NCBI RefSeq assembly: GCF_008271745.1
Contig: NZ_VKKZ01000001.1
Coordinates: 62,001 to 126,000 of the forward strand
Origin: Rufibacter glacialis
Lineage (GTDB): Bacteria; Bacteroidota; Bacteroidia; Cytophagales; Hymenobacteraceae
Direction: 5' to 3'
Length of the DNA stretch: 64,000 bases
Shown here: positions 1 through 64,000 of the stretch, piece after piece
Numbering within the stretch: the stretch's first letter is position 1
Layout: the number at the start of each line of letters is the position of its first letter
Notes under the pieces: model-generated
Told to the model about the DNA's origin: nothing
Seen by the model: only the letters and a program-made list of their open reading frames with translations
Database searches by the model: none
Program-made: the position numbers and the translations under genes

Positions 1-795
1 CAGCAGGCACGGCTTTTCAAGGAGAATCTGCTGCAGAACAAGGACGTATTTGCCCCTCTTTCCCGAAAAGACCTCCAAAACCAAGTGCCGCAGGGCGAAC
101 GGGTGGCCTTGGTGGCGGCCATAGAAAACGCATCGGGGCTCTGTGAGGAAGAAGAGCCGCTGGAACTGGCTTTCACCCGGCTGGAAGAAATCATCCGGCT
201 GGCCGGGCCGCTCCTGTACCTCAGCCTGACCCACGCCGAGGAGAACCGGTTCAGCGGCGGCAACTTCACGCCCGGCGTGGGGCTCAAACCAGATGGGAAG
301 GAGTTGCTACGCTACCTCAGCGGCCGGCGCATTGCCCTAGATTTGTCGCATACGTCAGACGCCGCCGCCTATGGGATTTTAACCTTTCTTGATAAAAACA
401 GGCTGGAAATACCCATCCTTGCCAGTCATTCCAACTTCAGGGAAGTGTACGACCACCCGCGTAACCTGCCCATGGAGCTGGTGCAGGAAGTGGTGCGGCG
501 CGAGGGGCTGATTGGCATGAATTTCCTGAAGAAGTTCGTGCACCCGGAACAGCCTGATTTCTTGCTGGACCACATCCGCTACGGCTTTACCCAGGCACCG
601 CAGGCCCTGGCGTTTGGGGCTGATTTCTTCCAGGAAGCCGGCGTGGAAGGAGAATCCTACTTCCACGCGGAGCACCGCACTGCCCGGCACTACCAGGCTA
701 TCCTGACCTCCCTGAAAGAAGAGTTCAGCCCTGAGCAACTGGCGGCCATCAGCCACCGGAACGCGCTTCGGTTTTTAGAGAGGCTGTGGGGGTAA
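1..795 (+). CDS. Membrane dipeptidase (peptidase M19), 5' end outside window
   Basis: C-terminal part of a zinc dipeptidase of the renal dipeptidase (M19) family, which cleaves dipeptides. The frame is open from base 1, so the true start lies upstream; the GTG at 85 is internal. Visible family landmarks are AAIENASGL (metal-bridging Glu), LTHAEENRF, DLSHTSD and ASHSNFR, whose histidines match the metal- and substrate-binding histidines of the family, and a C-terminal helix RNALRFLERLW typical of M19. The first metal ligands (HxD) would be in the missing part. It ends at TAA 793-795, followed by 271 bp of AT-rich spacer. The family call is firm; substrate and cellular location cannot be seen. 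Confidence 0.88.
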   Translation, partial: QQARLFKENLLQNKDVFAPLSRKDLQNQVPQGERVALVAAIENASGLCEEEEPLELAFTRLEEIIRLAGPLLYLSLTHAEENRFSGGNFTPGVGLKPDGKELLRYLSGRRIALDLSHTSDAAAYGILTFLDKNRLEIPILASHSNFREVYDHPRNLPMELVQEVVRREGLIGMNFLKKFVHPEQPDFLLDHIRYGFTQAPQALAFGADFFQEAGVEGESYFHAEHRTARHYQAILTSLKEEFSPEQLAAISHRNALRFLERLWG

Positions 796-1066
796 GTACC
801 GGCGTTGACTCCTACTTACCTTATTGACCGCAAATTGACAGTGAAACTTTGGGGTCTGATCCTATTGCAGAATTTTAAAACTTTGATACTTCCACAAAAG
901 CTTATAACTTAACAACATAAAAGAATCATATTTTTACCAGAACCCTAAACGCCAGAGCTACAACTTCATGAGGGGGTTCTTTCAGTTATAACTATATATT
1001 AATACCTGAATTTATAATTAAAATCATTATACTTAAATCATATAAAGATTCCTTTCTCCTGCTCTA
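796..1066. other. AT-rich intergenic spacer
   Basis: 271 bp without a convincing gene. It is clearly more AT-rich than its flanks, especially 880-1060, and probably holds the promoter of the large envelope protein gene that follows. I see no clean TAnnTTTG box and no strong hairpin. Confidence 0.5.
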
Positions 1067-3847
1067 ATGTTTAAACAATCAAAGCGTATCATCCTTCCGC
1101 TGTTATTCACGGCGGTGACCTTCTTAGTAGCCTTTGGACCCAAATCCTGGCAAGAAAATGATGTCTTGAAAAAGCTCATCGCCAAGGTAACCTACTTTGA
1201 AACGAACTATCCGCAGGAGAAGGCCTATCTGCATGTAGACAAGCCCTATTATGCCGCCGGGGAAGATATCTGGTTCAGCGCCTACCTGGTCAATAGCTCA
1301 GACCATGCGCCTAGCCCGTTAAGCAAGGTCCTATACGTGGAACTGATTACCCCGCAAGATTCTATCCTGCAACGGGTGGTTCTACAGATGCAGGAAGGGA
1401 AGGGATCCGGTGACTTCACCCTGTCAGACTCTATTCCAGAAGGATTATACCGCCTGCGGGCCTATACCAGCTGGATGCAGAATTTCCCGGAAGACTATTT
1501 CTTCCACCAGAAGGTGCAGATCTGGAACCCCAGGGAGAGCGATATAGTCCCCTCCGCAGCTTTCTCTTTCCGTGAGACGGCAACCGGAGACTCGGTGACG
1601 GTGCAGCTGCAACTCATGAACACCAAAGCAGAGCCCGCTAAACAAATGCCTCTTTCTTACACCGTGAAACAAGGTGAGAAAAGATCAAAGGCCAATAAAC
1701 GCACAACTGATGCGGCCGGCAAAACCAGGCTCACCTTCTTTGTTCCCAAAGGGGCAGCCCAACAGAATGCGCAACTGGAACTTGCCATTGCGCCGGCTAC
1801 GGGCACCACTCCCATCATCAAAAGGATTCTGGTTCCCAAAAGGCAACAGGCATTGGATGTGCAGTTTTTCCCGGAAGGAGGACACCTGATCAGCGGCTTC
1901 TGGAATAATATTGGATTCAAAGCAGTAGATGCACAAGGGCTGGGCCAGGATATCAAAGGAACGGTACATGACCAGGCTGGCGCCAAAGTAGCGGAGTTCT
2001 CAAGCCTGAAGTTTGGCATGGGCCGCTTAGGGTTCATGCCAGAGAAAGGCAAGCGGTATGAAGCCCGCCTAAAGGGGCCAGAGGGCACAGAGACCGTCTA
2101 TCCTTTGCCTCAGGTACAAGACAAAGGGGTGGTCATGACCGTAGACAATTCCAAGCCAGAGCAGGTAAAAGTGAAGTGTTACACGGTGGGATACGCCAAT
2201 GCCGCCGAGAAACCAGCCGGCCTTCACCTGGTGGCCCAATCAAGGGGAACCGTTTTCTTTGGGGCTAGTAGCACTTCAGGCCGCGATGTGTTCCAGGTAG
2301 ATATACCTAAAGAGAAATTTCCTTCCGGCATCTCTCAAATCACCTTGTTCAACCAGGCAGGGGAACCTGTCTCTGAACGGCTGGTATTCATAAACCAAGG
2401 TCCGCAACTGCAGGTATCCCTTACGCCAGACAAACCTGTTTACAAACCTAGAGAGAAAGTCACCCTGCAGGTGCAGGTCAAAGACCAGGCGGGCAATCCG
2501 GTGGCCGGAAACTTCTCTCTGGGCGTGACCGATGCGGGCACCGTTACCCAGGATCCGTTTTCTGCGAACCTTGTTTCTTACCTGCAACTCTCTTCTGATC
2601 TGAGAGGCAACATTGAAAGCCCTGGTTATTATTTTTCCTCGCAACAGCCGGAGGTGGTGCAAGCGCTAGACAACCTGATGCTCACCCAAGGGTGGCGCCG
2701 GTTTGTGTGGAAAGAAATCCTTCAGGATAAATACCCTACCCTCTCTTCGCCGCTGGAGCAAGGGCTTTCTGTGAACGGGGTAGTGACCCGTTACAACAAG
2801 AAACCAGAAGCCAATGCCGTGGTCACCCTTTTTGATGTAAAGAACCTGCGTAATGCGTTGTTTACCCAAACAGATGCCCAAGGCAGATTCTCTATTGCCC
2901 TACCTCCCCTGACAGATTCTTCCAGAGTGGCGTTGCAGGCCCGTAACCAGAAAGACAAAAGCCAGTTGCTGGTGAATCTGGAAGACCTGGCTCCGGCCAA
3001 GGTTCAGCCCCATGTCCCTTTTGCCCCATTGGCAGCCCCTCTCTCGGGTTCGCAATGGGCTTACCTGCGCATGAACCGTGAACAGCAGAAAATAGACCAG
3101 TCCATGGGAAAAGGGGTGGTATTGGGCGAGATAGTGGTGAGGGGCCGGAAAAACCCGGACATGAACCGAAGCCTGGCCGACCGCACTACGCTCCATACCC
3201 CCGGTGATGTAAGCTACTCTGTTAAAGGAGACAGATTTCCTCCGGGCATTGACATTATCTCAAGCCTGCCCGGCAGAACTGCCGGGGTGGCCATGGTGGA
3301 AGGGAAGCTGGTGTTGCGGGGTACTACCCGGCAGTCCTTTGACTTTGGCGGTGAGGGAGGTGCCAGCGAGGCGGGATCAACGGAGCCGCTTTACCTTATT
3401 GACGGTGTGCGGGCTGACATGGGAATGGCGCAGACAATAGCAGCTACTGATGTGGAGCGTGTTGATGTGCTCATGCCTGGTGCGCCGTCGGCTATCTATG
3501 GTTCTGAGGGAGTGAACGGTATTATCTCCATTATCATGAAGGTACCAGGGTCCTATGCTGCCAAGAACACCACCGCGCGCTGGCAAGGGGTAGCGCTTTA
3601 CCGTGGACCCCGCTTCCAGACAAAGCGGGAATTCTATATGCCCCGGTATGACAAACCCTCAGAAGTCTATACCCCAGATTGGCGCACCACCCTTTACTGG
3701 AATCCGACCATCAAGACGGATGCTCAAGGTAGAGCCACCCTTTCCTTCTTCTCTGCTGATGCTAAAACCACTTACCATGCGGTAATAGAAGGCTTTACCT
3801 CCAAAGGGCAGCTGGGAAGGGCTACTACTGAGATGCAGGTAAAATAA
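1067..3847 (+). CDS. Large envelope protein: MG2-like domains plus TonB-receptor plug domain, copy 1
   Basis: 926 aa with an N-terminal hydrophobic signal (about residues 7-24). Near residues 50-75 is YLHVDKPYYAAGEDIWF, resembling the MG2 strand of alpha-2-macroglobulins; a second such motif, LTPDKPVYKPREKVTL, lies near 450-465. A carboxypeptidase-like segment (about 569-615) follows, then a TonB-receptor plug-like region (about 726-825: DIISSLPGRTAG, LYLIDGVRADM, DVERVDVLMPGAPSAIYGSEGVNGII). There is no room for a beta-barrel after the plug. The end (about 870-920) reads TTLYWNPTIKTDAQGRA and SFFSADAKTTYHAVIEG, as in macroglobulin-like proteins. The next gene is a tandem paralogue. Such proteins are usually annotated carboxypeptidase-like or plug-containing; their function is not established. 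A role in envelope processes is inference. Confidence 0.8.
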   Translation: MFKQSKRIILPLLFTAVTFLVAFGPKSWQENDVLKKLIAKVTYFETNYPQEKAYLHVDKPYYAAGEDIWFSAYLVNSSDHAPSPLSKVLYVELITPQDSILQRVVLQMQEGKGSGDFTLSDSIPEGLYRLRAYTSWMQNFPEDYFFHQKVQIWNPRESDIVPSAAFSFRETATGDSVTVQLQLMNTKAEPAKQMPLSYTVKQGEKRSKANKRTTDAAGKTRLTFFVPKGAAQQNAQLELAIAPATGTTPIIKRILVPKRQQALDVQFFPEGGHLISGFWNNIGFKAVDAQGLGQDIKGTVHDQAGAKVAEFSSLKFGMGRLGFMPEKGKRYEARLKGPEGTETVYPLPQVQDKGVVMTVDNSKPEQVKVKCYTVGYANAAEKPAGLHLVAQSRGTVFFGASSTSGRDVFQVDIPKEKFPSGISQITLFNQAGEPVSERLVFINQGPQLQVSLTPDKPVYKPREKVTLQVQVKDQAGNPVAGNFSLGVTDAGTVTQDPFSANLVSYLQLSSDLRGNIESPGYYFSSQQPEVVQALDNLMLTQGWRRFVWKEILQDKYPTLSSPLEQGLSVNGVVTRYNKKPEANAVVTLFDVKNLRNALFTQTDAQGRFSIALPPLTDSSRVALQARNQKDKSQLLVNLEDLAPAKVQPHVPFAPLAAPLSGSQWAYLRMNREQQKIDQSMGKGVVLGEIVVRGRKNPDMNRSLADRTTLHTPGDVSYSVKGDRFPPGIDIISSLPGRTAGVAMVEGKLVLRGTTRQSFDFGGEGGASEAGSTEPLYLIDGVRADMGMAQTIAATDVERVDVLMPGAPSAIYGSEGVNGIISIIMKVPGSYAAKNTTARWQGVALYRGPRFQTKREFYMPRYDKPSEVYTPDWRTTLYWNPTIKTDAQGRATLSFFSADAKTTYHAVIEGFTSKGQLGRATTEMQVK

Positions 3848-3980
3848 GGATAAAGCTAAGCCTGGTTTCCCGGCTCTTCTAGACAAGCTTGTAAAAGTCT
3901 AGCGCTAAGGAAACCCCTTTGCAGACCGGGTGATGTAATGTTTTATCCATAAGCGTATAGAAGCTTTTTCAAATCCCTTC

Positions 3981-6692
3981 ATGATGTATAGGAACCAGAA
4001 ACTTATCAAGGCGCTCTGTCTAATAGGGATTATTGGGACTGCGTTTGCCTTTGCTCCTAAAAACTGGCAGCCTGACCTGGGGGTAGAGGAGATTGTGGCC
4101 AAGTTGCAGAACTTCGGGAAAGAGTACCCGCAGGAGAAGGTGTACCTACACCTGGACAAACCCTATTATGCCGCCGGGGAAGATATCTGGTTCAAGGCGT
4201 ATCTGGTGGATGCCTCCAATCATACCCCCAGCCAGTTGAGCAAGGTGCTATACGTAGAGCTCATCAACCCGCAGGACTCCATCTACAAACGGGTAGTGGT
4301 GGACATGAACAACGGGATTGGGCACGGAGACTTTGCGCTGGAAGACACTATCCCGGAGGGCCACTACCGCCTACGCGCGTACACCAGCTGGATGCAGAAC
4401 TTTGACGAGGCGTACTTCTTCCACCAGAAGGTGCAGGTGTTCAACCCTCGGGTGGCCAATCTGGTGCCCTCGGTCAATTTCGGGTTCAAACCATTTGGCA
4501 CCGGAGACTCTGTGTATGCCGAGGTAACGCTCAAGAACCTTCAGGAAGAACCGCTGGCGCAGCAGGCGATCACCTTTCATGTCCAGACGGGCAAAAAAAT
4601 GTCTGCCCGGCGCAAAAGCGAGACTAACCACCAAGGCAAGGCCCTCTTCCGCTTTTATTTGCCTGCGGGCGAAGCAAGGCAAAATGCCCAGTTATGGCTC
4701 AGCCTCAAAGAAGGCATCACCCCCGTCCAGAGGACATTCAAGGTTCCGCAGGCGGCAGAAAAGATAGACCTGCAGTTTTTTCCGGAAGGCGGAGAATTGG
4801 TGCACAACATGTGGAGCACGGTTGCATTCAAGGCAGTGGATGCCAACGGCCTGGGCAAAGAGGTACAAGGCAGCGTGCAAGACGAAACCGGTAAAAAAGT
4901 AGCGGATTTCAAGAGCCTGAAATATGGGATGGGTCGGTTTGGGTTCATACCGCAACCCGGTAAGCAGTATGTGGCTGTGCTAACCAAGCCCGACGGGATA
5001 GAAATCACCACTCCCTTACCCGCGGCCCGCGCCAAGGGAGTGGTTTTGAAAGTAGATAACAGCAAACCAGAGAATGTTCAGCTGAAAGCCTATGTGGTAG
5101 GCTACCCAGGGGCCGAGGGTCGGCCTTCTGCGATTAGTGTAGTGGCGCAAAGCCGGGGGGTCGTTTATTTCACGGCCCATGCCCCCACTACCAAAGACCT
5201 GCTGCTCATCGATGTGCCCAAGCAGAAGTTGCCTACCGGCGTGGTGCAGTTCACTTTGTTTTCAAACACAGGGGAACCGTTGGCCGAGCGCCTGGCCTTT
5301 GTCAACCACCAAGACCACCTGCAGCTCACGCTCACACCAGACAAACCCACCTACAAGCCCCGCGAGAAGGTTACCCTACACCTACAGGCAAAGAATAGCA
5401 CTGGCAACTCGGTATCAGGGCATTTCTCAGTCGCTATCACTGATGGCCAAAAGATAACCCCAACTCCCCACGCGGGCAATCTTCTTTCCACCCTCTTGCT
5501 TACCTCAGACCTGCGGGGCCATATAGAAAGCCCAGACTATTATTTTTCGTCGGGGGAGCCGGAGGCGGCCCTGGCCCTGGACAACCTGATGCTCACCCAG
5601 GGCTGGCGCCGGTTTCTCTGGCCAGACCTGTTACAGGGCAAGGAAAAAGCAGCGCCGTTCCCGGTGGAGCAAAGTCTGGCCGTGACCGGAACCGTACTGA
5701 AACATTCTGGCAAACCGGAACCTAACGCCTTGGTAACCTTCATCAGCCTGCGGTCTCCGTCCATGATCCTGGTAGACACCGCAGATGCCCAGGGCAGGTT
5801 TGCTTTCGGGGTGACGGGCCTGACGGACAGCTCCCGCATAGTGGTACAGGCCCGCACCGCCAAAGGAAAAAGCGCCCTGGAGGTAAAAATGAACAAAGGT
5901 CTGCGCATCACCCCCATTTCCCCTCGGGCACCCTATGCCTTGCCTTCCGCGCTGCTTTCCCAAACCACCTGGGCCTACCTCAGGAGCAACCGTGAGCAGC
6001 TGAGGCTGGATCAGTTGGCAGGCAAAAGCATTCTGTTGAGCGCCGTGGAAATCAGGGCCAAAAAAGAGCAGGAAGAAGACCGGTTGCGCAAGGGGCAGCT
6101 GTACAGCCACCCAGACCAAACCCTCAAGGGCTCCTCCTTGCCCATGTCTACGGACATCATCTCTGCGCTGCAAGGGCGGGTAGCAGGTTTACAGGTCATT
6201 GGCGGGAATATTTCCATGCGGGGCGGAGGATCCCCGCTGTTCCTGCTGGACGGCATGCCTATAGATGTGGAACATATCCGAAGCATCTCCATGTCTGAGG
6301 TAGAGGCCATAGACATCCTCAGACCCGGGGCCTCTTCGGCTATTTACGGCTCTCAGGGGGGCAACGGCGTTATTGCCGTCCTTTTGAAAAGAGGTAGTTC
6401 CACCACATTATCCAGCGTGGCCCGGTACCGGGGGGTGGCGGCCTATTCTGGGGTGCATTACCAGACCCCGCGGCAGTTTTACGTGCCCGTCTATGACAAA
6501 CCCACAGAGGTGGAGTTACCCGACCTGCGCACCACCCTGTACTGGAACCCAACCGTGATCACAGACGCATCTGGGAATGCGCGGTTTTCCTTCTTCGCCG
6601 CTGATGCGCAGACCACGTACAAGGCGGTAATAGAGGGCCTTAGCGCCAATGGCCAGCTAGGCAGAGCGGTAACCGAGATGCAGGTAAAGTAA
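3981..6692 (+). CDS. Large envelope protein: MG2-like domains plus plug domain, copy 2
   Basis: 903-aa paralogue of the preceding gene, collinear over its whole length: YLHLDKPYYAAGEDIWFKAY near the N-terminus, LTPDKPTYKPREKVTLHLQ in the middle, ALDNLMLTQGWRRF (also in copy 1), a plug-like segment (STDIISALQGRVAGLQV, LFLLDGMPIDV, SAIYGSQGGNGVIAVLLKRG) and the same ending (TTLYWNPTVITDASGNA, GRAVTEMQVK). The start is the first of two ATGs at 3981. The 133-bp gap contains no strong terminator, so the pair may be cotranscribed. The insertion between plug and preceding domain is shorter than in copy 1. Divergence is considerable, so the duplication is not recent. As in copy 1, no outer-membrane barrel follows the plug. 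Confidence 0.8.
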   Translation: MMYRNQKLIKALCLIGIIGTAFAFAPKNWQPDLGVEEIVAKLQNFGKEYPQEKVYLHLDKPYYAAGEDIWFKAYLVDASNHTPSQLSKVLYVELINPQDSIYKRVVVDMNNGIGHGDFALEDTIPEGHYRLRAYTSWMQNFDEAYFFHQKVQVFNPRVANLVPSVNFGFKPFGTGDSVYAEVTLKNLQEEPLAQQAITFHVQTGKKMSARRKSETNHQGKALFRFYLPAGEARQNAQLWLSLKEGITPVQRTFKVPQAAEKIDLQFFPEGGELVHNMWSTVAFKAVDANGLGKEVQGSVQDETGKKVADFKSLKYGMGRFGFIPQPGKQYVAVLTKPDGIEITTPLPAARAKGVVLKVDNSKPENVQLKAYVVGYPGAEGRPSAISVVAQSRGVVYFTAHAPTTKDLLLIDVPKQKLPTGVVQFTLFSNTGEPLAERLAFVNHQDHLQLTLTPDKPTYKPREKVTLHLQAKNSTGNSVSGHFSVAITDGQKITPTPHAGNLLSTLLLTSDLRGHIESPDYYFSSGEPEAALALDNLMLTQGWRRFLWPDLLQGKEKAAPFPVEQSLAVTGTVLKHSGKPEPNALVTFISLRSPSMILVDTADAQGRFAFGVTGLTDSSRIVVQARTAKGKSALEVKMNKGLRITPISPRAPYALPSALLSQTTWAYLRSNREQLRLDQLAGKSILLSAVEIRAKKEQEEDRLRKGQLYSHPDQTLKGSSLPMSTDIISALQGRVAGLQVIGGNISMRGGGSPLFLLDGMPIDVEHIRSISMSEVEAIDILRPGASSAIYGSQGGNGVIAVLLKRGSSTTLSSVARYRGVAAYSGVHYQTPRQFYVPVYDKPTEVELPDLRTTLYWNPTVITDASGNARFSFFAADAQTTYKAVIEGLSANGQLGRAVTEMQVK

Positions 6693-6706
6693 CAGCCCGC
6701 CTTTTC

Positions 6707-6730
6707 AGCCTTTTTTCCTGAAACAAGCCC
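6707..6730. repeat. Degenerate copy of the GTTTTT/AAAAC-core palindrome
   Basis: Fifteen bases after the stop of the upstream gene: CAGCC, a T-run, CCTG, AAACAAGCCC, then CTAAAC. The spacing and order match the better copies of the family (for example 46791-46837), but the stem is imperfect. Probably a decayed member. Confidence 0.4.
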
Positions 6731-6764
6731 TAAACGTCCACGCGAAAATGCGCCGGAAATTATG

Positions 6765-6772
6765 TATCTTTG
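6765..6772 (+). promoter_or_regulatory. -7 box TATCTTTG of the prfA promoter
   Basis: TATCTTTG matches the Bacteroidota -7 consensus TAnnTTTG exactly and lies 25 bp before the prfA ATG, giving a short leader. I see no convincing TTG -33 element at the expected spacing. Confidence 0.65.
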
Positions 6773-6797
6773 CGCCCTGAATTAAGTAAAGCAGAAG

Positions 6798-7871
6798 ATG
6801 TTAGATAAACTGGAAGCCATAAAACAGCGGTTTGAAGAGGTAAATGAGCAACTCATCCAACCAGATGTAGCCAGTGACCTGAAACGATATAAGTCTCTGA
6901 ACAAAGAGTTCAAAGACCTGGAGAAGATTGTGGCTGAATACGAGCGCTACAAGCTGCTGCTCAGCAACATTGAGCACACCAAGGAAGTCATTGCCACCGA
7001 GAAAGACGAAGACTTCCGGGAGATGGCCAAGGAAGAACTGGACGAACTCCTGCCCCAGCGCACCGAGATGGAGGAACGCATCAAAGAAATGCTGATCCCC
7101 ACCGACCCAGACGATAGCAAGGACATCATCATGGAGATCAGGGCCGGCGCCGGCGGAGACGAGGCCTCTCTGTTTGCTGGTGACCTGTACCGCATGTACA
7201 GCCGCTTCGCGGAGAAGCAGGGCTGGAAGATGGAGGTGATTGACGTAATGGAAGGCACCGCCGGTGGCTACAAAGAGGTCATTGTAGGCATCAAAGGTGA
7301 AGACGTGTACGGCAAGCTAAAGTTTGAATCTGGCGTGCACCGCGTGCAACGCGTACCTGCCACTGAAACAGCCGGCCGTATCCACACCTCGGTGGCCTCT
7401 GTGGTGGTATTGCCCGAAGTAGAGGAACTGGACGTGGAACTGAACATGAACGATATCCGCAAGGACCTGTTCATGTCTTCGGGCCCGGGCGGACAGTCGG
7501 TGAACACTACGTATTCTGCTGTACGCTTGACGCACATCCCTACCGGTATCGTGGCCCAGTGCCAGGACCAGAAATCGCAGCTCAAGAACTTTGACAAGGC
7601 CCTGGCCGTGTTACGTTCCCGTATCTACGAGATTGAGCTGGCCAAGAAAAATGAAGCCGAAGGCGCTCAGCGCAAAAGCATGGTAGGCGGCGGCGACCGG
7701 TCAGACAAGATCAGAACCTACAACTACCCCCAAGGCCGCGTCACCGACCACCGGATTGGCTTAACCGTGTACAACCTGCCCAGCGTGATTGATGGCAACA
7801 TTGATGAGTTCGTGGAGCAGCTCCGGATCGCTGAGAACGCCGAGCGTTTGAAAGAAGGTGCCCAGGCCTAA
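6798..7871 (+). CDS. prfA: Peptide chain release factor 1
   Basis: 357 aa, normal RF1 length. It releases the finished peptide at UAA and UAG codons in the ribosomal A site. The anticodon-like PAT tripeptide is at about residues 187-189 ([17 protein letters not shown]) and the GGQ catalytic motif at 231-233 ([20 protein letters not shown]), with the usual N-terminal coiled coil. PAT rather than SPF separates it from RF2. The ATG at 6798 follows a good -7 box and the gene is closed by a strong terminator, so it is probably monocistronic. The GGQ glutamine would normally be methylated by PrmC, which is not in this window. Confidence 0.97.
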
Positions 7872-7887
7872 CTGAAATAATAAAAGG

Positions 7888-7916
7888 AAGCGCAGCTCAT
7901 AAGGCTGCGCTTTTTT
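7888..7916 (+). terminator. Rho-independent terminator after prfA
   Basis: Perfect 9-bp stem AAGCGCAGC / GCTGCGCTT with a 7-nt loop, followed by a run of T, 17 bp past the prfA stop. Confidence 0.85.
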
Positions 7917-7974
7917 GTTACTGCCGTTTTAAGGCTATTATTGAGAAACCAGGCTAAAACCAAGCAGCAAAAGC

Positions 7975-8385
7975 ATGAGGAAATCCATTTTTACCAATTC
8001 AGTTTTCTATTGGGCAATAGTTTTACTTTTAAGCGTATTGCTTCTTTGGAATTTGTTCTCAGTGGTTGCATACGCACATTTCCTTGGCCTCCTTCCCTTG
8101 GCCATACAAGGAGTTTTACTTACCCTTATTTTCAAGAAGCATGAATATGCAAGAAATGGACTTAAAATGTGGGCTATTGTTTTCCTACTGGTAAGCTCAG
8201 GTCTTCGGCTTTTTGGAAGTCTGCTTGGTAGCTTACTGGACGGTTTCATAGATAATTTAGCGTTCTATATAACCAATGTTGTATCTATTTTAATTGGAAT
8301 TGGTATTGTAGACTACACTAACAAAACGGTTAAAATAGAAATGGTGATAGATGAATATGAAGCCAACGAATCATATTCGTCTTAA
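7975..8385 (+). CDS. Hypothetical small membrane protein
   Basis: 136 aa that I do not recognise. Roughly four hydrophobic segments are visible: about residues 11-32, 36-52, 64-85 and 95-112, followed by an acidic tail (EMVIDEYEANESYSS). It is an integral membrane protein by inspection. Base composition is markedly more AT-rich than the flanking genes and its codon choice differs (many TTA, ATA, TTT), which suggests recent acquisition or weak expression. It follows the prfA terminator by about 60 bp and precedes a lipoprotein gene in the same direction. The ATG at 7975 gives a basic N-terminus (MRKS) before the first membrane segment. Confidence 0.6.
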   Translation: MRKSIFTNSVFYWAIVLLLSVLLLWNLFSVVAYAHFLGLLPLAIQGVLLTLIFKKHEYARNGLKMWAIVFLLVSSGLRLFGSLLGSLLDGFIDNLAFYITNVVSILIGIGIVDYTNKTVKIEMVIDEYEANESYSS

Positions 8386-8428
8386 CAAGTTGTCTCATTC
8401 AATGTAGTGTCATCCAACACCGCAAGAG

Positions 8429-8436
8429 TATATTTA
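8429..8436 (+). promoter_or_regulatory. Possible -7 box TATATTTA
   Basis: TATATTTA differs from TAnnTTTG only in the last base and sits 12 bp before the ATG of the beta-helix lipoprotein gene. The same TAnnTTTA variant occurs before gpmI. Weak evidence on its own. Confidence 0.3.
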
Positions 8437-8447
8437 CCATCCATAAT

Positions 8448-9875
8448 ATGACTGATCGCTTACCCTTGCCCGTTCTTTATCAAGTACGCACTTGGCTGCA
8501 GGGCTTGGCTATGGTAGCACTTGTGGTGGTTAGCATTGCTTCCTGCACGCCCCGCGAAGAAGAAATCACGCCCAGCGCCAGCGCCCTGCTTCGGCTGGAA
8601 GCCGATACCGTGCTCTTTGACACGGTCTTCACCCAGGCAGGCAGCGTGACCAAGCGCCTGAAAGTCTACAACCCCAACAAGAATGCCGTCAGGATCTCGG
8701 AGATCAAGGTAGGAGGGTTACAAGGATCACCTTTTCAGGTGGTGGTGAACGGGGTGCCGGGGCCCCAGGTACAGAACATTGAGCTGCGGGGCAAGGACAG
8801 CCTGCTGGTCTTGGTGAAAGCCACCATTAACCCCAACGCGCAGGAACAGCCGTTCCTGGTGCAGGATTCGCTCCTGTTCCTGACCAACGGCAACCAGCAG
8901 AAAGTAAAACTGGTGGCGTATGGGCAGAACGCGGCCTATTACCAGGGCCACTACCTCACTAGTCCCGCTGAGGTCTGGACGGCGGCCAAAGCGCACGTGA
9001 TCTATGACTCCGTCACGGTGCCAGCGGGCCAGACCCTCACCATCCAGAAAGGCAGCCAGGTGCATTTGTACCGCAACGCTAAGATAAGGGTACTGGGCAC
9101 CCTGAAGGTGGAAGGCGAGCACGAGAAGCGGGTGGTATTTCAGCAGGTGCGCAAAGAGGAGCAGTACCGCAATGCGCCCGGTCAATGGCAGGGCCTGGAA
9201 TTTTTGCCAGGCAGCCAGAACAGTGAGTTGCGCTACGTAGAAGTGAAGAACGCCGTCACGGGCCTGTACCTCAAAGCCACCGGAAACCAGGTGCCGCAAG
9301 TCACGCTTCGGCACGCTTTTCTCAAAAACATGCTGCAAACGGGTGTGCTGAGCCACGGCGGCAATGTGCGCCTGGAGAACTCCGTCATCACCAATTGCGG
9401 CGAGTACGCTTTGGCGGGCCTGGGCGGGGGCCGGTATGAGGTGGTGTTCAGCACCCTGGCCAATTACGCGAACGAGTTCATCCGGCTGGGGCCTTCTTTC
9501 CTGTTCCAGGAACGGCTGGAGGCAGGTGGCAGACTGGTGCGGGAAGGAAGGTACGCGGTACTGGTGCAGAACAGCATCTTGTGGGGGCGGCAAGCCGAAG
9601 AATTGAAGTTCAGTGACATGACGGGTTCCTCCAGCAGAAGCATCCAGCACTCCTTCCTCAAAACCCAAGCCTACCAAAGGGAGTTTGACAAAAACGGCAA
9701 TAAAATCAACGTAGACCCTTTGTTCCGGGACGCGCCCAAGTTCGATTTCCAGCTCATCAAACTATCGCCGGCCAACGCCGCCGGGGCTCCGGTGTCCGGA
9801 ATCACCGTTGATTATGAGAACAAACCCCGTGACGCGCAAAAGCCCGACGCCGGCGCATTTGAAGTAGAATACTAA
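8448..9875 (+). CDS. Lipoprotein with predicted right-handed beta-helix
   Basis: 475 aa. A hydrophobic signal ends in a lipobox-like VSIASC (Cys near residue 33), so it should be a lipoprotein. Residues about 50-150 look like an immunoglobulin-like domain (LEADTVLFDTVFTQAGSV, VYNPNKNAVRISEI). The rest has repeated short strands typical of parallel beta-helices (IQKGSQVHLYRNAKIRVLG, LEFLPGSQNSELRYVEVKNA, VRLENSVITNCGEYAL), ending in DYENKPRDAQKPDAGAFE, the common closing motif of PbH1-repeat proteins. No catalytic residues can be assigned. It is separated from the next gene by only 13 bp, so it is probably cotranscribed with the YjbQ-like gene. Surface carbohydrate binding or adhesion is possible but unproven. 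Confidence 0.75.
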   Translation: MTDRLPLPVLYQVRTWLQGLAMVALVVVSIASCTPREEEITPSASALLRLEADTVLFDTVFTQAGSVTKRLKVYNPNKNAVRISEIKVGGLQGSPFQVVVNGVPGPQVQNIELRGKDSLLVLVKATINPNAQEQPFLVQDSLLFLTNGNQQKVKLVAYGQNAAYYQGHYLTSPAEVWTAAKAHVIYDSVTVPAGQTLTIQKGSQVHLYRNAKIRVLGTLKVEGEHEKRVVFQQVRKEEQYRNAPGQWQGLEFLPGSQNSELRYVEVKNAVTGLYLKATGNQVPQVTLRHAFLKNMLQTGVLSHGGNVRLENSVITNCGEYALAGLGGGRYEVVFSTLANYANEFIRLGPSFLFQERLEAGGRLVREGRYAVLVQNSILWGRQAEELKFSDMTGSSSRSIQHSFLKTQAYQREFDKNGNKINVDPLFRDAPKFDFQLIKLSPANAAGAPVSGITVDYENKPRDAQKPDAGAFEVEY

Positions 9876-9888
9876 TCCCTTTTCGCTT

Positions 9889-10311
9889 ATGAAGTGGTTC
9901 CAGAAAACGCTCCGTCTGCCGGCCGTGAAACGCGGCTTTCACCTCATCACCGACTTGCTGGAGGCGCAGCTGCCTGAACTGGAGGAAATAGAAGTAGGGC
10001 TGGCGCATATCTACATCCAGCACACCTCGGCCAGCCTTTCCATCAATGAGAACGCTGACCCAACCGTGCGCCACGACTTTGAGCAGCACTTCAACCGCAT
10101 GGTGCCCGAGAACGCCCCCTACTACCGCCACACCCTGGAGGGGCCTGATGACATGCCCGCGCACATCAAAGCTTCTCTCATGGGGGCTTCCGTGTCCGTA
10201 CCCATCACCAGAGGGCAATTCAACCTGGGCACCTGGCAGGGCATCTACCTCTGCGAGCACCGCGACCACGGCGGCAAGCGCACCGTGGTGGTGACGCTGC
10301 AAGGGCAATAG
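9889..10311 (+). CDS. YjbQ/UPF0047 family protein
   Basis: 140 aa, the normal size of the family. Signature stretches are HIYIQHTSASLSINENADP, VRHDFEQHFNRMVPE and GQFNLGTWQGIYLCEHRDHG, which carry the conserved His, Asn, Asp and Glu residues that coordinate metal in YjbQ structures. Some members show weak thiamine phosphate synthase activity, but the physiological role is not settled. It starts 13 bp after the lipoprotein gene and is probably translated from the same transcript. No thiamine genes are nearby, so context gives no support for a thiamine role. Confidence 0.9.
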   Translation: MKWFQKTLRLPAVKRGFHLITDLLEAQLPELEEIEVGLAHIYIQHTSASLSINENADPTVRHDFEQHFNRMVPENAPYYRHTLEGPDDMPAHIKASLMGASVSVPITRGQFNLGTWQGIYLCEHRDHGGKRTVVVTLQGQ

Positions 10312-10396
10312 CCGCTTCACTTACTCTCCGGGTCCGTGCTTCCTCTTCAACTGCGCAGGCTTGAAATTACTTTCTTCCTAAATAATATTTTATTGT

Positions 10397-10410
10397 TGCA
10401 ATCGGTTGCA
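10397..10410. promoter_or_regulatory. LacI-family-type operator before xylanase gene
   Basis: TGCAATCGGTTGCA is a near-perfect inverted repeat around a central CG, the classical shape of LacI/GalR-family operators. It lies 94 bp before the GH10 ATG in an AT-rich stretch (10375-10435) suited to a promoter. No regulator gene is adjacent, so the cognate repressor would be encoded elsewhere. Confidence 0.55.
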
Positions 10411-10503
10411 GTTAGGTGAAAACTATCTAACTTGAGGTAATGCTTTGTCTGTGAGGAGGTAAAAGTCCGTAGAAGAAGCAGTATTCACTCTTAACTGCGT
10501 CAC

Positions 10504-11778
10504 ATGCCACACCTTTACCGCCTCTTTTTGTTGACCCTGGCTTTTTGTGGCCTGCAAGCCACCAGCCACGCCCAGACCGGGCCCATTGCGCAAGGGAAGC
10601 CTAAGTTCCTGGGCAATATCTTCAGCAGCGCCCAACTGCCCGGCTTCAACCAATACTGGAACCAGGTAGTCCCCGAGAACGCCGGTAAATGGGGAAGCGT
10701 GGAAAACACCAGAGACGTCATGAACTGGACCGAGCTGGATGCGGCCTACAAACTGGCCAAAGACAACGGCTATCCGTTCAGAATGCACGTGCTGGTCTGG
10801 GGAAACCAGCAACCCGCCTGGATTGAAACGTTGTCTTCAGCGGAGCAATTGGAGGAAATCAAAGTGTGGTTTGAGGCAGTGGCCCAACGCTACCCCGCCA
10901 TTGACTTCCTGGAAGTGGTGAATGAGCCTATCAATGACCCGCCTACCACGCCGGGCAGCGGCGGCGGAAATTACGCCAAGGCCCTGGGCGGCAGCGGAGC
11001 CTCTGGCTGGGAATGGGTGGTGGCCTCTTTCAGGTTAGCGCGGCAATATTTCCCCAAAACTACTAAGCTCATGATCAATGAGTACAGCCTCACCAACAGC
11101 AGCAGCCGCGCTGCTACGTATGTGGGCATCATCAACCTGCTGAAGGCCGAGAACCTGATTGATGCCGTGGGCATACAAGGGCACTACTTTTCTACCAAAG
11201 GCATTGCGAACCCTACCCTCACCAGCAACCTGAATCTGATTGCCGCCACCAATTTGCCCATTTACATCACAGAGATGGACATTGATGACCGCGCTGGCAC
11301 GCAGCCCCCCGCAAACCAGACCGTGGCAGACCAATACCAGCTAGACGAATACAAGCGGATCTTCCCGCTTTTCTGGGAACACCCCTCCGTCCGGGGGATT
11401 ACGCTGTGGGGGTACCGCCCGGGCATGTGGCGCACCGAACAGGGTGCCAACCTCATCAGAAGCAATGGCGAGGAACGGCCTGCCCTTACCTGGCTCCGGG
11501 CCTACGTGGCGGCTACCTTGACCGCTTCTAAAGAAGAGGCACTTCCTACGTGGCAGGTCTATCCTAACCCCGTAACCCAGCAGCGCCTGATTTTTACAGG
11601 ATTGGGAAAAAAGAGCCTGCTCAGCATTGTAGACATGAAAGGCACCCTCTTGAAAAAGATGGAGGTGAAAGGCCTTGCCGCTCAGGAAGAAATTGCCTTA
11701 GACCTTCCGCCGGGCATGTACATCCTTCGGGTGCAGCAAGGTGATTTGGTGGCCACCAGAAAGGTAGTAGTGCAGTAA
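10504..11778 (+). CDS. Secreted GH10 endo-xylanase with T9SS sorting domain
   Basis: 424 aa. The signal peptide ends near ATSHAQ (about residue 23). The GH10 TIM barrel carries both catalytic glutamates: acid/base Glu141 in VVNEPI and nucleophile Glu257 in ITEMDI. Other family landmarks are VPENAGKWGSVE, FRMHVLVWGNQ and GITLWGY. After the barrel, residues about 353-424 (QVYPNPVTQ to RKVVVQ) form a type A T9SS C-terminal sorting domain, so the enzyme should be exported through type IX secretion and anchored or released at the surface. The barrel is short for GH10 and no carbohydrate-binding module is present. A LacI-type operator upstream suggests sugar-dependent control. Substrate is inferred as xylan from the family. 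Confidence 0.93.
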   Translation: MPHLYRLFLLTLAFCGLQATSHAQTGPIAQGKPKFLGNIFSSAQLPGFNQYWNQVVPENAGKWGSVENTRDVMNWTELDAAYKLAKDNGYPFRMHVLVWGNQQPAWIETLSSAEQLEEIKVWFEAVAQRYPAIDFLEVVNEPINDPPTTPGSGGGNYAKALGGSGASGWEWVVASFRLARQYFPKTTKLMINEYSLTNSSSRAATYVGIINLLKAENLIDAVGIQGHYFSTKGIANPTLTSNLNLIAATNLPIYITEMDIDDRAGTQPPANQTVADQYQLDEYKRIFPLFWEHPSVRGITLWGYRPGMWRTEQGANLIRSNGEERPALTWLRAYVAATLTASKEEALPTWQVYPNPVTQQRLIFTGLGKKSLLSIVDMKGTLLKKMEVKGLAAQEEIALDLPPGMYILRVQQGDLVATRKVVVQ

Positions 11779-11887
11779 ACGGCTGTTCTGTTACATACTT
11801 GGCCATGCCTTCATTAACCTAAACCTTTGGGTAAAACCCCTGACACCAGGAACCAGGCAATCAAAGCCGGCTTGCTGAAACAAGGTT

Positions 11888-14158
11888 TCAGGCCTGTTCT
11901 GAAGGAAGTAAGGTTAAAGTAGCTCTCCCAGGGATTTGGGAATGCCCCATCTGGCCAAAATGAACGGTGAAGGTGGTGCCTTTCCCTACCTGGCTGTCTA
12001 CCGTTATGCTGCCGCCCAACGCTTTTACCTGCATGTTGGTAAGGTAAAGCCCCAAGCCTTTGGAGTGTTCTGTGCGGTGAAAAACCTTGTACAACCCAAA
12101 CAGCTTGTCGCCCACCTTGTTCAAATCCATGCCCAGGCCGTTGTCACTAACTGCCAGGTGCAGGGTGTTACCTGTACGCCAGCTCTTGACTCTGACCACT
12201 GGTGGCCGGTCTGGTGAACGGTATTTCAGCGCATTGGAGATGAAATTATGCAGTATGCTTTCTACATAAAGCCTTGGCATAAAAAGAGTAAGCACCTCCA
12301 ATTCAGTCACCACCTGAGCCCCGGTTTGCTCTATGGTAGCAGCCAGGTTCTGGGTCTCCTTTTCAATGAGTTCCGCCAAAGACACTTCCTCATGAAGAAG
12401 TTGCTGCACCAGGTGCGTCTTCAGGATGACATTCACATCCTCAATGGTTTCTCCTATGTTGTCACTGATCCGCTTTACGCTTTCCATGGCGTACACGGCC
12501 CTTTCCTGCACGGGCTCATCAGTATAGTACTGGTGCAGGGCTTTGATATTGGCAAGCGGCGCCCTGAGGTTGTGGGCAATGATATAGGCAAAGTCCTTTA
12601 ACTGCGCGTTTCTGGTGCGTAACTGATCTGCGTTGAGTTGTAGCTCCTGGTTCAGGCTGTGTAATTCCGCCGCCTGGTTCCTTAGCCTGATGGCGATAAG
12701 GTCTTTCAGTAACATCTGCGCGACCTCTACCTCATTCTGGGTCCAGGGCAGTGATTTGCCTTTGATGACCTCTTCCCATTTCTCAAATGACTTTCTGGGG
12801 TGCAGGCGCAGGCCCTCGCCTACCTGTGGCTTCTGCGGATTGCCCGCCCAGGCCTTGATCTCTTTTATCTCGGGCTTAAAGAACAGCAGGTATTCCTGGT
12901 TGTAGCGGGAGATCTCCAGCGCCAGCAAACCACTGGCCACTTCTTTCAAAGCCGCCGCCGCGGGCCATTCCACAGACAACTGGCGAGTGAAGAACACCCC
13001 CTCAGACACCTGCTCAGAAAGCCATTTCACCAGCCCTCTGATTTCCTCCTGCGGTGGGGTATGGCCAACGGTAGTCAGGGCGCCATCTAACAAGAGAGCG
13101 GCCCCATGGCTTTCTGTGATTTCCAGCAACGTGGGCGTCTGCCCAAACAGACCCTGAGGTATGCTAAGGCCGCTGCCCAAACGTTTTACCAGGGTGCGCT
13201 TAACCTGCCTGTATTGGTTAAACTGCTCGTGGTCCCGTTTCTCCATGATAGAGGCGATCACAGTCCCCAGGGTTTTGGCCACCAGGTCACCTAACTGCCG
13301 CCGCCAGACCTCAATATAGGCGGGCTTTATGTTATGGCACGCCACCACGCCCCAAAGTTGGTTCTTCACCAGAATAGAGAAGGAGATGGTGGCCGCCACG
13401 CCGGCATTCCGGAGGTACTCTAAGTGGATCTCAGAAGGATTACGCAATTCAGAGCGCAGGATATTGGTGGGCTCTCCGGTACCGGGGTTGTAGTACGGGA
13501 AAATCTCCACCGCCTGGGCATTCACATCCGGGATCTGCCGCACGTGTTTCTGCCGCAGCAATTCCCGGGCCGGGGCCGGAATGTCAGTGGCCGGGAAATG
13601 ATGCCCTACAAAAGACGGCACATCCGGCGCACAACTCTCGGCAATCACATCAGAGTTCCATTCCTGGTCAAACCGGGTGATGTCCACGCGGTCATACTGC
13701 AGAATTTCCCGAAGGGTATGGGCCACAGCCTCGGCCACTTCCTCCAGGGTGAACAAGGCGTTCAGGCGGTTGTGGAGTTGGCTGAGAAGGGTGTTTTGGT
13801 GCATCTTCTCCGCATCTGGGCAGGGGGCTGCGGGCTCACATTCCAGAAGGAGTTTTGAACCCGTTTTCTGAAGAAAGGCCACAAACGGGGTGCCGCTTAA
13901 AGAGAGAAAATAGGTACCGGGCACCTGTGGGTCAAAAGAAGTGTCTGCAGGCCCAAAAAGATTCCGCAGGGGCTTGCCCAAGACTTGTTCCAAGGCCAGG
14001 GGCAGGTAATCTCCCACATTCTTACTGGCCTGTTCAACCTGCAGACTGATTGGGTCTAACACCAGCAAAAAACCATGGGGTTGGATGCGCCCAATCAGGT
14101 GAATGGGTTCACTGTCACAGTTAGAAAGGTCAACGTGATAATTATGGTAGTTTTGCAT
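11888..14158 (-). CDS. Bacteriophytochrome sensor histidine kinase
   Basis: 756 aa with the order PAS-GAF-PHY-HisKA-HATPase. Cys14 (DLSNCDSEPIHLIG) is at the usual bilin-attachment position of bacterial phytochromes. The GAF domain has PATDIPAPAR with the key Asp, EIHLEYLRNAGV and VVACHN with the two chromophore-contacting His. The PHY tongue is present as WAGNP and PRKSFEKW. The kinase shows phosphoacceptor His529 in AHNLRAPLANI, an N-box (HNFISNALKY), DNGLGMD and KGLGLYLTN. It should bind biliverdin and sense red/far-red light. There is no response regulator or heme oxygenase beside it; an IsdG-like monooxygenase is divergently encoded 157 bp away. The output partner is unknown. Confidence 0.95.
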   Translation of the reverse strand: MQNYHNYHVDLSNCDSEPIHLIGRIQPHGFLLVLDPISLQVEQASKNVGDYLPLALEQVLGKPLRNLFGPADTSFDPQVPGTYFLSLSGTPFVAFLQKTGSKLLLECEPAAPCPDAEKMHQNTLLSQLHNRLNALFTLEEVAEAVAHTLREILQYDRVDITRFDQEWNSDVIAESCAPDVPSFVGHHFPATDIPAPARELLRQKHVRQIPDVNAQAVEIFPYYNPGTGEPTNILRSELRNPSEIHLEYLRNAGVAATISFSILVKNQLWGVVACHNIKPAYIEVWRRQLGDLVAKTLGTVIASIMEKRDHEQFNQYRQVKRTLVKRLGSGLSIPQGLFGQTPTLLEITESHGAALLLDGALTTVGHTPPQEEIRGLVKWLSEQVSEGVFFTRQLSVEWPAAAALKEVASGLLALEISRYNQEYLLFFKPEIKEIKAWAGNPQKPQVGEGLRLHPRKSFEKWEEVIKGKSLPWTQNEVEVAQMLLKDLIAIRLRNQAAELHSLNQELQLNADQLRTRNAQLKDFAYIIAHNLRAPLANIKALHQYYTDEPVQERAVYAMESVKRISDNIGETIEDVNVILKTHLVQQLLHEEVSLAELIEKETQNLAATIEQTGAQVVTELEVLTLFMPRLYVESILHNFISNALKYRSPDRPPVVRVKSWRTGNTLHLAVSDNGLGMDLNKVGDKLFGLYKVFHRTEHSKGLGLYLTNMQVKALGGSITVDSQVGKGTTFTVHFGQMGHSQIPGRATLTLLPSEQA

Positions 14159-14315
14159 GCGGTTCCTACATCCTGGGCAGAGATGTTAGCGCCTTATAAA
14201 GGGTAGGGAAAATCAGTCAGGATAGAAACGCCCCAAATTCGCTAACTTACAGCTTTTCCTTCACCCATCACTTGGCGGCCTTTGCCAGTGCAAAGCTAGT
14301 CTTTAATTCTATTGT

Positions 14316-14615
14316 ATGTTCGTTTCCCTCAGTTCGTTTACCATCGCCAATGACACCGAAGCCAGTGTAAAAGAGGCTTTTAGAAATAGACCCCACCTGG
14401 TGGACAACGCACCCGGTTTCCAGAGGCTGGAGGTGTTATCGCCGCAGGACAACCCCAATGAGATCTGGCTTATGACGTACTGGGACGACGAGGAAAGTTT
14501 CAAGACCTGGTACAAAAGCCACCAGTACCAGGATTCGCACAAGGGCATTCCCAAAGACACCAAACTGGTACCGGGCAGCGTGAAAATCCGGTATTTCTCT
14601 AAAATCACTGAATAA
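14316..14615 (+). CDS. ABM/IsdG-like monooxygenase
   Basis: 99 aa, a ferredoxin-like alpha-beta barrel of the antibiotic biosynthesis monooxygenase superfamily. The stretch TYWDDEESFKTWYKSHQY followed by DSHKG closely resembles the heme-degrading IsdG/HmoB branch: a Trp and a His occur at the spacing of the heme-contacting Trp and the axial His. The Asn found near the N-terminus of IsdG is not obvious; the aligned position is Ser (VSLSSFTI). Heme degradation is therefore plausible but not assured. It is divergent from the phytochrome gene with a 157-bp shared upstream region. It could equally be a quinol or generic ABM monooxygenase. Confidence 0.75.
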   Translation: MFVSLSSFTIANDTEASVKEAFRNRPHLVDNAPGFQRLEVLSPQDNPNEIWLMTYWDDEESFKTWYKSHQYQDSHKGIPKDTKLVPGSVKIRYFSKITE

Positions 14616-14630
14616 ACGGAACAGGAAGAC

Positions 14631-15254
14631 TTAGCGGCCGGGCACCACTTCCCCGGTTACACTATAGTGGTCTGCCTCCATCAGAAGCAGTTTCTGCATT
14701 TCATCCAACTGGTACCGGGTCAGGCGCCCCGGTGCGCCCGAGCGGGCCTCCAGGTGCATTCGTTTCCGGGTTTTGAAGAGCATGTTTTCCTGCACAATAG
14801 TAGCTTGCAGCCGCACCAACTGGTCCTGGGAATCCAAGGTATAGGTGACTTCCTGCACATTGGTGGCGGCATCTTCTTTGGCCTGATAGCGCAGCACCTG
14901 CTGCCCTAGCGCATTGGTAGACTCCGTTTGGGTGAAAAGTCCCTTTAGAGCTGGCTTGTTGATGTCAGCATCAGCAAAGGGTGCCAATTCCTCTGCCCAG
15001 TTAAGCGCCTCAATGATTTTTGACTCTTTTTTGGCACCCGCCTCAGAAACGGTTTTATGGCTGGCTGCTTTCTGCTGCTGCAAGGCCTGAGCTTCCTGGT
15101 CCAGGAAACCCACCAGATCATAGGCCTGGTGCGTGCTCTGCATCACGGGAGCTATGGTCTCGTCTTGGCAGGAGGTTGCCCCCATCCAGAAAGCAGCAAG
15201 CAAAACCAGGTTTGAGGTCTTACACCAGGAAGAAGCAGAGAAAAGCACAGACAT
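14631..15254 (-). CDS. Hypothetical lipoprotein
   Basis: 207 aa from the ATG at 15254. The frame is open upstream to 15371 but that extension would cross the strong hairpin at 15313-15360, so the shorter start is preferred. It begins with MSVLFSASSW, a hydrophobic run and the lipobox-like GATSC. The mature part is rich in Gln, Ala and Glu (FLDQEAQALQQQKAA) and contains VTYTLDSQDQLVRLQATIVQ and RLTRYQLDEMQKLLLMEADH, suggesting a small beta-sheet domain. I do not recognise the family. It lies downstream of gpmI on the same strand but after a terminator, and converges with the IsdG-like gene, leaving a 15-bp gap. Confidence 0.65.
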   Translation of the reverse strand: MSVLFSASSWCKTSNLVLLAAFWMGATSCQDETIAPVMQSTHQAYDLVGFLDQEAQALQQQKAASHKTVSEAGAKKESKIIEALNWAEELAPFADADINKPALKGLFTQTESTNALGQQVLRYQAKEDAATNVQEVTYTLDSQDQLVRLQATIVQENMLFKTRKRMHLEARSGAPGRLTRYQLDEMQKLLLMEADHYSVTGEVVPGR

Positions 15255-15312
15255 AGAAAAACAGAAAAGAAAGTTCAGGTGTATTTGGCCTGTTTTACGC
15301 AAAACAGCATAG

Positions 15313-15360
15313 AAACGGAGGCAGAAGAAAGCAAGGGTGCTCTTTTCTGCCTCCGTTTTT
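15313..15360. terminator. Hairpin terminator between gpmI and lipoprotein gene
   Basis: AAACGGAGGCAGAA pairs with TTCTGCCTCCGTTT across an 18-nt loop. It lies 15 bp past the gpmI stop (minus strand), so it most likely ends gpmI transcription. The T-run is stronger on the plus strand. Confidence 0.75.
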
Positions 15361-15375
15361 AGAAAAGGCATCTTC

Positions 15376-16911
15376 CTATACGATAGAAGGCATAAGCAGA
15401 GACGTGCCTGTCATCTCTGCCGGGGCCGGTACATCTAGCAGAGCCAGCACGGTAGGGGCAATATCGCCTAGTTTGCCGTCCATCAGTTCCCCTTTGTACT
15501 CTTCATCGGCTAAGATGATAGGTACCAGGTTGGTGGTATGGGCGGTGTTGGGCGTACCGTCTGGGTTGCGCATCATGTCGGCGTTGCCGTGGTCTGCGAT
15601 GATGATGGAGGCGTAGCCATGCGCCAGGGCAGCGGTCACCACGGCCTGGGCACATTGGTCCACGGTTTCCACGGCTTTCACGGCGGCCTCAAACACCCCG
15701 GTATGGCCCACCATGTCGGGGTTGGCGAAGTTGAGGCAGATGAAATCGGCGGTCTCGGCCTCAATCTCCGGCACAATGGCGTCTCTGATGTCAAAGGCGC
15801 TCATCTCGGGCTGCAGGTCATAGGTAGCCACCTTAGGCGAAGGGCACAGCAGGCGTTTCTCCCCATTGAACGGCAACTCGCGGCCGCCGGAGAAGAAGAA
15901 GGTTACGTGCGGGTATTTTTCTGTCTCCGCAATCCTGATCTGGGTTTTGCCGGCTCTTTCCAGCACTTCGCCCAGCGTGTTGGCCAGATTGTCTTTGTCA
16001 AAGATGGGCTGCACGCCCACAAAGGTATCGTCGTAATTGGTGAGGGTGTAGTACCGCAGGCTCAGCGGGTGCATGTCCTGCTCGGGGAAGGCGCGCTGGG
16101 TCAGGGCCTGGGTGATCTCGCGGCCCCGATCAGTCCTGAAGTTAAAGCAGATGACCACGTCGCCCTCCTCTATATGGGCCATCGGCTCGCCGTTCTCATT
16201 CAGGCAGACAATGGGTTGGATGAACTCATCGGTGACGCCGTTGTCATATGACTCCTGCAGGGCCTCGCGCCAGTTGACAGAGGCTCTTCCCTGGCCGTGC
16301 ACCAACAGGTCATAGGCCAGTTTCACGCGCTCCCAACGGTTGTCGCGATCCATGGCAAAGTAACGGCCAATGATAGAGGCAATCTTTCCGCCGGTGGTGT
16401 TCAGGTGGTTCTGCAGGTTGGTGAGGTAAGCGAGCCCGCCTTTGGGGTCGGTGTCACGGCCATCGGTGAAAGCGTGCACATACACGTTCTCCAGGCCTTG
16501 CTCCTGTGCCAAGGAGCACAGAGCTTTGAGGTGCTCAATATGCGAATGCACGCCGCCGTCTGACACCAGGCCAATGAAATGCACCGGCTTGCCGTTTTCG
16601 CGGGCGAATTGGAAAGCATCCTGCAATACCGGGTTCTGGCCCAGGGTCTTCTCCCTGATGGCTACGTTCACCTTCACCAGATCCTGGTACACCACGCGCC
16701 CGGCCCCCAGGTTCATGTGACCCACCTCAGAGTTGCCCATCTGGCCTTCGGGCAAGCCCACAGCCTCACCGGAGGCCTCCAGGCGGGCATGCGGGAAGCG
16801 GTGGAACAGTGAATCCATGAAAGGGGTATTGGCGTGCGCGATCGCCGACACGGACGGGTCTGTTCCCAAACCCCATCCGTCTAGAATCATCAAAAGTACC
16901 TTTTTGCTCAT
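15376..16911 (-). CDS. gpmI: 2,3-bisphosphoglycerate-independent phosphoglycerate mutase
   Basis: 511 aa, full length. It interconverts 3- and 2-phosphoglycerate in glycolysis and gluconeogenesis with two Mn ions. The alkaline-phosphatase-like metal site starts with ILDGWGLG (Asp11), the phosphorylated nucleophile is Ser61 in MGNSEVGHMNLGAGR, and further landmarks are HSHIEHLKAL, DGRDTDP, NFRTDRGREIT, FFFSGGRE, NFANPDMVGHTG and IADHGNADMM. It is cytoplasmic. It is divergent from the DUF4783 gene. A TATCTTTA box lies only 6 bp upstream of the ATG, so the message may be leaderless or nearly so. Confidence 0.97.
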   Translation of the reverse strand: MSKKVLLMILDGWGLGTDPSVSAIAHANTPFMDSLFHRFPHARLEASGEAVGLPEGQMGNSEVGHMNLGAGRVVYQDLVKVNVAIREKTLGQNPVLQDAFQFARENGKPVHFIGLVSDGGVHSHIEHLKALCSLAQEQGLENVYVHAFTDGRDTDPKGGLAYLTNLQNHLNTTGGKIASIIGRYFAMDRDNRWERVKLAYDLLVHGQGRASVNWREALQESYDNGVTDEFIQPIVCLNENGEPMAHIEEGDVVICFNFRTDRGREITQALTQRAFPEQDMHPLSLRYYTLTNYDDTFVGVQPIFDKDNLANTLGEVLERAGKTQIRIAETEKYPHVTFFFSGGRELPFNGEKRLLCPSPKVATYDLQPEMSAFDIRDAIVPEIEAETADFICLNFANPDMVGHTGVFEAAVKAVETVDQCAQAVVTAALAHGYASIIIADHGNADMMRNPDGTPNTAHTTNLVPIILADEEYKGELMDGKLGDIAPTVLALLDVPAPAEMTGTSLLMPSIV

Positions 16912-16916
16912 GCGCG

Positions 16917-16924
16917 TAAAGATA
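16917..16924 (-). promoter_or_regulatory. Possible -7 box TATCTTTA of gpmI
   Basis: On the minus strand GTATCTTTA sits 5-13 bp before the gpmI ATG and fits TAnnTTTG except for the last base. If used, transcription would begin at or next to the start codon. Confidence 0.4.
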
Positions 16925-16976
16925 CAAGGCTGCCCGGAAAAAGAAGCGTCTGCGGTAGCAATATGGAGATTTGGTG

Positions 16977-16984
16977 TATCTTTA
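16977..16984 (+). promoter_or_regulatory. Possible -7 box TATCTTTA towards DUF4783 gene
   Basis: A plus-strand GTATCTTTA, identical to the gpmI box, 68 bp before the DUF4783 ATG. It may be a housekeeping promoter in addition to the sigma-54-like site at 17007-17022. Confidence 0.3.
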
Positions 16985-17006
16985 AGGGCCTGAACTTATC
17001 TGCCTT

Positions 17007-17022
17007 TGGCATAGTTTTGGCA
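17007..17022 (+). promoter_or_regulatory. Sigma-54-type -24/-12 promoter
   Basis: TGGCATAGTTTTGGCA aligns with the RpoN consensus TGGCAC-N5-TTGCW: the GG of the -24 element and the GC of the -12 element are present at the exact spacing. The expected transcription start is near 17033, about 19 bp before the ATG at 17052. Confidence 0.5.
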
Positions 17023-17051
17023 TAGAACAGGTATAACTTGCTTACAAAAAC

Positions 17052-17453
17052 ATGAAAAATCTAAAGAGATTGATGGCGATGACCATGGTGCTGTTGGGGA
17101 TGCTGGTGGGCACCGGACCGGTAGCGGCTCAATCTGACGTGATGGGCGGCATTCAGGCGGCTATCAAATCTGGCTCTTCCCGTGACCTGGCCCGCTACTT
17201 CAATTCCAAGGTAGACGTGAACATTGGCGGCGACAACGGCAACTACAGCCAGAGCCAGGCAGAGATGGTGGTACGTGATTTCTTCAGCAAGAATACCCCT
17301 ATGGGCTTCAGCTTTGACCACCAGGGCGGGTCTGAAGACGGCCAGCGCTACGCCATTGGCAAGTACAACCACAAAGGGGGCCGTTACAACGTGGTGGTGA
17401 AGGTGAAGAAATACGGCGACTCCTATAAGATTGACACCATAGAGTTTAAGTAG
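17052..17453 (+). CDS. DUF4783 family periplasmic protein
   Basis: 133 aa. The N-terminal signal MKNLKRLMAMTMVLLGML ends near VAAQS. The mature part (GIQAAIKSGSSRDLARYFNS, QAEMVVRDFFSKNTPMGFSF, HKGGRYNVVVKVKKYGDSYK) is the small alpha-beta fold of DUF4783, related in shape to NTF2-like domains. Function is unknown. It precedes nadC in the same direction, with a strong terminator between them, so the two are probably transcribed separately. A sigma-54-like promoter lies upstream. The family is essentially confined to Bacteroidota and is commonly found next to nadC. Confidence 0.85.
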   Translation: MKNLKRLMAMTMVLLGMLVGTGPVAAQSDVMGGIQAAIKSGSSRDLARYFNSKVDVNIGGDNGNYSQSQAEMVVRDFFSKNTPMGFSFDHQGGSEDGQRYAIGKYNHKGGRYNVVVKVKKYGDSYKIDTIEFK

Positions 17454-17535
17454 AAAAACAGTTTCAGGCAGGTCTTTCCCGCCAGGCTTTCTACTATAAA
17501 GTAAATATAATTGCCCTCTCAGGGGCATTCCGCAG

Positions 17536-17566
17536 AAAAGGCACCGATTGTTCGGTGCCTTTTTTT
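17536..17566 (+). terminator. Terminator after DUF4783 gene, overlapping nadC promoter
   Basis: AAAAGGCACCGA pairs with TCGGTGCCTTTT around a short loop and runs into seven T. The T-tract continues directly into TATTTTTG (17566-17573), a TAnnTTTG -7 box for nadC, so terminator and promoter overlap. Confidence 0.85.
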
Positions 17567-17573
17567 ATTTTTG
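17566..17573 (+). promoter_or_regulatory. -7 box TATTTTTG of nadC
   Basis: Fits TAnnTTTG exactly and ends 4 bp before the proposed GTG start at 17578. It implies a leaderless or nearly leaderless nadC message, or a start slightly further in. Confidence 0.45.
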
Positions 17574-17577
17574 CATC

Positions 17578-18435
17578 GTGAAAGCATCCTATCTTACCCA
17601 AGAAGGCATCAGGGCCTTTATCCGGCAGGCCCTGCAGGAAGACGTAGCCGAGGGCGACCACTCGTCGTTGGCTTCCATTCCGGAGAGCGCCACGAACCAG
17701 GCTAAGCTCCTGGTGAAGGACCGCGGTGTGTTGGCGGGGGTGGAACTGGCCTGGAAAATCTTCCATGAAGTAGACCCCACGCTCCGTTTAGAGGTGATTT
17801 TACAAGACGGGGCCCAAATCAGCCACGGGGACATTGCCTTCACCGTGCATGGCAAAGCCCAGTCTATCTTAACGGCGGAGCGGCTGGTGTTGAACTGCAT
17901 GCAGCGCATGAGCGGCATTGCCACCTACACCCAAAGCCTGGCCAAACTCATTGAAGGCACCGGTGCCAAGTTGCTGGACACCCGCAAGACCACGCCTAAC
18001 TTCAGGATGATGGAGAAATGGGCGGTTCTCATTGGCGGCGGCACCAACCACCGGTTTGGCCTCTATGACATGATCATGCTCAAAGACAACCACGTAGACT
18101 ATGCAGGGGGCATCAGGCAAGCCATTGACGCCACCCACCGCTACCTGGAGAAACTGGGCAAACCGCTCAAGATAGAGTTAGAGACCCGCAACCTGGACGA
18201 GGTACGCCAAGCCCTGGAAACCGGTGGCATTGACCGCATCATGTTAGACAACTTTGAGATACCTTTGCTGCGCGAAGCCGTGGAACTGATTGCCGGCCGC
18301 TATGAGACCGAGGCTTCAGGCGGCATCACCGAGAAAACCATCAGAGCCGTGGCCGAGACGGGAGTGAATTTCATCTCAGTAGGAGCCTTGACGCATTCTA
18401 ACCGCAGCCTGGATCTGAGTTTGAAAGCGTTTTAA
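17578..18435 (+). CDS. nadC: Nicotinate-nucleotide pyrophosphorylase (carboxylating)
   Basis: 285 aa from the GTG at 17578. It condenses quinolinate with PRPP to nicotinate mononucleotide in de novo NAD synthesis. I prefer GTG (VKASYLTQEG) because the longer open frame to 17548 runs through the upstream terminator and family members start at this point. Landmarks: EDVAEGDHSSLASIP, RLVLNCMQRMSGIATYT, LDTRKTTPNFRMMEKWAV, GGGTNHRFGLYDMIMLKDNH, LETRNLDEV, IDRIMLDNFE and EASGGITEKTI, including the Arg, Lys and His that bind the two phosphates and the carboxylate. nadA and nadB are not in the window. Confidence 0.96.
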   Translation: MKASYLTQEGIRAFIRQALQEDVAEGDHSSLASIPESATNQAKLLVKDRGVLAGVELAWKIFHEVDPTLRLEVILQDGAQISHGDIAFTVHGKAQSILTAERLVLNCMQRMSGIATYTQSLAKLIEGTGAKLLDTRKTTPNFRMMEKWAVLIGGGTNHRFGLYDMIMLKDNHVDYAGGIRQAIDATHRYLEKLGKPLKIELETRNLDEVRQALETGGIDRIMLDNFEIPLLREAVELIAGRYETEASGGITEKTIRAVAETGVNFISVGALTHSNRSLDLSLKAF

Positions 18436-18440
18436 TAGAA

Positions 18441-18590
18441 GCAAGATTCAAGACGCAAGATTCAAGACGCAAGATTCAAGACGCAAGATTCAAGACACAA
18501 GACAAAAAGTAAAACAAAGAGGAGGGCTGGAGAAGTAAGGAGAGGTGGTAGAAAAGAAGTCTTACATCTTATGTCCTGCGTCTTATGTCC
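18441..18590. repeat. 14-bp tandem repeat with inverted counterpart
   Basis: Four perfect head-to-tail copies of GCAAGATTCAAGAC at 18441-18496, then a degenerate ACAAGAC. At 18559-18590 an inverted version occurs (GTCTTACATCTTATGTCCTG, then CGTCTTATGTCC). The two blocks can fold on each other. Related AAGAC-rich arrays lie at 50141-50220 and 52131-52162. Confidence 0.75.
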
Positions 18591-18606
18591 ATTTACAAAG
18601 TAGATT

Positions 18607-19206
18607 ATGCAACAACCAAATCAACGCGGTGGCCAACGGGTACAGCAACAGCAGCCTTTCAACCCCCTGGCTATCCGCACGAAGAAGAACCAGTTAGATA
18701 AGAACGATTACGCCAAGATGGCGCTGGTGCAGGTCTGGAAGAAAGAATGGTGGCGGGCGCTTATTCCGCTGGTGCTGTTTTCCTTGCCGGCTGCCTTCGC
18801 TTTCTCCTGGTGGTGGGTGGCCGGTGCCGTGATCATGACGGTGCTGTACGTACTGGTGCGTTCTGCGCAGGTCATGGGCGTGACCCAGATGGAGCAGAGC
18901 AACGTGCTGTTTGAGCGCGTCATGTTTGAGATTGACCAGCGCCAGATCCTCATGAAACGCAATGACCGCGAAGGCATGACCCTGCAGTGGGACATGATTG
19001 AGCGCGTGACCCAAACCAAAGACGCCTACCAGATGTACCTGAAAGGCCCCGCCGCAGACCAGTTGCCCAAAGGCTGGAAAGGCTGGTTGGCCAAGAACTT
19101 CAACGTGCCGGTGTTCCTGCACCTGCCGTTCAAGATTTTCAACAGCCCCAATGACATCAAGCTCATGGAGTCGCTGTTGCGCAGAAAAAACTTTATTCCC
19201 GCGTAA
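18607..19206 (+). CDS. Membrane protein, YcxB-like
   Basis: 199 aa. A Gln-rich hydrophilic start (MQQPNQRGGQRVQQQQPFNP) leads to two adjacent membrane segments around residues 50-68 and 70-88 (ALIPLVLFSLPAAFAFSWWW, VAGAVIMTVLYVLV). The C-terminal half (VMFEIDQRQILMKRNDREG, LQWDMIERVTQTKDAYQMYL, VFLHLPFKIF) looks like the PH-like domain of YcxB-type proteins. The role is unknown. It follows nadC after a repeat-filled 170-bp spacer and precedes two small lipoprotein genes. Confidence 0.65.
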   Translation: MQQPNQRGGQRVQQQQPFNPLAIRTKKNQLDKNDYAKMALVQVWKKEWWRALIPLVLFSLPAAFAFSWWWVAGAVIMTVLYVLVRSAQVMGVTQMEQSNVLFERVMFEIDQRQILMKRNDREGMTLQWDMIERVTQTKDAYQMYLKGPAADQLPKGWKGWLAKNFNVPVFLHLPFKIFNSPNDIKLMESLLRRKNFIPA

Positions 19207-19247
19207 GCGTCTAAACCCAGAAACCCGTTTACGATCTAAATTTCCTG

Positions 19248-19565
19248 ATGATGATAAAAAACACCCTGTCCGTTTTCGCCCTGGCCGGTGCGCTTATGTT
19301 GGCCTCTTGCAGCAGTGAACCTTCTGATCTGCGTCCAGAGACAAAGGTTTCCGCTGACAGTGTTCCTCCCGGAATGCGCAACAACACCTCTAACATTGAC
19401 AATGGCAGAAGCGAAGCGGAAGTGACCCGCCCTGACGTGAACATCAACCATGATGAGCACGAGAATCAGACCAAGCCCGGTGCAGAGAAAGGTACCCGCC
19501 CTGAACAGAAAAGCGTGAACAAAGAAGCGGTAGAAAATAACGCAGCCGGAAAAGTCCAACAATAA
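19248..19565 (+). CDS. Small hypothetical lipoprotein
   Basis: 105 aa with a signal and clear lipobox LMLASC (Cys about residue 21). The mature part is hydrophilic and low-complexity, rich in Glu, Asn and Lys (NNTSNIDNGRSEAEVTRPDV, NHDEHENQTKPGAEKG) and probably disordered. No family is recognised. It is followed 14 bp later by a large palindrome that probably ends transcription. Confidence 0.6.
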   Translation: MMIKNTLSVFALAGALMLASCSSEPSDLRPETKVSADSVPPGMRNNTSNIDNGRSEAEVTRPDVNINHDEHENQTKPGAEKGTRPEQKSVNKEAVENNAAGKVQQ

Positions 19566-19578
19566 TCACTTATACCGG

Positions 19579-19626
19579 AAGCCCGTTCCTGGCCTGTTTT
19601 TCTTAAAACACCCCAGGAACGGGCTT
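19579..19626. repeat. Core-palindrome family member, 48 bp, probable terminator
   Basis: AAGCCCGTTCCTGG at 19579-19592 pairs perfectly with CCAGGAACGGGCTT at 19613-19626; the centre is CCTGTTTTTCTTAAAACACC. It begins 14 bp after a stop codon. Confidence 0.8.
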
Positions 19627-19646
19627 CGGCGTACCTTCTATTTTCC

Positions 19647-19934
19647 ATGAGACAGATTTTTATGACCGGGGCCATGGCCCTGGCCTCTATGGCTTTCATT
19701 TCTTCCTGCAACAGCTCCCCGTCTGCAGAGCAACCTGCCACCAACGCACATGCCACCCAGCACGGCACGGCCGCAGACAGCACGGCTACCCAGGCGGGAC
19801 AAATGGCCTACATATGCCCCATGCAATGCGAAGGCAGTGCCAGCATGGAGCCTGGCAAATGCCCGGTTTGCAAGATGGACCTGGAGAAGAACCCTGCCTT
19901 CCAGGCTTCCGCAGACAGCACCGCCACGCGGTAG
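19647..19934 (+). CDS. Lipoprotein with heavy-metal-binding (YICPMxC) domain
   Basis: 95 aa. The signal ends in the lipobox FISSC (Cys about residue 21). After a Thr/Ala-rich linker with several His, the C-terminal part reads MAYICPMQC and PGKCPVCKMDLEKN, the CPM...CPxCxM pattern of the heavy-metal-binding domain found at the N-terminus of copper and mercury P-type ATPases and in CusB-like proteins. It probably binds a soft metal in the periplasm through Cys and Met residues. The usual CPMHP is CPMQC here. The methyltransferase and the ZIP metal transporter genes follow in the same direction. Confidence 0.8.
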   Translation: MRQIFMTGAMALASMAFISSCNSSPSAEQPATNAHATQHGTAADSTATQAGQMAYICPMQCEGSASMEPGKCPVCKMDLEKNPAFQASADSTATR

Positions 19935-19998
19935 GGCAAGGCTCCCGGGCCAGTGAAGGCGCTCAGGGAGCGGCCTTCTTACTTTTTACCCCACCCGC

Positions 19999-20742
19999 AT
20001 GATTAACCCTTCAGATTGGTTTTATACCTGGTTTGATTCGCCGTACTACCACCTGCTGTACAAAAACCGTGATGCCCAGGAGGCCCAGCGGTTCATTGAC
20101 AACCTGCTGGTACGCCTTCGGCCCAAACCTGCCTGCCAACTCATGGACCTGGCCTGCGGCAAAGGGCGGCACGCGATCTACCTGAACCAGAAAGGCTACG
20201 CCGTGACCGGGCTTGACCTCTCAGAGCAAAGCATTGCCTACGCGCGCCAGTTTGAGAATGAGCGGCTGCATTTCTTTGTGCATGACATGCGCGAGGTGTT
20301 CAAGCCAGAGGCGTTTGACTTCGTTTTCAACCTGTTCACCAGCTTTGGCTATTTTGAGGCCGATTACGAGAATGTGATCGCGTTGCGGGCCACTTCGGCC
20401 TCCCTGAAGCCGGGCGGCAAGCTGGTCATTGACTTCATGAACACCCAGCGGGTCATTAACCGGTTGGTAGCCAAGGAAACCAAGGAAGTGGAAGGCATCA
20501 CGTTCCACATCACCAGAAAAGTAGAGGCCGGCTTTATTCTCAAGACCATCCGGTTTGAAGACAAAGGCCAGTCCTATGAATTTATAGAAAGAGTACGGGC
20601 GCTCCACTATGACGAGTTTCTGGAGTACTTCCAGATGGCGCAGCTCCGGCTGGCCAACGTGTACGGTGATTACAGCCTGGGGCCGTATGACCCTGTGAAG
20701 AGCGAACGTATGATTTTCATCCTGAAGAAATACTCTGCATGA
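19999..20742 (+). CDS. Class I SAM-dependent methyltransferase
   Basis: 247 aa. The Rossmann motif I is MDLACGKGRHAIYLNQKGYA with the acidic motif II in VTGLDLSEQSI; post-motif segments are FDFVFNLFTSFGYFE and LKPGGKLVIDFMN. The N-terminal DWFYTWFDSPYYHLLYKNRD and the C-terminal FEDKGQSYEFIERVRAL are typical of a broad Bacteroidota methyltransferase family of unknown substrate. Its stop overlaps the start of the ZIP transporter gene (ATGA at 20739-20742), so the two are translationally coupled. Confidence 0.85.
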   Translation: MINPSDWFYTWFDSPYYHLLYKNRDAQEAQRFIDNLLVRLRPKPACQLMDLACGKGRHAIYLNQKGYAVTGLDLSEQSIAYARQFENERLHFFVHDMREVFKPEAFDFVFNLFTSFGYFEADYENVIALRATSASLKPGGKLVIDFMNTQRVINRLVAKETKEVEGITFHITRKVEAGFILKTIRFEDKGQSYEFIERVRALHYDEFLEYFQMAQLRLANVYGDYSLGPYDPVKSERMIFILKKYSA

Positions 20743-21527
20743 TAGTAGCAGTTTGCGTTCTATTTTTCACCGTGCTGGGCGCTGGCTGGCTTGTGCGCTT
20801 TCTGCCGCAGGACAACCAACGGTGGCTCAAGCTGCTGCTGGCCTTCAGTGGGGCTTACCTGTTTGCGCTCACCATCCTGCACATACTGCCAGATGTGCTG
20901 CTCAGCACCCAAGACCCGCACCGCGTGGGGTTCTACATTCTGGCCGGGTTCTTCCTGCAACTGGTGCTGGAGGTTTTCTCGCACGGGGTGGAGCATGGGC
21001 ACATCCACGCGCACCCAGAGAAGCACGACGGGCACCATCATCATAAAGGAACAGTGCCGGTATTGCTGCTCACCTCGCTCATCATCCACTCTTTTCTGGA
21101 AGGAAGCGTGATGGTGCAGAGCCGTATGGCAGCCCAGCAGGTACATGAGCATCTGCACAGCCACCACCACGTAGGAGACAATTTCTACCACATCCTGGCG
21201 GGAATTGCCTTGCACCACATTCCGGCGGCCATTGCGCTCATGTCTGTGCTGGTCACGCAGCTGCACAGTTTCAAGAAGGCGCTGGGCTACCTGTTGCTGT
21301 TTGCCGCCGCCTCGCCGCTGGGGCTGCTGTTCAGCAATTACGTGGCCCTGGAAAAGCTGCTTACCGGTGAGGCCTACACCATTCTCTCTGGCTTAGTGGT
21401 GGGTAACTTCCTGCACATCTCCACCACCATCCTGTTTGAGACCAGTCCAGAACACCGGTTCAACCGCGGCAAGCTGTTGGCCACGCTGGCCGGGGCTCTC
21501 ATCGCCATTGGGGCAGGCATGCTTTAG
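20739..21527 (+). CDS. ZIP family metal transporter
   Basis: 262 aa with about eight hydrophobic segments. It belongs to the ZIP family, which moves Zn2+ and related divalent metals into the cytoplasm. The cytoplasmic loop is strongly His-rich (HGVEHGHIHAHPEKHDGHHH, a further H, then KG) with a second cluster, HEHLHSHHH. Transmembrane helix IV has the ZIP signature as ALHHIPAAIAL. It overlaps the methyltransferase by 4 bp. It may work with the outer-membrane metal receptors proposed at 34.8-41.7 kb, but that is inference; there is no visible shared operator. Confidence 0.88.
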   Translation: MIVAVCVLFFTVLGAGWLVRFLPQDNQRWLKLLLAFSGAYLFALTILHILPDVLLSTQDPHRVGFYILAGFFLQLVLEVFSHGVEHGHIHAHPEKHDGHHHHKGTVPVLLLTSLIIHSFLEGSVMVQSRMAAQQVHEHLHSHHHVGDNFYHILAGIALHHIPAAIALMSVLVTQLHSFKKALGYLLLFAAASPLGLLFSNYVALEKLLTGEAYTILSGLVVGNFLHISTTILFETSPEHRFNRGKLLATLAGALIAIGAGML

Positions 21528-21554
21528 AAGCTTTCCTTTATTTGGGATACCAGA

Positions 21555-21606
21555 GGTCGCCCGCTTTGGGGCTGTTTTTAAGAAAACGGCCCCAAAGCGG
21601 GCGACC
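21555..21606. repeat. Core-palindrome family member, 52 bp, near-perfect
   Basis: An 18-bp perfect stem: GGTCGCCCGCTTTGGGGC against GCCCCAAAGCGGGCGACC, enclosing TGTTTTTAAGAAAACG. It starts 28 bp after the ZIP stop codon. The longest perfect arms in the family in this window. Confidence 0.85.
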
Positions 21607-21753
21607 GCTCTTTTAGGGTTGGTCAGGAACCCGTAACTTCCCCGGACCTTCCTTCAGAAAGAAGAGAATAGTTGCTGATTTACTGCGGAATACGTAGGCG
21701 GGCCCACCGGTTTTCCGTACAAGAATCTTCTACTCATATTTGATCATTTCGCA

Positions 21754-22431
21754 ATGAAAAGAACCATGCTTTTGCTCTCGGTGCTGGTACTGGTGGGCGC
21801 GGTGGGCTTCTGGCTGTACAAACGCTATGGCGAAGGGCCTGAATACTCGCTGTACCAGATAAAACAGGCCGTAGACAACCGGGACCTGGTGGCCCTGGAG
21901 AAATACGTAGACGTAGACCGCACCACCGCCAGCTTCCTGGACCAAGCCATGCAGGCCGGCATGGCTGAGCTTCCGCAGAAAGAGCAAGCCCTGGCCGCCA
22001 TGGCCCTGGGCATGGCCATGGCCTCTAAGAAAGGAGAGGTCTTGCAAAGCCTGCGGGGCGGGATTGAGGAATACGTGCAACACGGCAAACCCCCCTCCGG
22101 CCGCCCGGCCGCCGTGAGCGAAGAAGAATGGCAACAGTTACAGGCGGTGCTGCCGGTGCAGAAACTCCTGCAGGAGAACCCGCTCATCAACAGCCGCCTG
22201 GAAGGCATTACCTACGTGAACCGGCAAGACTCCCTAGCCGTAGTGGGCCTTGATTTGCGCGTGCCCTCGCACCCCAATCCGGTGATTGTGGAAGTGCAGA
22301 TGGTAGACCACGGCGACTATTGGCAGGTGATCGGCTTGCCCAATGCCGGGGCCGTGATGAAGCAACTGGGCCTGCTGGAGACCTTCAAGCAACTCCAGAA
22401 CCTTCCGCAGTTGCAGCAGCAACGCCCGTAA
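21754..22431 (+). CDS. DUF2939 domain protein
   Basis: 225 aa. A single N-terminal membrane segment (about residues 4-21) precedes GPEYSLYQIKQAVDNRDLVA and EKYVDVDRTTASFLDQ, the hallmark of DUF2939. The centre is Ala/Met-rich and helical, and the end (DHGDYWQVIGLPNAGAVMKQ) is another conserved patch. Function is unknown; it is probably anchored in the inner membrane with the domain in the periplasm. It stands 226 bp after the ZIP gene and 91 bp before purU. Confidence 0.75.
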   Translation: MKRTMLLLSVLVLVGAVGFWLYKRYGEGPEYSLYQIKQAVDNRDLVALEKYVDVDRTTASFLDQAMQAGMAELPQKEQALAAMALGMAMASKKGEVLQSLRGGIEEYVQHGKPPSGRPAAVSEEEWQQLQAVLPVQKLLQENPLINSRLEGITYVNRQDSLAVVGLDLRVPSHPNPVIVEVQMVDHGDYWQVIGLPNAGAVMKQLGLLETFKQLQNLPQLQQQRP

Positions 22432-22522
22432 ATCTTTACCTTTTCCATTCTTCCCTCTTGTTCCATTTCCAGGCCATTTCTGATAAAAAGGCCCTGAAAC
22501 GGCCGCCGCATACTTTCAACCC

Positions 22523-23353
22523 ATGGTTTACTTTTTACTTATTGATTGCCCAGACCGCAAAGGCCTCATCTTCACCATCACGCAGATTGTCTTCCGAAAC
22601 AACCTGAACATCACCAGCAACGACGAGTTCGTGGACCGTCAGCAGAACTACTTTTTCCTGCGGGCCGAATTAGCCGGGGAAGTGCACCCGGCCGCCTTGG
22701 TGCAGGAACTGAAAGCGGAATTGCCTCCTGAAGCCAACATACGGCTGGTGCCGGAGCGGAAGAAGAACATCGTGCTTCTGGTCACCAAAGAGCACCACTG
22801 CCTGGGCGACCTGCTGCTCCGGCACGAGTTCGGCGACCTGAACGCCAACATTCAGGCGGTGATAGGCAATTACAATGAGTTGGAGTCTCTGGTACAGAGG
22901 TTCGGGATCCCGTTCCACCACGTGCCGCATGCCCATAAAACCCGGGAGGAACATGACCAGGAAATGAGCGATGTCCTGGCTTCCTATGCCCCGGAATACG
23001 TGGTGCTGGCCAAATACATGCGGGTCCTGAGCCCGGGATTTGTGGCGCAGTTTCCCAACCGCATCATCAACATCCACCACTCGTTCCTGCCCGCGTTCAT
23101 TGGGGCCAACCCGTACCGGCAGGCCTACGAGCGCGGCGTGAAAATCATTGGGGCCACCGCCCATTTCGTGAACAGTGACTTAGACGAAGGCCCTATCATT
23201 GCGCAGAACGTGATTCAGGTGAACCACACCCAAGACGCCCGTGACATGGCCCAGTCTGGCCGGGATGTGGAGAAGATCGTGCTGGCCCAGGCCCTCAAGC
23301 TGGTCTTTGCCGAGCGGGTCTTCGTGAGCAACAACAAGACCATCATCTTTTAA
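22523..23353 (+). CDS. purU: Formyltetrahydrofolate deformylase
   Basis: 276 aa, typical length. It hydrolyses 10-formyl-THF to formate and THF, balancing one-carbon pools. An N-terminal ACT domain (FLLIDCPDRKGLIFTITQIV) is followed by the formyltransferase fold: KKNIVLLVTKEHHCLGDLLL, VIGNYNELESLVQRFGIPFH, LAKYMRVLSPGF and NIHHSFLPAFIGANPY with the catalytic His. The catalytic Asp is in NSDLDEGPIIAQNV. The Gly-Asn-Tyr-Asn stretch agrees with PurU rather than PurN. Start at ATG 22523. Confidence 0.95.
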   Translation: MVYFLLIDCPDRKGLIFTITQIVFRNNLNITSNDEFVDRQQNYFFLRAELAGEVHPAALVQELKAELPPEANIRLVPERKKNIVLLVTKEHHCLGDLLLRHEFGDLNANIQAVIGNYNELESLVQRFGIPFHHVPHAHKTREEHDQEMSDVLASYAPEYVVLAKYMRVLSPGFVAQFPNRIINIHHSFLPAFIGANPYRQAYERGVKIIGATAHFVNSDLDEGPIIAQNVIQVNHTQDARDMAQSGRDVEKIVLAQALKLVFAERVFVSNNKTIIF

Positions 23354-23423
23354 GGGGTGAGGCTGGTAGTGGGTAAGCGGACTTCCTTGCCAAAGCGGAA
23401 GCACTATCTATTGCCTCCTTCCC

Positions 23424-23525
23424 CCTTCTTTGGCCTCTTGGGAAGATCTTGGGGGCGAACGGCAAGGGCGGCTCAGAAGCGTCTTACGGGTTGCCTACCA
23501 AGATCCTTTCTAGGAGGCCAAAGGG
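23424..23525. repeat. Long imperfect inverted repeat in purU-dgt spacer
   Basis: Left arm 23424-23452 (CCTTCTTTGGCCTC, then AAGATCTTGG) and right arm 23498-23525 (CCAAGATCCTTTC, then GAGGCCAAAGGG) are complementary over about 28 bp with a few mismatches, with a 45-bp middle. It lies between the convergent genes purU and dgt. No open frame inside. Possibly a decayed mobile hairpin element. Confidence 0.6.
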
Positions 23526-23554
23526 CAAGACGCCAAGGAGGGTGTGCCTCACGG

Positions 23555-23590
23555 TCTATTTAGGTGCCGTTTTCTAAAAAAAGCCCAAAA
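23555..23590. repeat. Degenerate core-palindrome copy
   Basis: TTTAGGTGCCGTTTTCT followed by an A-run and GCCCAAAAGG. Order of elements fits the family but pairing is weak. Confidence 0.35.
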
Positions 23591-23650
23591 GGGCCATCCT
23601 TCTAGATCCGTGCAGGAAAAACAATTAGCAATCAGCAACCAACAATTAAC

Positions 23651-25018
23651 TTAGTACATCCGGGGCAGCTCAATTCCTTTGATCTTCCGGAACAGGCTGA
23701 TGGCGCTGCTGTCTGTCAGGCCGGAGATGAAGTCTGTGATGTTGAGGATCTTCTCGTAGGGGTGTTCTGAGAGTTGCCGCTGGGGGCCCAGGAACTGGTC
23801 GGGCACCAGGTCCAGGTACTTGCGGTGGCGGCCCGCCGAAGGCTCAAAAACGGCCTTCAGAAACGCTTCCAACAGTCCGCCCAAGACCTCAAAGCCGGCG
23901 GCTTCAATCTCCAGCACAGGCCGGTGGCGGTAAATGCGGTCAATGGAGATCTTCTTGATCTCGTCCAGCGCCGCTTTCTGCTGCACCAGATTAATCAAAG
24001 AGGTGTCAAAAGTGCCGTTCAGGATTTCCTCTTCGTGGTCCAGGAAGATGTCGGCGCACTCATACACCAGGTTGTTGATGATGCGAGCCCGCCACAGGGC
24101 TAGCTGTTCGCGCGGGTCATGGAAGGTGATGCTGGAAGGCTTGCCGGGCTTTTCATTAAGCAGCGGCCGCAACAACTCCCAGGCCTGCTCAAACGGAATC
24201 AACCCCAACCGGCACCCGTCTTCAAAGTCAATGATGCGGTAACAGATATCATCGGCGGCCTCTACCAGAAACGCCATGGGATGCCGGTGGTAAGCGTGTT
24301 CCCCTGCCGGGAGCATCCCCAACGACTCGGCAATCTTCTTGAAATGCGCCTGTTCCGCCTGGAAGAACCCGTACTTCTTCTCGCTCGCGCGTTTGGTGCC
24401 CTTCACCACCGCGTCTGAGGGGCGCGGGTATTTGGTGAACGTGGCCAGGGTACTGTAGGTGAGGCGCATGCCGCAGGAGCCATCGCTCTGGCCCGGGTGC
24501 GTGTGGGTCAGGATCCGGAAACCGGCGGCGTTGCCTTCAAAGTTATGCAGGTCTGCGATCTGGGCGGGCGTTAACCCCACCAGGAAATTGGCAGCCTCGG
24601 GGCTTCGGAAGAAAGAGGAGATGGCGTCTTCGCCGGAATGCCCAAAAGGCGGGTTCCCGATGTCATGCGTGAGACAGGCGGCCGCCACCATGTCACCGAA
24701 ATCAGATTCCAACATGCCGGCGTGGGTTTCCAGAATGCCCGGATGCCGCTCCAGCAGGGTCTTGCCCACCATACGGCCCAACGACCGGCCCACGCAGGAA
24801 GTCTCTAAGCTGTGGGTAAGGCGGTTGTGCACGAAATCACTTTCAGGCATGGGCATCACCTGCGTTTTGTTCTGCAATCGCCGGAAAGGGGTGGAAAACA
24901 CCAGCCGGTCATAGTCGCGCTGGAACTCGCCGCGCACCGACTCATCAGTGGCGTGTTCTATGGTTTGGGCATCAAAGCGTTTCTTGGAGATCAGGCGCTC
25001 CCATTTCATCTGTGGCAT
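23651..25018 (-). CDS. dgt: Deoxyguanosinetriphosphate triphosphohydrolase (dGTPase)
   Basis: 455 aa. It hydrolyses dGTP (or dNTPs) to the nucleoside and triphosphate. The HD-domain metal site is visible: FRRLQNKTQVMP, NRLTHSLETSCVGRSLGR and ACLTHDIGNPPFGHSGEDAI (the HD pair), with a further Asp in VEAADDICYRIIDFEDGCRL. Length and the C-terminal part (ILNITDFISGLTDSSAISLF) fit the bacterial dGTPase-like family. It is convergent with purU, with a 297-bp repeat-bearing spacer. dGTPases can limit phages, but nothing nearby suggests a defence role here. Confidence 0.93.
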   Translation of the reverse strand: MPQMKWERLISKKRFDAQTIEHATDESVRGEFQRDYDRLVFSTPFRRLQNKTQVMPMPESDFVHNRLTHSLETSCVGRSLGRMVGKTLLERHPGILETHAGMLESDFGDMVAAACLTHDIGNPPFGHSGEDAISSFFRSPEAANFLVGLTPAQIADLHNFEGNAAGFRILTHTHPGQSDGSCGMRLTYSTLATFTKYPRPSDAVVKGTKRASEKKYGFFQAEQAHFKKIAESLGMLPAGEHAYHRHPMAFLVEAADDICYRIIDFEDGCRLGLIPFEQAWELLRPLLNEKPGKPSSITFHDPREQLALWRARIINNLVYECADIFLDHEEEILNGTFDTSLINLVQQKAALDEIKKISIDRIYRHRPVLEIEAAGFEVLGGLLEAFLKAVFEPSAGRHRKYLDLVPDQFLGPQRQLSEHPYEKILNITDFISGLTDSSAISLFRKIKGIELPRMY

Positions 25019-25137
25019 GGCAAAACTCTAAACGCCTAAACTACAGCGGCCCCGCGTTCAAAGCAAACCAAAACCCCAGGAACAGAGACCCGAATAGCGC
25101 TTCTTTCTGAAAAATGACCGGTAAACGGCGCCGTGGC

Positions 25138-27315
25138 TTACTCCAGTTTGAGGTACCTGATCACGCCGCTCTCGCGGGAAGTAGACCACTTGATCAGGAA
25201 CAGCCCCCGGCGCACTGGATAGTATTCATTTTTCTTCTCATCCTCTCTGGAAGGGAAAAGGGTGAAGTCATATTTGTTAGACCCCGGGGTAAGCGTCAGG
25301 CTCCACTCCCGGTACAGCTGCCCGGCCACGTTGTAAATGGCCATGTGTAGCACGTCTACCTCACTGGGGTTGAAATAGAGGGTGGTCTGGTTTCCGCCGG
25401 GGTTAGGCGCCAGTTGCCGCACAAAGCTAGGCCCGGCAATCTGCACCACCTCAGAGAACTCCTGCGTGCCGGTGGTCTTGACTAACCGCAGACGGTAGTA
25501 GTTGAGCTGCGGCAGGGGAGCCGGATCAGTAAAGGTGTAAGACCTGGGGGTGGTAGAGGTTCCGCTGCCCGGCACCCGGCCAATGGCGGTGTAGCTGACC
25601 CCGTCGCCGCTTCTTTCCACCACAAACTCCGTGAGGCCGGTTTCCTGCTTCGTATTCCATTGCAGCAATACCTGGTTGGTGCCGGTCAACTGCGCCGTAA
25701 GCTCTATCAGTTCCACCGGAATGGCGCAGTCATTGGCCGTGCGGGGTTTCATGGGGTTCACGTTACAGGGCGGAAGCGTGGCACTCTGGGCCATCACGTA
25801 ATTACCGCCGGCTATATCACTCTCTGGGCTGAGGGTTCTGGAAACCTGGCCGGCCGCCACGGCATAATGCATCACGGCGCGGGGCAGAATGAGGTGGCTC
25901 AGCTGGTGGGCGTGCCCCAGTTCATGTACCACCACACTCTGGAAATCAAACTGGCGGTTGGTGGCGGCATCTGGGCCATACTGCCAATCTGAGCGCGGCG
26001 AGAATTCCATGTCAATCTCCCGCACCCAGAAATTCACGGTAGTGCCGTTGAGGATGCAACCGCGGTATCTGCTGATGGTGCGGCCCAGCACGTTGGTAGG
26101 GAGTTCTCCTGAATTGGCAAATCGTACCGAGTTGATGTTGTCTTCCGCGGTGTTGGCCACGGCCGCATTAGAGACCGTGTTCCAGTTGATGTACGTCTTG
26201 CAAGACCACTCATTCATGGCGCGCTTGAACGCGTACAGGGCCGGGGTGTTGCTTTCAAAACTGGCTCCAAACCGGAAGAGGTAGCCGCCGCCCTGCCCGT
26301 TGGGCGCGATAAGCCGGGGCTGCACACTCTGCATGGAAATCTTCTGCTCTTCGCTTTCATACCCCACGTTGGAGTGCGCGTAGATGATGGTCAGCGAAAG
26401 GGCCGAGGTAGCGGTGTTGGGGTCACTGTTGATCACCCGCACCACGCCTGAGCCCGCCGTGCCGCCGTCAATACCGTAAGAGGGCACCTTCACTTTAATC
26501 TCGGTGTCTGTCCAGCTTAAATAGTCGGCGTTCAGTGGTTTCACAAAGGTTTTTCCGCCGTCGTCTGCGTTCCTGAACTCCACATACCCGCTGCCGCGCG
26601 TGCTCCCGAAATTGGAGCCGGTGATGGTCAGCACATCGCCGGTACCGGCCCGCAGGTTCAAGGGGCTCAGGTTGGTGATGAGCGGGATAAGGCGGCGCTG
26701 GTTAGAAGTGGTTTTAGGAGGGGCAAGGGCGGCTTCCAAAGCGGTATTGGCTTTGACCGTGCGGGGCGAGGAACCCGAGAGACGCGCCAGAGAACCATAT
26801 ACTTCCAACGGAATAGAGGCATACTGTTGGAACGGATCATGGGCGGTGCCTTCTGATAAGCGGTATTTGATGAACCCCTGCATGCTGCCAAAGACAGAGT
26901 AGCGTGCCTGCGCAGCACCTTTCTTGGCGGCTTGCAGAAAGAAAATCCCCTGTTGCTGGGGCTTCAGTTGCAGGGTGGCCGAATACACGTGTATGTCCAG
27001 GCCCACTTGCCCGCCTTCGGTGATGATTTCAACCGTAGAAGTGGTGGGGGAGCCTTTGAACACTTTGTACACCTCTACCTGGTGGGCGGTGTAGATATTG
27101 TGGTGCTGGTCGTCCCAGAAAGAACGCTGGGCGGTTACTTTCCCTTCCACTACCACTTCAGCGGCCTGTACGCGCTCTTCCAAGGACAGCGGAATCAGCA
27201 GGCAGGTTTCCTGCCCCCTGGCTGCCGTAGAGCACAAAAGCCCTAAAATCACCAGAAAAGTGAAAAGAGAGTTCTTTTGGGAAGAAGAAAAAAGGTGTGT
27301 AAACCTATACTCCAT
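25138..27315 (-). CDS. Secreted zinc metalloprotease with IPT/TIG and T9SS domains
   Basis: 725 aa. An N-terminal signal ends near STAARGQ. Residues about 40-135 form a beta-rich domain (VVVEGKVTAQRSFWDDQ). A TIG-like domain follows (LIPLITNLSPLNLRAGTGDV, LTITGSNFG). The catalytic part carries HELGHAHQLSH at 464-474, an HExxHxxxxxH zinc site of the metzincin/M57 type, with MHYAV soon after as a possible Met-turn. A fibronectin-like segment (WNTKQETGLTEFVVERSGDG) and a T9SS C-terminal domain (LAPNPGGNQTTLYF to GVIRYLKLE) end the protein. It should be exported by type IX secretion. Specificity is unknown; an autolytic or nutrient-acquiring protease is likely. Confidence 0.87.
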   Translation of the reverse strand: MEYRFTHLFSSSQKNSLFTFLVILGLLCSTAARGQETCLLIPLSLEERVQAAEVVVEGKVTAQRSFWDDQHHNIYTAHQVEVYKVFKGSPTTSTVEIITEGGQVGLDIHVYSATLQLKPQQQGIFFLQAAKKGAAQARYSVFGSMQGFIKYRLSEGTAHDPFQQYASIPLEVYGSLARLSGSSPRTVKANTALEAALAPPKTTSNQRRLIPLITNLSPLNLRAGTGDVLTITGSNFGSTRGSGYVEFRNADDGGKTFVKPLNADYLSWTDTEIKVKVPSYGIDGGTAGSGVVRVINSDPNTATSALSLTIIYAHSNVGYESEEQKISMQSVQPRLIAPNGQGGGYLFRFGASFESNTPALYAFKRAMNEWSCKTYINWNTVSNAAVANTAEDNINSVRFANSGELPTNVLGRTISRYRGCILNGTTVNFWVREIDMEFSPRSDWQYGPDAATNRQFDFQSVVVHELGHAHQLSHLILPRAVMHYAVAAGQVSRTLSPESDIAGGNYVMAQSATLPPCNVNPMKPRTANDCAIPVELIELTAQLTGTNQVLLQWNTKQETGLTEFVVERSGDGVSYTAIGRVPGSGTSTTPRSYTFTDPAPLPQLNYYRLRLVKTTGTQEFSEVVQIAGPSFVRQLAPNPGGNQTTLYFNPSEVDVLHMAIYNVAGQLYREWSLTLTPGSNKYDFTLFPSREDEKKNEYYPVRRGLFLIKWSTSRESGVIRYLKLE

Positions 27316-27865
27316 AAAATACCAAGGCTAATTGAGGCGATACACTTAGAACATGCGCCAGGCACCGCGGTATAGGAAGATACATTTCTGGCGGCAACTG
27401 TGCAAGATAACTACGCAATATAGGGCCGGGCTGGATGAGGACAACCCTTGTGGAGGTCAAAAAAATTGGGGCACTTACCCATAAAAGATAAATGCCCCAA
27501 AAAGCTAAACAGAAACTACTTCAGGATAGAAACGGGAGATACCCCAAGAATATTGTCTTAGCGCTCAGGATTGCCTGGCATTTGGCGGCTATTTTTCAGA
27601 AAAGACAGCAAAAGCAAAGGTTCGTAACTTGGGTAGATCATGGCCTGCCGGCGGCCGATGATAACGAGGGGAAGAGAGAAATAGAGCCCAAGGGAGAGGG
27701 TGTAAACGCATAAAAGGACCCAGCTTAGGCAGCCAAATCCTTTTACGACGGTACACAACAACTATTTCGCCCTTAAAACGGCTAGGGAATAGAACATATT
27801 GCGTGGCAACAAAAATTTATTTTCGATTCAGGGCCTTTTTTTGGAAAAGAACCCCAAAACCCATT
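27316..27865. other. 550-bp gene-poor spacer with hairpins
   Basis: No convincing gene; the short open frames at 27492-27713 (plus) and 27558-27761 (minus) lack family features and sensible composition. It contains a hairpin TTGGGGCA / TGCCCCAA at 27466-27500 and two degenerate copies of the core palindrome at 27584-27610 and 27829-27862. The promoter of the metalloprotease gene probably lies near 27320-27420. Confidence 0.5.
27829..27862. repeat. Degenerate core-palindrome copy
   Basis: CAGGGCC, a T-run, GGAAAAG, AACCCCAAAACCC: same order of elements as the family, 4 bp from the end of the YciI-like gene. Confidence 0.4.
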
Positions 27866-28267
27866 CTACTGCAGTTTGGCTCCTTTCTGAGCGTACCACG
27901 GGTGCAACTCCATGATCAGGCGCCCCGCTTTTACGGCTGGGTCGGCCTCAGTCAGGGCTTTGGCTTCTTCCATGGTCTTCACGTTGAAAATAAAAATACC
28001 GCGCATGTCTCCATCATCCATGAAAGGTCCGGCCAGGGTCAGCTTGCCGTCGGCGGCCATCTTGTTGATGTGGGCCATATGCGCCTCCTGTATCTTGGCG
28101 GCAGTAAGAGAGTCATGTCCCCGGTTAGGGCCTTTTTTCAGGAAAGCCAGGTAATAGACCTTCATCTCTCCCTCGGCGGGTTCTTTGGCCACGGGTTTGG
28201 TTTGGGCAGAAAGGGTAGTGGCTCCGCACAGAAACAGGGCCAACAGCAAAAGAAATCTAAAAGACAT
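27866..28267 (-). CDS. Secreted YciI-like (YCII-related) protein
   Basis: 133 aa. A signal peptide (SFRFLLLLALFLCGATTLSA) ends near SAQT. The mature domain (MKVYYLAFLKKGPNR, AHMAHINKMAADGKLTLAGP, MRGIFIFNVKTMEEAKALTE, LHPWYAQKG) is a YCII-related ferredoxin-like fold with the conserved His in HMAHI and an Asp in TEADPAV. Most YciI proteins are cytoplasmic, so a periplasmic version is slightly unusual, though common in Bacteroidota. Function is unknown. It is divergent from the prolyl oligopeptidase gene. Confidence 0.8.
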   Translation of the reverse strand: MSFRFLLLLALFLCGATTLSAQTKPVAKEPAEGEMKVYYLAFLKKGPNRGHDSLTAAKIQEAHMAHINKMAADGKLTLAGPFMDDGDMRGIFIFNVKTMEEAKALTEADPAVKAGRLIMELHPWYAQKGAKLQ

Positions 28268-28497
28268 GATTCGTAAATAGGTTTAGGTAAACAGCACGGT
28301 GAACCGCAGGGGCAGGAGGACTAGAGCCTGGGCTCCATGAGGTTGTCTCTTTGCTCTCCGGCCCAGTTGGCTTGCCCGTTCCAGCCTTATTGGGAATATA
28401 GCAATGTTTTTGGTAATATAGATCACTAAGCTTAAAGCGAGCGTTAGGTAGCTAGTGCCGCTTTTGGTAGATAGTTCGTAAAATTAAGTCAGAAAAC

Positions 28498-30687
<2,190 letters not shown>

Positions 30688-30707
30688 GGGCTCAGTCTTT
30701 TTATTCT

Positions 30708-30741
30708 ATGCCGGCGCCTTCCCTGGGCGCCGGCATTTTTT
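30708..30741 (+). terminator. Terminator after prolyl oligopeptidase gene
   Basis: 11-bp perfect stem ATGCCGGCGCC / GGCGCCGGCAT followed by a T-run, 20 bp after the stop. Confidence 0.9.
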
Positions 30742-30804
30742 ATTGCAGGGCAAGGGGCGTAATTTGCCCTTTCATTTCTTCACGCTTCATCTTAGCAAGA
30801 CACC

Positions 30805-31281
30805 ATGAGTACATCTATCAATATCAGGAAGGGAACAGAGGCCGATTTGCCGGGCGTACACGCCTTGATTGTGGAACTGGCTGTGTACGAGAAAGCCCCC
30901 GACGAAGTCACTAATACCATAGAAGACATGCGCCGCGATGGCTTTGGCGAGAATCCTATCTACGAGTTCTTTGTAGCGGATTCACCGGAGGAAGGCATTG
31001 TGGGCATTGCTTTATATTATACCGCTTACTCCACCTGGAAAGGGAAGATGCTGTTCCTGGAAGACATTGTGGTCACCGAGCGCCTGCGCCGGCAAGGCAT
31101 TGGCCGCCTGCTGTTCTACGCGGTAGCCAAAGCAGCCAAAGAAGAGAACTACAAGCGCATGAAGTGGCAGGTACTGGACTGGAACGAGCCAGCCATCAAT
31201 TTCTACCGCAGCATAGGCGCCAACCTGGATGCCGAGTGGGTTAACTGCAACCTGAGCCAGGAAGAACTGCAACGTTTCTAG
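30805..31281 (+). CDS. GNAT family N-acetyltransferase
   Basis: 158 aa. The acetyl-CoA binding loop is VVTERLRRQGIGRLLFYAVA; preceding strand IYEFFVADSPEEGIVGIALY and following MKWQVLDWNEPAINFYRSIG, then ANLDAEWVNC, are typical of the diamine/spermidine-like GNAT subgroup (thialysine acetyltransferase-like). The substrate cannot be decided from sequence. It starts at ATG 30805, 117 bp after the previous gene. Confidence 0.9.
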   Translation: MSTSINIRKGTEADLPGVHALIVELAVYEKAPDEVTNTIEDMRRDGFGENPIYEFFVADSPEEGIVGIALYYTAYSTWKGKMLFLEDIVVTERLRRQGIGRLLFYAVAKAAKEENYKRMKWQVLDWNEPAINFYRSIGANLDAEWVNCNLSQEELQRF

Positions 31282-31436
31282 GTTCTTCGCCCCGAAGGGA
31301 AAAGCCATCCAATGACTCTCCCGCGGACAGAGGAGCCTGCTGCATTTCGGGGCTGCTTTATGGGAAACGGGCTGGGAATAGCTTTGGCGGAGACACTCGC
31401 AGGAGCTGCGCACACTACGAGGTCAGATTTAGTTCC

Positions 31437-31465
31437 GAGTTCTGAGTCGTGAGTCCTGAGTCTGA
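31437..31465. repeat. GAGTC-type short-period array
   Basis: GAGTTCTGAGTCGTGAGTCC followed by TGAGTCTGA: about four degenerate 7-8-bp units. The inverted form of the same array occurs at 52264-52297. Confidence 0.6.
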
Positions 31466-31517
31466 TAATAGTAGAAGAGGCTGCCGCGGGATTGCTGTCT
31501 CGTGACAAAGGAGGAAG

Positions 31518-31533
31518 CGAGTCTCCAGACTCG
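31518..31533. repeat. 16-bp hairpin CGAGTCT-CC-AGACTCG
   Basis: Perfect 7-bp stem with a 2-nt loop, in a spacer with no gene. It resembles, in size and setting, the hairpins at 47796-47814 and 53939-53958. Confidence 0.5.
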
Positions 31534-31601
31534 TCGGGAATCGCCAGCAAGAGGACCTACGATCAGGTTTATCTCTTTTAACCGAAAGACAGCCGCTTGC
31601 C

Positions 31602-31636
31602 ATTTTTAGGCTGTTTTGGTGGAAACAGCCTAAAAT
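31602..31636. repeat. Core-palindrome family member
   Basis: ATTTTTAGGCTGTTTT and AAACAGCCTAAAAT pair over about 14 bp around GGTGG. Good copy of the family. Confidence 0.75.
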
Positions 31637-31683
31637 CAGCTTAACTGGTGGCGGCGGGAAACAGAATACGAGCTTCTTGAAAC

Positions 31684-31726
31684 GAAAACGCCTTCCAGCT
31701 GCTCCTAGCGTTTTGAAGGCGTTTTC
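31684..31726. terminator. Terminator-like hairpin
   Basis: GAAAACGCCTTC (31684-31695) pairs perfectly with GAAGGCGTTTTC (31715-31726). It lies between converging genes and may stop transcription of the DUF4286 gene on the minus strand. Confidence 0.6.
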
Positions 31727-31812
31727 CTATATATAGGCCAGAAGCAGGGTGGCTATCCATGAATCAGTAATTCCTTAACTGATCAATGACAACCCACCCC
31801 TGCTGACTAAGC

Positions 31813-32118
31813 TTATCCTACTACTTCCAGCACGGTTCTGAAAGATACGAATTTGCCGGGGTACTGGGCCTGCATCTTCGCTTGCATGGTTTTGTCATGC
31901 TCGCGGTGGTATTCCATGAGGTCTTCCATGTGGCGGGCGTAGTACTGGATGGCGTAGGTGGTGCCGCCATTTTCTTCCTCGTCCATGACTTTGGCGATCT
32001 GGTATTTGAGGAAAAAAGTAGTGGCCATGACGGCGGGTATATGCGTTTCCTGCATCCACTGCAGCCACTCGGCGGCTACGGTGTTGTCAATGTTGACGGT
32101 TTCGTTGAAGAGAATCAT
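31813..32118 (-). CDS. DUF4286 family protein
   Basis: 101 aa from ATG 32118 (MILFNETVNID). A longer frame to 32184 adds a hydrophobic stretch not seen in the family and is rejected. Features: VAAEWLQWMQETHIPAVMAT, a central acidic loop (VMDEEENGGTTYAIQYYA) and QAQYPGKFVSFRTVLEVV. This small ferredoxin-like family is common in Bacteroidota and has no known function. It lies between the MFS transporter gene and a repeat-rich spacer, with the same orientation as the transporter. Confidence 0.8.
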   Translation of the reverse strand: MILFNETVNIDNTVAAEWLQWMQETHIPAVMATTFFLKYQIAKVMDEEENGGTTYAIQYYARHMEDLMEYHREHDKTMQAKMQAQYPGKFVSFRTVLEVVG

Positions 32119-32261
32119 GGTCAAATTTAAGGCTTTCTGCTCAGAGAAACAGAGAAGGAAAAGAAATGGTGCCTGAAGAAGCACCCATCACCCGCCCAGC
32201 AGTATCTAGCGGAAGACATATATCCATAACACACCTGAAGGGAGATAATAAGCTCAAGGCA

Positions 32262-33497
32262 TCACTCCAGGTAGTCCAGGTCTTTGTTGAAGCTTTCTGG
32301 CAGGGTAATGATGGACACAAGGGCAATGACAATGGTGACCGCGCCTAGCAGGGCTGCCGTTTCCAGAATTCCCAGGCTGCCCTGCAAGCCTTTAAACGAG
32401 AGCGTCAAAATGACCACTGCCCCCCGTACGAAGTTGGGCACGGTGGTAGTAACCGTGGCCCGTATGTTAGTCCCGAACTGCTCGGCGGCAATGGTCACGA
32501 AGACCGCCCAATAGCCCCCTCCAAACCCAAGGGCCACGCACAGCGCATAGAAATACGTCTCACTGGCGCCTTGGGCCAGCAGGAACAACGCCACAATGCC
32601 TGCCAGCAAAAACAGGAACAGCACCACCACGCTTTTCCGGCTTCTAAGCTTTTGGCTCAGCAGTCCGCTGGCCAGGTCGCCTAAGGTCAGCCCAAAATAA
32701 GAAAAGGCAATGCCCTTGGCCGCCGAGATGGGCACTGCTATGCCCAGCGCCTGGCTTATCTCCGGGGAGAAGGTGATCAGCACGCCTATCACAAACCAGA
32801 TGGGCACTCCAATGAGAATACACTTGAGGTACTTGAAGAAGCGGGCACCGTTGGTGAACAAACTCAGGAAGTTGCCCCGCACCACGTTTTGCGCCTGCGT
32901 ACGGGCATACATACCCGATTCATACACCCCAATCCGGAGCAGCAGCAAGAGCAGGCCCAGCCCTCCGCCCACAAAATAAGCGGTGCGCCAATGGAAGTAC
33001 TCGCCAATAACCCCGGCCAGAATGGCCCCTGAAATTCCCACCGACGCCACAATGGTGGTGCCATAGCCCCGCTTTTCTTTGGGCAAGACTTCAGACACCA
33101 GCGTGATGCCCGCCCCCAGCTCCCCGGCCAGCCCCACGCCGGCAATAAACCGTAGCCAGGCATAGGCCTCCAGGGTAGAAACAAAGCCATTGGCAATGTT
33201 CGCGGCAGAGTACAAAAAGATAGAGCCGAATAGGACTGAAATACGCCCTTTCTTGTCGCCAAGTACACCCCAGAAAATACCTCCCACCAACATGCCTATC
33301 ATTTGCATATTTATGAGACGCACCCCCTCCTCCAGCAGGGCAACCGAATTGGTGATTCCTAGATCTTTGAGACTGGCAATTCTGACAATGCTAAAAAGCA
33401 CCAGGTCATAAATGTCTACAAAGTAGCCTAACGCAGCCACCACAACGGCTGTGTTCAGCAATCTAGGGGCAGAAACCGGAGGAGAAGACGTGCGCAT
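32262..33497 (-). CDS. MFS transporter, sugar/organic-acid symporter type
   Basis: 411 aa with about twelve membrane segments. The major-facilitator signature between helices 2 and 3 is GDKKGRISVLFG; the loop after helix 4-5 has GVGLAGELGAGITLVSE and PKEKRGYGTTIVAS, as in the metabolite:H+ symporter and sialate/benzoate-like subfamilies. EQFGTNIRATVTTTVPNFVR near the end is the matching C-terminal motif. The substrate is unknown. It is followed on the same strand by the DUF4286 gene and is divergent from the TraB gene. Confidence 0.88.
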   Translation of the reverse strand: MRTSSPPVSAPRLLNTAVVVAALGYFVDIYDLVLFSIVRIASLKDLGITNSVALLEEGVRLINMQMIGMLVGGIFWGVLGDKKGRISVLFGSIFLYSAANIANGFVSTLEAYAWLRFIAGVGLAGELGAGITLVSEVLPKEKRGYGTTIVASVGISGAILAGVIGEYFHWRTAYFVGGGLGLLLLLLRIGVYESGMYARTQAQNVVRGNFLSLFTNGARFFKYLKCILIGVPIWFVIGVLITFSPEISQALGIAVPISAAKGIAFSYFGLTLGDLASGLLSQKLRSRKSVVVLFLFLLAGIVALFLLAQGASETYFYALCVALGFGGGYWAVFVTIAAEQFGTNIRATVTTTVPNFVRGAVVILTLSFKGLQGSLGILETAALLGAVTIVIALVSIITLPESFNKDLDYLE

Positions 33498-33670
33498 ACA
33501 GATAACAGCAGAAGTTCAGATAGGATTATTCAGGAAAACAGCTATAAATCCTCAAATATAACTTTTAAAAGAGCAAATACTTTAACTACAGTTCGTTGCG
33601 TTCTACCGAGGATTTCAACCCATTCGTCGGAATAAAGAAGGAGATCATGTCATCGTCTGGAAAAAAGTTA

Positions 33671-33678
33671 TACTTTTG
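33671..33678 (+). promoter_or_regulatory. -7 box TACTTTTG of the TraB-family gene
   Basis: TACTTTTG fits TAnnTTTG and lies 25 bp before ATG 33703. It overlaps the TTG at 33676, so that codon cannot be the translation start if this promoter is used. Confidence 0.5.
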
Positions 33679-33702
33679 TTAAAGTTATGTAACCTTGTCT
33701 CT

Positions 33703-34590
33703 ATGGGCACGTATAAAGCCTCCTTCATCTGGTTCTTGTTTCTTAGTCTGTCCTTAAGCCTTCTTTCTCCCAAGACAGAGGCCGCCGTTTCCCCTGAAAA
33801 CCAAGGCAAGTCTTTGCTTTGGAAGGTGAGCGGCAAAGGAATCAAGACTTCCTATCTCTACGGAACCTTCCACCTGGTGCCCAAAGACCAGTTCGCACTT
33901 TCTAGTAAGGTAAAACAAAAATTAATAAAATCACAGACGGTGGTGTTTGAGGTAGACTTAGACAGCCCCCAACTGAGCCGCCTGCTTTCCAAGACCATGC
34001 GCATGGAAAAGCCCCTGGAGTCTTTGATGACGGCGCAGGACTACAGCCTGTTAACCAGCTTCGTGAAAGACTCTCTGGAGCGCAACATGCAACAGTTCCG
34101 GTACATCAAGCCCGGGTTCCTGGGTCAGCTGCTCCTGTACCCTAAACTGTTGGGCTACAGCCCAGAGTCCTATGACCTGGCATTGCTGAACATGGCCAAG
34201 AAGTGGCACAAATCTATCTACGTGCTGGAAACCCCAGAAGAGCAGGTAGCCCTTTTTGACCAATCTACCCTGGAAGTACAGACCTCACAGCTGCTCAACA
34301 ACGTGAAGCAGTTTGACAAACAACGGAAACTGATGCGGAACCTCCTGGGCCTTTACCAGCAGGAAGACCTTCAAGGCCTGTATGACCTTATCATCTCCCA
34401 GGAAGACGCCCAAGGCTCTAATAACCTGCTCTTAGATGAACGCAACCAGAAATGGCTGGCCCCTCTGCAGGACATGATGAAAAAAAGCCCCTCTTTTATA
34501 GCCGTAGGCGCTGCCCATTTGGCCGGAGAGCAAGGCCTGATCCAGTTGCTGCGGGCCCAGGGCTACAAAGTGGAACCCGTTCTAGACTAA
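33703..34590 (+). CDS. TraB/GumN family protein
   Basis: 295 aa from ATG 33703 (MGTYKASFIWFLF); an upstream TTG would lie inside the probable promoter. The N-terminal signal is SFIWFLFLSLSLSLL. The first conserved motif, SYLYGTFHLVPKDQFALS, contains the GTFH signature of the TraB/GumN (erythromycin esterase-related, Tiki-like) fold; the second is SPSFIAVGAAHLAGEQGLIQ (GAAHL with Gly and His) and PVLD ends the protein. Such proteins are thought to be metal-dependent proteases or hydrolases of the envelope, but the role in this organism is unknown. Confidence 0.87.
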   Translation: MGTYKASFIWFLFLSLSLSLLSPKTEAAVSPENQGKSLLWKVSGKGIKTSYLYGTFHLVPKDQFALSSKVKQKLIKSQTVVFEVDLDSPQLSRLLSKTMRMEKPLESLMTAQDYSLLTSFVKDSLERNMQQFRYIKPGFLGQLLLYPKLLGYSPESYDLALLNMAKKWHKSIYVLETPEEQVALFDQSTLEVQTSQLLNNVKQFDKQRKLMRNLLGLYQQEDLQGLYDLIISQEDAQGSNNLLLDERNQKWLAPLQDMMKKSPSFIAVGAAHLAGEQGLIQLLRAQGYKVEPVLD

Positions 34591-34612
34591 AACCTATACT
34601 ACCCTTTATTAC

Positions 34613-34650
34613 TGGTCCTCTGTTCTGCCCCACAGCAGAACGGGGGACCA
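34613..34650 (+). terminator. Probable terminator after TraB-family gene
   Basis: TGGTCC pairs with GGACCA and CTGTTCTG with CAGCAGAACG imperfectly, followed by TTTGCTTTT, 22 bp past the stop. A degenerate core-palindrome copy (CCCGTTTTCTGAATAACCGC) follows at 34696-34718. Confidence 0.5.
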
Positions 34651-34775
34651 TTTGCTTTTACAGGCTACCCGCCAAGAACTCAGAAGCGGTTAAGCACCCG
34701 TTTTCTGAATAACCGCCCTAAAACAAGGGCCGCCCGCTCCCCTCTTGGGGCCGGCCAGGTGGATGGGCAGTTTAT

Positions 34776-34830
34776 GGCTACTACATGAAAAAGGCGCCGG
34801 AAATCTCCCGCGCCTTTTCATGTAGTAGCC
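34776..34830. terminator. Strong hairpin terminator after second TonB receptor
   Basis: GGCTACTACATGAAAAAGGC pairs almost perfectly with GCCTTTTCATGTAGTAGCC. It lies 29 bp past the end of the minus-strand receptor gene and can act on both strands. Confidence 0.8.
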
Positions 34831-34858
34831 TTGGCTTGACTGGGCCAGGCGGTGGCGC

Positions 34859-37282
34859 TTAGCCCACCGGTACTATTACTTTGAGGCTTATGTTACGGCC
34901 CATGTTGTAAACCCCGGTGCGGCCCGTGGCCGGATTCTCTGGGGCGTACTTCAGGCGGCTCAAATGGCTCTGGTAGGCTTTGTCCAGCACGTTGTTGGCA
35001 GTGAGGTAGACAGAAAGCCGCGTTTTGCCCTGCGCGTTGGTGAGGTTTCCGCCTATGCCCAGGTTCAGCAAGGTGTAGCCCGGCGTAGGCGTCTCGGTGC
35101 CGAAGGCGCTGTACACCTTGTTCTGCGCGAAATAATTCTCCACCTCGGCCTTGGCGTACCAGTTCCTGATGTAGGTGCCTGCTTTGGGGAAACTCACGCG
35201 CAGTTCCGTGTCCAGGCGCGGGGCGGGGGTGAAGGGCAGGTACTTCATGTCCTGGGGCACGTGCTTCTGGATAGAGCGCACCCAGGAGAAGGTATTCTCC
35301 AGGTGCAGCCAGTCCAGCGGGTGCGGGTGAATGTCCAGGACAAACTCGCCGCCGTACACGTAGGCATCGCCCTGCACGTACTTGAACGTAGGGGCCAGGT
35401 CGTCTTCCTCGCCGGAAAGCGAGTCACCGCCCAATACGTTGGTCAGTTTCTGCGCGAAAATGTAGTTCTGGATGTTATTCCGGAAGCCGTTCACGCCCAG
35501 GGTCACGTGTTTGCTGTCATAGGTAAGGCCGGCATCCGCCTGCAGGCTGGTCTCGGCCTTCAGGTCTGAGTTACCCACTTCATACCGGAACGTGCCTTCA
35601 TGCCGGCCGTTAGAGGCCAGTTCCGCGATGTTGGGCGACCGGAATCCGCGGGCCAGGTTCGCTTTCACGGTCAGTTTCTCAGAAAGGCTGTAGGTGGCGC
35701 CCACGCTTCCTGAAATATTGGCGAACGAGGTGTTGAAACCGTTGAATTTCGTTTCCTCGGCCAGAGCCGGGTCGGTGGTGAATTCGTCCTCATCGGTCAT
35801 GAACAGGGCATCAGAGGCTATTTCGCGGTAGTCATACCGCAACCCGCCGCTTAGGTGCAAGGGCCCGAACTCTCGTTTCAGGAACGCGAACACGCCTGCA
35901 TCCCAGAGCCGGTACTCAGGAATAATGACTTCTTCGCCCTCGTTGCGGTTCTGCTGCACCATGCCATTCACGCCCACCGTAGGCTCCCAGCTGCCCCAAT
36001 TAGGCAGAAAGTACTTCACGTCATAGTTGAACGTGCGCAGGCGCATGGCCAGTTCCTCTTCCTGGGTGTCTACGGGGTTGCCGTACTCGCGGCGCAGGTT
36101 CTGCTGCCAGGCCAGGTTGAAGGTGAGGCGCGATTTCTCAAACACCAGATTGTTCTGCGAGGCCACCCGCAGGTGGTTGATGCGCTGCTGTGGAATGCCA
36201 ATGCCATAGCCGGTCAAGTCCTCTCCGGTGGCGGTTTCCTCTTCGGCCTCGCCGTTATGGTTCACCAGCTTCAGGAAATTGCCTTCCTCATCGCGTTCGC
36301 CCTCTACCAGGCCTACCGTCTGGTTAAACGTGCTGAAGGCCAGGTGCGAATAGCCCCAGCTTTTGTTCAGGCCCACGTAGCCGTTGGCGTTGGTTTCCCT
36401 GAAGCCCGAGTTGTACACACGTCCGTCATAGTCGTTGCGGTAGTTGCCGGCCACTTTCTGGCTCAGGCGCGCCGCCCAGTTAAACCCGTTCAGGTTACCG
36501 GCGTTGTAAGCCGAATAGCCCAACAAGTTGTTATTGCTCTGATAATTGGTAGAAAGGTTTCCGATCACCTTGCCTTCGGCAATGGGGTCTGGGGTAAGGA
36601 AGTTGATGACGCCGGCGATGCCGTCTGAGCCATACATCAAACTGCCTGGGCCTTTCACAATCTCAGCGCGGTCAATAGAGTATTCGTCAATCTCAATGCC
36701 GTGCTCATCGCCCCACTGCTGGCCTTCTTGCTTGATGCCGTCATTGAGGGTGATGATGCGGTTGAAGCCCAGGCCCCGGATAACCGGTTTGGAGATGCCT
36801 GCGCCGGTGGAGATCTGCGCCACGCCGGGCGTTTTGGCAATGGCGTCAATGATGTTGGTGGCGGCACCGCGCTCCAGTTCCTCCCGGCCTACCACCGTGG
36901 TGGGTACGGGATTCAGGCGGCTCTCCGTGGAAGAAGAAACACCCGTCACCACCACTGCCCTGATCTCCGTCACCGAAGGGGCGAGGGTGAAGTTAGCCGT
37001 GGTAGCCCCGTTGATGGTGATGGATTGCGCTTTGGTCACGTAGCCAATGTAGCGGATCTCCGCCAGGAACCGCCCTCTGGGAAGGTCTTGTAAGGAGTAA
37101 TGGCCCTCTGCATCCGTGGTAACGGCGCGTTTCAGGTCGGTCAGGTACAAGATGGCCCCAATCAGGGGAGTTTTGGTCTGCTCATCTGAGATGGTACCGG
37201 AAAGGGAGTTGTTGCTTTGGGCCATGGCGTTCCCGACGGAAAACAGCAGGCCCAGGCATAGAAAGATTCTATAGAAAAACAT
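34859..37282 (-). CDS. TonB-dependent receptor, probable divalent-metal type (module 2)
   Basis: 807 aa from ATG 37282 (MFFYRIFLCLGLLFSVG); the open frame to 37348 adds nothing typical. The signal ends near AMAQS. A carboxypeptidase-like domain (LSGTISDEQTKTPLIGAILY) precedes the plug (NPVPTTVVGREELERGAATN, KPVIRGLGFNRIITLNDGIK, EGQQWGDEHGIEIDEYSIDR, EIVKGPGSLMYGSDGIAGVI) and a 22-strand-type barrel ending in GRNISLKVIVPVG. The DEHGIEID segment and overall plug resemble ZnuD-like zinc receptors and the first receptor of this cluster. Acidic/His extracellular stretches occur (VEGERDEEGNF, NHNGEAEEETATGED). Energised by TonB-ExbBD, which is elsewhere. Zinc or copper as substrate is inference. 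Confidence 0.88.
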   Translation of the reverse strand: MFFYRIFLCLGLLFSVGNAMAQSNNSLSGTISDEQTKTPLIGAILYLTDLKRAVTTDAEGHYSLQDLPRGRFLAEIRYIGYVTKAQSITINGATTANFTLAPSVTEIRAVVVTGVSSSTESRLNPVPTTVVGREELERGAATNIIDAIAKTPGVAQISTGAGISKPVIRGLGFNRIITLNDGIKQEGQQWGDEHGIEIDEYSIDRAEIVKGPGSLMYGSDGIAGVINFLTPDPIAEGKVIGNLSTNYQSNNNLLGYSAYNAGNLNGFNWAARLSQKVAGNYRNDYDGRVYNSGFRETNANGYVGLNKSWGYSHLAFSTFNQTVGLVEGERDEEGNFLKLVNHNGEAEEETATGEDLTGYGIGIPQQRINHLRVASQNNLVFEKSRLTFNLAWQQNLRREYGNPVDTQEEELAMRLRTFNYDVKYFLPNWGSWEPTVGVNGMVQQNRNEGEEVIIPEYRLWDAGVFAFLKREFGPLHLSGGLRYDYREIASDALFMTDEDEFTTDPALAEETKFNGFNTSFANISGSVGATYSLSEKLTVKANLARGFRSPNIAELASNGRHEGTFRYEVGNSDLKAETSLQADAGLTYDSKHVTLGVNGFRNNIQNYIFAQKLTNVLGGDSLSGEEDDLAPTFKYVQGDAYVYGGEFVLDIHPHPLDWLHLENTFSWVRSIQKHVPQDMKYLPFTPAPRLDTELRVSFPKAGTYIRNWYAKAEVENYFAQNKVYSAFGTETPTPGYTLLNLGIGGNLTNAQGKTRLSVYLTANNVLDKAYQSHLSRLKYAPENPATGRTGVYNMGRNISLKVIVPVG

Positions 37283-37424
37283 GATGGTCTGGTTAAGAAA
37301 ACTGGAAAACAGGCCGTAAACCACAGCCATAGCACCTGCCGCGCGCAAGCGAGGCGCCAGAAGACGGAAGTGTTGACGGGCAGCACCGCCACCCTTCTCC
37401 TCGCAAAAAGAAAAGGCGGGAGGT

Positions 37425-37751
37425 CTAGGCTACCGCGGGCGGACCGCGCGGGGAGGCGGTATGCGGATAGCTGAATTTCCAGATGAAGGCGTACCCTGGC
37501 CGGTAGCTGTCTATCCAAGGCACCGGGGCAAGAAAGGCAACCTCTGTTTCTGAGGCCTGGAATGGCGTATCAAACAGTTCGGCGGTAGGGCAATGCGTGT
37601 GCTTTTTGTCTATGTGCGGCCGGTTCTCATCATGCGGCCGGTCTTCTGAGTGGGCGTGGGCATGCAAGGCCACCAGCACCTTTTCAGGCACCATCACCCG
37701 CATAAACAGCAGGAGCAAAAGGTAGCTACTTACAAGTCTGAGATACTGCAC
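37425..37751 (-). CDS. Small His-rich membrane protein (module 2)
   Basis: 108 aa if started at GTG 37751 (VQYLRLVSSY), the start that matches the paralogue at 41293-41625. One membrane segment (LRLVSSYLLLLLFMRVMVP) is followed by a His-rich region: ALHAHAHSEDRPHDENRPH, then DKKHTHCPTAELFDTPFQAS. The C-terminus is ASPRGPPAVA. HAHxH, KHxHC and the terminal RGPPA are shared with the paralogue. The layout, one helix, a His/Cys cluster and a C-terminal R-x-P-P, recalls DUF2946 proteins associated with copper genes, but I cannot assign it. It lies 142 bp before the second TonB receptor gene. An extension to ATG 37835 is possible but would start inside a repeat arm. Confidence 0.7.
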   Translation of the reverse strand: MQYLRLVSSYLLLLLFMRVMVPEKVLVALHAHAHSEDRPHDENRPHIDKKHTHCPTAELFDTPFQASETEVAFLAPVPWIDSYRPGYAFIWKFSYPHTASPRGPPAVA

Positions 37752-37758
37752 AAGCTTA

Positions 37759-37778
37759 GCGTATCTGCGAATATACGC
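37759..37778. promoter_or_regulatory. Inverted repeat GCGTAT-N8-ATACGC, candidate operator
   Basis: A perfect 6-bp inverted repeat with an 8-bp spacer immediately before the proposed GTG of the His-rich gene. Position fits an operator for a metal-responsive repressor; the equivalent site was not found before the paralogue, so support is weak. Confidence 0.3.
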
Positions 37779-37834
37779 AAGTTCCTTAAATACTGGTAAT
37801 AGGGCAAAATGAGGCCTAGCGGCGTGGAAAGCCA

Positions 37835-37867
37835 TTTAGTCCCTGTTTTTCTGAAAATGGCCCTAAA
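37835..37867. repeat. Core-palindrome family member
   Basis: TTTAGTCCCTGTTTTTCTG followed by AAAATGGCCCTAAA. Arms TTTAG/CTAAA pair, core is intact, one side slightly degenerate. Confidence 0.65.
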
Positions 37868-37903
37868 GCAGGGCGTGGTAGCGGCCATAAAAGTAGCGGC
37901 CAT

Positions 37904-37939
37904 AAAAAAGGAGCCGCCCTTGTTTGGCGGCTCCTTTTT
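37904..37939. terminator. Bidirectional terminator after His-rich lipoprotein gene
   Basis: AAAAAAGGAGCCGCC pairs with GGCGGCTCCTTTTT around a 7-nt loop, 35 bp past the minus-strand stop at 37975. It closes module 1 (receptor plus lipoprotein). Confidence 0.88.
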
Positions 37940-37974
37940 ACAAAATAGGCAGAAAACGGACAATAAGCCGTGGC

Positions 37975-38580
37975 TTAGTGGTCATGCCCGGAAGGGTGAA
38001 TCTCAAAGGTGACATTCAAATCATCTGAGCCTCCGGCAAAGCGGTAGTCGGGGTTGTTCCAGTTGGCGGCGGCGGCGTGCGCTTTGTTCAGGCCGTGGCG
38101 CAACACCACTTTCAGGTCAAAAGAACCATTGTCGGCTTTCAGCACCTCCATCCGGCCCTTCAGGCCAATGCCGCGGCCGTTCTTGTCCTTGTCTTCATAG
38201 GTATAGGCTAAATAACCTGGCTTAGACGGCACAAAGAAGAACTGGTGCTCGTCGCCGGCGTCTATGAATTCCTGGTTCAGCGACTTGCCTTTGCGCTGCA
38301 CATCCACGAACAGGCGGTAATGGGCATGCTCCTCCAAATGCACGTGCCGCGGCGACACGGTGCCGTCTTTGGCCACGGTCACTTTCACGGTATCGGTGGT
38401 CTGGTGGTAATGGTCATGGCCGCCGTGGGCCTCCACGTCCAGTTCCACAAAATAGAATTTCACGCCGTCAAACTCCTCCTGCGGTACCTCGGGCTCCGGG
38501 TCATCAGAAGAACAGGCGGTGAAGAACAAAGAAGCGCCTAACGCGGCAATGGTCAAAAACGAACGAAATAACGTATTCAT
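37975..38580 (-). CDS. His-rich lipoprotein of the metal-receptor locus (module 1)
   Basis: 201 aa. The signal ends in a lipobox LFFTAC (Cys about residue 23). Histidine clusters stand out: AHGGHDHYHQTTD, SPRHVHLEEHAHYR, LRHGLNKAHAAAAN and the C-terminal HPSGHDH. The protein looks like an all-beta domain (VKFYFVELDVEAHGG, VKVTVAKDGTVSPRHVHL, HQFFFVPSKPGYLAYTYEDK). It starts 42 bp after the stop of the first TonB receptor gene on the same strand and is followed by a terminator, so the two are almost certainly one transcript. A surface or periplasmic metal-binding partner of the receptor is a reasonable inference; I do not recognise a named family. Confidence 0.78.
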   Translation of the reverse strand: MNTLFRSFLTIAALGASLFFTACSSDDPEPEVPQEEFDGVKFYFVELDVEAHGGHDHYHQTTDTVKVTVAKDGTVSPRHVHLEEHAHYRLFVDVQRKGKSLNQEFIDAGDEHQFFFVPSKPGYLAYTYEDKDKNGRGIGLKGRMEVLKADNGSFDLKVVLRHGLNKAHAAAANWNNPDYRFAGGSDDLNVTFEIHPSGHDH

Positions 38581-38622
38581 GGTCTTTTTAAAATTTGGGG
38601 TTAAAAACGCTTTTAAAATGGG

Positions 38623-40980
38623 TTAGAACCGCCAGGAAACGCGCGCCGTGAAGTTGCGGCCTACGTCATGGGCATAGTACCTAAAGCGGTTCATGTACTC
38701 TTTGTAAAGGGTGTTGGTGAGGTTGTTCACCGAGAAATGGAGGCCCAGTGTTTGTTCGCCCAGCTTCCATTGGGTACCGGTGTTCAGGTGCAGCAGGTGA
38801 TAGGAGGCAGGCGGGGCCGCGAAGTCACTCCCGGCGGTATAGCGGTGCTGCCGCGCCACCCACTGCGACTGCACCTGCAGGTAAGTATCCTCCAAGGCAG
38901 AGCTAATCTCTGGCCGCCAGCTCAGGCTGTTCTCCAGCCGGTCTGTAGGAATCCAGGGCAGGTACTGGTCTTGCCGCAGGTCCGTGGCCCGCACCAGCGA
39001 GCCCTTCAGCTCATACCGGAACGGCTTCCAGAAATCATACTGCAAAGACACATCGCTGCCCCAGAAGCGGGCATCCGTTTGCCGGTACCGGAACGTGGGA
39101 AAAGACCCGCGCAGGCTCTCATAGAAACCACCCGCCGGCTCCAGGTAGATGTAATCCTGAATGTGGTTGGCATAGGCCGTGAACTCCAGTTGGAGGTTAT
39201 TGGCATGGTATTCCAGCGTATTGGTCCACTTGTAGCTTTTCTCACTTTGCAGGGTGGCATCTCCGGTCTCGTAGCTGGCAGTGCCGTGGTGCAGGCCGTT
39301 GCTGTACAGCTCATTCACCACCGGCGGACGCCAGGCAGAACCCAAATTAGTGCGGATAGTCCAGGCTGGGTGCAGGTGCAGCGCCCCGCCCAGAGAACCC
39401 GTCACGTTGTGGAACCGCCTGATGCCGCCATAGGCCTGGGCGTTCTCATAGTAGCCGCGCGCGTTCACGTATTTGTAGTCATACCGCGCCCCGGCCTCCA
39501 ATTCCCAGGTTTCCCTGATGAGCTTGCCCATGAGGTAGCCGCCACCGGCATAGCTGTCATAGTTAGGAATAAGCGGAATAGCTCCCGTACCCGGCACGTT
39601 GTTGTTGATTTGCAGCATGCCGTTGAGGCCCGTGGTGATTTTCAGGCCCCGCGAGAAGAGCTTGTCATACGCCACCTCCAGGGTTTGGGTCGTCAGCGCC
39701 ATGTCCAGCGATGGCACGCTGCGGTACTCGCCCCGCCTAATGTCAAACTCCTGCCGTTGGTTGTACTGCAGACCATACACCACGTCCAGGTTCTCACCCT
39801 CGCCCAGATGCAGGTGCCCCTTGGCTTTGAGCAGATGATGGTCTATCTGCTGCCGGGGCACACCTACCTGGTAAGAGAAAGCGCCTTCCTCCCAGGGCCG
39901 CTCCGCGGATATCCGGGTCATCAAATCCTCCAGAGAGCCAATATGCGCGCCTTTGAAAATGCCCAGTTCCGTCTGGAAACGGCTGTAGAAAAGCTCGGCA
40001 CCTATTTTCTCCGAAGTGTAGCCCAGCGCCGCTGAGTAGTTAACCTCCCGCAGCCCGGTGTTTTCCAGGTAGTAGTCGGCGGTTTTGAGGTTGCCCGCTT
40101 TCTTGAGGGTTCCTTGTACGCGCCAACCCAATCCCGGCACCTGCTTCAGGCCGCCATTTAACATTCCAGACACGGTGCCGCTGCGGCCATTGCTGGCCCC
40201 TACGGTGGTAAGCTGTCCGTGCAGTTCAGGCGTGGAAGGCAAGGCCGGAGGCTCCACCAGTACCACGCCGCCCATAGCCTCGGGGCCGTAGCGCACGGCT
40301 TCCGCGCCTTTCACCACCGTCAACCGGTTCGCAATGAAAGGGTCAATCTCGGGGGCATGTTCGGCGCCCCATTGCTGGCCTTCCTGCCGGATGCCGTTGT
40401 TCAAGGTAAGAATGCGGTTGCTGTGCAGGCCATGGATGACCGGTTTGGCAATGGTACCGCCCGTCTGCAACATGGTTACCCCAGACACCTGGGTAAGGGC
40501 CTGGGCCAGTGAGCCGCCCTGGGCTTTTTCCAGCGCCTGCCCCGTGAGCGTAGAGCCCGCCGTGGCGCCGGAGGCCGGCAACTGGTGCCCGGTCACCTCC
40601 ACTGATTTCAGCAAGGTAGCATCAACGTGTAAGGCAAAGTCCAAAGATTCTACCGTTGACCTCAGCCGTTTCTGCCGCGTTTCAGGGGAAAAACCCAAAT
40701 ACGACACCGTGACTGCTACCGGACCAGCACACAAACCGGTGAACTGGTAGCGGCCCTGGGCGTTGGTGCTGGTGGCGTGCGAAGTGCCCTGAATCTGGAC
40801 GGTGGCACCCACCAACGGGGTACCGGCATCACGGTCCAGGATAAGGCCCGAGAGGGTGAGGCCACACGGCGTTACCCCGGGGGCTGTGGCAGGTACATTC
40901 ATTTGCTGAGCCCACCCTGAGGATAGGGAAAGCCAGGCACACAGCACCAGCCACGCCGAATAGGAAAGATATTCGCGCAA
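38623..40980 (-). CDS. TonB-dependent receptor, probable divalent-metal type (module 1)
   Basis: 785 aa with a signal ending near GWAQQ. A carboxypeptidase-like domain (LSGLILDRDAGTPLVGATVQ) is followed by the plug (LEKAQGGSLAQALTQVSGVT, KPVIHGLHSNRILTLNNGIR, EGQQWGAEHAPEIDPFIANR, VVKGAEAVRYGPEAMGGVVL) and a barrel ending in RFRYYAHDVGRNFTARVSWR, then F. AEHAPEIDP and the following segment resemble ZnuD-type zinc receptors and align with the paralogue at 34859-37282. Gene order on the minus strand is small His-rich protein, this receptor, His-rich lipoprotein. Imports a metal or metal complex across the outer membrane by TonB energy; which metal is inferred only. Confidence 0.88.
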   Translation of the reverse strand: MREYLSYSAWLVLCAWLSLSSGWAQQMNVPATAPGVTPCGLTLSGLILDRDAGTPLVGATVQIQGTSHATSTNAQGRYQFTGLCAGPVAVTVSYLGFSPETRQKRLRSTVESLDFALHVDATLLKSVEVTGHQLPASGATAGSTLTGQALEKAQGGSLAQALTQVSGVTMLQTGGTIAKPVIHGLHSNRILTLNNGIRQEGQQWGAEHAPEIDPFIANRLTVVKGAEAVRYGPEAMGGVVLVEPPALPSTPELHGQLTTVGASNGRSGTVSGMLNGGLKQVPGLGWRVQGTLKKAGNLKTADYYLENTGLREVNYSAALGYTSEKIGAELFYSRFQTELGIFKGAHIGSLEDLMTRISAERPWEEGAFSYQVGVPRQQIDHHLLKAKGHLHLGEGENLDVVYGLQYNQRQEFDIRRGEYRSVPSLDMALTTQTLEVAYDKLFSRGLKITTGLNGMLQINNNVPGTGAIPLIPNYDSYAGGGYLMGKLIRETWELEAGARYDYKYVNARGYYENAQAYGGIRRFHNVTGSLGGALHLHPAWTIRTNLGSAWRPPVVNELYSNGLHHGTASYETGDATLQSEKSYKWTNTLEYHANNLQLEFTAYANHIQDYIYLEPAGGFYESLRGSFPTFRYRQTDARFWGSDVSLQYDFWKPFRYELKGSLVRATDLRQDQYLPWIPTDRLENSLSWRPEISSALEDTYLQVQSQWVARQHRYTAGSDFAAPPASYHLLHLNTGTQWKLGEQTLGLHFSVNNLTNTLYKEYMNRFRYYAHDVGRNFTARVSWRF

Positions 40981-41115
40981 CTTGGTAAGAATAAAGAATG
41001 AAAAATAGACGGGCGGGAGCCCATTGGTTTCTCAGGCGCGCAAGAGCTTGTTTAACTTTGGATTCAAAGGCGGAAACAGCAAGAGCAAGGTTCTGCGGAA
41101 GCGGTTTTTAAGCCT

Positions 41116-41133
41116 CGTAGCAGCGCTACGGTG
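41116..41133. repeat. Dispersed hairpin CGTAGCAGCGCTACGGTG, copy 1
   Basis: The 18-bp word includes the palindromic GTAGC/GCTAC pair and recurs exactly, in inverted orientation, at 47952-47969. Confidence 0.7.
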
Positions 41134-41210
41134 GCATTGAAAGCGGGAACGCAGGTACTTGCTAGAGTCCGGTTTTCTGCCCGAAGCTTAAGCTTAAACT
41201 AGCTTTAAAG

Positions 41211-41250
41211 CCGTTTCCGGCCTGTTTTAAGAAAAACAGCCGTCAGACGG
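41211..41250. repeat. Core-palindrome family member
   Basis: Core GGCCTGTTTTAAG then AAAAACAGCC, outer arms CCGTTTC and GTCAGACGG. Good core pairing, imperfect arms. Confidence 0.7.
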
Positions 41251-41292
41251 GTGCGCATGGAATGGTCTGGCCCATCCTATACCCAAGAAAAA

Positions 41293-41625
41293 TTAAGAAA
41301 GGGAGAAACCTGCCGGGGGCCCGCGCAGGAAGGAATAGGCGGGAGTAGTGGCATACCCCGCCAGCGTCATGAAGGAACCGTGCTGCACCACGTGCACCAG
41401 CGGAACCGGCACCACCACCCCCTCAGGAGCCTGGAAAGATGCCTGGAACAGGCTGTCTACCGCGCAGTGGTGGTGCTTGGAGCTGACCAGGGATTTTCCC
41501 GGATAATGGGCCGCTTCTTCGGTGTGTTCGTGCGCGTGCAGTTGCAGCAGCAGCGCATCCGGGGTCATGACCCGGGTGAACAGCAGCAGCAAAAACAGGG
41601 CACTATAGCGCGAGAAGTTTTTCAC
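41293..41625 (-). CDS. Small His-rich membrane protein (module 1)
   Basis: 110 aa from GTG 41625 (VKNFSRYSALFLLLLF). The ATG at 41682 lies upstream of a good -7 box at 41645-41652, so it cannot start translation from that promoter. One membrane segment is followed by LLLQLHAHEHTEEAAHYPGK and VSSKHHHCAVDSLFQASFQ, with the C-terminus FLRGPPAGFSLS. The spacing of HAHxH, KHHHC and RGPPA matches the paralogue at 37425-37751. It is first gene of the cluster on the minus strand, 312 bp before the receptor gene. Probably a periplasm-facing metal-binding protein; family unknown, some likeness in layout to DUF2946. Confidence 0.72.
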   Translation of the reverse strand: MKNFSRYSALFLLLLFTRVMTPDALLLQLHAHEHTEEAAHYPGKSLVSSKHHHCAVDSLFQASFQAPEGVVVPVPLVHVVQHGSFMTLAGYATTPAYSFLRGPPAGFSLS

Positions 41626-41644
41626 CGGAACAGTTAGATTCGGC

Positions 41645-41652
41645 CAAATATA
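41645..41652 (-). promoter_or_regulatory. -7 box TATATTTG before the His-rich gene
   Basis: Minus-strand TATATTTG matches TAnnTTTG exactly and lies 19 bp before GTG 41625. It decides the start codon of that gene. Confidence 0.6.
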
Positions 41653-41800
41653 CAAGGTTTTTGCCTGAAGAGTTGCCTCCACGGTGATTTTCTGATCATT
41701 GCCTCTGCCATCCTGTCACTTTTGCTCCTCTGGAACAGCTTTTGCCAAGGGATGAATTGTTGCTTATGCAGTGCTGCTTTTTTGGGCTTGTCAGCTAACG

Positions 41801-41825
41801 ATGGCGCGGAAGTTACTTCCGTGAC
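41801..41825. repeat. Dispersed hairpin GGCGCGGAAG..CTTCCGT, copy 1
   Basis: ATGGCGCGGAAGTTACTTCC then GTGAC. GGAAG/CTTCC pair around TTA. A second copy with two changes in the loop region lies at 53709-53733. Confidence 0.7.
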
Positions 41826-41836
41826 TAAGATTAGGT

Positions 41837-41914
41837 CTGTAGGGGCAATCCCTTGTTGTTGCCCTACCAAGGTAGCATCCGCAAGAGGGCAACCACAAGG
41901 GATTGCCCCTACAG
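41837..41914. repeat. 29-bp inverted repeat, 28/29 identical
   Basis: Left arm 41837-41865 begins CTGTAGGGGCAATCCCTTGT; right arm 41886-41914 is its reverse complement except for one base. Loop of 20 nt. It starts 11 bp after the hairpin at 41801-41825. No gene inside. It has the size and look of a REP-like or miniature mobile hairpin. Confidence 0.85.
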
Positions 41915-42043
41915 AATGGAAACGAAGGAGTACCTGTTTTAGGCTTGTTTATTTAAAAAAACACCAAGAACAGAACATCGGCGCAGCCGAGATTGGAAGA
42001 GAAGATAACGCATTTAATATAACACACATCGATAGATAAGGAA

Positions 42044-43870
42044 ATGGAAGAAAAAGGCACGATTTCGATTCACACCGAGAACATTTTCCCCATCATCAAG
42101 AAGTTCTTGTACTCAGACCACGAGATTTTCTTGCGCGAACTGGTTTCCAACGCGGTTGACGCCACACAGAAAGCCAAAAGCCTCTCCAGCATCAGTGAGC
42201 TGAAAGGCGACCTGGGCGAGCTGAAGGTGACCGTGAAGGTGGACAAGGAGAAGAAGCAGATCATCATCTCGGACAACGGGATAGGGATGACCGCCGAGGA
42301 AATCAAGAAATACATCAACCAGATTGCCTTCTCGGGCGCCACCGAGTTTGTGGAGCGCTACAAAGACTCCAACGCCGACAAGAGCCAAATCATCGGGCAG
42401 TTCGGGCTTGGGTTCTACTCGGCGTTTATGGTGGCCAGCACCGTGGAGATTGACACTTTGTCGCACGCAGACGGCGCGGAGCCTGCACACTGGACTTGCG
42501 ACGGCTCTACGGAGTTCACCATCACCACCGGTTCCCGCACCGAGCGCGGTACGGACGTGATTCTGAACATTGCCGAGGATTCTGAGGAGTTCCTGGAAGA
42601 GGCGCGCCTGCAGACCATTCTGAACAAATACTGCAAGTTCCTGCCCATTCCGGTGGAGTTCAACGGCGAGGTTATCAACAACCCCAACCCGCTTTGGACC
42701 AAGTCGCCGGCGGAGCTGACCGACGAGGACTACAAAAACTTCTACAAGGAGCTGTATCCTTTCTCTGAGGATCCGCTGTTCTGGATTCACCTCAACGTGG
42801 ACTATCCGTTCAACCTGACCGGTATCCTGTACTTCCCGAAGGTGAAGAACGAGTTCGACTTCCAGAAAAACAAAATCCAGCTCTACAGCCGCCAGGTGTT
42901 CATCACCGATGAGGTGAAAGACGTGGTGCCGGAGTTCCTGATGCTGTTGCACGGTGTGCTGGACTCGCCGGACATCCCGTTGAACGTGAGCCGCTCGTTC
43001 CTGCAGGCCGATGCCAACGTGAAGAAAATCAACACCTACATCACCCGTAAGGTGGCCGATAAGCTGAACGAAATCTACAAGAAAGACCGCACCGCCTACG
43101 AAGAGAAGTGGAACGACATTGCGGTGTTCGTGAAGTACGGCATGCTCTCTGACGACAAGTTCTACGAGAAAGCCAAGGACTTCGCCCTTCTGCAGAACAC
43201 CGAGGGCAAATACCATACGCTGGAGGAATACCGCGCCCTGGTACAGGCCAACCAAACCGACAAAGACGGTAACCTGGTTATTCTCTACACCACAGACCCC
43301 GAGAAGCAGCACGCCTTCATTGAGACGGCCCAGAACCGCAACTACGATGTGGTGAAGCTGGACACCATGATTGACCCGCACTTCATTGGCCAGTTAGAGC
43401 AGAAACTGGAGAAAACGACCCTGAAACGCGTGGACGCCGACACCATCGACAAGCTCATCCAGACCGATGCCAAGCCGGAGAGCGTGCTGTCTGAGGAAGA
43501 GACCACGCGGTTGAAGGAACTGTTTGAGAAAGCCATCGCGAACCAGAACATGACCGTTGGGGTGGAAGCCTTGAGCGTGGATGACCAGCCGGTGATTATC
43601 ACCCTGCCTGAGTTCATGCGCCGCATGAAGGACATGAACCGCATGGGCGGCGGCGGCATGATGATGATGGGCAACATGCCTGACATGTACAACGTCACCA
43701 TCAACGCCAACCACCCCATCAACCACCGCATCCTGAAGCACAACGACGAGCGCGGCGAGAAAATCGCCAAGCAAGCCTATGACCTGGCGCTGTTGTCGCA
43801 GAATATGCTTTCCGGTGCCGCCTTAACGGCCTTCGTGAAACGCAGCGTGGAGTTGATTGACAAAGAATAG
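42044..43870 (+). CDS. htpG: Chaperone protein HtpG (Hsp90)
   Basis: 608 aa. ATP-dependent cytoplasmic chaperone. The GHKL ATPase site is complete: FLRELVSNAVDATQKAKSL, SDNGIGMTAEEI, IGQFGLGFYSAFMVA and GTDVILNI. The middle domain shows LYSRQVFITDEVKDVVPEFL and GVLDSPDIPLNVSRSFLQAD. The C-terminal domain has a Met/Gly-rich stretch (MNRMGGGGMMMMGNMPDMYN). Length is near the usual 620-630 aa. The ATG at 42044 follows GGAA. Codon use is strongly biased (GCC, AAG, CTG), as for an abundant protein. It is closed by a terminator. Confidence 0.97.
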   Translation: MEEKGTISIHTENIFPIIKKFLYSDHEIFLRELVSNAVDATQKAKSLSSISELKGDLGELKVTVKVDKEKKQIIISDNGIGMTAEEIKKYINQIAFSGATEFVERYKDSNADKSQIIGQFGLGFYSAFMVASTVEIDTLSHADGAEPAHWTCDGSTEFTITTGSRTERGTDVILNIAEDSEEFLEEARLQTILNKYCKFLPIPVEFNGEVINNPNPLWTKSPAELTDEDYKNFYKELYPFSEDPLFWIHLNVDYPFNLTGILYFPKVKNEFDFQKNKIQLYSRQVFITDEVKDVVPEFLMLLHGVLDSPDIPLNVSRSFLQADANVKKINTYITRKVADKLNEIYKKDRTAYEEKWNDIAVFVKYGMLSDDKFYEKAKDFALLQNTEGKYHTLEEYRALVQANQTDKDGNLVILYTTDPEKQHAFIETAQNRNYDVVKLDTMIDPHFIGQLEQKLEKTTLKRVDADTIDKLIQTDAKPESVLSEEETTRLKELFEKAIANQNMTVGVEALSVDDQPVIITLPEFMRRMKDMNRMGGGGMMMMGNMPDMYNVTINANHPINHRILKHNDERGEKIAKQAYDLALLSQNMLSGAALTAFVKRSVELIDKE

Positions 43871-43898
43871 TGATCCGCTGTTTTAGCGCAGTTTTATG

Positions 43899-43936
43899 AA
43901 AAAGAGGCCGGAAGCGTAAGTTTCCGGCCTCTTTTT
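43899..43936 (+). terminator. Terminator after htpG
   Basis: AAAAAGAGGCCGGAA pairs with TTTCCGGCCTCTTTTT around GCGTAAG, 28 bp past the stop. The left arm also forms the right half of a degenerate core palindrome (CAGTTTTATGAAAAAGAGGC at 43889-43908). Nearly the same stem is reused at 46219-46249. Confidence 0.88.
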
Positions 43937-43959
43937 GGTTTTATGGGAAGGTATTGTTT

Positions 43960-44121
43960 TTAAAGGTCAGTTGCTTTCACTCGTATTATTTTGCCGTCCT
44001 GTGAGAATACCAACTCTCCGTTAACCTTCTGCTTGGCCTTTACCAGCTTAATGAATGCCAGGTCAAGGCCTTTCAGTATCTTGTTCTTGAGTTCTTCCGT
44101 GTTTTGGATTTCTTTTTCCAT
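43960..44121 (-). CDS. 53-aa partner of the zeta-like kinase
   Basis: Short frame starting at ATG 44121, where the last base of the kinase stop codon is the A of ATG... on the minus strand the junction reads TAATG, so translation is coupled. Reading: MEKEIQNTEELKNKILKGLD, continuing LAFIKLVKAKQKVNGELVFS and ending VKATDL. It is highly charged, helical in its first half and ends in two short strands (ELVFSQDGKIIRVKA). It resembles small proteins that accompany zeta-type kinases in Bacteroidota; an antitoxin or specificity role is inference. Composition matches the kinase gene. Confidence 0.7.
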   Translation of the reverse strand: MEKEIQNTEELKNKILKGLDLAFIKLVKAKQKVNGELVFSQDGKIIRVKATDL

Positions 44122-44690
44122 TAGTGCCTTTCTTTAAGCAATCTCCATGTTTCAGGAGCGTAAATGGTAAACTTCTCAGCCTTTATGCCCTCTGCAATCA
44201 TCGTATACGGTGTTTGGGAATTGTCAATCATCATCCAGAAATCGCATAATGGAATGAATAGTTCATAAAGATTATGAAGTCCCTTCCTGTATCGTCTACA
44301 AATTACCTCTTCCGGAATATTATGCCCACCTTCTGCCACTCTTGCTTTAACTCTTTCTATGGCCAGTTCAGGGCTGCTAAGCCAAAAATAGACAAGAGTG
44401 ATACGGTAACCTAACTCCTTTGCCTGTTTAACGGTTTGGGCATAGCTTCTGGTAGAGAGAGTAGTTTCTATGGCAAAATCTTCCCCTTTCTTCAACAATT
44501 CCTGTATGCGTTGCAACATGATTCTTGCCGCTTCTATGGCCACCTTCTCCGGTTGAAATGGGGAAAGTCCCCGGGCAATCTCATCTGCATTCACAAACTC
44601 CCGGCAGTTCAGCATGTCAGGCAGCACAGTAAAGGAGGCAGTGGTTTTTCCCGCTCCATTGCAACCTGCTATGATGTATAAGTTAGGCAT
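44121..44690 (-). CDS. Zeta-toxin-like P-loop kinase
   Basis: 189 aa. The Walker A loop is IAGCNGAGKTTAS at the very N-terminus; NADEIARGLSPF carries the Asp typical of zeta toxins and related UDP-GlcNAc kinases; AIETTLSTRSYAQTV and VYFWLSSPELAIERVKARV (with the following GGHNIP and RRY) fit the same family, where the Arg residues contact ATP. Zeta toxins phosphorylate UDP-N-acetylglucosamine, but many chromosomal relatives may be housekeeping kinases. A coupled 53-aa gene follows. No epsilon-like antitoxin precedes it. Composition is more AT-rich than neighbouring htpG. Confidence 0.8.
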   Translation of the reverse strand: MPNLYIIAGCNGAGKTTASFTVLPDMLNCREFVNADEIARGLSPFQPEKVAIEAARIMLQRIQELLKKGEDFAIETTLSTRSYAQTVKQAKELGYRITLVYFWLSSPELAIERVKARVAEGGHNIPEEVICRRYRKGLHNLYELFIPLCDFWMMIDNSQTPYTMIAEGIKAEKFTIYAPETWRLLKERH

Positions 44691-44823
44691 TCATCATTTT
44701 TAATAAAGGTTCTGGTCCTGGCTCTAGTATAGAACCGAATATAAAATAAATAGTGTGCCCCCTAGATATCTTCTTGTTCTTTTGATTCATTTCCATGAAA
44801 GACATATAAAACATTGCAATACC

Positions 44824-44839
44824 TTCTGAAATTTCAGAA
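44824..44839. promoter_or_regulatory. Perfect 16-bp palindrome, candidate operator
   Basis: TTCTGAAATTTCAGAA is fully symmetrical and lies in an AT-rich 236-bp divergent spacer between the zeta-like kinase and NamZ genes. It is directly followed by AATATTTGG, one base off a TAnnTTTG -7 box on the plus strand. Confidence 0.4.
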
Positions 44840-44926
44840 TATTTGGCCCAATAGCTGCTTTAGAGAATATTTTCATTTCTACCTTAGCAGTTATTTTTTT
44901 CATTAAACCTGTTCTCCCTCCCAACC

Positions 44927-46189
44927 ATGCCCAAACCCATCCTCACGTTCCTTTCCTGCGGCCTCCTCACCTTGGCGCTAAGTTGCTCCTCCTGTTCCAA
45001 GGAAACCTTAACGGCCAACACGGCTGCCAGCAGCAAATCCACCTCCGCCAAGCCCGGCAAAGGTTTAATCACCGGTGCCGACCAGACGGAGAAATACGTG
45101 CCCTACCTGAAAGGCAAGAAAGTAGCCATGGTGGTGAACCAGTCATCTACCATTGGTGGCAAACCCAGCGTGGACAGCCTGCTGGCTTCGGGGATCCAGA
45201 TTGTGAAGGTGTTTGGGCCGGAGCACGGCTTTAGGGGCAATGCCAGCAACGGGGCGCACGTGGGCGACGAGGTGGATGCCAAAACCGGCATTCCTATCAT
45301 CTCGCTGTACGGCAAAAAGAAAAAGCCCAGCAAGGAAGACCTTGCGGGCGTAGATGTGCTCATCTATGACATTCAGGACGTGGGCGTACGTTTCTATACC
45401 AATATCAACACGCTGCGCGATGTCATGGAATCGGCGGCCGAGCACAACGTGGAGATGATGGTGCTGGACCGGCCTAATCCGCATGGCTACCTGATTGACG
45501 GCCCTATCCTGGACATGAAGTATAAATCGGGCATCGGGCAGTTCCCTATCCCTATTGCGCACGGGCTCACCGTGGGCGAGTTCGCGCAGATGGTGAACGG
45601 CGAAGGCTGGATGGAGAAAGGCCTGAAACTGAGCAAACTCAACATCATCAAGCTGGCTAACTACCACCATGACCTGCCCTATGTGCTGCCGGTGAACCCC
45701 TCGCCCAACCTGAACACACCCCAAAGCGTGATGCTGTACCCCAGCCTGTGTCTGTTTGAAGGCACCATCATCAGCCAGGGACGCGGTACGCACATGCCGT
45801 TCACGGTGTTGGGTGCGCCAGCGCTTAAAGGCAAATATGATTTCAACTTTACGCCCGTGAGCATCCAGGGCATGAGCGAGACGCCCTTGCACATGAACGA
45901 GGTCAGCTACGGGCTAGACCTCCGGAAGTATGATGTGGAACAACTCAGAAAGAAGCGCCAAATCAACCTGAGCTGGATGATTGAGCTCTACCAGGCCTAC
46001 CCAGAGAAAGCACGGTTCTTTGACTCTTCCTACAGCAAGCAGATGGGCGTGATTGAAAGACTGGCCGGCGTAGCCGATTTCCGGAAGCAGATCCAGGAAG
46101 GCTGGTCTGAGGAAAGAATCAGAGAAACCTGGCAGCCGGGACTGGCCGCCTACAAAGAAATGCGCCAGAAATACCTTTTGTATAAGTAA
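44927..46189 (+). CDS. Exo-beta-N-acetylmuramidase NamZ-like (DUF1343, GH171) lipoprotein
   Basis: 420 aa. Signal with lipobox-like LALSCSSC (Cys about residue 20), so probably a lipoprotein. The DUF1343 domain is complete: KKVAMVVNQSSTIGGKPSVD, KVFGPEHGFRGNASNGAHVG, DEVDAKTGIPIISLYGKKKK, VLIYDIQDVGVRFYTNINTL, LDRPNPHGYLIDGPIL, GIGQFPIPIAHGLTVGEFAQ and LFEGTIISQGRGTHMPFTVL. Members (NamZ) release N-acetylmuramic acid from the non-reducing end of peptidoglycan fragments, so it probably serves cell-wall recycling. It is divergent from the kinase gene and closed by a terminator. A GH3 glycosidase at the window end could work on related substrates, but is far away. Confidence 0.92.
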   Translation: MPKPILTFLSCGLLTLALSCSSCSKETLTANTAASSKSTSAKPGKGLITGADQTEKYVPYLKGKKVAMVVNQSSTIGGKPSVDSLLASGIQIVKVFGPEHGFRGNASNGAHVGDEVDAKTGIPIISLYGKKKKPSKEDLAGVDVLIYDIQDVGVRFYTNINTLRDVMESAAEHNVEMMVLDRPNPHGYLIDGPILDMKYKSGIGQFPIPIAHGLTVGEFAQMVNGEGWMEKGLKLSKLNIIKLANYHHDLPYVLPVNPSPNLNTPQSVMLYPSLCLFEGTIISQGRGTHMPFTVLGAPALKGKYDFNFTPVSIQGMSETPLHMNEVSYGLDLRKYDVEQLRKKRQINLSWMIELYQAYPEKARFFDSSYSKQMGVIERLAGVADFRKQIQEGWSEERIRETWQPGLAAYKEMRQKYLLYK

Positions 46190-46218
46190 GAGATGGCCGT
46201 TTAGGTGCTATTATCCTG

Positions 46219-46249
46219 AAAAGAGGCCGGAATCGTTCCGGCCTCTTTT
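46219..46249 (+). terminator. Terminator after NamZ gene
   Basis: AAAAGAGGCCGGAA pairs with TTCCGGCCTCTTTT around TCG, 29 bp past the stop, with T-rich tail. Same stem as the htpG terminator. Confidence 0.88.
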
Positions 46250-46301
46250 GTTTTAAGGCCCAATATTTGCGTTCTGCAGGTACAAGCACGCACAAAACAT
46301 C

Positions 46302-46766
46302 ATGAAAATGAATTCCAAATTAGCGGCCATTGCCGTCTCTCTCTTATTGCTCAGCAGTTGCGCCCCTAACGCCACGCCGACCACTTCCACCACCACGGCC
46401 TCTGTGCAAACCAATGACACCAAATTGTTGAACGGAAGCTGGAGACTTATAAGCCTGAACGGGAAAGCAGTTTCTTCCGCAGATGTTTCGCGCACGCCTC
46501 AACTCACGTTCCAGGTGGCCGAACAACGGGTAAATGGCTTTACCGGCTGTAACCGTGTCTTCGGTGGGGCTACTGCTACGGCCACCCACCTTACCTTCCA
46601 GCACCTGGGTTCCACCCGTATGGCCTGCGCCGAAGAGAACCTAGAACAGCCGTTCCTGGCTGCCCTTTCAGACACTACTTTGGCATATCAGGTGACCTCT
46701 ACTCAACTGACGCTGCTCAAAGAGAACCAGCCGGTACTGGTATTCACCAGAACCAAGGCCGAATAA
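46302..46766 (+). CDS. META domain (HslJ-like) lipoprotein
   Basis: 154 aa. Signal and lipobox LLLLSSC (Cys about residue 20), a Thr-rich linker, then a META domain: LLNGSWRLISLNGKAVSSAD, VNGFTGCNRVFGGATATATH, STRMACAEENLEQPFLAALS and QLTLLKENQPVLVF. The GCN and MAC motifs are the signature of the HslJ/META family, which is linked to heat shock and novobiocin tolerance in enterics. The role here is unknown. The gene is followed by a core palindrome. Confidence 0.9.
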   Translation: MKMNSKLAAIAVSLLLLSSCAPNATPTTSTTTASVQTNDTKLLNGSWRLISLNGKAVSSADVSRTPQLTFQVAEQRVNGFTGCNRVFGGATATATHLTFQHLGSTRMACAEENLEQPFLAALSDTTLAYQVTSTQLTLLKENQPVLVFTRTKAE

Positions 46767-46790
46767 GCCTCTTATCTTTGAAGAAGAAAA

Positions 46791-46837
46791 CCCTATGTTT
46801 AGGGGCCGTTTTTCAGAAAACAGCTCCTAAACATGGG
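46791..46837. repeat. Core-palindrome family member, 47 bp
   Basis: CCCTATGTTTAGG against CCTAAACATGGGG with the core GGCCGTTTTTCAG, AAAACAGC. Lies 25 bp past the META stop and 32 bp before the converging dioxygenase end, so it may terminate both. Confidence 0.8.
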
Positions 46838-46868
46838 GTTTCTCATTGGCAAGTTTCAGGCGTTAAGC

Positions 46869-47756
46869 TTACGCCCCAATCTTCACGGAAGTCATGGTGA
46901 GCGAGCCGCCTACCATTTTGTCGTTGAAGAAGGTAGCCTCCTCGTTTTTGCCCTGGAGGCCCAGCGTGTACATGAGCGGCAGGTAATGCTCTACCGTGGG
47001 AATCGCCAGCAAGGCTTCTTTGCCTAAGGCCTTGTAATTGATGAGCGGCTGATGGTCGCGGTTCAGGATGAGGTTTTTGAACTTCTCATTGATGGTGTGG
47101 GTCCAGTCATAGCCGCCGCCGTTGATCAGGCGCCAGTCTACCATGCGTAAGTTGTGCACCATGTTGCCGCTGCCCACAATTAAAACACCTTTCTTGCGCA
47201 GAGCCGTCAGTTCTTTGGCTAAGTCATAATGGTACTGGGGCCCTTTGGTGTAGTCAATGCTGAGTTGCAGCACGGGCACGTTAGCCTCCGGGTACATGTG
47301 CCGGATGATAGTCCAGGTGCCGTGGTCCAGGCCCCAGTCATGGTCAAGTTCCACGTGGGTTGACTTCACCAGTTCCACGGTTTCCTTCGCCAAGGCAGCA
47401 TGTCCGGGGGCCGGATACTGCACCGCGAATAACTCCTGCGGGAAGCCCCCGAAGTCATGGATGGTCTGCGGGAAGTCCATAGCCGTGATCTTGGTGCCCT
47501 TGGTAAACCAGTGCGCTGATACTACCAGCACCGCTTTGGGCGTGGGAATCTCCTGGGCCAGCTTAGTCCAACGCTGGCTGAACTCGTTGTCTTCAATTCC
47601 GTTCATAGGCGAGCCGTGGCCAATAAAAAGCACCGGCATGGTATAGTCTTGAGGCGTAAGATCCTCGGTGAATTTTCTGAATGCGCTTAACGTAGTCATA
47701 GCTATTGCTCCTCCGGCTGCTAATTTGATAAAGTCTCTTCTTTCCACGTATGTCAA
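46869..47756 (-). CDS. Extradiol ring-cleavage dioxygenase, DODA/YgiD type
   Basis: 295 aa. It begins with a Tat-like signal, ERRDFIKLAAGGAIAMTT, then the class III extradiol fold: PVLFIGHGSPMNGIEDNEFS, KAVLVVSAHWFTKGTKITAM, IHDFGGFPQELFAVQYPAPG, VELDHDWGLDHGTWTIIRHM and VGSGNMVHNLRMVDW. The iron ligands are the conserved His in GHGSP, SAHW and NMVHN region. E. coli YgiD is a 4,5-DOPA extradiol dioxygenase; the natural substrate here is unknown. The Tat-like leader suggests export of the folded protein, which is unusual for YgiD though frequent in Bacteroidota. A Crp/Fnr regulator gene lies upstream on the same strand. Confidence 0.9.
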   Translation of the reverse strand: MTYVERRDFIKLAAGGAIAMTTLSAFRKFTEDLTPQDYTMPVLFIGHGSPMNGIEDNEFSQRWTKLAQEIPTPKAVLVVSAHWFTKGTKITAMDFPQTIHDFGGFPQELFAVQYPAPGHAALAKETVELVKSTHVELDHDWGLDHGTWTIIRHMYPEANVPVLQLSIDYTKGPQYHYDLAKELTALRKKGVLIVGSGNMVHNLRMVDWRLINGGGYDWTHTINEKFKNLILNRDHQPLINYKALGKEALLAIPTVEHYLPLMYTLGLQGKNEEATFFNDKMVGGSLTMTSVKIGA

Positions 47757-47795
47757 GATTTGGAGTAAAGAATCAAGTTGGTGGCCTGTCAGCCG

Positions 47796-47814
47796 GGCTG
47801 ATGTAGCATCAGCC
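47796..47814. repeat. Hairpin GGCTGATG-TAG-CATCAGCC
   Basis: Perfect 8-bp stem with a 3-nt loop, followed by TCTCGCTACC. Located in the 250-bp spacer between the dioxygenase and Crp/Fnr genes. The trailing TCTC-TAC resembles the TCTCTACGG that follows the hairpin at 53939-53958. Confidence 0.5.
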
Positions 47815-47951
47815 TCTCGCTACCTCAGGTTCACCATGCAAAGGTCGGACTAGGGTAGGCAGAAAAGAATAAGGTAGTTTAAGATTTGCGTGGGCTTTAT
47901 ATTTTGAGCTGCAAATGCCCCATAGAAGAACCTGCCTTTCCCTTTTTCTCA

Positions 47952-47969
47952 CACCGTAGCGCTGCTACG
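47952..47969. repeat. Dispersed hairpin CGTAGCAGCGCTACGGTG, copy 2 (inverted)
   Basis: Reads CACCGTAGCGCTGCTACG on the plus strand, the exact reverse complement of 41116-41133. Confidence 0.7.
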
Positions 47970-48006
47970 CTGCTCAAAAAACACTTAGGCAGAACCCTCA
48001 ACAAAC

Positions 48007-48597
48007 CTAAGAAATGGCCTGCTGGTACAAATCAAGACCCTCAGACTTGATAGAACTGAAGAACTCGGGCGTGATGCCCAGGTAAGAAGCAATGTGGTAC
48101 TGCGGAATGCGTTGGCTCAGATCAGGGAATTTGAGCAGGAAATCCCGGTAATTCTCGGCGGCTGTCTGGGTCATGCCGGAGAGCGTCCGTTTCTTGAAGG
48201 CGAAGTACCCGTTCTGGAGCAGTTTCCTGAAAAACAGGTTGAAAACAGGGTACCCCTGCGTGAGTTGCTCAAAGGCGGCAATATTGATCTGCACGTACTG
48301 GGTGGGCTCCAGGGCCTGGATGGACAAGAGGGCCGGTTTGCCAAACCCGATGTCGCTGATCCAGTAGTGTTCCACGGCGAACTCCAGGTTCACTTCCTTC
48401 CCGGCCTTGTCTACAATAAAGGAGCGCAGGCAGCCTTTCTGCACAAAATACAGGGCACGCGTAGGTTGCCCGGTGTGCAGCAGGAACTCCTTTTTCTTCG
48501 CCTCGCGTATTTCACAAATAGCCAGGAAGGCTGCTTCTTCTTCCTGGGAGAGCGTTACGTGCTGGGCGAGGGCGGCGATGAGACTGGTGTGGGGCAA
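48007..48597 (-). CDS. Crp/Fnr family transcriptional regulator
   Basis: 196 aa. A cyclic-nucleotide-binding-like beta-roll (REAKKKEFLLHTGQPTRALY, FVQKGCLRSFIVDKAGKEVN) is followed by a dimerisation helix and a short winged-helix end (LLKFPDLSQRIPQYHIASYL, GITPEFFSSIK). The RIPQYHIASYLGITPEF motif is characteristic of a large Bacteroidota group of stand-alone Crp/Fnr proteins. No Fnr cysteine cluster is present, so it is not an oxygen-sensing FNR. Effector and targets are unknown. It may govern the dioxygenase gene downstream. Confidence 0.88.
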   Translation of the reverse strand: MPHTSLIAALAQHVTLSQEEEAAFLAICEIREAKKKEFLLHTGQPTRALYFVQKGCLRSFIVDKAGKEVNLEFAVEHYWISDIGFGKPALLSIQALEPTQYVQINIAAFEQLTQGYPVFNLFFRKLLQNGYFAFKKRTLSGMTQTAAENYRDFLLKFPDLSQRIPQYHIASYLGITPEFFSSIKSEGLDLYQQAIS

Positions 48598-48921
48598 AGG
48601 AAAGAGGTATGATGGTTGGTCCTGGATTCAAAGGGCTAACAAGTACTTGCCTGATAGCAGGAACAAGTTCTCTTAAGGTACGATAGGTATTGTCTGGGGC
48701 ATGTATGACCAATACAGGAAGGGCGTACTTCTTGAAATTCTGCTGGTAGGCCAGGTTCCTGTCAAACGTGAGAAGCGCACCAAATTTTTCTTGGAGTAGA
48801 AGCTGGAGGAGTTCTCGTTCTTCTTCCCATTCCAGCCTTTATCACTTACAGTAAAAATTTCATGCTCTGTAAAGTCAAGCTTCAGGCGCTTGGGCAAATT
48901 CTCATCAAGCAGCAGCCTCAT
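48512..48921 (-). pseudogene. Frameshifted DUF5615 (PIN-like) toxin gene
   Basis: From ATG 48921 the frame reads MRLLLDENLPKRLKLDFTEH and EIFTVSDKGWNG, the N-terminus of DUF5615 PIN-like proteins with the catalytic-type Asp-Glu-Asn. Around 48815-48835 (a GAA repeat after GGG) the sense moves to the next frame, which reads RELLQLLLQEKFGALLTFDR, NLAYQQNFKKYALPVLVIHA and TYRTLRELVPAIRQVL. One inserted or deleted base explains it. In addition the second frame has no stop before 48512, so it runs into the start of the Crp/Fnr gene; the 3' end may be damaged too. Start overlaps the end of the DUF433 gene by 17 bp. A sequencing error remains possible. Confidence 0.75.
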
Positions 48922-49147
48922 ACAGCTTCTCAATGTTCTTTGAAGTCAAAAGCTTCTCCGCGATACCCAGGATCGCTACTGCCTGTTCTTTCTGAACAGT
49001 AGGAAAATCTTCCAGAAATTCATTCAAAGAAATACCTTTCTCTAAATGGGAAAACAGGGTTTCAATAGGAACTCTGGTGCCTTTGAAAACCGGTTGTCCT
49101 GCCAGGGTCTCCGGGTCAATGGTAATATATTCTTTGATGCCTGCCAT
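48905..49147 (-). CDS. DUF433 antitoxin-like protein
   Basis: 80 aa. EYITIDPETLAGQPVFKGTR, VPIETLFSHLEKGISLNEFL and EDFPTVQKEQAVAILGIAEK are textbook DUF433: a small winged-helix-like protein of the VapB-type antitoxin partner group. Its gene overlaps the start of the DUF5615 gene, the usual arrangement of this predicted toxin-antitoxin pair. Here the toxin is frameshifted, while the antitoxin is intact. Function in DNA binding and neutralisation is inferred from the family. Confidence 0.88.
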   Translation of the reverse strand: MAGIKEYITIDPETLAGQPVFKGTRVPIETLFSHLEKGISLNEFLEDFPTVQKEQAVAILGIAEKLLTSKNIEKLYEAAA

Positions 49148-49188
49148 ACTCTACACTATACGCAAAAGTTAATTTGTTCTCCGCATCC

Positions 49189-50130
49189 TTACCACGCAGC
49201 GCAGAGCCGGGCTTTGGCGTCCAGGAACTCCTGCCACATCTCCTGCACAATCTCACCGGCGGGCTTGATGTCCTGGACCATGGCCGCGGCCTGGCCGATC
49301 TCCAGTTCGCCTTCGTCCAGGTCGCCTTCGTACATGCCGCGTTTGGCCCGCCGTGAACCTAAAAGCTCTGCCAGCTCCAGGTTGCTGGCGCCGCGTAACT
49401 CAGCGGCTTTCACGTCTTGGTAGAACTTGTTTTTGAGCAGGCGCACGGGGGTGAGTTGTTTCAGAGAAAGCTCCGTGTCACCTTCCTGGGCGGCTACCAC
49501 CCGGTCTTTGAACGCCTGGTGCGCGCTGGACTCCACGCTGGCCACAAAGCGGCTGCCCACCTGCACGCCATCGGCCCCCAAAGCCAGGGCGCCCAAGATA
49601 CCGGCCCCGTTGGCAATACCCCCGGCCGCAATGAGCGGTAGGCTCACCGCCTGGCGCACCAGGGGAATCAAGCAGAACGTGGTGGTTTCCTCCCTTCCGT
49701 TGTGGCCCCCGGCTTCAAACCCTTCGGCCACGATGGCGTCTACGCCGGCTTCTTCGCACTTACGGGCAAACTTGACGTTGCTCACCACGTGCACCACCTT
49801 GGCCCCGTTGTCCTGCAGTTTCTTCGTCCAGGTTTTTGGGTTTCCCGCTGAGGTGACCACCACCGGCACCTTTTCCTCCATGATGATCCGGAAATGCTCG
49901 TCCAGGTCGGGGTACAGCAAGGGCACGTTCACGCCAAATGGTTTATCTGTAGCGGCTTTGCATTTCTGAATGTGCGCGCGCAAGATCTCGGGGTACATGG
50001 AACCCGCGCCCAGAAGGCCCAGCCCGCCGGCATTGCTCACCGCCGAGGCCAGTTCCCAGCCGCTGCACCAGATCATGCCCGCCTGAATGATAGGGTATTG
50101 GATATTGAAGAGTTGGGTGATTCGGTTCAT
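49189..50130 (-). CDS. Nitronate monooxygenase / FabK-like flavoprotein
   Basis: 313 aa from ATG 50130 (MNRITQLFNIQYPIIQAGMI). FMN-binding TIM barrel of the 2-nitropropane dioxygenase family: YPIIQAGMIWCSGWELASAV, VVTSAGNPKTWTKKLQDNGA, VDAIVAEGFEAGGHNGREET, LPLIAAGGIANGAGILGALA and ADGVQVGSRFVASVESSAHQ. It either oxidises nitronates or acts as an enoyl-ACP reductase (FabK); sequence alone does not decide. The AEGFEAGGHNG and GTRF-like GSRF motifs bind the flavin. Upstream lies an AAGAC-type repeat array. Confidence 0.88.
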   Translation of the reverse strand: MNRITQLFNIQYPIIQAGMIWCSGWELASAVSNAGGLGLLGAGSMYPEILRAHIQKCKAATDKPFGVNVPLLYPDLDEHFRIIMEEKVPVVVTSAGNPKTWTKKLQDNGAKVVHVVSNVKFARKCEEAGVDAIVAEGFEAGGHNGREETTTFCLIPLVRQAVSLPLIAAGGIANGAGILGALALGADGVQVGSRFVASVESSAHQAFKDRVVAAQEGDTELSLKQLTPVRLLKNKFYQDVKAAELRGASNLELAELLGSRRAKRGMYEGDLDEGELEIGQAAAMVQDIKPAGEIVQEMWQEFLDAKARLCAAW

Positions 50131-50140
50131 ATTTGAGATG

Positions 50141-50220
50141 TAGGATATAAGACACAAGACGAAAGACTTTATAAAATAGAAGGGAAAATCTTATGTCTTG
50201 TGTCCTGCGTCTTGCGTCCA
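50141..50220. repeat. AAGAC-type short-period array with inverted half
   Basis: TAAGACACAAGACGAAAGAC at the left and AAATCTTATGTCTTGTGTCC then TGCGTCTTGCGTCC at the right can pair. Related to 18441-18590 and 52131-52162. Confidence 0.65.
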
Positions 50221-50225
50221 GACTA

Positions 50226-51224
50226 TCAGTTGCTGAAATCAATCTCGGTGCTGTCGCCAATGTTGAGGCGCTGGCTCAGGCCTTTAAGTGAGGAGTCTGA
50301 CCCCACCAATGAATCTTCCAGCACGGCATACCCCAGTTCGGCGTAGCCGCCGATGATAGAGTTGCGCACAATGGTGTAGTTAAGGATGGCACTCTCGCCA
50401 ATGGCCACGTTGGGCCCCACAATAGAGTTGGAGATCTGCACGCCTTTGCCAATGCTCACCGGCGGAATAATGATGGTATTGGGAAACTCTGGGTATTCGG
50501 CTTTCCTGAACTCAGGGCGGTTGAGAAGGGTGGCGTTGGCCTGTAGCAAGGTGTCTTTGCGGCCGCAGTCAAACCAGTGGTCAACCGTGTGGGGCACCAT
50601 TTTCTCCCCGTTCACGATCATGTGCATGAGCGCATCGGTGAGGTGGTGCTCGTCTCTGGTCCTGATGTCGTTGTCCACGATATATTCCAGAGACTCGGCC
50701 AGCTTGGCCGGATGCGCTATCTTGTAGAGGCCTACCAGCGCGAAGTTAGACTTAGGGATTTTGGGTTTCTCAATCACCTTGGTAATGTAGCCCTCCCGGT
50801 CCATCTCAGCAATCCCGAACATGGAGGGGGTCTTGACGTTTTTCACGCCCAGCATGGTGTGCTCAGAGGAGAAGAACTGCTGCATGTCCACATCCACAAT
50901 GGTGTCTCCCAGCTGAATGAGCACGTCTTTCTCATGGCGGAAGGTCTCGCGGGCGGCCCAAAGGGCATGGCCCAGTCCTTCGCGCGGCTGCTGCACCACA
51001 AACTCAACCTGCACATGGGCGTATTTCCGCTGCACGTAATGCAGGATCTTTTCACCCAGATACCCTACCACCAGCACAAACTGCGTGATGCCGGCCGCCT
51101 GTAAGCGTTCAATGATATGCCCCAGAATGGCCTTACCGGCAATGGGCACCAAGGCCTTGGGTTGGGTGTGGGTGTGGGGGCGCAAACGGGCTCCCATACC
51201 CGCCACCGGAATGATTGCTTTCAT
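50226..51224 (-). CDS. Sugar-1-phosphate nucleotidyltransferase
   Basis: 332 aa. The N-terminal nucleotidyltransferase domain starts MKAIIPVAGMGARLRPHTHT with QPKALVPIAGKAILGHIIER, i.e. the GxGxRLxP-T loop and catalytic Lys region; IQLGDTIVDVD is the metal-binding Asp. Residues about 245-320 are left-handed beta-helix hexapeptides (ISNSIVGPNVAIGESAILNY, TIVRNSIIGGYAELGYAVLE). This is the layout of glucose-1-phosphate thymidylyl/ mannose-1-phosphate guanylyltransferase-like NDP-sugar synthases. The product nucleotide-sugar cannot be named. No polysaccharide cluster adjoins it. Confidence 0.9.
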   Translation of the reverse strand: MKAIIPVAGMGARLRPHTHTQPKALVPIAGKAILGHIIERLQAAGITQFVLVVGYLGEKILHYVQRKYAHVQVEFVVQQPREGLGHALWAARETFRHEKDVLIQLGDTIVDVDMQQFFSSEHTMLGVKNVKTPSMFGIAEMDREGYITKVIEKPKIPKSNFALVGLYKIAHPAKLAESLEYIVDNDIRTRDEHHLTDALMHMIVNGEKMVPHTVDHWFDCGRKDTLLQANATLLNRPEFRKAEYPEFPNTIIIPPVSIGKGVQISNSIVGPNVAIGESAILNYTIVRNSIIGGYAELGYAVLEDSLVGSDSSLKGLSQRLNIGDSTEIDFSN

Positions 51225-51542
51225 ACTACGTTAAAGAAGGCTTTTCATCACAAGCTACGCAATTCTGCCGATTTTCAGCACAAGGCCTCCCCAGCAAGAA
51301 GGCCCATTGGGGCAGTTGCCCTAAATTAATGATAGTGTTTTTTGAATATTTCAGCCAGAACCTTGTATCTTTAGTGGAGCCTTTCTCAATGGGCTGAAAG
51401 GGCCAAGAAACCCTATTTTAGCTCCCTTTAAAGGAATTTACGGCAAAAACGCATATTTTCTGCCTCTACTACGTATAGAGGTTGCCCATTACTGATAAGT
51501 ACATACCTCATCAACCCTGATTCTGAATAAACATCCTGAACT
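51225..51542. other. 318-bp divergent spacer
   Basis: No gene. A GTATCTTTA box on the plus strand at 51365-51373 could start a transcript with a long leader towards the LemA operon. No stable hairpin is obvious. Confidence 0.4.
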
Positions 51543-52121
51543 ATGAAAAAACTATTGCTTTACCTTGTTGGCTTCGTGATCCTGGCCTCCCAAAGCTCCT
51601 GCGGCTATAATGACATGGTGCAGAAAGACGAACAAGTCTCCAGCCAGTGGGCGCAGGTGCAGAACTCCTACCAACGCCGGGCCGACTTGGTGCCTAACCT
51701 GGTGAACACCGTGAAAGGGGCCGCCAACTTTGAGAAAGAGACCCTTACCCAAGTCATAGAAGCGCGCGCTAAAGCCACCAGCATCCAACTGAACGCCGAC
51801 CAGCTGACCCCTGAGAACATGGAGAAATTCCAGGCGGCCCAGAGCCAGCTGAGCGGCTCACTCTCCCGCCTGATGGCCACCGCGGAGGCTTACCCAGACC
51901 TGAAAGCAAACCAGAACTTCCTGGAGCTGCAGGCACAGCTGGAAGGCACTGAGAACCGCATCTCGGTGGAAAGGCAGAAATTCAACACCACCGTGCAGGA
52001 CTACAACACCTACATCAGGGCGTTTCCGCGAAACTTCTTTGCCGGCTGGTTTGGCTTTGAGAAGAAAGGGTACTTCCAGGCAGATGCCGGCGCCCAGAAC
52101 GCTCCTACGGTACAGTTCTAG
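51543..52121 (+). CDS. lemA: LemA family protein
   Basis: 192 aa. A short hydrophobic N-terminus with lipobox-like SQSSC (Cys about residue 20) leads to the LemA helical bundle: QVQNSYQRRADLVPNLVNTV, FEKETLTQVIEARAKATSIQ, LSRLMATAEAYPDLKANQNF, LELQAQLEGTENRISVERQK and YNTYIRAFPRNFFAGWFGFE. Function is uncertain; LemA proteins commonly sit with TPM-domain genes, as here (two follow). The three are probably one unit, though a 183-bp repeat-filled spacer separates lemA from the first TPM gene. Confidence 0.93.
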   Translation: MKKLLLYLVGFVILASQSSCGYNDMVQKDEQVSSQWAQVQNSYQRRADLVPNLVNTVKGAANFEKETLTQVIEARAKATSIQLNADQLTPENMEKFQAAQSQLSGSLSRLMATAEAYPDLKANQNFLELQAQLEGTENRISVERQKFNTTVQDYNTYIRAFPRNFFAGWFGFEKKGYFQADAGAQNAPTVQF

Positions 52122-52130
52122 ATAGATTTT

Positions 52131-52162
52131 AGACACAAGACGTAAGACAAAAGACGCAGGAC
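52131..52162. repeat. AAGAC-type short-period array
   Basis: AGACACAAGACGTAAGACAA followed by AAGACGCAGGAC: four or five degenerate 7-8-bp units. Third member of the family at 18441-18590 and 50141-50220. Confidence 0.6.
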
Positions 52163-52212
52163 TATTATAGTGTTGCGCTCTTAGCGGTCTGCCTCTTCTA
52201 ACTCTACCTCGC

Positions 52213-52250
52213 CCTTTTCAGCCTGTTTTATATAAAACAGGCTGAAAAGG
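52213..52250. repeat. Core-palindrome family member, perfect 38-bp palindrome
   Basis: CCTTTTCAGCCTGTTTTAT followed by its exact reverse complement. The only fully perfect copy, without a loop. It sits between lemA and the first TPM gene, inside what is likely an operon, so it may act as an attenuator or RNA-processing site. Confidence 0.9.
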
Positions 52251-52263
52251 CATTTCCTAAAAA

Positions 52264-52297
52264 CGACTCAGGACTCATCACTCAAGACTCAGAACTC
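52264..52297. repeat. GAGTC-type array (inverted orientation)
   Basis: CGACTCAGGACTCATCACTC followed by AAGACTCAGAACTC; reverse complement of the array type at 31437-31465. Ends 7 bp before the TPM start codon region. Confidence 0.6.
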
Positions 52298-52304
52298 TTT
52301 TAAT

Positions 52305-52766
52305 ATGCCCCGCGATACCATTACCGAAGCAGACGAAGCCATCATTGTAGAGGCCATTCAGGAAGCGGAACGCAATACCTCTGGCGAGGTGCGGGTACAC
52401 ATTGAAGACACCTGTGAAGGCGAGGTGCTGGACCGGGCCACCCAGGTGTTTGCCTACCTGCACATGCACCAGACCAAACTTCGCAACGGCGTGTTGTTCT
52501 ACGTAGCCATGAAGAGCCACAAGTTTGCGGTTCTGGGGGATGCCGGCATCAATGCCGTAGTGCCCAAAGACTTCTGGGTAGACATCAACAAGGCTGTGAT
52601 CGCTGAGTTCAAAGAGGGCAGATATGCCCAGGGCCTCAAGAAAGGCATTCTCATGGCGGGTGAGCAGCTCAAGAATTATTTCCCATATGCCGGGGACCAC
52701 AAGGATATCAATGAACTGTCTGACGATATCTCCTTTGGCTCAACCCTGGACGAGAATCAAAAATAA
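52305..52766 (+). CDS. TPM domain protein, short form
   Basis: 153 aa without a signal peptide. ITEADEAIIVEAIQEAERNT, SGEVRVHIEDTCEGEVLDRA, NGVLFYVAMKSHKFAVLGDA and GINAVVPKDFW match the TPM (thylakoid/PsbP-like phosphatase-fold) domain in its cytoplasmic form. ATG 52305. Its stop codon TAA abuts the ATG of the next TPM gene with no spacing, so the two are coupled. Family function is unclear; co-occurrence with LemA suggests a membrane complex. Confidence 0.9.
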   Translation: MPRDTITEADEAIIVEAIQEAERNTSGEVRVHIEDTCEGEVLDRATQVFAYLHMHQTKLRNGVLFYVAMKSHKFAVLGDAGINAVVPKDFWVDINKAVIAEFKEGRYAQGLKKGILMAGEQLKNYFPYAGDHKDINELSDDISFGSTLDENQK

Positions 52767-53552
52767 ATGAGAAAATCAATCTGGCTTCTGGGGGTATTAT
52801 TGCTTTGGGCAGGACTAGGGCTGGCGCAGGATTTCCCGCCGCGCCCATCCCCGCCGCGCCTGGTCAATGACCTGGCCAATATTCTCTCGCCAGAGCAGGA
52901 GCAGGCCCTGGAGCAGAAACTAGTCAACTACAATGACAGCACCTCCACCCAGATTGCCATTGTCAACATCACCTCTATTGGCGGCTATGACATCTCAGAT
53001 TATGCTTTCAAGCTAGCCGAGCAGTGGGGCATAGGCCAGCAAGGCAAAAACAACGGCATCTTGATCCTCACCGCGGTCAACGAGCGGCGCGTATTCATTG
53101 CCACCGGTTACGGCATGGAAGGCGTGGTGCCAGACGCTATTGCCAAACGCATCACGGAGTACACCATCAAACCCGAGTACCAGAAAGGTGACTACTATTC
53201 AGGGTTAGACAAAGGCACCAGCTTCATCATTGATGTGGCCAGAGGCGAATACAAGGCAGATCCCCGCCAGCAGCGCCAGGGCAAGGAAGAAGGAGGAATC
53301 CCGATTCTCTGGATTGTCATTGGCATCATGATCCTCATCTTCATCATTAGTCGGCGCGGTGGTGGCGGAAGAGGTGGCCGCCGGGGCATGCGTACCCTGG
53401 GCGGACCTTTCTTCCCACCAGTGATCTTCGGGGACTTCTCCGGCGGACGCGGCATCTTTGGTGGCGGAGGGGGTGGCTTCGGCGGCGGAGGCGGTTTCGG
53501 AGGCTTCGGTGGCGGCGGCTTCGGTGGCGGCGGGGCTGGTTCCAGCTGGTAA
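52767..53552 (+). CDS. TPM domain membrane protein with Gly-rich tail
   Basis: 261 aa. The signal ends near GLAQDF. The TPM domain is periplasmic: NDLANILSPEQEQALEQKLV, STQIAIVNITSIGGYDISDY, LAEQWGIGQQGKNNGILILT and VFIATGYGMEGVVPDAIAKR. A single membrane span (about 176-192: IPILWIVIGIMILIFIISR) is followed by a cytoplasmic Gly/Phe-rich tail (GGGGGGFGGGGGFGGFGGGG then SSW at the end). This is the usual partner of LemA. The gene begins immediately after the previous stop. Confidence 0.92.
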   Translation: MRKSIWLLGVLLLWAGLGLAQDFPPRPSPPRLVNDLANILSPEQEQALEQKLVNYNDSTSTQIAIVNITSIGGYDISDYAFKLAEQWGIGQQGKNNGILILTAVNERRVFIATGYGMEGVVPDAIAKRITEYTIKPEYQKGDYYSGLDKGTSFIIDVARGEYKADPRQQRQGKEEGGIPILWIVIGIMILIFIISRRGGGGRGGRRGMRTLGGPFFPPVIFGDFSGGRGIFGGGGGGFGGGGGFGGFGGGGFGGGGAGSSW

Positions 53553-53591
53553 CAGCCCACCCAGATCAGCTTAGTTCACCTAAACATTCTC

Positions 53592-53635
53592 AAGCGTTTC
53601 AGGACTGTTTTACCAAAAACTGGCCTGAAACGCTT
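53592..53635 (+). terminator. Core-palindrome family member acting as terminator
   Basis: AAGCGTTTCAGG pairs with CCTGAAACGCTT; core ACTGTTTTACCAAAAACTGG; then a T-run. It begins 39 bp past the end of the LemA-TPM operon. Clear overlap of repeat family and terminator function. Confidence 0.85.
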
Positions 53636-53708
53636 TTTTTCTTCCCTTTTCAGCTTTTTTTTTCTCAGCCCCAAGCAGCAAAGTTGTGAGCACTCCACTG
53701 ATCTTCCT

Positions 53709-53733
53709 ATGGCGCGGAAGCTATTTCCGTACC
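53709..53733. repeat. Dispersed hairpin GGCGCGGAAG..TTTCCGT, copy 2
   Basis: ATGGCGCGGAAGCTATTTCC then GTACC; 21 of 25 bases agree with 41801-41825 in the same orientation. Confidence 0.65.
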
Positions 53734-53938
53734 TCGCAATTTCTGGTTGGCAGGCGTCTTTGCTAGTACGTGTGGCTCTTTTCTTCCCTTGTTATCCCTT
53801 CCGTGGCGGCTTATCTTATAGGTGTTGGAGTTCTTCCCAGCCCCTGGAATTAGGTTTGCGATGTCATATTTAGAGGGGGAATGGCTTCTCAGGGTCAGAC
53901 CGGCTGAAGGAATGGGGTAAAGGTAGGAATGCGTGGGA

Positions 53939-53958
53939 AGACAAGGCATGCCTTGTCT
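53939..53958. repeat. Perfect 20-bp palindrome
   Basis: AGACAAGGCATGCCTTGTCT, followed by CTACGGG. Hairpins of this look ending in TCTCTACG occur as dispersed elements in many bacterial genomes. Confidence 0.7.
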
Positions 53959-54108
53959 CTACGGGACCACCGCCACGGGGCTGATCTCGATCACCTTCCT
54001 GCCAATTTCTTCCTTTCCTACTACTTTCAATACCAGTAAATCACAAGGATAGAGATTATCAGATTTGTGCCTCTTTTTCAGAAAGCAAGCCTAAAACAGC
54101 CGCACTTC

Positions 54109-55518
54109 TTACCGGACGCGGCGGTAAAAGGGTCCGTTCTCTACCTTTTCATACCGCTGGAACACGGTGGGCAGCTTGTATTGCAGCTCAGGCATGAGGT
54201 TCTGCTGGTCTACAATATAGGTAGGAGGGTCTTTGCGCAAATCCTGCATGATGGTGAACAGGGCTTCATAATAGTTCAGTCGGCCAAAATAGGGTTTTGC
54301 TAAATCCCAGCGCAGGTACGGTGAGCCCAGGCTGTTTTGCTGGTAATAATTCAAATCGGGGCCTAAAACCAGTAACCGTTCCCCTTGTATCTGCCGGTAT
54401 TTGGGGTGGTCTTTCACCTGCACCCGCTCCGGCTCAATCTGGAGGGCCGGATACACCAGCCCCAAGGGGTTGAACCGCATGGCCATCACGCCCGCCACCA
54501 CCACTAGGAAAAGAAGTTCGGCTATCCAGAGGCGGTTCCCCCACCAACTGAACAGGAAGATCCCAAAGTAGGCGAGCAGGGGCAACAGCAGCACCAGGCC
54601 TTTCACAGAGCCATCGTGCCCACTAATGAGTACCAACACCACCACAATGGCCCAGATGAGCATAAACTGCAGGAACCGCGCCTGGTAGTTCAGCCCCAGC
54701 GTCACCAAGGGCAAACTCAGGAAAGACAGCACCAGAAAGCCCAGGGGCAGCGCGGCCACGGTCAACACCTGGCTCAGCGGCAGGCCAAAGTCAAAGGAAA
54801 ACTGCCAGGACCACGTCAGGCCCAGCTCCAGGAACGGCCCCAACGAGTTCTGGTACAGGAAATAGGTCAGCAACACCGTAAACGGGAACACCAGCCCCGT
54901 GAGCATTAAGAGCGTGCTGCGGAAGGCCCCCGAGGCAAAATAGATGATGGCAAAGAAGCCCAGCACCAGAAACCACACCAGCGGCAGGTAGCATAGGGCA
55001 GCCAGCCCCAGCATGAAGCCCGCCTTGAACAGGCGGCCCGCGTTGGAGGCTTCTTTGGAGATGGCCGTGAGGCTGAATACCGCCAAGAGAACAAACGTGT
55101 GGCCCAGCAGCAGGGGAGAGAGCACATCCAACTCAAAGAAGATACTGCCAAACAGCAGGAACAGCAAGGCCGGCACGTAAGACTTGAAGGGGTGTACCTG
55201 GTTTCGGTTAAAAATAGAATTCAGCAAAAACGCCTGGTAGCCTATCAGAAACGTGGCCAGCAACCGGTGCGCCAGCACAGACCGGGGCGCCACCATATCC
55301 AGGAACCAGTACACCGCCGCAGAAAGCGGGGCCGTGGTGTCATACACATCTTGGTACAGCGTGAAACCCTGGTGCAGGCGCTCGCCAAGCAGCAGGTGGT
55401 GCAACTCAGAAAGCGTGGTAGGAAGCCCAAAAATGAGCAACGGAAGCCGGATGAGGAGAAACAGCAGTACCAACACCACCCACCTGGACGGAAACAAACT
55501 GCGGAAGAATCGTATCAA
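54109..55518 (-). CDS. DUF6427-like polytopic membrane protein
   Basis: 469 aa, about eleven hydrophobic segments. It starts MIRFFRSLFPSRWVVLVLLF and has the loop LSELHHLLLGERLHQGFTLY then QDVYDTTAPLSAAVYWFLD, which resembles the first periplasmic loop of glycosyltransferase-like membrane proteins. The soluble C-terminus reads RVQVKDHPKYRQIQGERLLV, GSPYLRWDLAKPYFGRLNYY and PPTYIVDQQNLMPELQYKLP. I place it with the Bacteroidota DUF6427 family. It is divergent from rbfA with 95 bp between. Function is unknown. Confidence 0.75.
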   Translation of the reverse strand: MIRFFRSLFPSRWVVLVLLFLLIRLPLLIFGLPTTLSELHHLLLGERLHQGFTLYQDVYDTTAPLSAAVYWFLDMVAPRSVLAHRLLATFLIGYQAFLLNSIFNRNQVHPFKSYVPALLFLLFGSIFFELDVLSPLLLGHTFVLLAVFSLTAISKEASNAGRLFKAGFMLGLAALCYLPLVWFLVLGFFAIIYFASGAFRSTLLMLTGLVFPFTVLLTYFLYQNSLGPFLELGLTWSWQFSFDFGLPLSQVLTVAALPLGFLVLSFLSLPLVTLGLNYQARFLQFMLIWAIVVVLVLISGHDGSVKGLVLLLPLLAYFGIFLFSWWGNRLWIAELLFLVVVAGVMAMRFNPLGLVYPALQIEPERVQVKDHPKYRQIQGERLLVLGPDLNYYQQNSLGSPYLRWDLAKPYFGRLNYYEALFTIMQDLRKDPPTYIVDQQNLMPELQYKLPTVFQRYEKVENGPFYRRVR

Positions 55519-55613
55519 GCAATGCGCGGCTTAGCCTTCTCTCTGGCCCAATGGCAAAGAGGACGGCGGTTTGTGGGGTAAAAATGTGAAATTAATACGA
55601 TATTTGCTGAACC

Positions 55614-56066
55614 ATGGAAAGTAAACGCCAACAAAAATTCGCCCGCCTGATTCAAAAGGAACTTGCTGAGATCTTTCAGCGCGACGTTTCGCACTTGTTT
55701 CAGAGCAGCTATATATCCGTGAGCGGAGTAGCCGTATCACCAGATCTGGGCGTGGCCAAAGTACATTTGAGCCTGTTGCTCAACCCTAACGGGCGCGACA
55801 TGCTCAATGAGATCAAGGTCCACACTAAGACCATTCGGCATGAACTGGCCAAGCGCATCAAGAACCAGGTGCGCGTGATTCCTGAGTTGATCTTTTATCT
55901 GGATGACACCGCTGAGTACGCCGCCAAGATGGACAAGATCATCGCCGGGCTGGACATTCCCTCAGAATCAAAGGAAGACCCTACCAACCCTTTCCGTACC
56001 GAGGAAGATTATTATTTATCTGATGAAGACGGAGAAGATACGGAGGAAGACGCCGAAGAGCGTTAA
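55614..56066 (+). CDS. rbfA: 30S ribosome-binding factor RbfA
   Basis: 150 aa, longer than typical because of an acidic tail. KH-domain protein for late 16S rRNA 5'-end maturation and cold adaptation. Landmarks: RQQKFARLIQKELAEIFQRD, YISVSGVAVSPDLGVAKVHL, LNEIKVHTKTIRHELAKRIK and RVIPELIFYLDDTAEYAAKM. The end (EEDYYLSDEDGEDTEEDAEE) is strongly acidic and probably disordered. A methyltransferase gene follows by 54 bp. In related genomes rbfA often lies next to a LolC/E-type permease gene, which appears here at 58294. Confidence 0.94.
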   Translation: MESKRQQKFARLIQKELAEIFQRDVSHLFQSSYISVSGVAVSPDLGVAKVHLSLLLNPNGRDMLNEIKVHTKTIRHELAKRIKNQVRVIPELIFYLDDTAEYAAKMDKIIAGLDIPSESKEDPTNPFRTEEDYYLSDEDGEDTEEDAEER

Positions 56067-56120
56067 TCTCAAGGGCCCTTTTCCACTTCCCGTCACGCAA
56101 GCCAGCCACTAGACCCACCC

Positions 56121-56933
56121 ATGCAGTACGACCCCATCAAACGCGTTCTGGGGGAGGCGTTCAACAAGACGCCTTTCCTACGCAAGCTCTTCTACCACCT
56201 CCTAGACCTGCTTCTGCTGCGCACGTGGCACATCCACAAGGAACTGCGGGCCTGGGCCAAAGGCAAACGCCAGCAGCCCGTGCAGATCCTGGACGCCGGC
56301 TCAGGCTTTGGCCAATACAGCTACTACCTCTCTGGCATGAGCGACAAATGGCGCATTCTGGCCGTAGACGTGAAAGACGAGCAGATCGCTGACTGCGCCA
56401 ACTTCTTCCAGAAGATTGGGCGCCACAACGTGATGTTCCGGAAGGAGGACCTGGTCACCTACCAGGAGCCGCAGCCTGCCTTTGACCTGGTGCTGTCTGT
56501 AGACGTGATGGAGCATATTCTGGAAGACGTGGAGGTGTTCAGGAACTTCCACGCCTCTATGCGGCCGGGTGGCATGCTGCTGATCTCCACCCCCTCAGAC
56601 CAGGGCGGATCAGACGTGCACGGCGACGAGGAAAGCTCTTTCATTGAAGAGCACGTGCGTGATGGCTACAACATCCAGGAAATTCAGCAGAAACTGAAGA
56701 GCGCCGGCTTTAGCCGTACCCAGGCGCATTACTCCTACGGTACCCCAGGCAAAATCTCCTGGCGCCTGAGCATGAAATATCCTATTCTCATGTTGGGCAC
56801 CACCAAGCTGTTCTTTCTTATTTTACCATTTTACTACCTATTGGTGTACCCGTTCTGCCTGGTGCTGAACTGGTTAGACACCCACGGCAAACACGCTACC
56901 GGCACGGGTCTGATTGTGAAAGCCTGGAAATAG
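56121..56933 (+). CDS. Class I SAM-dependent methyltransferase
   Basis: 270 aa. Motif I VQILDAGSGFGQYSYYLSGM, motif II WRILAVDVKDEQI, motif post-I FDLVLSVDVMEHILEDVEVF and SMRPGGMLLISTPSDQGG are clear. The C-terminus has two hydrophobic stretches (YPILMLGTTKLFFLILPFYY and LLVYPFCLVLNWLD), suggesting membrane association. The substrate is unknown; a lipid or quinone-type acceptor would fit the hydrophobic tail, but this is a guess. Cotranscription with rbfA is likely. Confidence 0.87.
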   Translation: MQYDPIKRVLGEAFNKTPFLRKLFYHLLDLLLLRTWHIHKELRAWAKGKRQQPVQILDAGSGFGQYSYYLSGMSDKWRILAVDVKDEQIADCANFFQKIGRHNVMFRKEDLVTYQEPQPAFDLVLSVDVMEHILEDVEVFRNFHASMRPGGMLLISTPSDQGGSDVHGDEESSFIEEHVRDGYNIQEIQQKLKSAGFSRTQAHYSYGTPGKISWRLSMKYPILMLGTTKLFFLILPFYYLLVYPFCLVLNWLDTHGKHATGTGLIVKAWK

Positions 56934-56992
56934 AGGAAATCCCTTCAAACAAAAACGCTGGTTGCCCTTCATCTTTGGTAAAAATCAAGATA

Positions 56993-57409
56993 ATGGACAG
57001 CCAGCGTTTTTTGTTACTTTACTTTCTGCCTTTGCTCTGGTTTGCTCCTGCAGGGAGAAGGAAGGTAGACCCAGCAACCTATTGCCATCCAAGACCTGGA
57101 GACGTGCTTTATTGGATAAACATGTGGCGACAAGCCCCGCAGATAGGTTGGCTATGATTTGGTGGCAACCTGTCAAAGAGATGATACCTACAGCGCCAAC
57201 GGAACATTGACCACACGGCAGGGTCCCATAAAATGCAGCCGCCGCCAGCCTTTTACCTAGGCCGTTCCTTATTCGATAAAAACACTAAGCAATTAGTGAT
57301 TGCCAGCCACACGTACGCCACGGCTGAAGAATCTAGCAGCCAGATAAAATATTATGCAGTTACCGCTCCTGGTTCCGGCTACGGCAGACTGATCTTTCTT
57401 CTGGAATAA
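56993..57409 (+). pseudogene. Broken lipocalin-like lipoprotein gene, three frame changes
   Basis: A lipoprotein can be read only by changing frame. From ATG 56993: MDSQRFLLLYFLPLL; then frame +1 gives ALVCSCREKEGRPSNLLPSK and TWRRALLDKHVATSPADRLA, a lipobox followed by the L-x-x-K-x-W-R motif of lipocalin-like lipoproteins; then a third frame gives YDLVATCQRDDTYSANGTLT and TRQGPIKC, matching the C-x-K-D-D...G-T...G...K-C signature of that group; from 57233 the first frame resumes (PPPAFYLGRSLFDKNTKQLV) up to TAA 57407-57409. Each piece is in the expected order, so this is a decayed gene rather than chance. Confidence 0.7.
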
Positions 57410-57664
57410 CGGTTAGCCACAAAGGGAAAGAAAACGGCATTGGAAGGCTGCAAATAGCTGCTCAGGCCTAGCGTAAAGGTATTTTCCAACCTCAGGCGCT
57501 CTCTTGGGGGCGCTGCACCAAAGAAGAGGAGAGAAGGTTTTAGAATTACCGCTAGCTTTAAAAAACCAGCCTCAGAACGGTCTCATTATTTGCACTTTGA
57601 CAATCTCACAAGAACAGCTACCTTCACCGGAAAGATACTTGTCACCAGTAGCTATTCCATGCAT
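57410..57664. other. Spacer before GNAT gene
   Basis: 255 bp without a gene. The frame of the acetyltransferase is open back to 57590 but the extra residues are unlike the family. No clear promoter box seen. Confidence 0.4.
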
Positions 57665-58138
57665 ATGATAGAGTTAGTCAGAACAGATTCAACCAATCAT
57701 AATTTTGTAGAGCTTGTTTCCCTTTTAGACGCTGATCTTCACGTAAGGGACGGAGATGACCATTCGTTTTACGCCCAGTTTAATAAAATCAATGCCATAA
57801 GGCACGTGGTGGTAGCTTATGACAACCAATTGGCAGTAGGCTGCGGTGCCATTAAAGCGTATTCATCAGATACCTTGGAAGTAAAGCGCATGTTTGTGCT
57901 ACCTGAGTTTCGGGGGCAGGGAATTGCCAGGATAGTTCTGGCAGAACTGGAGCAGTGGGCGGCAGAACTGGGCTATGCCTCCCTGATTCTGGAAACCGGC
58001 AAAGCACAGCCAGAGGCCATCACGCTGTACACCAAAAGCGGCTACCAGGTGATCCCCAACTTTGGGCAGTATGAGAACATAGAAAACAGCATCTGCATGC
58101 GCAAGCCCGTTGCCCAACGGGCCGCGAATGAACGATAA
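57665..58138 (+). CDS. GNAT family N-acetyltransferase
   Basis: 157 aa from ATG 57665 (MIELVRTDSTNHNFVELVSL); ATG 57659 is an alternative. Start chosen because related proteins begin with this lysine/isoleucine-rich strand followed by LLDADLHVRDGDDHSFYAQF. Acetyl-CoA loop: KRMFVLPEFRGQGIARIVLA; C-terminal strand ASLILETGKAQPEAITLYTK and SGYQVIPNFGQYENIENSIC. The pattern is that of the common MarR-fused/solo GNAT subgroup acting on small amines, substrate unknown. Confidence 0.88.
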   Translation: MIELVRTDSTNHNFVELVSLLDADLHVRDGDDHSFYAQFNKINAIRHVVVAYDNQLAVGCGAIKAYSSDTLEVKRMFVLPEFRGQGIARIVLAELEQWAAELGYASLILETGKAQPEAITLYTKSGYQVIPNFGQYENIENSICMRKPVAQRAANER

Positions 58139-58293
58139 GCTTGGGATAACCTCTAAAAAGACGTAGATTCGGGCTTTCTTGGGCAGAAAACAGAACCCTT
58201 CTGCCTGAGAACAGTAAAGGTGACCTGAACGGGGAAAGCGAAATCTCCCCTCTGGCACCCTGGTCCATCCCTTATTCACTCATTCCCACGTAA

Positions 58294-59517
58294 ATGAATG
58301 TTGCCCTTTTTATCGCCCGGCGGTACTTTTTCTCCAAGAAGAAGCGCAACATCATCAATATCATCTCCATCATTGCCATGATTGGCGTGGGGGTGGGCAC
58401 CATGGCCCTCATTGTGGTGCTCTCGGTGTTCAACGGCCTGGAAGACCTGATACGGTCCCTGTACGGCAAGTTTGACCCTGAGATCAAGATCACCACCGTA
58501 GAGGGCAAGTCCTTTGAGACCAACGCCCAGCTTTTGGACCGCCTCCGGAAAACCCCGGGCGTGGCCTTGCTCACCGAGGTCATTGAAGACAACGCCCTGC
58601 TCCGCTACAATGACCGCCAGATGGTGGTGAAGGTGAAGGGCGTGAGCGACAACTTCTTCCAGCAGAACCAGATTGACTCCGCTATTGTGGACGGGGATTA
58701 CCGCCTCATCCGCGACGGCAAGCAGTTTGCCCTCATTGGCCGCGGCGTGCAGTACCAACTCTCCATCAGGCCAGAGAACCCCTTTTCGCCGCTGCAGTTC
58801 CTGTACCCCAAGGCCGGCAAGAAAACCATCATCAACCCAGAGAACGCTTTCCGGCAGTTAGGTATCCAGGCGGGGGGCATCTTCGCCATTGAGCGCCAGT
58901 ATGATGACCAGTACGTGTTTGTGCCCCTGGCCTTCGCCGAGGAACTGTTGAGCTACGGCAACAAACGCACGTCCCTTGAGATCAAGGCAAAACAGGCCAA
59001 AGACATTGACCAGGTCAAGGCCGCGCTGCAAGACGTACTAGGCCCGGGCTTCAAGGTGCAGAACAGCGAGGAGCAGCACGTGAGCCTGCTGCGCGCCGTG
59101 AAAGTAGAGAAGCTCTTCGTTTTTGTCACCTTCACCTTTGTGCTGCTCATTGCCTCCATCAACATTTTCTTCTCGCTCTCCATGCTGGTGCTGGACAAGC
59201 AGAAAGACATCGCCATTCTGTCGTCGTTGGGGGCAGACCCGGCCACCATCAGGCGGGTATTCCTGCTGGAAGGCGCCATTGTGGCCTTCTCAGGGGCTGT
59301 AGTGGGCCTGGTAGTGGGGTTCTCCATCTGCTGGTTGCAACAGACGTTCGGGTGGGTGTCTATGGGGATGAGCACCTCGGTGGTAGAGGCGTACCCGGTT
59401 CTCATGCGCCCCATTGATTTCCTGCTCACCGCCGTAGCCATTATCCTTATCACGCTGCTGGTGTCCATCAGGCCAGCCCGCAAAGCGGCGGCCCTCTCTA
59501 TCAGAGAGAATCTGTAG
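58294..59517 (+). CDS. LolC/LolE-type ABC transporter permease (FtsX-like)
   Basis: 407 aa. It starts MNVALFIARRYFFSKKKRNI, the signature N-terminus of LolC/E permeases, with a first membrane span (NIISIIAMIGVGVGTMALIV), a large periplasmic MacB-like domain (about 45-265) and three C-terminal spans (LFVFVTFTFVLLIASINIFF, then around 330 and 375) with KQKDIAILSSLGADPATIRR between, the FtsX-like coupling region. In Gram-negatives such permeases release lipoproteins from the inner membrane together with LolD ATPase, which is not in the window. A single permease gene may serve as LolF-type homodimer. Confidence 0.92.
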   Translation: MNVALFIARRYFFSKKKRNIINIISIIAMIGVGVGTMALIVVLSVFNGLEDLIRSLYGKFDPEIKITTVEGKSFETNAQLLDRLRKTPGVALLTEVIEDNALLRYNDRQMVVKVKGVSDNFFQQNQIDSAIVDGDYRLIRDGKQFALIGRGVQYQLSIRPENPFSPLQFLYPKAGKKTIINPENAFRQLGIQAGGIFAIERQYDDQYVFVPLAFAEELLSYGNKRTSLEIKAKQAKDIDQVKAALQDVLGPGFKVQNSEEQHVSLLRAVKVEKLFVFVTFTFVLLIASINIFFSLSMLVLDKQKDIAILSSLGADPATIRRVFLLEGAIVAFSGAVVGLVVGFSICWLQQTFGWVSMGMSTSVVEAYPVLMRPIDFLLTAVAIILITLLVSIRPARKAAALSIRENL

Positions 59518-59528
59518 ACTGCTTTTCC

Positions 59529-59552
59529 GGCTTCTTTTCCATGAAATAGCCC
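59529..59552. repeat. Degenerate core-palindrome copy
   Basis: GGCTTCTTTTCCATGAAATA then GCC, 12 bp past the permease stop. Core recognisable, arms lost. Confidence 0.45.
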
Positions 59553-59746
59553 TGGCGCAGGTGTACCCCGGTATACTACCTGTCTTTTGCTTTTTAAGCC
59601 AATTTTTGCGGTAGATTTTTAAAAAGTGGCAGGAAAACGCCCCTCTATATGTTAAATATTTCATTTTGAGGGAAATTTTATGTCATTTCCTTCGGTGAGA
59701 AAAAGATTTTGTTGTACTTTCAATATTGGGATAGGACGCATTGGCC

Positions 59747-62683
59747 ATGAAAGTATACACCACACAGCCTTTTCAAATTATTTATTCTCTCTGTGAGCAT
59801 GAATATCTAGGCTATTTGTTTCAGTCTTTTGTGGTGCAGGTCAACTCCAAGCGCCAGCTCACCCTCCAGCACCAGAACATCTCCACTAAAAACGCAGAAG
59901 AGTTCTCTTCCCGGCTCAATGAAACGGATTTCCAGCTCATTGAGCTCATGGACCAGATTCAGCAAGATGCGGTGCTCAAGAAGTTCTCGGTGAAGAAAAC
60001 CACCCTCGCTGACTTCTTCTTCAAGACCTATGATCCCGTCAAGGGAGACAAGCCGCTTCAGGAGAACATTGAGCACTACGTGCAGAGCCGCATGGCCAGG
60101 ATCATGGAGCTGCTGCAAGACAAGATGGTGTTTGTGATGGGCAAAGACGGTGAGCCTACCTGGAAGCGCCTTAAAATGGCCTCTGAGAAAGCCACCGTGC
60201 TGTTCCATTTCAGAAGGAACGATGACAACACCCACTATTTCCCCACCCTCAAATACAAAGGCGAAAAGCTGGAGTTCCAGTACCAGAATGCGGTGCTGGT
60301 GTGCAAAGAACCCGCGTGGCTGCTTCTGAATGATGTGCTCTATAGCTTTGAGAAGCAGGTAGACGGCAAGAAACTGCAACCCTTCCTCAACAAGAGGTTC
60401 ATTGTGGTACCCCGAAACGTAGAGGAAAGCTATTACCGCAAGTTCGTGGCGCCTTTGGTAGAGCAGTTTGACGTGTATGCCAAAGGCTTCGAGATCAAGT
60501 CAGAGCGCTTTGTGCCGGAGCCGCAGCTGCAGTTCTCAGAACTGTTGGTCACGGAGCCCACCCCGGCCCTTTTTGCCACCGCCGGGGAAGACGATGAGGA
60601 AGAAATCACCCCGCCGTCTGAGGGCGACAAAATTGTTTTCCAGCTGAATTTCAAATACGGCACCTATACCGTAGGCACCCAGGAGTCCCGGAAGATCAGC
60701 GTGAGCGTTGAGAAAACCCCGGATTCTTACGTGTTCCACCGGCTGCACCGAGACCTGGACCGCGAAACCTTCTTCCTGCGCGAGCTTTCCAGCCGTGGCC
60801 TGGAGATCAGGAACGGCAAAGCGGTCATGGACAAGCACCAGGCGTTTGGGTGGCTCAACAGCTACGCCAGGGCTCTGGAAGAACTGGGCTTCACCCTCAA
60901 GCAGAGCCAGTCAGAGAAGAATTACTTTATTGGCGAGACCAGCGTGAACGTGGGCATCACGGAGACCAATGACTGGTTTGACATTTACGGCACCGTGCGG
61001 TTTGGCACTTATGAGATTCCCTTCATCAAGCTGCGCAACCACATCCTCACCAAACGCCGCGAGTATAAATTACCCAACGGCCAGATCGCTATTATTCCCG
61101 AGGAATGGTTTACTCAGTACCTGGAGCTGTTCGCCTTCTCTGAGGGTGATGACGAGTTGAAGCTGCGCAAGCACCACCTTTCTTTGGTGAGTGATCTGCA
61201 GAACGGCAACCTGGCGCACGTGACCATGAGCCGGAAGCTGGAGAAGCTGCGCGAATTTGAGGCCGTGGAAGACAAACCGTTGCCTGCCGGTTTCAAAGGG
61301 GAACTGCGGCCTTACCAGAAAGCAGGCTACAACTGGCTCCATTTTGTGCAGGAATACCACTTTGGCGGGTGCTTGGCAGATGACATGGGCCTGGGGAAAA
61401 CCGTGCAGACGCTGGCCATGCTGCAGCACCGCAAAGAGAATGGCGCGCAGACAGCCTCGTTGCTGGTGATGCCTACCTCTTTGGTGTACAACTGGCTCGC
61501 CGAGGCCCAGAAATTCACGCCCCAACTGCGCATTCTCACCTACACCGGCACGTACCGGAACAAAAGCGTAGCGCAGTTCAAGCACTATGACCTGATTCTT
61601 ACGTCTTATGGCATTGTGCGCCTTGACTCCGAGATTCTGAAGAAGTACATGTTTGACTACGTGATTCTGGATGAGAGCCAGGCCATCAAGAACCCCAACT
61701 CCAACACGTCTATCAGCATGCGGGAGCTCAAGTCTAAGCACCGGCTTATCTTGACGGGTACGCCTGTAGAAAACAGCACCCTGGATTTGTGGAGCCAGAT
61801 GTCCTTCATTAACCCCGGGTTGCTGGGCACCCAGAACTTCTTCAAGAAGGAGTTCCTGCGGCCCATTGAGAAGCTGAAAGACGAACAGAAGACCAAGCGC
61901 CTGCACGCCCTCATCAAGCCCTTTATCCTGCGCCGGCACAAGAGCCAGGTAGCCAAAGAGCTGCCCGAGAAGATTGAGCACGTCACCTTCTGCAAGATGA
62001 CCGAGGAGCAGGAGCACGCCTACGAGGAAACCAAGTCTTACTACCGCAACAAGATCCTGAAGAACATAGAGGAGCAGGGCACCGGCAAGTCGCAGTTCAT
62101 GCTTTTGCAGGGCCTCATGAAGCTGCGGCAGATCGCCAATCACCCCCGCATGGCAGATCCCGCCTCAGAAGCGGAGTCTGGCAAACTGGGCGAAGTCCTG
62201 CGCCTGACCAGAAACGTGGTGAGTGAGGGCCACAAGGTGCTTATCTTCAGCCAGTTCGTAAAACATCTGGATATTGTGCGGGAAGCCCTGGATGAGCGCA
62301 AGATCAAATACGCCTACCTAGACGGTTCTACCAAAGACCGCCAGGCGCAGGTAGCCAATTTCCAGAACGACCCCAAGCTGCCGGTCTTCCTGATCTCCCT
62401 GAAAGCCGGCGGGGTGGGCCTCAACCTTACCGCCGCGGACTACGTCTTCATTCTGGACCCCTGGTGGAACCCCGCCGTAGAGGCCCAGGCCGTAGACCGG
62501 GCGCACCGTATTGGGCAGCAGAACACCGTCTTCACCTACAAGTTCATCACCAAGAACAGCGTAGAAGAGAAGATCCTGGCCCTGCAAGATAAGAAACTGC
62601 AAATGGTCTCTGACCTCATCTCCACTGACGAGGCCGTAATCAAGCGCCTCACCAAAGAAGACATAGAGAGCCTGTTGAGCTAG
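59747..62683 (+). CDS. SNF2-family DNA helicase/ATPase
   Basis: 978 aa from ATG 59747 (MKVYTTQPFQIIYSLCEHEY); a TTG two codons upstream is not preferred. The N-terminal 500 residues are the long uncharacterised extension of bacterial SNF2 proteins. The ATPase lobes have motif I GCLADDMGLGKTVQTLAML (about 540), motif II VILDESQAIKN (about 640), motif III ILTGTPVENS, the helicase C-terminal ISLKAGGVGLNLTAADYV (about 888) and VDRAHRIGQ (about 920). It translocates on double-stranded DNA and probably helps transcription or repair, like RapA-type proteins. No restriction, DISARM or other defence gene is next to it. A palindrome starts 4 bp after the stop. Confidence 0.94.
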   Translation: MKVYTTQPFQIIYSLCEHEYLGYLFQSFVVQVNSKRQLTLQHQNISTKNAEEFSSRLNETDFQLIELMDQIQQDAVLKKFSVKKTTLADFFFKTYDPVKGDKPLQENIEHYVQSRMARIMELLQDKMVFVMGKDGEPTWKRLKMASEKATVLFHFRRNDDNTHYFPTLKYKGEKLEFQYQNAVLVCKEPAWLLLNDVLYSFEKQVDGKKLQPFLNKRFIVVPRNVEESYYRKFVAPLVEQFDVYAKGFEIKSERFVPEPQLQFSELLVTEPTPALFATAGEDDEEEITPPSEGDKIVFQLNFKYGTYTVGTQESRKISVSVEKTPDSYVFHRLHRDLDRETFFLRELSSRGLEIRNGKAVMDKHQAFGWLNSYARALEELGFTLKQSQSEKNYFIGETSVNVGITETNDWFDIYGTVRFGTYEIPFIKLRNHILTKRREYKLPNGQIAIIPEEWFTQYLELFAFSEGDDELKLRKHHLSLVSDLQNGNLAHVTMSRKLEKLREFEAVEDKPLPAGFKGELRPYQKAGYNWLHFVQEYHFGGCLADDMGLGKTVQTLAMLQHRKENGAQTASLLVMPTSLVYNWLAEAQKFTPQLRILTYTGTYRNKSVAQFKHYDLILTSYGIVRLDSEILKKYMFDYVILDESQAIKNPNSNTSISMRELKSKHRLILTGTPVENSTLDLWSQMSFINPGLLGTQNFFKKEFLRPIEKLKDEQKTKRLHALIKPFILRRHKSQVAKELPEKIEHVTFCKMTEEQEHAYEETKSYYRNKILKNIEEQGTGKSQFMLLQGLMKLRQIANHPRMADPASEAESGKLGEVLRLTRNVVSEGHKVLIFSQFVKHLDIVREALDERKIKYAYLDGSTKDRQAQVANFQNDPKLPVFLISLKAGGVGLNLTAADYVFILDPWWNPAVEAQAVDRAHRIGQQNTVFTYKFITKNSVEEKILALQDKKLQMVSDLISTDEAVIKRLTKEDIESLLS

Positions 62684-62686
62684 GCA

Positions 62687-62720
62687 TTTTGCCCCTGTTT
62701 TTCAAGAAACAGGGGCAAAA
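62687..62720 (+). terminator. Core-palindrome family member after SNF2 gene
   Basis: TTTTGCCCCTGTTT pairs perfectly with AAACAGGGGCAAAA around TTCAAG. Starts 3 bases beyond the stop codon; converging with the GH3 gene end at 62794. Confidence 0.8.
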
Positions 62721-62793
62721 CACCCCATCATGAAGCCAGTGGTGTTACACTTACACGGAGTGCATATTAGGGAAGCCCAGCATAGAACCTGCG

Positions 62794-64000
62794 TTATTGT
62801 ACCTGTTTATACCCTAGCCCTTCCCCGAACTTGAACAAAGCGTACCCATCGCCCTCTTTGTAGCCAGGCAAATCCTCTTTGTTGTTCTCCACGGCCTGCT
62901 GGCTGACGGGCGTAGTAAAGGGCATTTTACCGGTGGGGTTGGTTTTCCCGGTCACCACATCCAGCAGGGCTTCGGGTTCTACCCCAAAGGTGGCCATCAC
63001 CCCTGTGAATCGGTTCCTGGTCTGGTCGTTATACACCTCGTCTATCACAAAAGGGTTGGCATAATTGATGACCAGTACGGTTGGTTTGCGGGCGGTGAGC
63101 GTATTTATGTAGTTCACATCCACGGCGCAGTTGGAAAGGTTGACCCGCAAAGGAGAATCATCAGAGGGGAAGAGTGGCCGGATGGTAGGTTTCACCCAGA
63201 GCAAGATCACATCTGCCTCTTGGGGGTTTGAGACAAAGGTTAGCCCCTCGTACTGCTTAGAATACACTTTCCCCGGCCCTGAGGTCATCTTACTATAGTT
63301 CTTGGCATATTCCTCAAAGTATACTTTAGAGTTTTTGGCCAGTGGCAAGGCAATTTTTTCATTGCGCAGCAGCACCACAGATTTGCGCTGGGCCTCTTTT
63401 CCAGCCTCCACAAATTCCTGCTTACCCACCACTTCTCCCGCCTTCGCCTCGTCTACGTACGGGTTCTCAAAAAGCCCCAGTTGAAATAGCTCCACCAACA
63501 GCAGCGTAACTGATTCGTCTACATACTTCATCGCCTCCGGATGCGCTTTCAGGGTTTTAAGAAGCTGGAAGGGATCTGCGTTGCCGGCAAACATGTTGGT
63601 GCCTGCCTCCAACGCCTTTATGTACCGCTGCTCAATGTTGAGGTTCTCTACTCCCCACGGCATAGATTCAATAGGACCCGTGTCAGAGTTGATGATTCCT
63701 TTGAAGCCCATTTGACCGCGTAAGACATCGCGCAAGAGGGCCTTGTTATAAGCATAGGCCACTTCCTCATACTTGGTGTCCTTTGGGAGCGAGTAATAGG
63801 GCATAATGGAAGACGTGCCAGCCCTGATGGCTGCCTGGAAAGGGCGCATATTTTCCTCCATCTGCCCCCCGGGGAAAACAGCAAACCGGCCATATCTGTA
63901 GTGCGGATCAAACCCCTTGTAAGCGGATCCTCCGCCCGGGTAGTGTTTGGTGGTCATGGCTACCGAATTCCGACCCAACCTGGAGCCCTGAAAACCTAGG
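62794..64000 (-). CDS. GH3 family glycoside hydrolase, 5' end outside window
   Basis: C-terminal about 400 residues of a beta-glucosidase-type GH3 enzyme. The frame stays open to the window edge, reading LGFQGSRLGRNSVAMTTKHY then PGGG, the conserved substrate-binding KH-PGGG segment, so TTG 63978 is not a start. The nucleophile Asp lies in KGIINSDTGPIESMPWG (SDTG in place of the usual SDW). The second alpha/beta domain follows: EAQRKSVVLLRNEKIALPLA, ADVILLWVKPTIRPL, TVLVINYANPFVIDEVYND and LDVVTGKTNPTGKMPF. The N-terminal signal and first barrel half are missing. Cleaves beta-linked sugars; the altered SDW motif makes the preferred sugar uncertain. Confidence 0.9.
   Translation of the reverse strand, partial: LGFQGSRLGRNSVAMTTKHYPGGGSAYKGFDPHYRYGRFAVFPGGQMEENMRPFQAAIRAGTSSIMPYYSLPKDTKYEEVAYAYNKALLRDVLRGQMGFKGIINSDTGPIESMPWGVENLNIEQRYIKALEAGTNMFAGNADPFQLLKTLKAHPEAMKYVDESVTLLLVELFQLGLFENPYVDEAKAGEVVGKQEFVEAGKEAQRKSVVLLRNEKIALPLAKNSKVYFEEYAKNYSKMTSGPGKVYSKQYEGLTFVSNPQEADVILLWVKPTIRPLFPSDDSPLRVNLSNCAVDVNYINTLTARKPTVLVINYANPFVIDEVYNDQTRNRFTGVMATFGVEPEALLDVVTGKTNPTGKMPFTTPVSQQAVENNKEDLPGYKEGDGYALFKFGEGLGYKQVQ

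Follow-up and report, generated by a model that had tools for sequence, protein, structure and literature searches.

The two small His-rich proteins encoded ahead of a pair of TonB-dependent receptors in Rufibacter glacialis are most likely built-in switches and not metal catchers, and each of the two modules of this locus quite probably consists, judging from sequence comparisons, of a metal-responsive arrest-peptide leader followed by a ZnuD-like receptor, whatever the metal. This type of control is known for copper in Bordetella; the version described here most likely uses different metal ligands and extends over several families of Bacteroidota. The window, i.e., the whole stretch of DNA analysed, comprises 64,000 nt (GCF_008271745.1, NZ_VKKZ01000001.1 positions 62,001-126,000). 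The original prediction had interpreted the locus as a repeated, metal-related unit of mini-ORF and receptor, which holds with ZnuD as the closest solved relative, and the mini-proteins as His-rich capture proteins, which does not.

All five minus-strand ORFs of that prediction are present where it placed them, as are the hairpins between the modules and after receptor 2 that it had named as terminators. Module 1 starts with a Bacteroidota-type -7 promoter box (TATATTTG, 41645-41652, minus strand like all features given here), located 19 nt upstream of leader ORF 1 (41293-41625; 110 aa, GTG start). This is followed by a hairpin with a T-rich tail found by pattern scan (41009-41024), 28 nt upstream of the receptor start and corresponding to the P3 position in the genus, by TonB-dependent receptor 1 (EGQQWGAEHAPEID; 38623-40980; 785 aa, TTG start) and by a lipoprotein (37975-38580; 201 aa) with a lipobox-like LFFTAC motif and a beta-sandwich model. 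A strong hairpin with a T-run (37904-37934), visible in the sequence and missing from the pattern-scan list, separates the modules. Module 2 comprises a -7 box (TATATTCG, 37768-37775) 16 nt upstream of leader ORF 2 (37425-37751; 108 aa, GTG start), a hairpin with a T-rich tail from the same scan (37312-37328) 29 nt upstream of the receptor start, and TonB-dependent receptor 2 (EGQQWGDEHGIEID; 34859-37282; 807 aa, ATG start), with a further scanned hairpin on its 3' side (34810-34798). The downstream neighbour of receptor 1 is the lipoprotein gene and that of receptor 2 is an opposite-strand TraB/GumN gene. Pairwise identity is 35% between the mini-proteins and 30% between the receptors, so any duplication of the unit is old.

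Leader 1 runs from a hydrophobic N-terminus through HAHEHT, KHHHC and a 46-residue spacer to RGPP, six further residues (AGFSLS) and the stop codon, and leader 2 through HAHAHS, KHTHC and a 47-residue spacer to RGPP, three residues (AVA) and the stop. The C-terminal RGPP of both mini-proteins had previously been overlooked. Among the RAPP-like motifs that arrest ribosomes, RGPP is the strongest. It occurs twice in the window, both times in the mini-proteins, against 0.13 occurrences expected from composition (49 genes, 17,792 aa), and R[AG]PP is absent from all other window genes among the 49 scanned. The codons are CGC GGG CCC CCG in leader 1 (41314-41325) and CGC GGT CCG CCC in leader 2 (37437-37448), and across 48 Bacteroidota leaders every synonymous codon of Gly, Pro (four each) and Arg (six) occurs. 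The Cys-containing motifs, HHHC and HTHC, lie 46-47 residues ahead of RGPP; in 45 of the 48 leaders Cys occupies position -47 or -48 relative to the Arg of RGPP over a spacer of variable sequence (42% identity), the exceptions being two phylum leaders without Cys and one in which it is shifted by one residue. HxHxH and HxHC are invariant in the leader alignment (A1), as is, on reading the alignment, a hydrophobic run at the N-terminus. Because R[AG]PP was one of the filter criteria for the A1 leaders, the fact that it is invariant in that alignment is in part a product of the selection; Cys was not a selection criterion. When leaders were selected without R[AG]PP (by the hydrophobic run, HxHxH and HxHC), R[AG]PP was still found in 22/22 receptor-1 leaders. 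Likewise, RGPP lies 2-10 residues ahead of the stop in 29/29 profile-search loci. In the sister genome (G011) leader 1 extends 38 further residues beyond RGPP. In other Bacteroidota families CXXC occupies the sensor position, and RAPP replaces RGPP in some leaders.

Co-occurrence in related genomes, which the original prediction had proposed as a check, is strong. Among the 30 best-scoring receptor-1-type loci, 22 carry the leader, namely 22/22 from the family and 0/8 from outside it, all eight of the latter being homologs from other families of the order. The leader profile matches 150/150 sampled family genomes; 19 of the 20 extra places were read and RGPP is present in all 19, with two extra leader copies preceding a GreA-like gene and not a receptor. 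For receptor 2, 29 new loci across the phylum were surveyed for upstream frames of at least 60 residues within 900 nt: 23 have an ORF ending in R[AG]PP, five homologs have no such leader within these limits, and at one locus (L088) the leader stands in front of the receptor-1 gene of that cluster, which is why the locus was scored as a miss. No leader was recovered by our scripts at locus L177, though the profile search reported one, and the leader of L113 ends in RGPP yet was filtered out of the list comparing sensor motifs across the phylum. In the R. glacialis genome itself no such ORF precedes the 39 other TonB-receptor matches fetched (39/45), chance R[AG]PP frames being judged by eye.

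Each mini-ORF is the first ORF behind a -7 box and has a TonB receptor downstream. The motif TAnnTT[TC]G, which we take to be the Bacteroidota -7 promoter consensus, lies within 60 nt upstream of 22/24 leaders (shuffles: mean 1.6, maximum 7). Inspection by eye of the leader promoters recognised no Zur or Fur boxes beside them. The leader-receptor intergenic region measures 142 and 312 nt here and 135-156 nt in genus members, and the hairpin ahead of the receptor is kept in 11/11 genus leaders. Nevertheless, the idea of a P3 terminator is weak: hairpin and T-tail sites in the region are not above chance (11 vs 8.6), and a strict scan with shuffles found an intrinsic terminator ahead of 1/23 receptors, which is no fair test either way because the script misplaced many receptor starts. 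The RNA of leader 2 is as stable as its shuffles (z -0.08), and single-sequence shuffle fractions for leader RNAs range from 0.003 to 0.44. A covarying P1 helix, with hand-chosen arms in related sequences, accounts for 81/99 pairs against a maximum of 80 in 5000 partner swaps; two genomes (G009 and G013) fit it poorly, and RNAalifold on a MAFFT alignment did not return it.

Both receptors exceed the Pfam plug and barrel cut-offs, carry EGQQWG-D/A-EH-xx-EID as originally described, and have ZnuD as their best solved relative, a resemblance that had also been proposed. The ZnuD zinc ligands His-100 and His-499 (PMC4557270, in its available part) align with H208 and H564 of receptor 1 and with H194 and H561 of receptor 2; of the other two zinc ligands, Asp-99 has Glu aligned to it, and the region of Glu-340 is left unaligned. 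Unlike ZnuD, the receptors have a CarboxypepD_reg domain ahead of the plug and barrel, and they score far under the NCBIfam ZnuD cut-off (NF038289; 132.1 and 105.5 vs 950 bits). The cut-off for the copper receptor OprC is likewise missed (TIGR01778; 62.2 and 61.4 vs 472.45 bits). Receptor neighbours give mixed hints on the substrate: a CDF-type efflux gene lies 3' of receptor 2 in two genomes (G025 and G029, by eye; confirmed in G029), and in another (G051) a receptor-1 homolog is directly adjacent to a Fur-family gene that reaches none of the NCBIfam equivalog cut-offs. Nor is the substrate settled by the available text of a study on zinc regulation in a Bacteroidota species (PMC11960050).

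The lipoprotein is a conserved neighbour of the receptor and is His-rich only here and in the sister genome. It has 14 His in the window and 16 in the sister genome, the single exception among 25 measured relatives, the other 24 having 2-7, so that the His-richness once counted as part of the set does not define it. The His-count filter lost the copies of L019, L021 and L023, which are present in the neighbourhood survey, and L026 and L029 were omitted from the lipoprotein alignment (A4). The structure model (pLDDT 80, pTM 0.74) matches beta-sandwich folds weakly (best E 6.5e-4, TMq 0.35). The lack of His-richness in relatives' copies and the weak model matches make it less likely that the lipoprotein is the key metal binder.

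In the mechanism that we propose for the two modules, each with a leader and a ZnuD-like TonB receptor and the first with the lipoprotein in addition, transcription would begin just upstream of the leader ORF, as the -7 box suggests, and the leader would be synthesised and exported co-translationally, as its hydrophobic N-terminus suggests. As RGPP enters the peptidyl-transferase centre, HxHC, about 46 residues behind, would be just out of the ribosome tunnel; arrest at RGPP, shown elsewhere, is what we infer here. Without metal the arrest would persist and the receptor would be expressed, whereas metal bound to HxHxH/HxHC would relieve it and let the ribosome finish at the nearby stop codon. 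By analogy with CruR, the leader RNA would then allow transcription or translation to end before the receptor gene, with Rho, a hairpin or translation as candidate routes. Several observations count against the model: the DUF2946 cut-off is never reached, the receptor homologs from other families of the order and five receptor-2 homologs have no such leader, leader 1 of G011 is extended beyond RGPP, two copies precede a GreA-like gene, the P3 terminator is weak, and three phylum leaders lack or shift the Cys.

The original view that no such system had been described is wrong in kind, as CruR-BfrG/CrtA of Bordetella pertussis is a close analogue (PMC9426467; PMC12914433; both in their available parts). 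There, a small first ORF encodes a copper-sensing DUF2946 leader with CXXC and a C-terminal RAPP, a TonB receptor lies downstream, and copper relieves the arrest and leads to Rho-dependent termination. The metal motif precedes the C-terminal R-A/G-PP by about 45 residues in CruR and by 46-47 after Cys here, spacing being conserved within 1-2 residues, and the intergenic leader is 162 bp long there, against 142 and 312 nt in the two modules. Judged by gene order and promoter box, our leaders likewise head an operon with a TonB receptor. In contrast to CruR, the window leaders lack CXXC (HHHC and HTHC instead) and carry RGPP rather than RAPP; the receptor is ZnuD-like and accompanied by a lipoprotein, the host is a member of the Bacteroidota, a phylum whose name is absent from the main text of PMC9426467, and both receptors lack the downstream PepSY_TM gene present at >75% of CrtA (BfrG) loci. 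The DUF2946 family (PF11162) gathering score is also missed (17.7 vs 23.7 bits): weak matches occur in 8/24 members (best E 0.0011) and in 3/14 control genomes, and the cut-off is reached in 0/29 genomes and by 0/10 phylum leaders, including those with CXXC. RAPP/RGPP arrest peptides in general share the small ORF, RGPP a few residues from the stop and a same-strand gene downstream, and TonB-related uORFs of this kind have been reported in bulk for Gram-negatives (PMC12992588; PMC10987492). The available portions of these two papers mention neither a family like this one nor a Cys-RGPP spacing or variant ligands, and state that uORFs of Cu-related genes were not found in Bacteroidota. CutF of Rhodobacter capsulatus is similarly an exported nascent copper sensor, with a metal motif 45 residues ahead of a Pro-rich C-terminus and reportedly no stable mini-protein in the cell, but it controls a multicopper oxidase, and copper prolongs a stalling-like process (PMC9973294, available part).

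The metal identity is two-sided because the receptor residues point to zinc and the leader kinship points to copper; zinc is slightly favoured. Given the leader model, with which it overlaps, the chance that the same switch senses copper and that the receptors, like BfrG/CrtA, take up chelated copper falls a little short of even. CruR itself responds to copper through CXXC, as far as its available description goes, many Bacteroidota leaders have CXXC, the window leaders match DUF2946 and LpqS weakly, and OprC ranks second among the molecules matched in the PDB by receptor 1; however, the sensor here is HxHC, the receptors are nearest to ZnuD with its zinc-site His aligned, the module has no PepSY_TM gene, and the gene abutting the receptor-1 homolog in G051 is of the Fur family. 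Far less probable is a role of the mini-proteins as His-rich carriers, in the periplasm or the membrane, that pass metal to or from the receptors. Invariant HxHxH and HxHC and the linkage with receptors and lipoprotein agree with such a capture device, which nonetheless leaves unexplained the C-terminal RGPP, a motif that bacterial proteomes avoid (PMC12992588, available part), the fixed Cys-to-RGPP length over a variable spacer, and the constant first position behind a promoter box; it was rejected as the main reading on these grounds. An arrest peptide fits better because of the C-terminal RGPP with free synonymous codons, the fixed Cys distance, the first-ORF position and the CXXC relatives. 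Monitoring of protein export, as by SecM and ApdA, is very improbable: the hydrophobic N-terminus and the occurrence of RAPP/RGPP arrest peptides ahead of sec and yidC genes (PMC10987492, available part) are in its favour, but the leaders here precede receptors and related operons rather than sec genes, and His and Cys ligands are conserved at a fixed distance.

We know of no zinc-responsive ribosome-arrest sensor. It is possible, albeit doubtful, that a Bacteroidota-wide regulon of arrest-peptide sensors exists with re-tuned ligand sets (CXXC, CxC, HxHC, even Cys-free) and includes a zinc-responsive sensor, acting through a covarying attenuator in the leader RNA rather than through Rho, on ZnuD-like receptors as well as on siderophore-type receptor operons with ABC transporters. 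If the leader model is true, arrest by a nascent metal-binding peptide would be a normal means by which Bacteroidota control their metal receptors, all 150 family genomes sampled having such a leader, and the annotation of "hypothetical His-rich proteins" beside TonB receptors would be corrected. With a range of ligand sets occurring naturally, all equally far from RGPP, it would then be directly testable how a nascent chain encodes the choice of metal, and also how a metal bound close to the tunnel exit frees a stalled ribosome.

The original prediction placed five minus-strand genes in this part of the host genome (5.3 Mb, Rufibacter type, family Hymenobacteraceae), and the sequence bears out the coordinates of all five. 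Transcription runs from leader 1 (41625-41293), a His-rich mini-ORF, through receptor 1 (40980-38623), a TonB-dependent receptor with an EGQQWG motif, to a lipoprotein gene (38580-37975); after a hairpin with a T-run visible in the sequence on the same strand (37934-37904) come leader 2 (37751-37425) and, last, receptor 2 (37282-34859), again with EGQQWG. Intergenic palindromes with GTTTT/AAAAC-like cores, seen by eye at about 37862-37900 and 34700-34735, resemble hairpins within the leader RNAs of relatives, one of which (L015) has a long, near-perfect copy; they may be a repeated genomic element. An MFS transporter gene close to receptor 2 (32262-33497), with similar genes near the receptors of two other genomes (G029, L117; G030, L133), may encode an inner-membrane partner. 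Elsewhere in the window, a stand-alone P-loop protein (44121-44690) presumably resembles zeta-toxin-like kinases.

Both leaders carry RGPP, 6 residues (leader 1) and 3 residues (leader 2) from the stop. Among the 49 window genes (17,792 aa), R[AG]PP occurs in these two alone, and composition predicts 0.13 occurrences of RGPP. In an alignment of the window leaders with those of relatives (24 in total), the invariant residues include the three His of HxHxH, the two His and Cys of HxHC, and R-G-P-P. R[AG]PP was part of the filter by which these leaders were picked; when the pick was repeated with that part of the filter removed, all 22 receptor-1 leaders again carried the motif. All synonymous codons are used for RGPP, so it is the peptide that is kept, not the DNA. 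The Cys-to-Arg distance is 46 residues in 12 of the 24 leaders and 47 in the other 12, and the intervening spacer is just 42% identical despite this near-fixed length. Likewise, Cys lies 47 or 48 positions ahead of Arg in 45/48 Bacteroidota leaders, and all 29 loci from a profile search place RGPP 2-10 residues from the stop. In the sister genome (L010:3910-4335), leader 1 lacks the early stop past RGPP and runs on for 38 more residues towards the receptor start.

The 30 best-scoring receptor-1-type loci include 22 with a leader: every one of the 22 that belong to the family has it, and none of the eight from elsewhere in the order does. Across the phylum, 23 of 29 receptor-2-type loci have an ORF upstream that ends in R[AG]PP; named relatives with leader 2 comprise six Rufibacter records and one Pontibacter record. 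A profile of the family leaders matches 150 of 150 sampled family genomes (6/6 genera) and 8 of 395 genomes across the phylum, of which four belong to other families, matches being few there because the sensor motif differs: CXXC in three families (f22, f25 and f29), CxC, a single Cys or HxHC in f23, and no Cys at all in the leaders of two f11 loci. Within its own genome, no such ORF was seen upstream of the 39 examined among 45 other TonB-receptor matches.

A TAnnTT[TC]G box, which we take to be the Bacteroidota -7 element, lies within 60 nt upstream of the start in 22 of 24 leaders (shuffles: mean 1.6, maximum 7), at 19 nt from leader 1 and 16 nt from leader 2; because it sits just upstream, the leader is probably the first ORF of its transcript. 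An imperfect copy of the palindrome TGACAGG(A/T)TGTCA (41704-41719), which several relatives have in near-perfect form ahead of their leaders, may belong to the HtpG-like gene (named by eye) that adjoins leader 1 divergently, as it also does in several related genomes. In 11 genus members, the 135-156 nt that separate the leader stop from the receptor start contain a conserved hairpin of 6 pairs, one showing a two-sided change, that ends 25-30 nt ahead of the receptor start. By eye, bases just past the leader stop pair with bases just ahead of this hairpin, the hand-set pairs including GC, CG, AT and TG at one position and AT/GC exchanges at two more. With arms set by hand, 81 of 99 pairs of this second helix form, against at most 80 in 5000 partner swaps; RNAalifold on the MAFFT alignment did not return it. 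The two receptor starts of the window are each preceded by a hairpin with a T-rich tail, at 28 nt (receptor 1) and 29 nt (receptor 2), with no excess of such sites over the region as a whole, and folding is better than in shuffles for leader 1 RNA (z -3.33) and no better for leader 2 RNA (z -0.08). The leader RNA data suggest attenuation, compatible with Rho, hairpin termination or translation control.

The closest precedent is CruR, the copper-sensing DUF2946 leader of Bordetella. There, the CXXC of the nascent chain senses copper, the RAPP motif is required for receptor expression, copper relieves the arrest, and termination is Rho-dependent (PMC9426467). A survey describes RGPP as giving the arrest of greatest stability among RAPP-like motifs and, in many phyla, as the tetrapeptide most strongly excluded; it finds small RAPP/RGPP ORFs enriched upstream of TonB receptors and reports such TonB-related ORFs for Gram-negatives generally (PMC12992588); the genre is therefore known. 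Given the anatomy, conservation, spacing and receptor association observed here, CruR logic probably applies, with HxHC and HxHxH as the putative metal ligands; arrest at RGPP would be relieved by metal and thus control the downstream receptor. The window leaders are not DUF2946 (PF11162) members, since on testing they fell below the Pfam cut-off and, unlike CruR, lacked CXXC. No recognizable description of this leader family in Bacteroidota was found among the papers listed by the literature searches, and we place it with the CruR-type leaders as a new variant.

Should this leader model hold, the metal has about an even chance of being zinc, towards which the receptor residues tip the balance slightly, as does a Fur-family regulator gene (L129:5969-6364) that abuts a receptor-1 homolog without an RGPP leader. 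ZnuD is the nearest solved relative of both receptors (E 1e-24 and 6.4e-14); its chain positions 113 and 114 align with the Glu-His of EGQQWGxEH and 513 with the His of SNGRH/SNGLHH, and from motif and numbering we infer these to be residues 99, 100 and 499 (offset 14). H208 and H564 of receptor 1 are each kept in 30/30 homologs, as is H194 of receptor 2, with H561 in 24/30. Copper, at somewhat below an even chance, draws on the leader's kinship; OprC is the next molecule after ZnuD for receptor 1, and both receptors score below the ZnuD, hemin and copper-receptor cut-offs. Other metals share the little probability left. Of 29 loci in relatives, 28 have the lipoprotein after receptor 1, leaderless ones included (the exception is L034); it has 2-7 His in 24 of 25 relatives measured, 16 in the sister genome and 14 here, with H112 and H162 invariant in 24 sequences. 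Its predicted structure is a beta-sandwich, for which a structure search gave no convincing match.

The leader is also found beyond these receptors. The 18 genomes that carry two or more leader copies supplied 20 additional leader sites; the 19 that were read all have RGPP with Cys 46-48 residues ahead, and RGPP stands 2-5 residues from the stop in 18 and 20 residues in L173. Five lie upstream of an EGQQWG- or ESQQWG-type receptor, and one leader heads a five-gene run, itself included, ending in an EGQQWG receptor. About ten precede a different receptor type, in siderophore-type receptor operons of other family genomes (L168, L169, L171, L172, L174-L176, L179-L181); one of these receptors scores above the threshold for siderophore receptors (TIGR01783: 284 bits vs 223.5), two were confirmed as TonB receptors, and the rest are assigned by resemblance. 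Several loci have an AstE/AspA-like enzyme between leader and receptor, and five longer views (L186-L189, L192) show an ABC ATPase further downstream with two large membrane proteins, taken for ABC-2 permeases. In L167 and L173, the RGPP leader is followed by a GreA/GreB-like gene (confirmed in one) instead of a receptor. Finally, upstream of a lipoprotein-like gene in genome G012 lies a second leader type (L190:970-1386) that combines HHHH and CTLC with RGPP at its C-terminus, so two kinds of sensor can coexist in a single genome.
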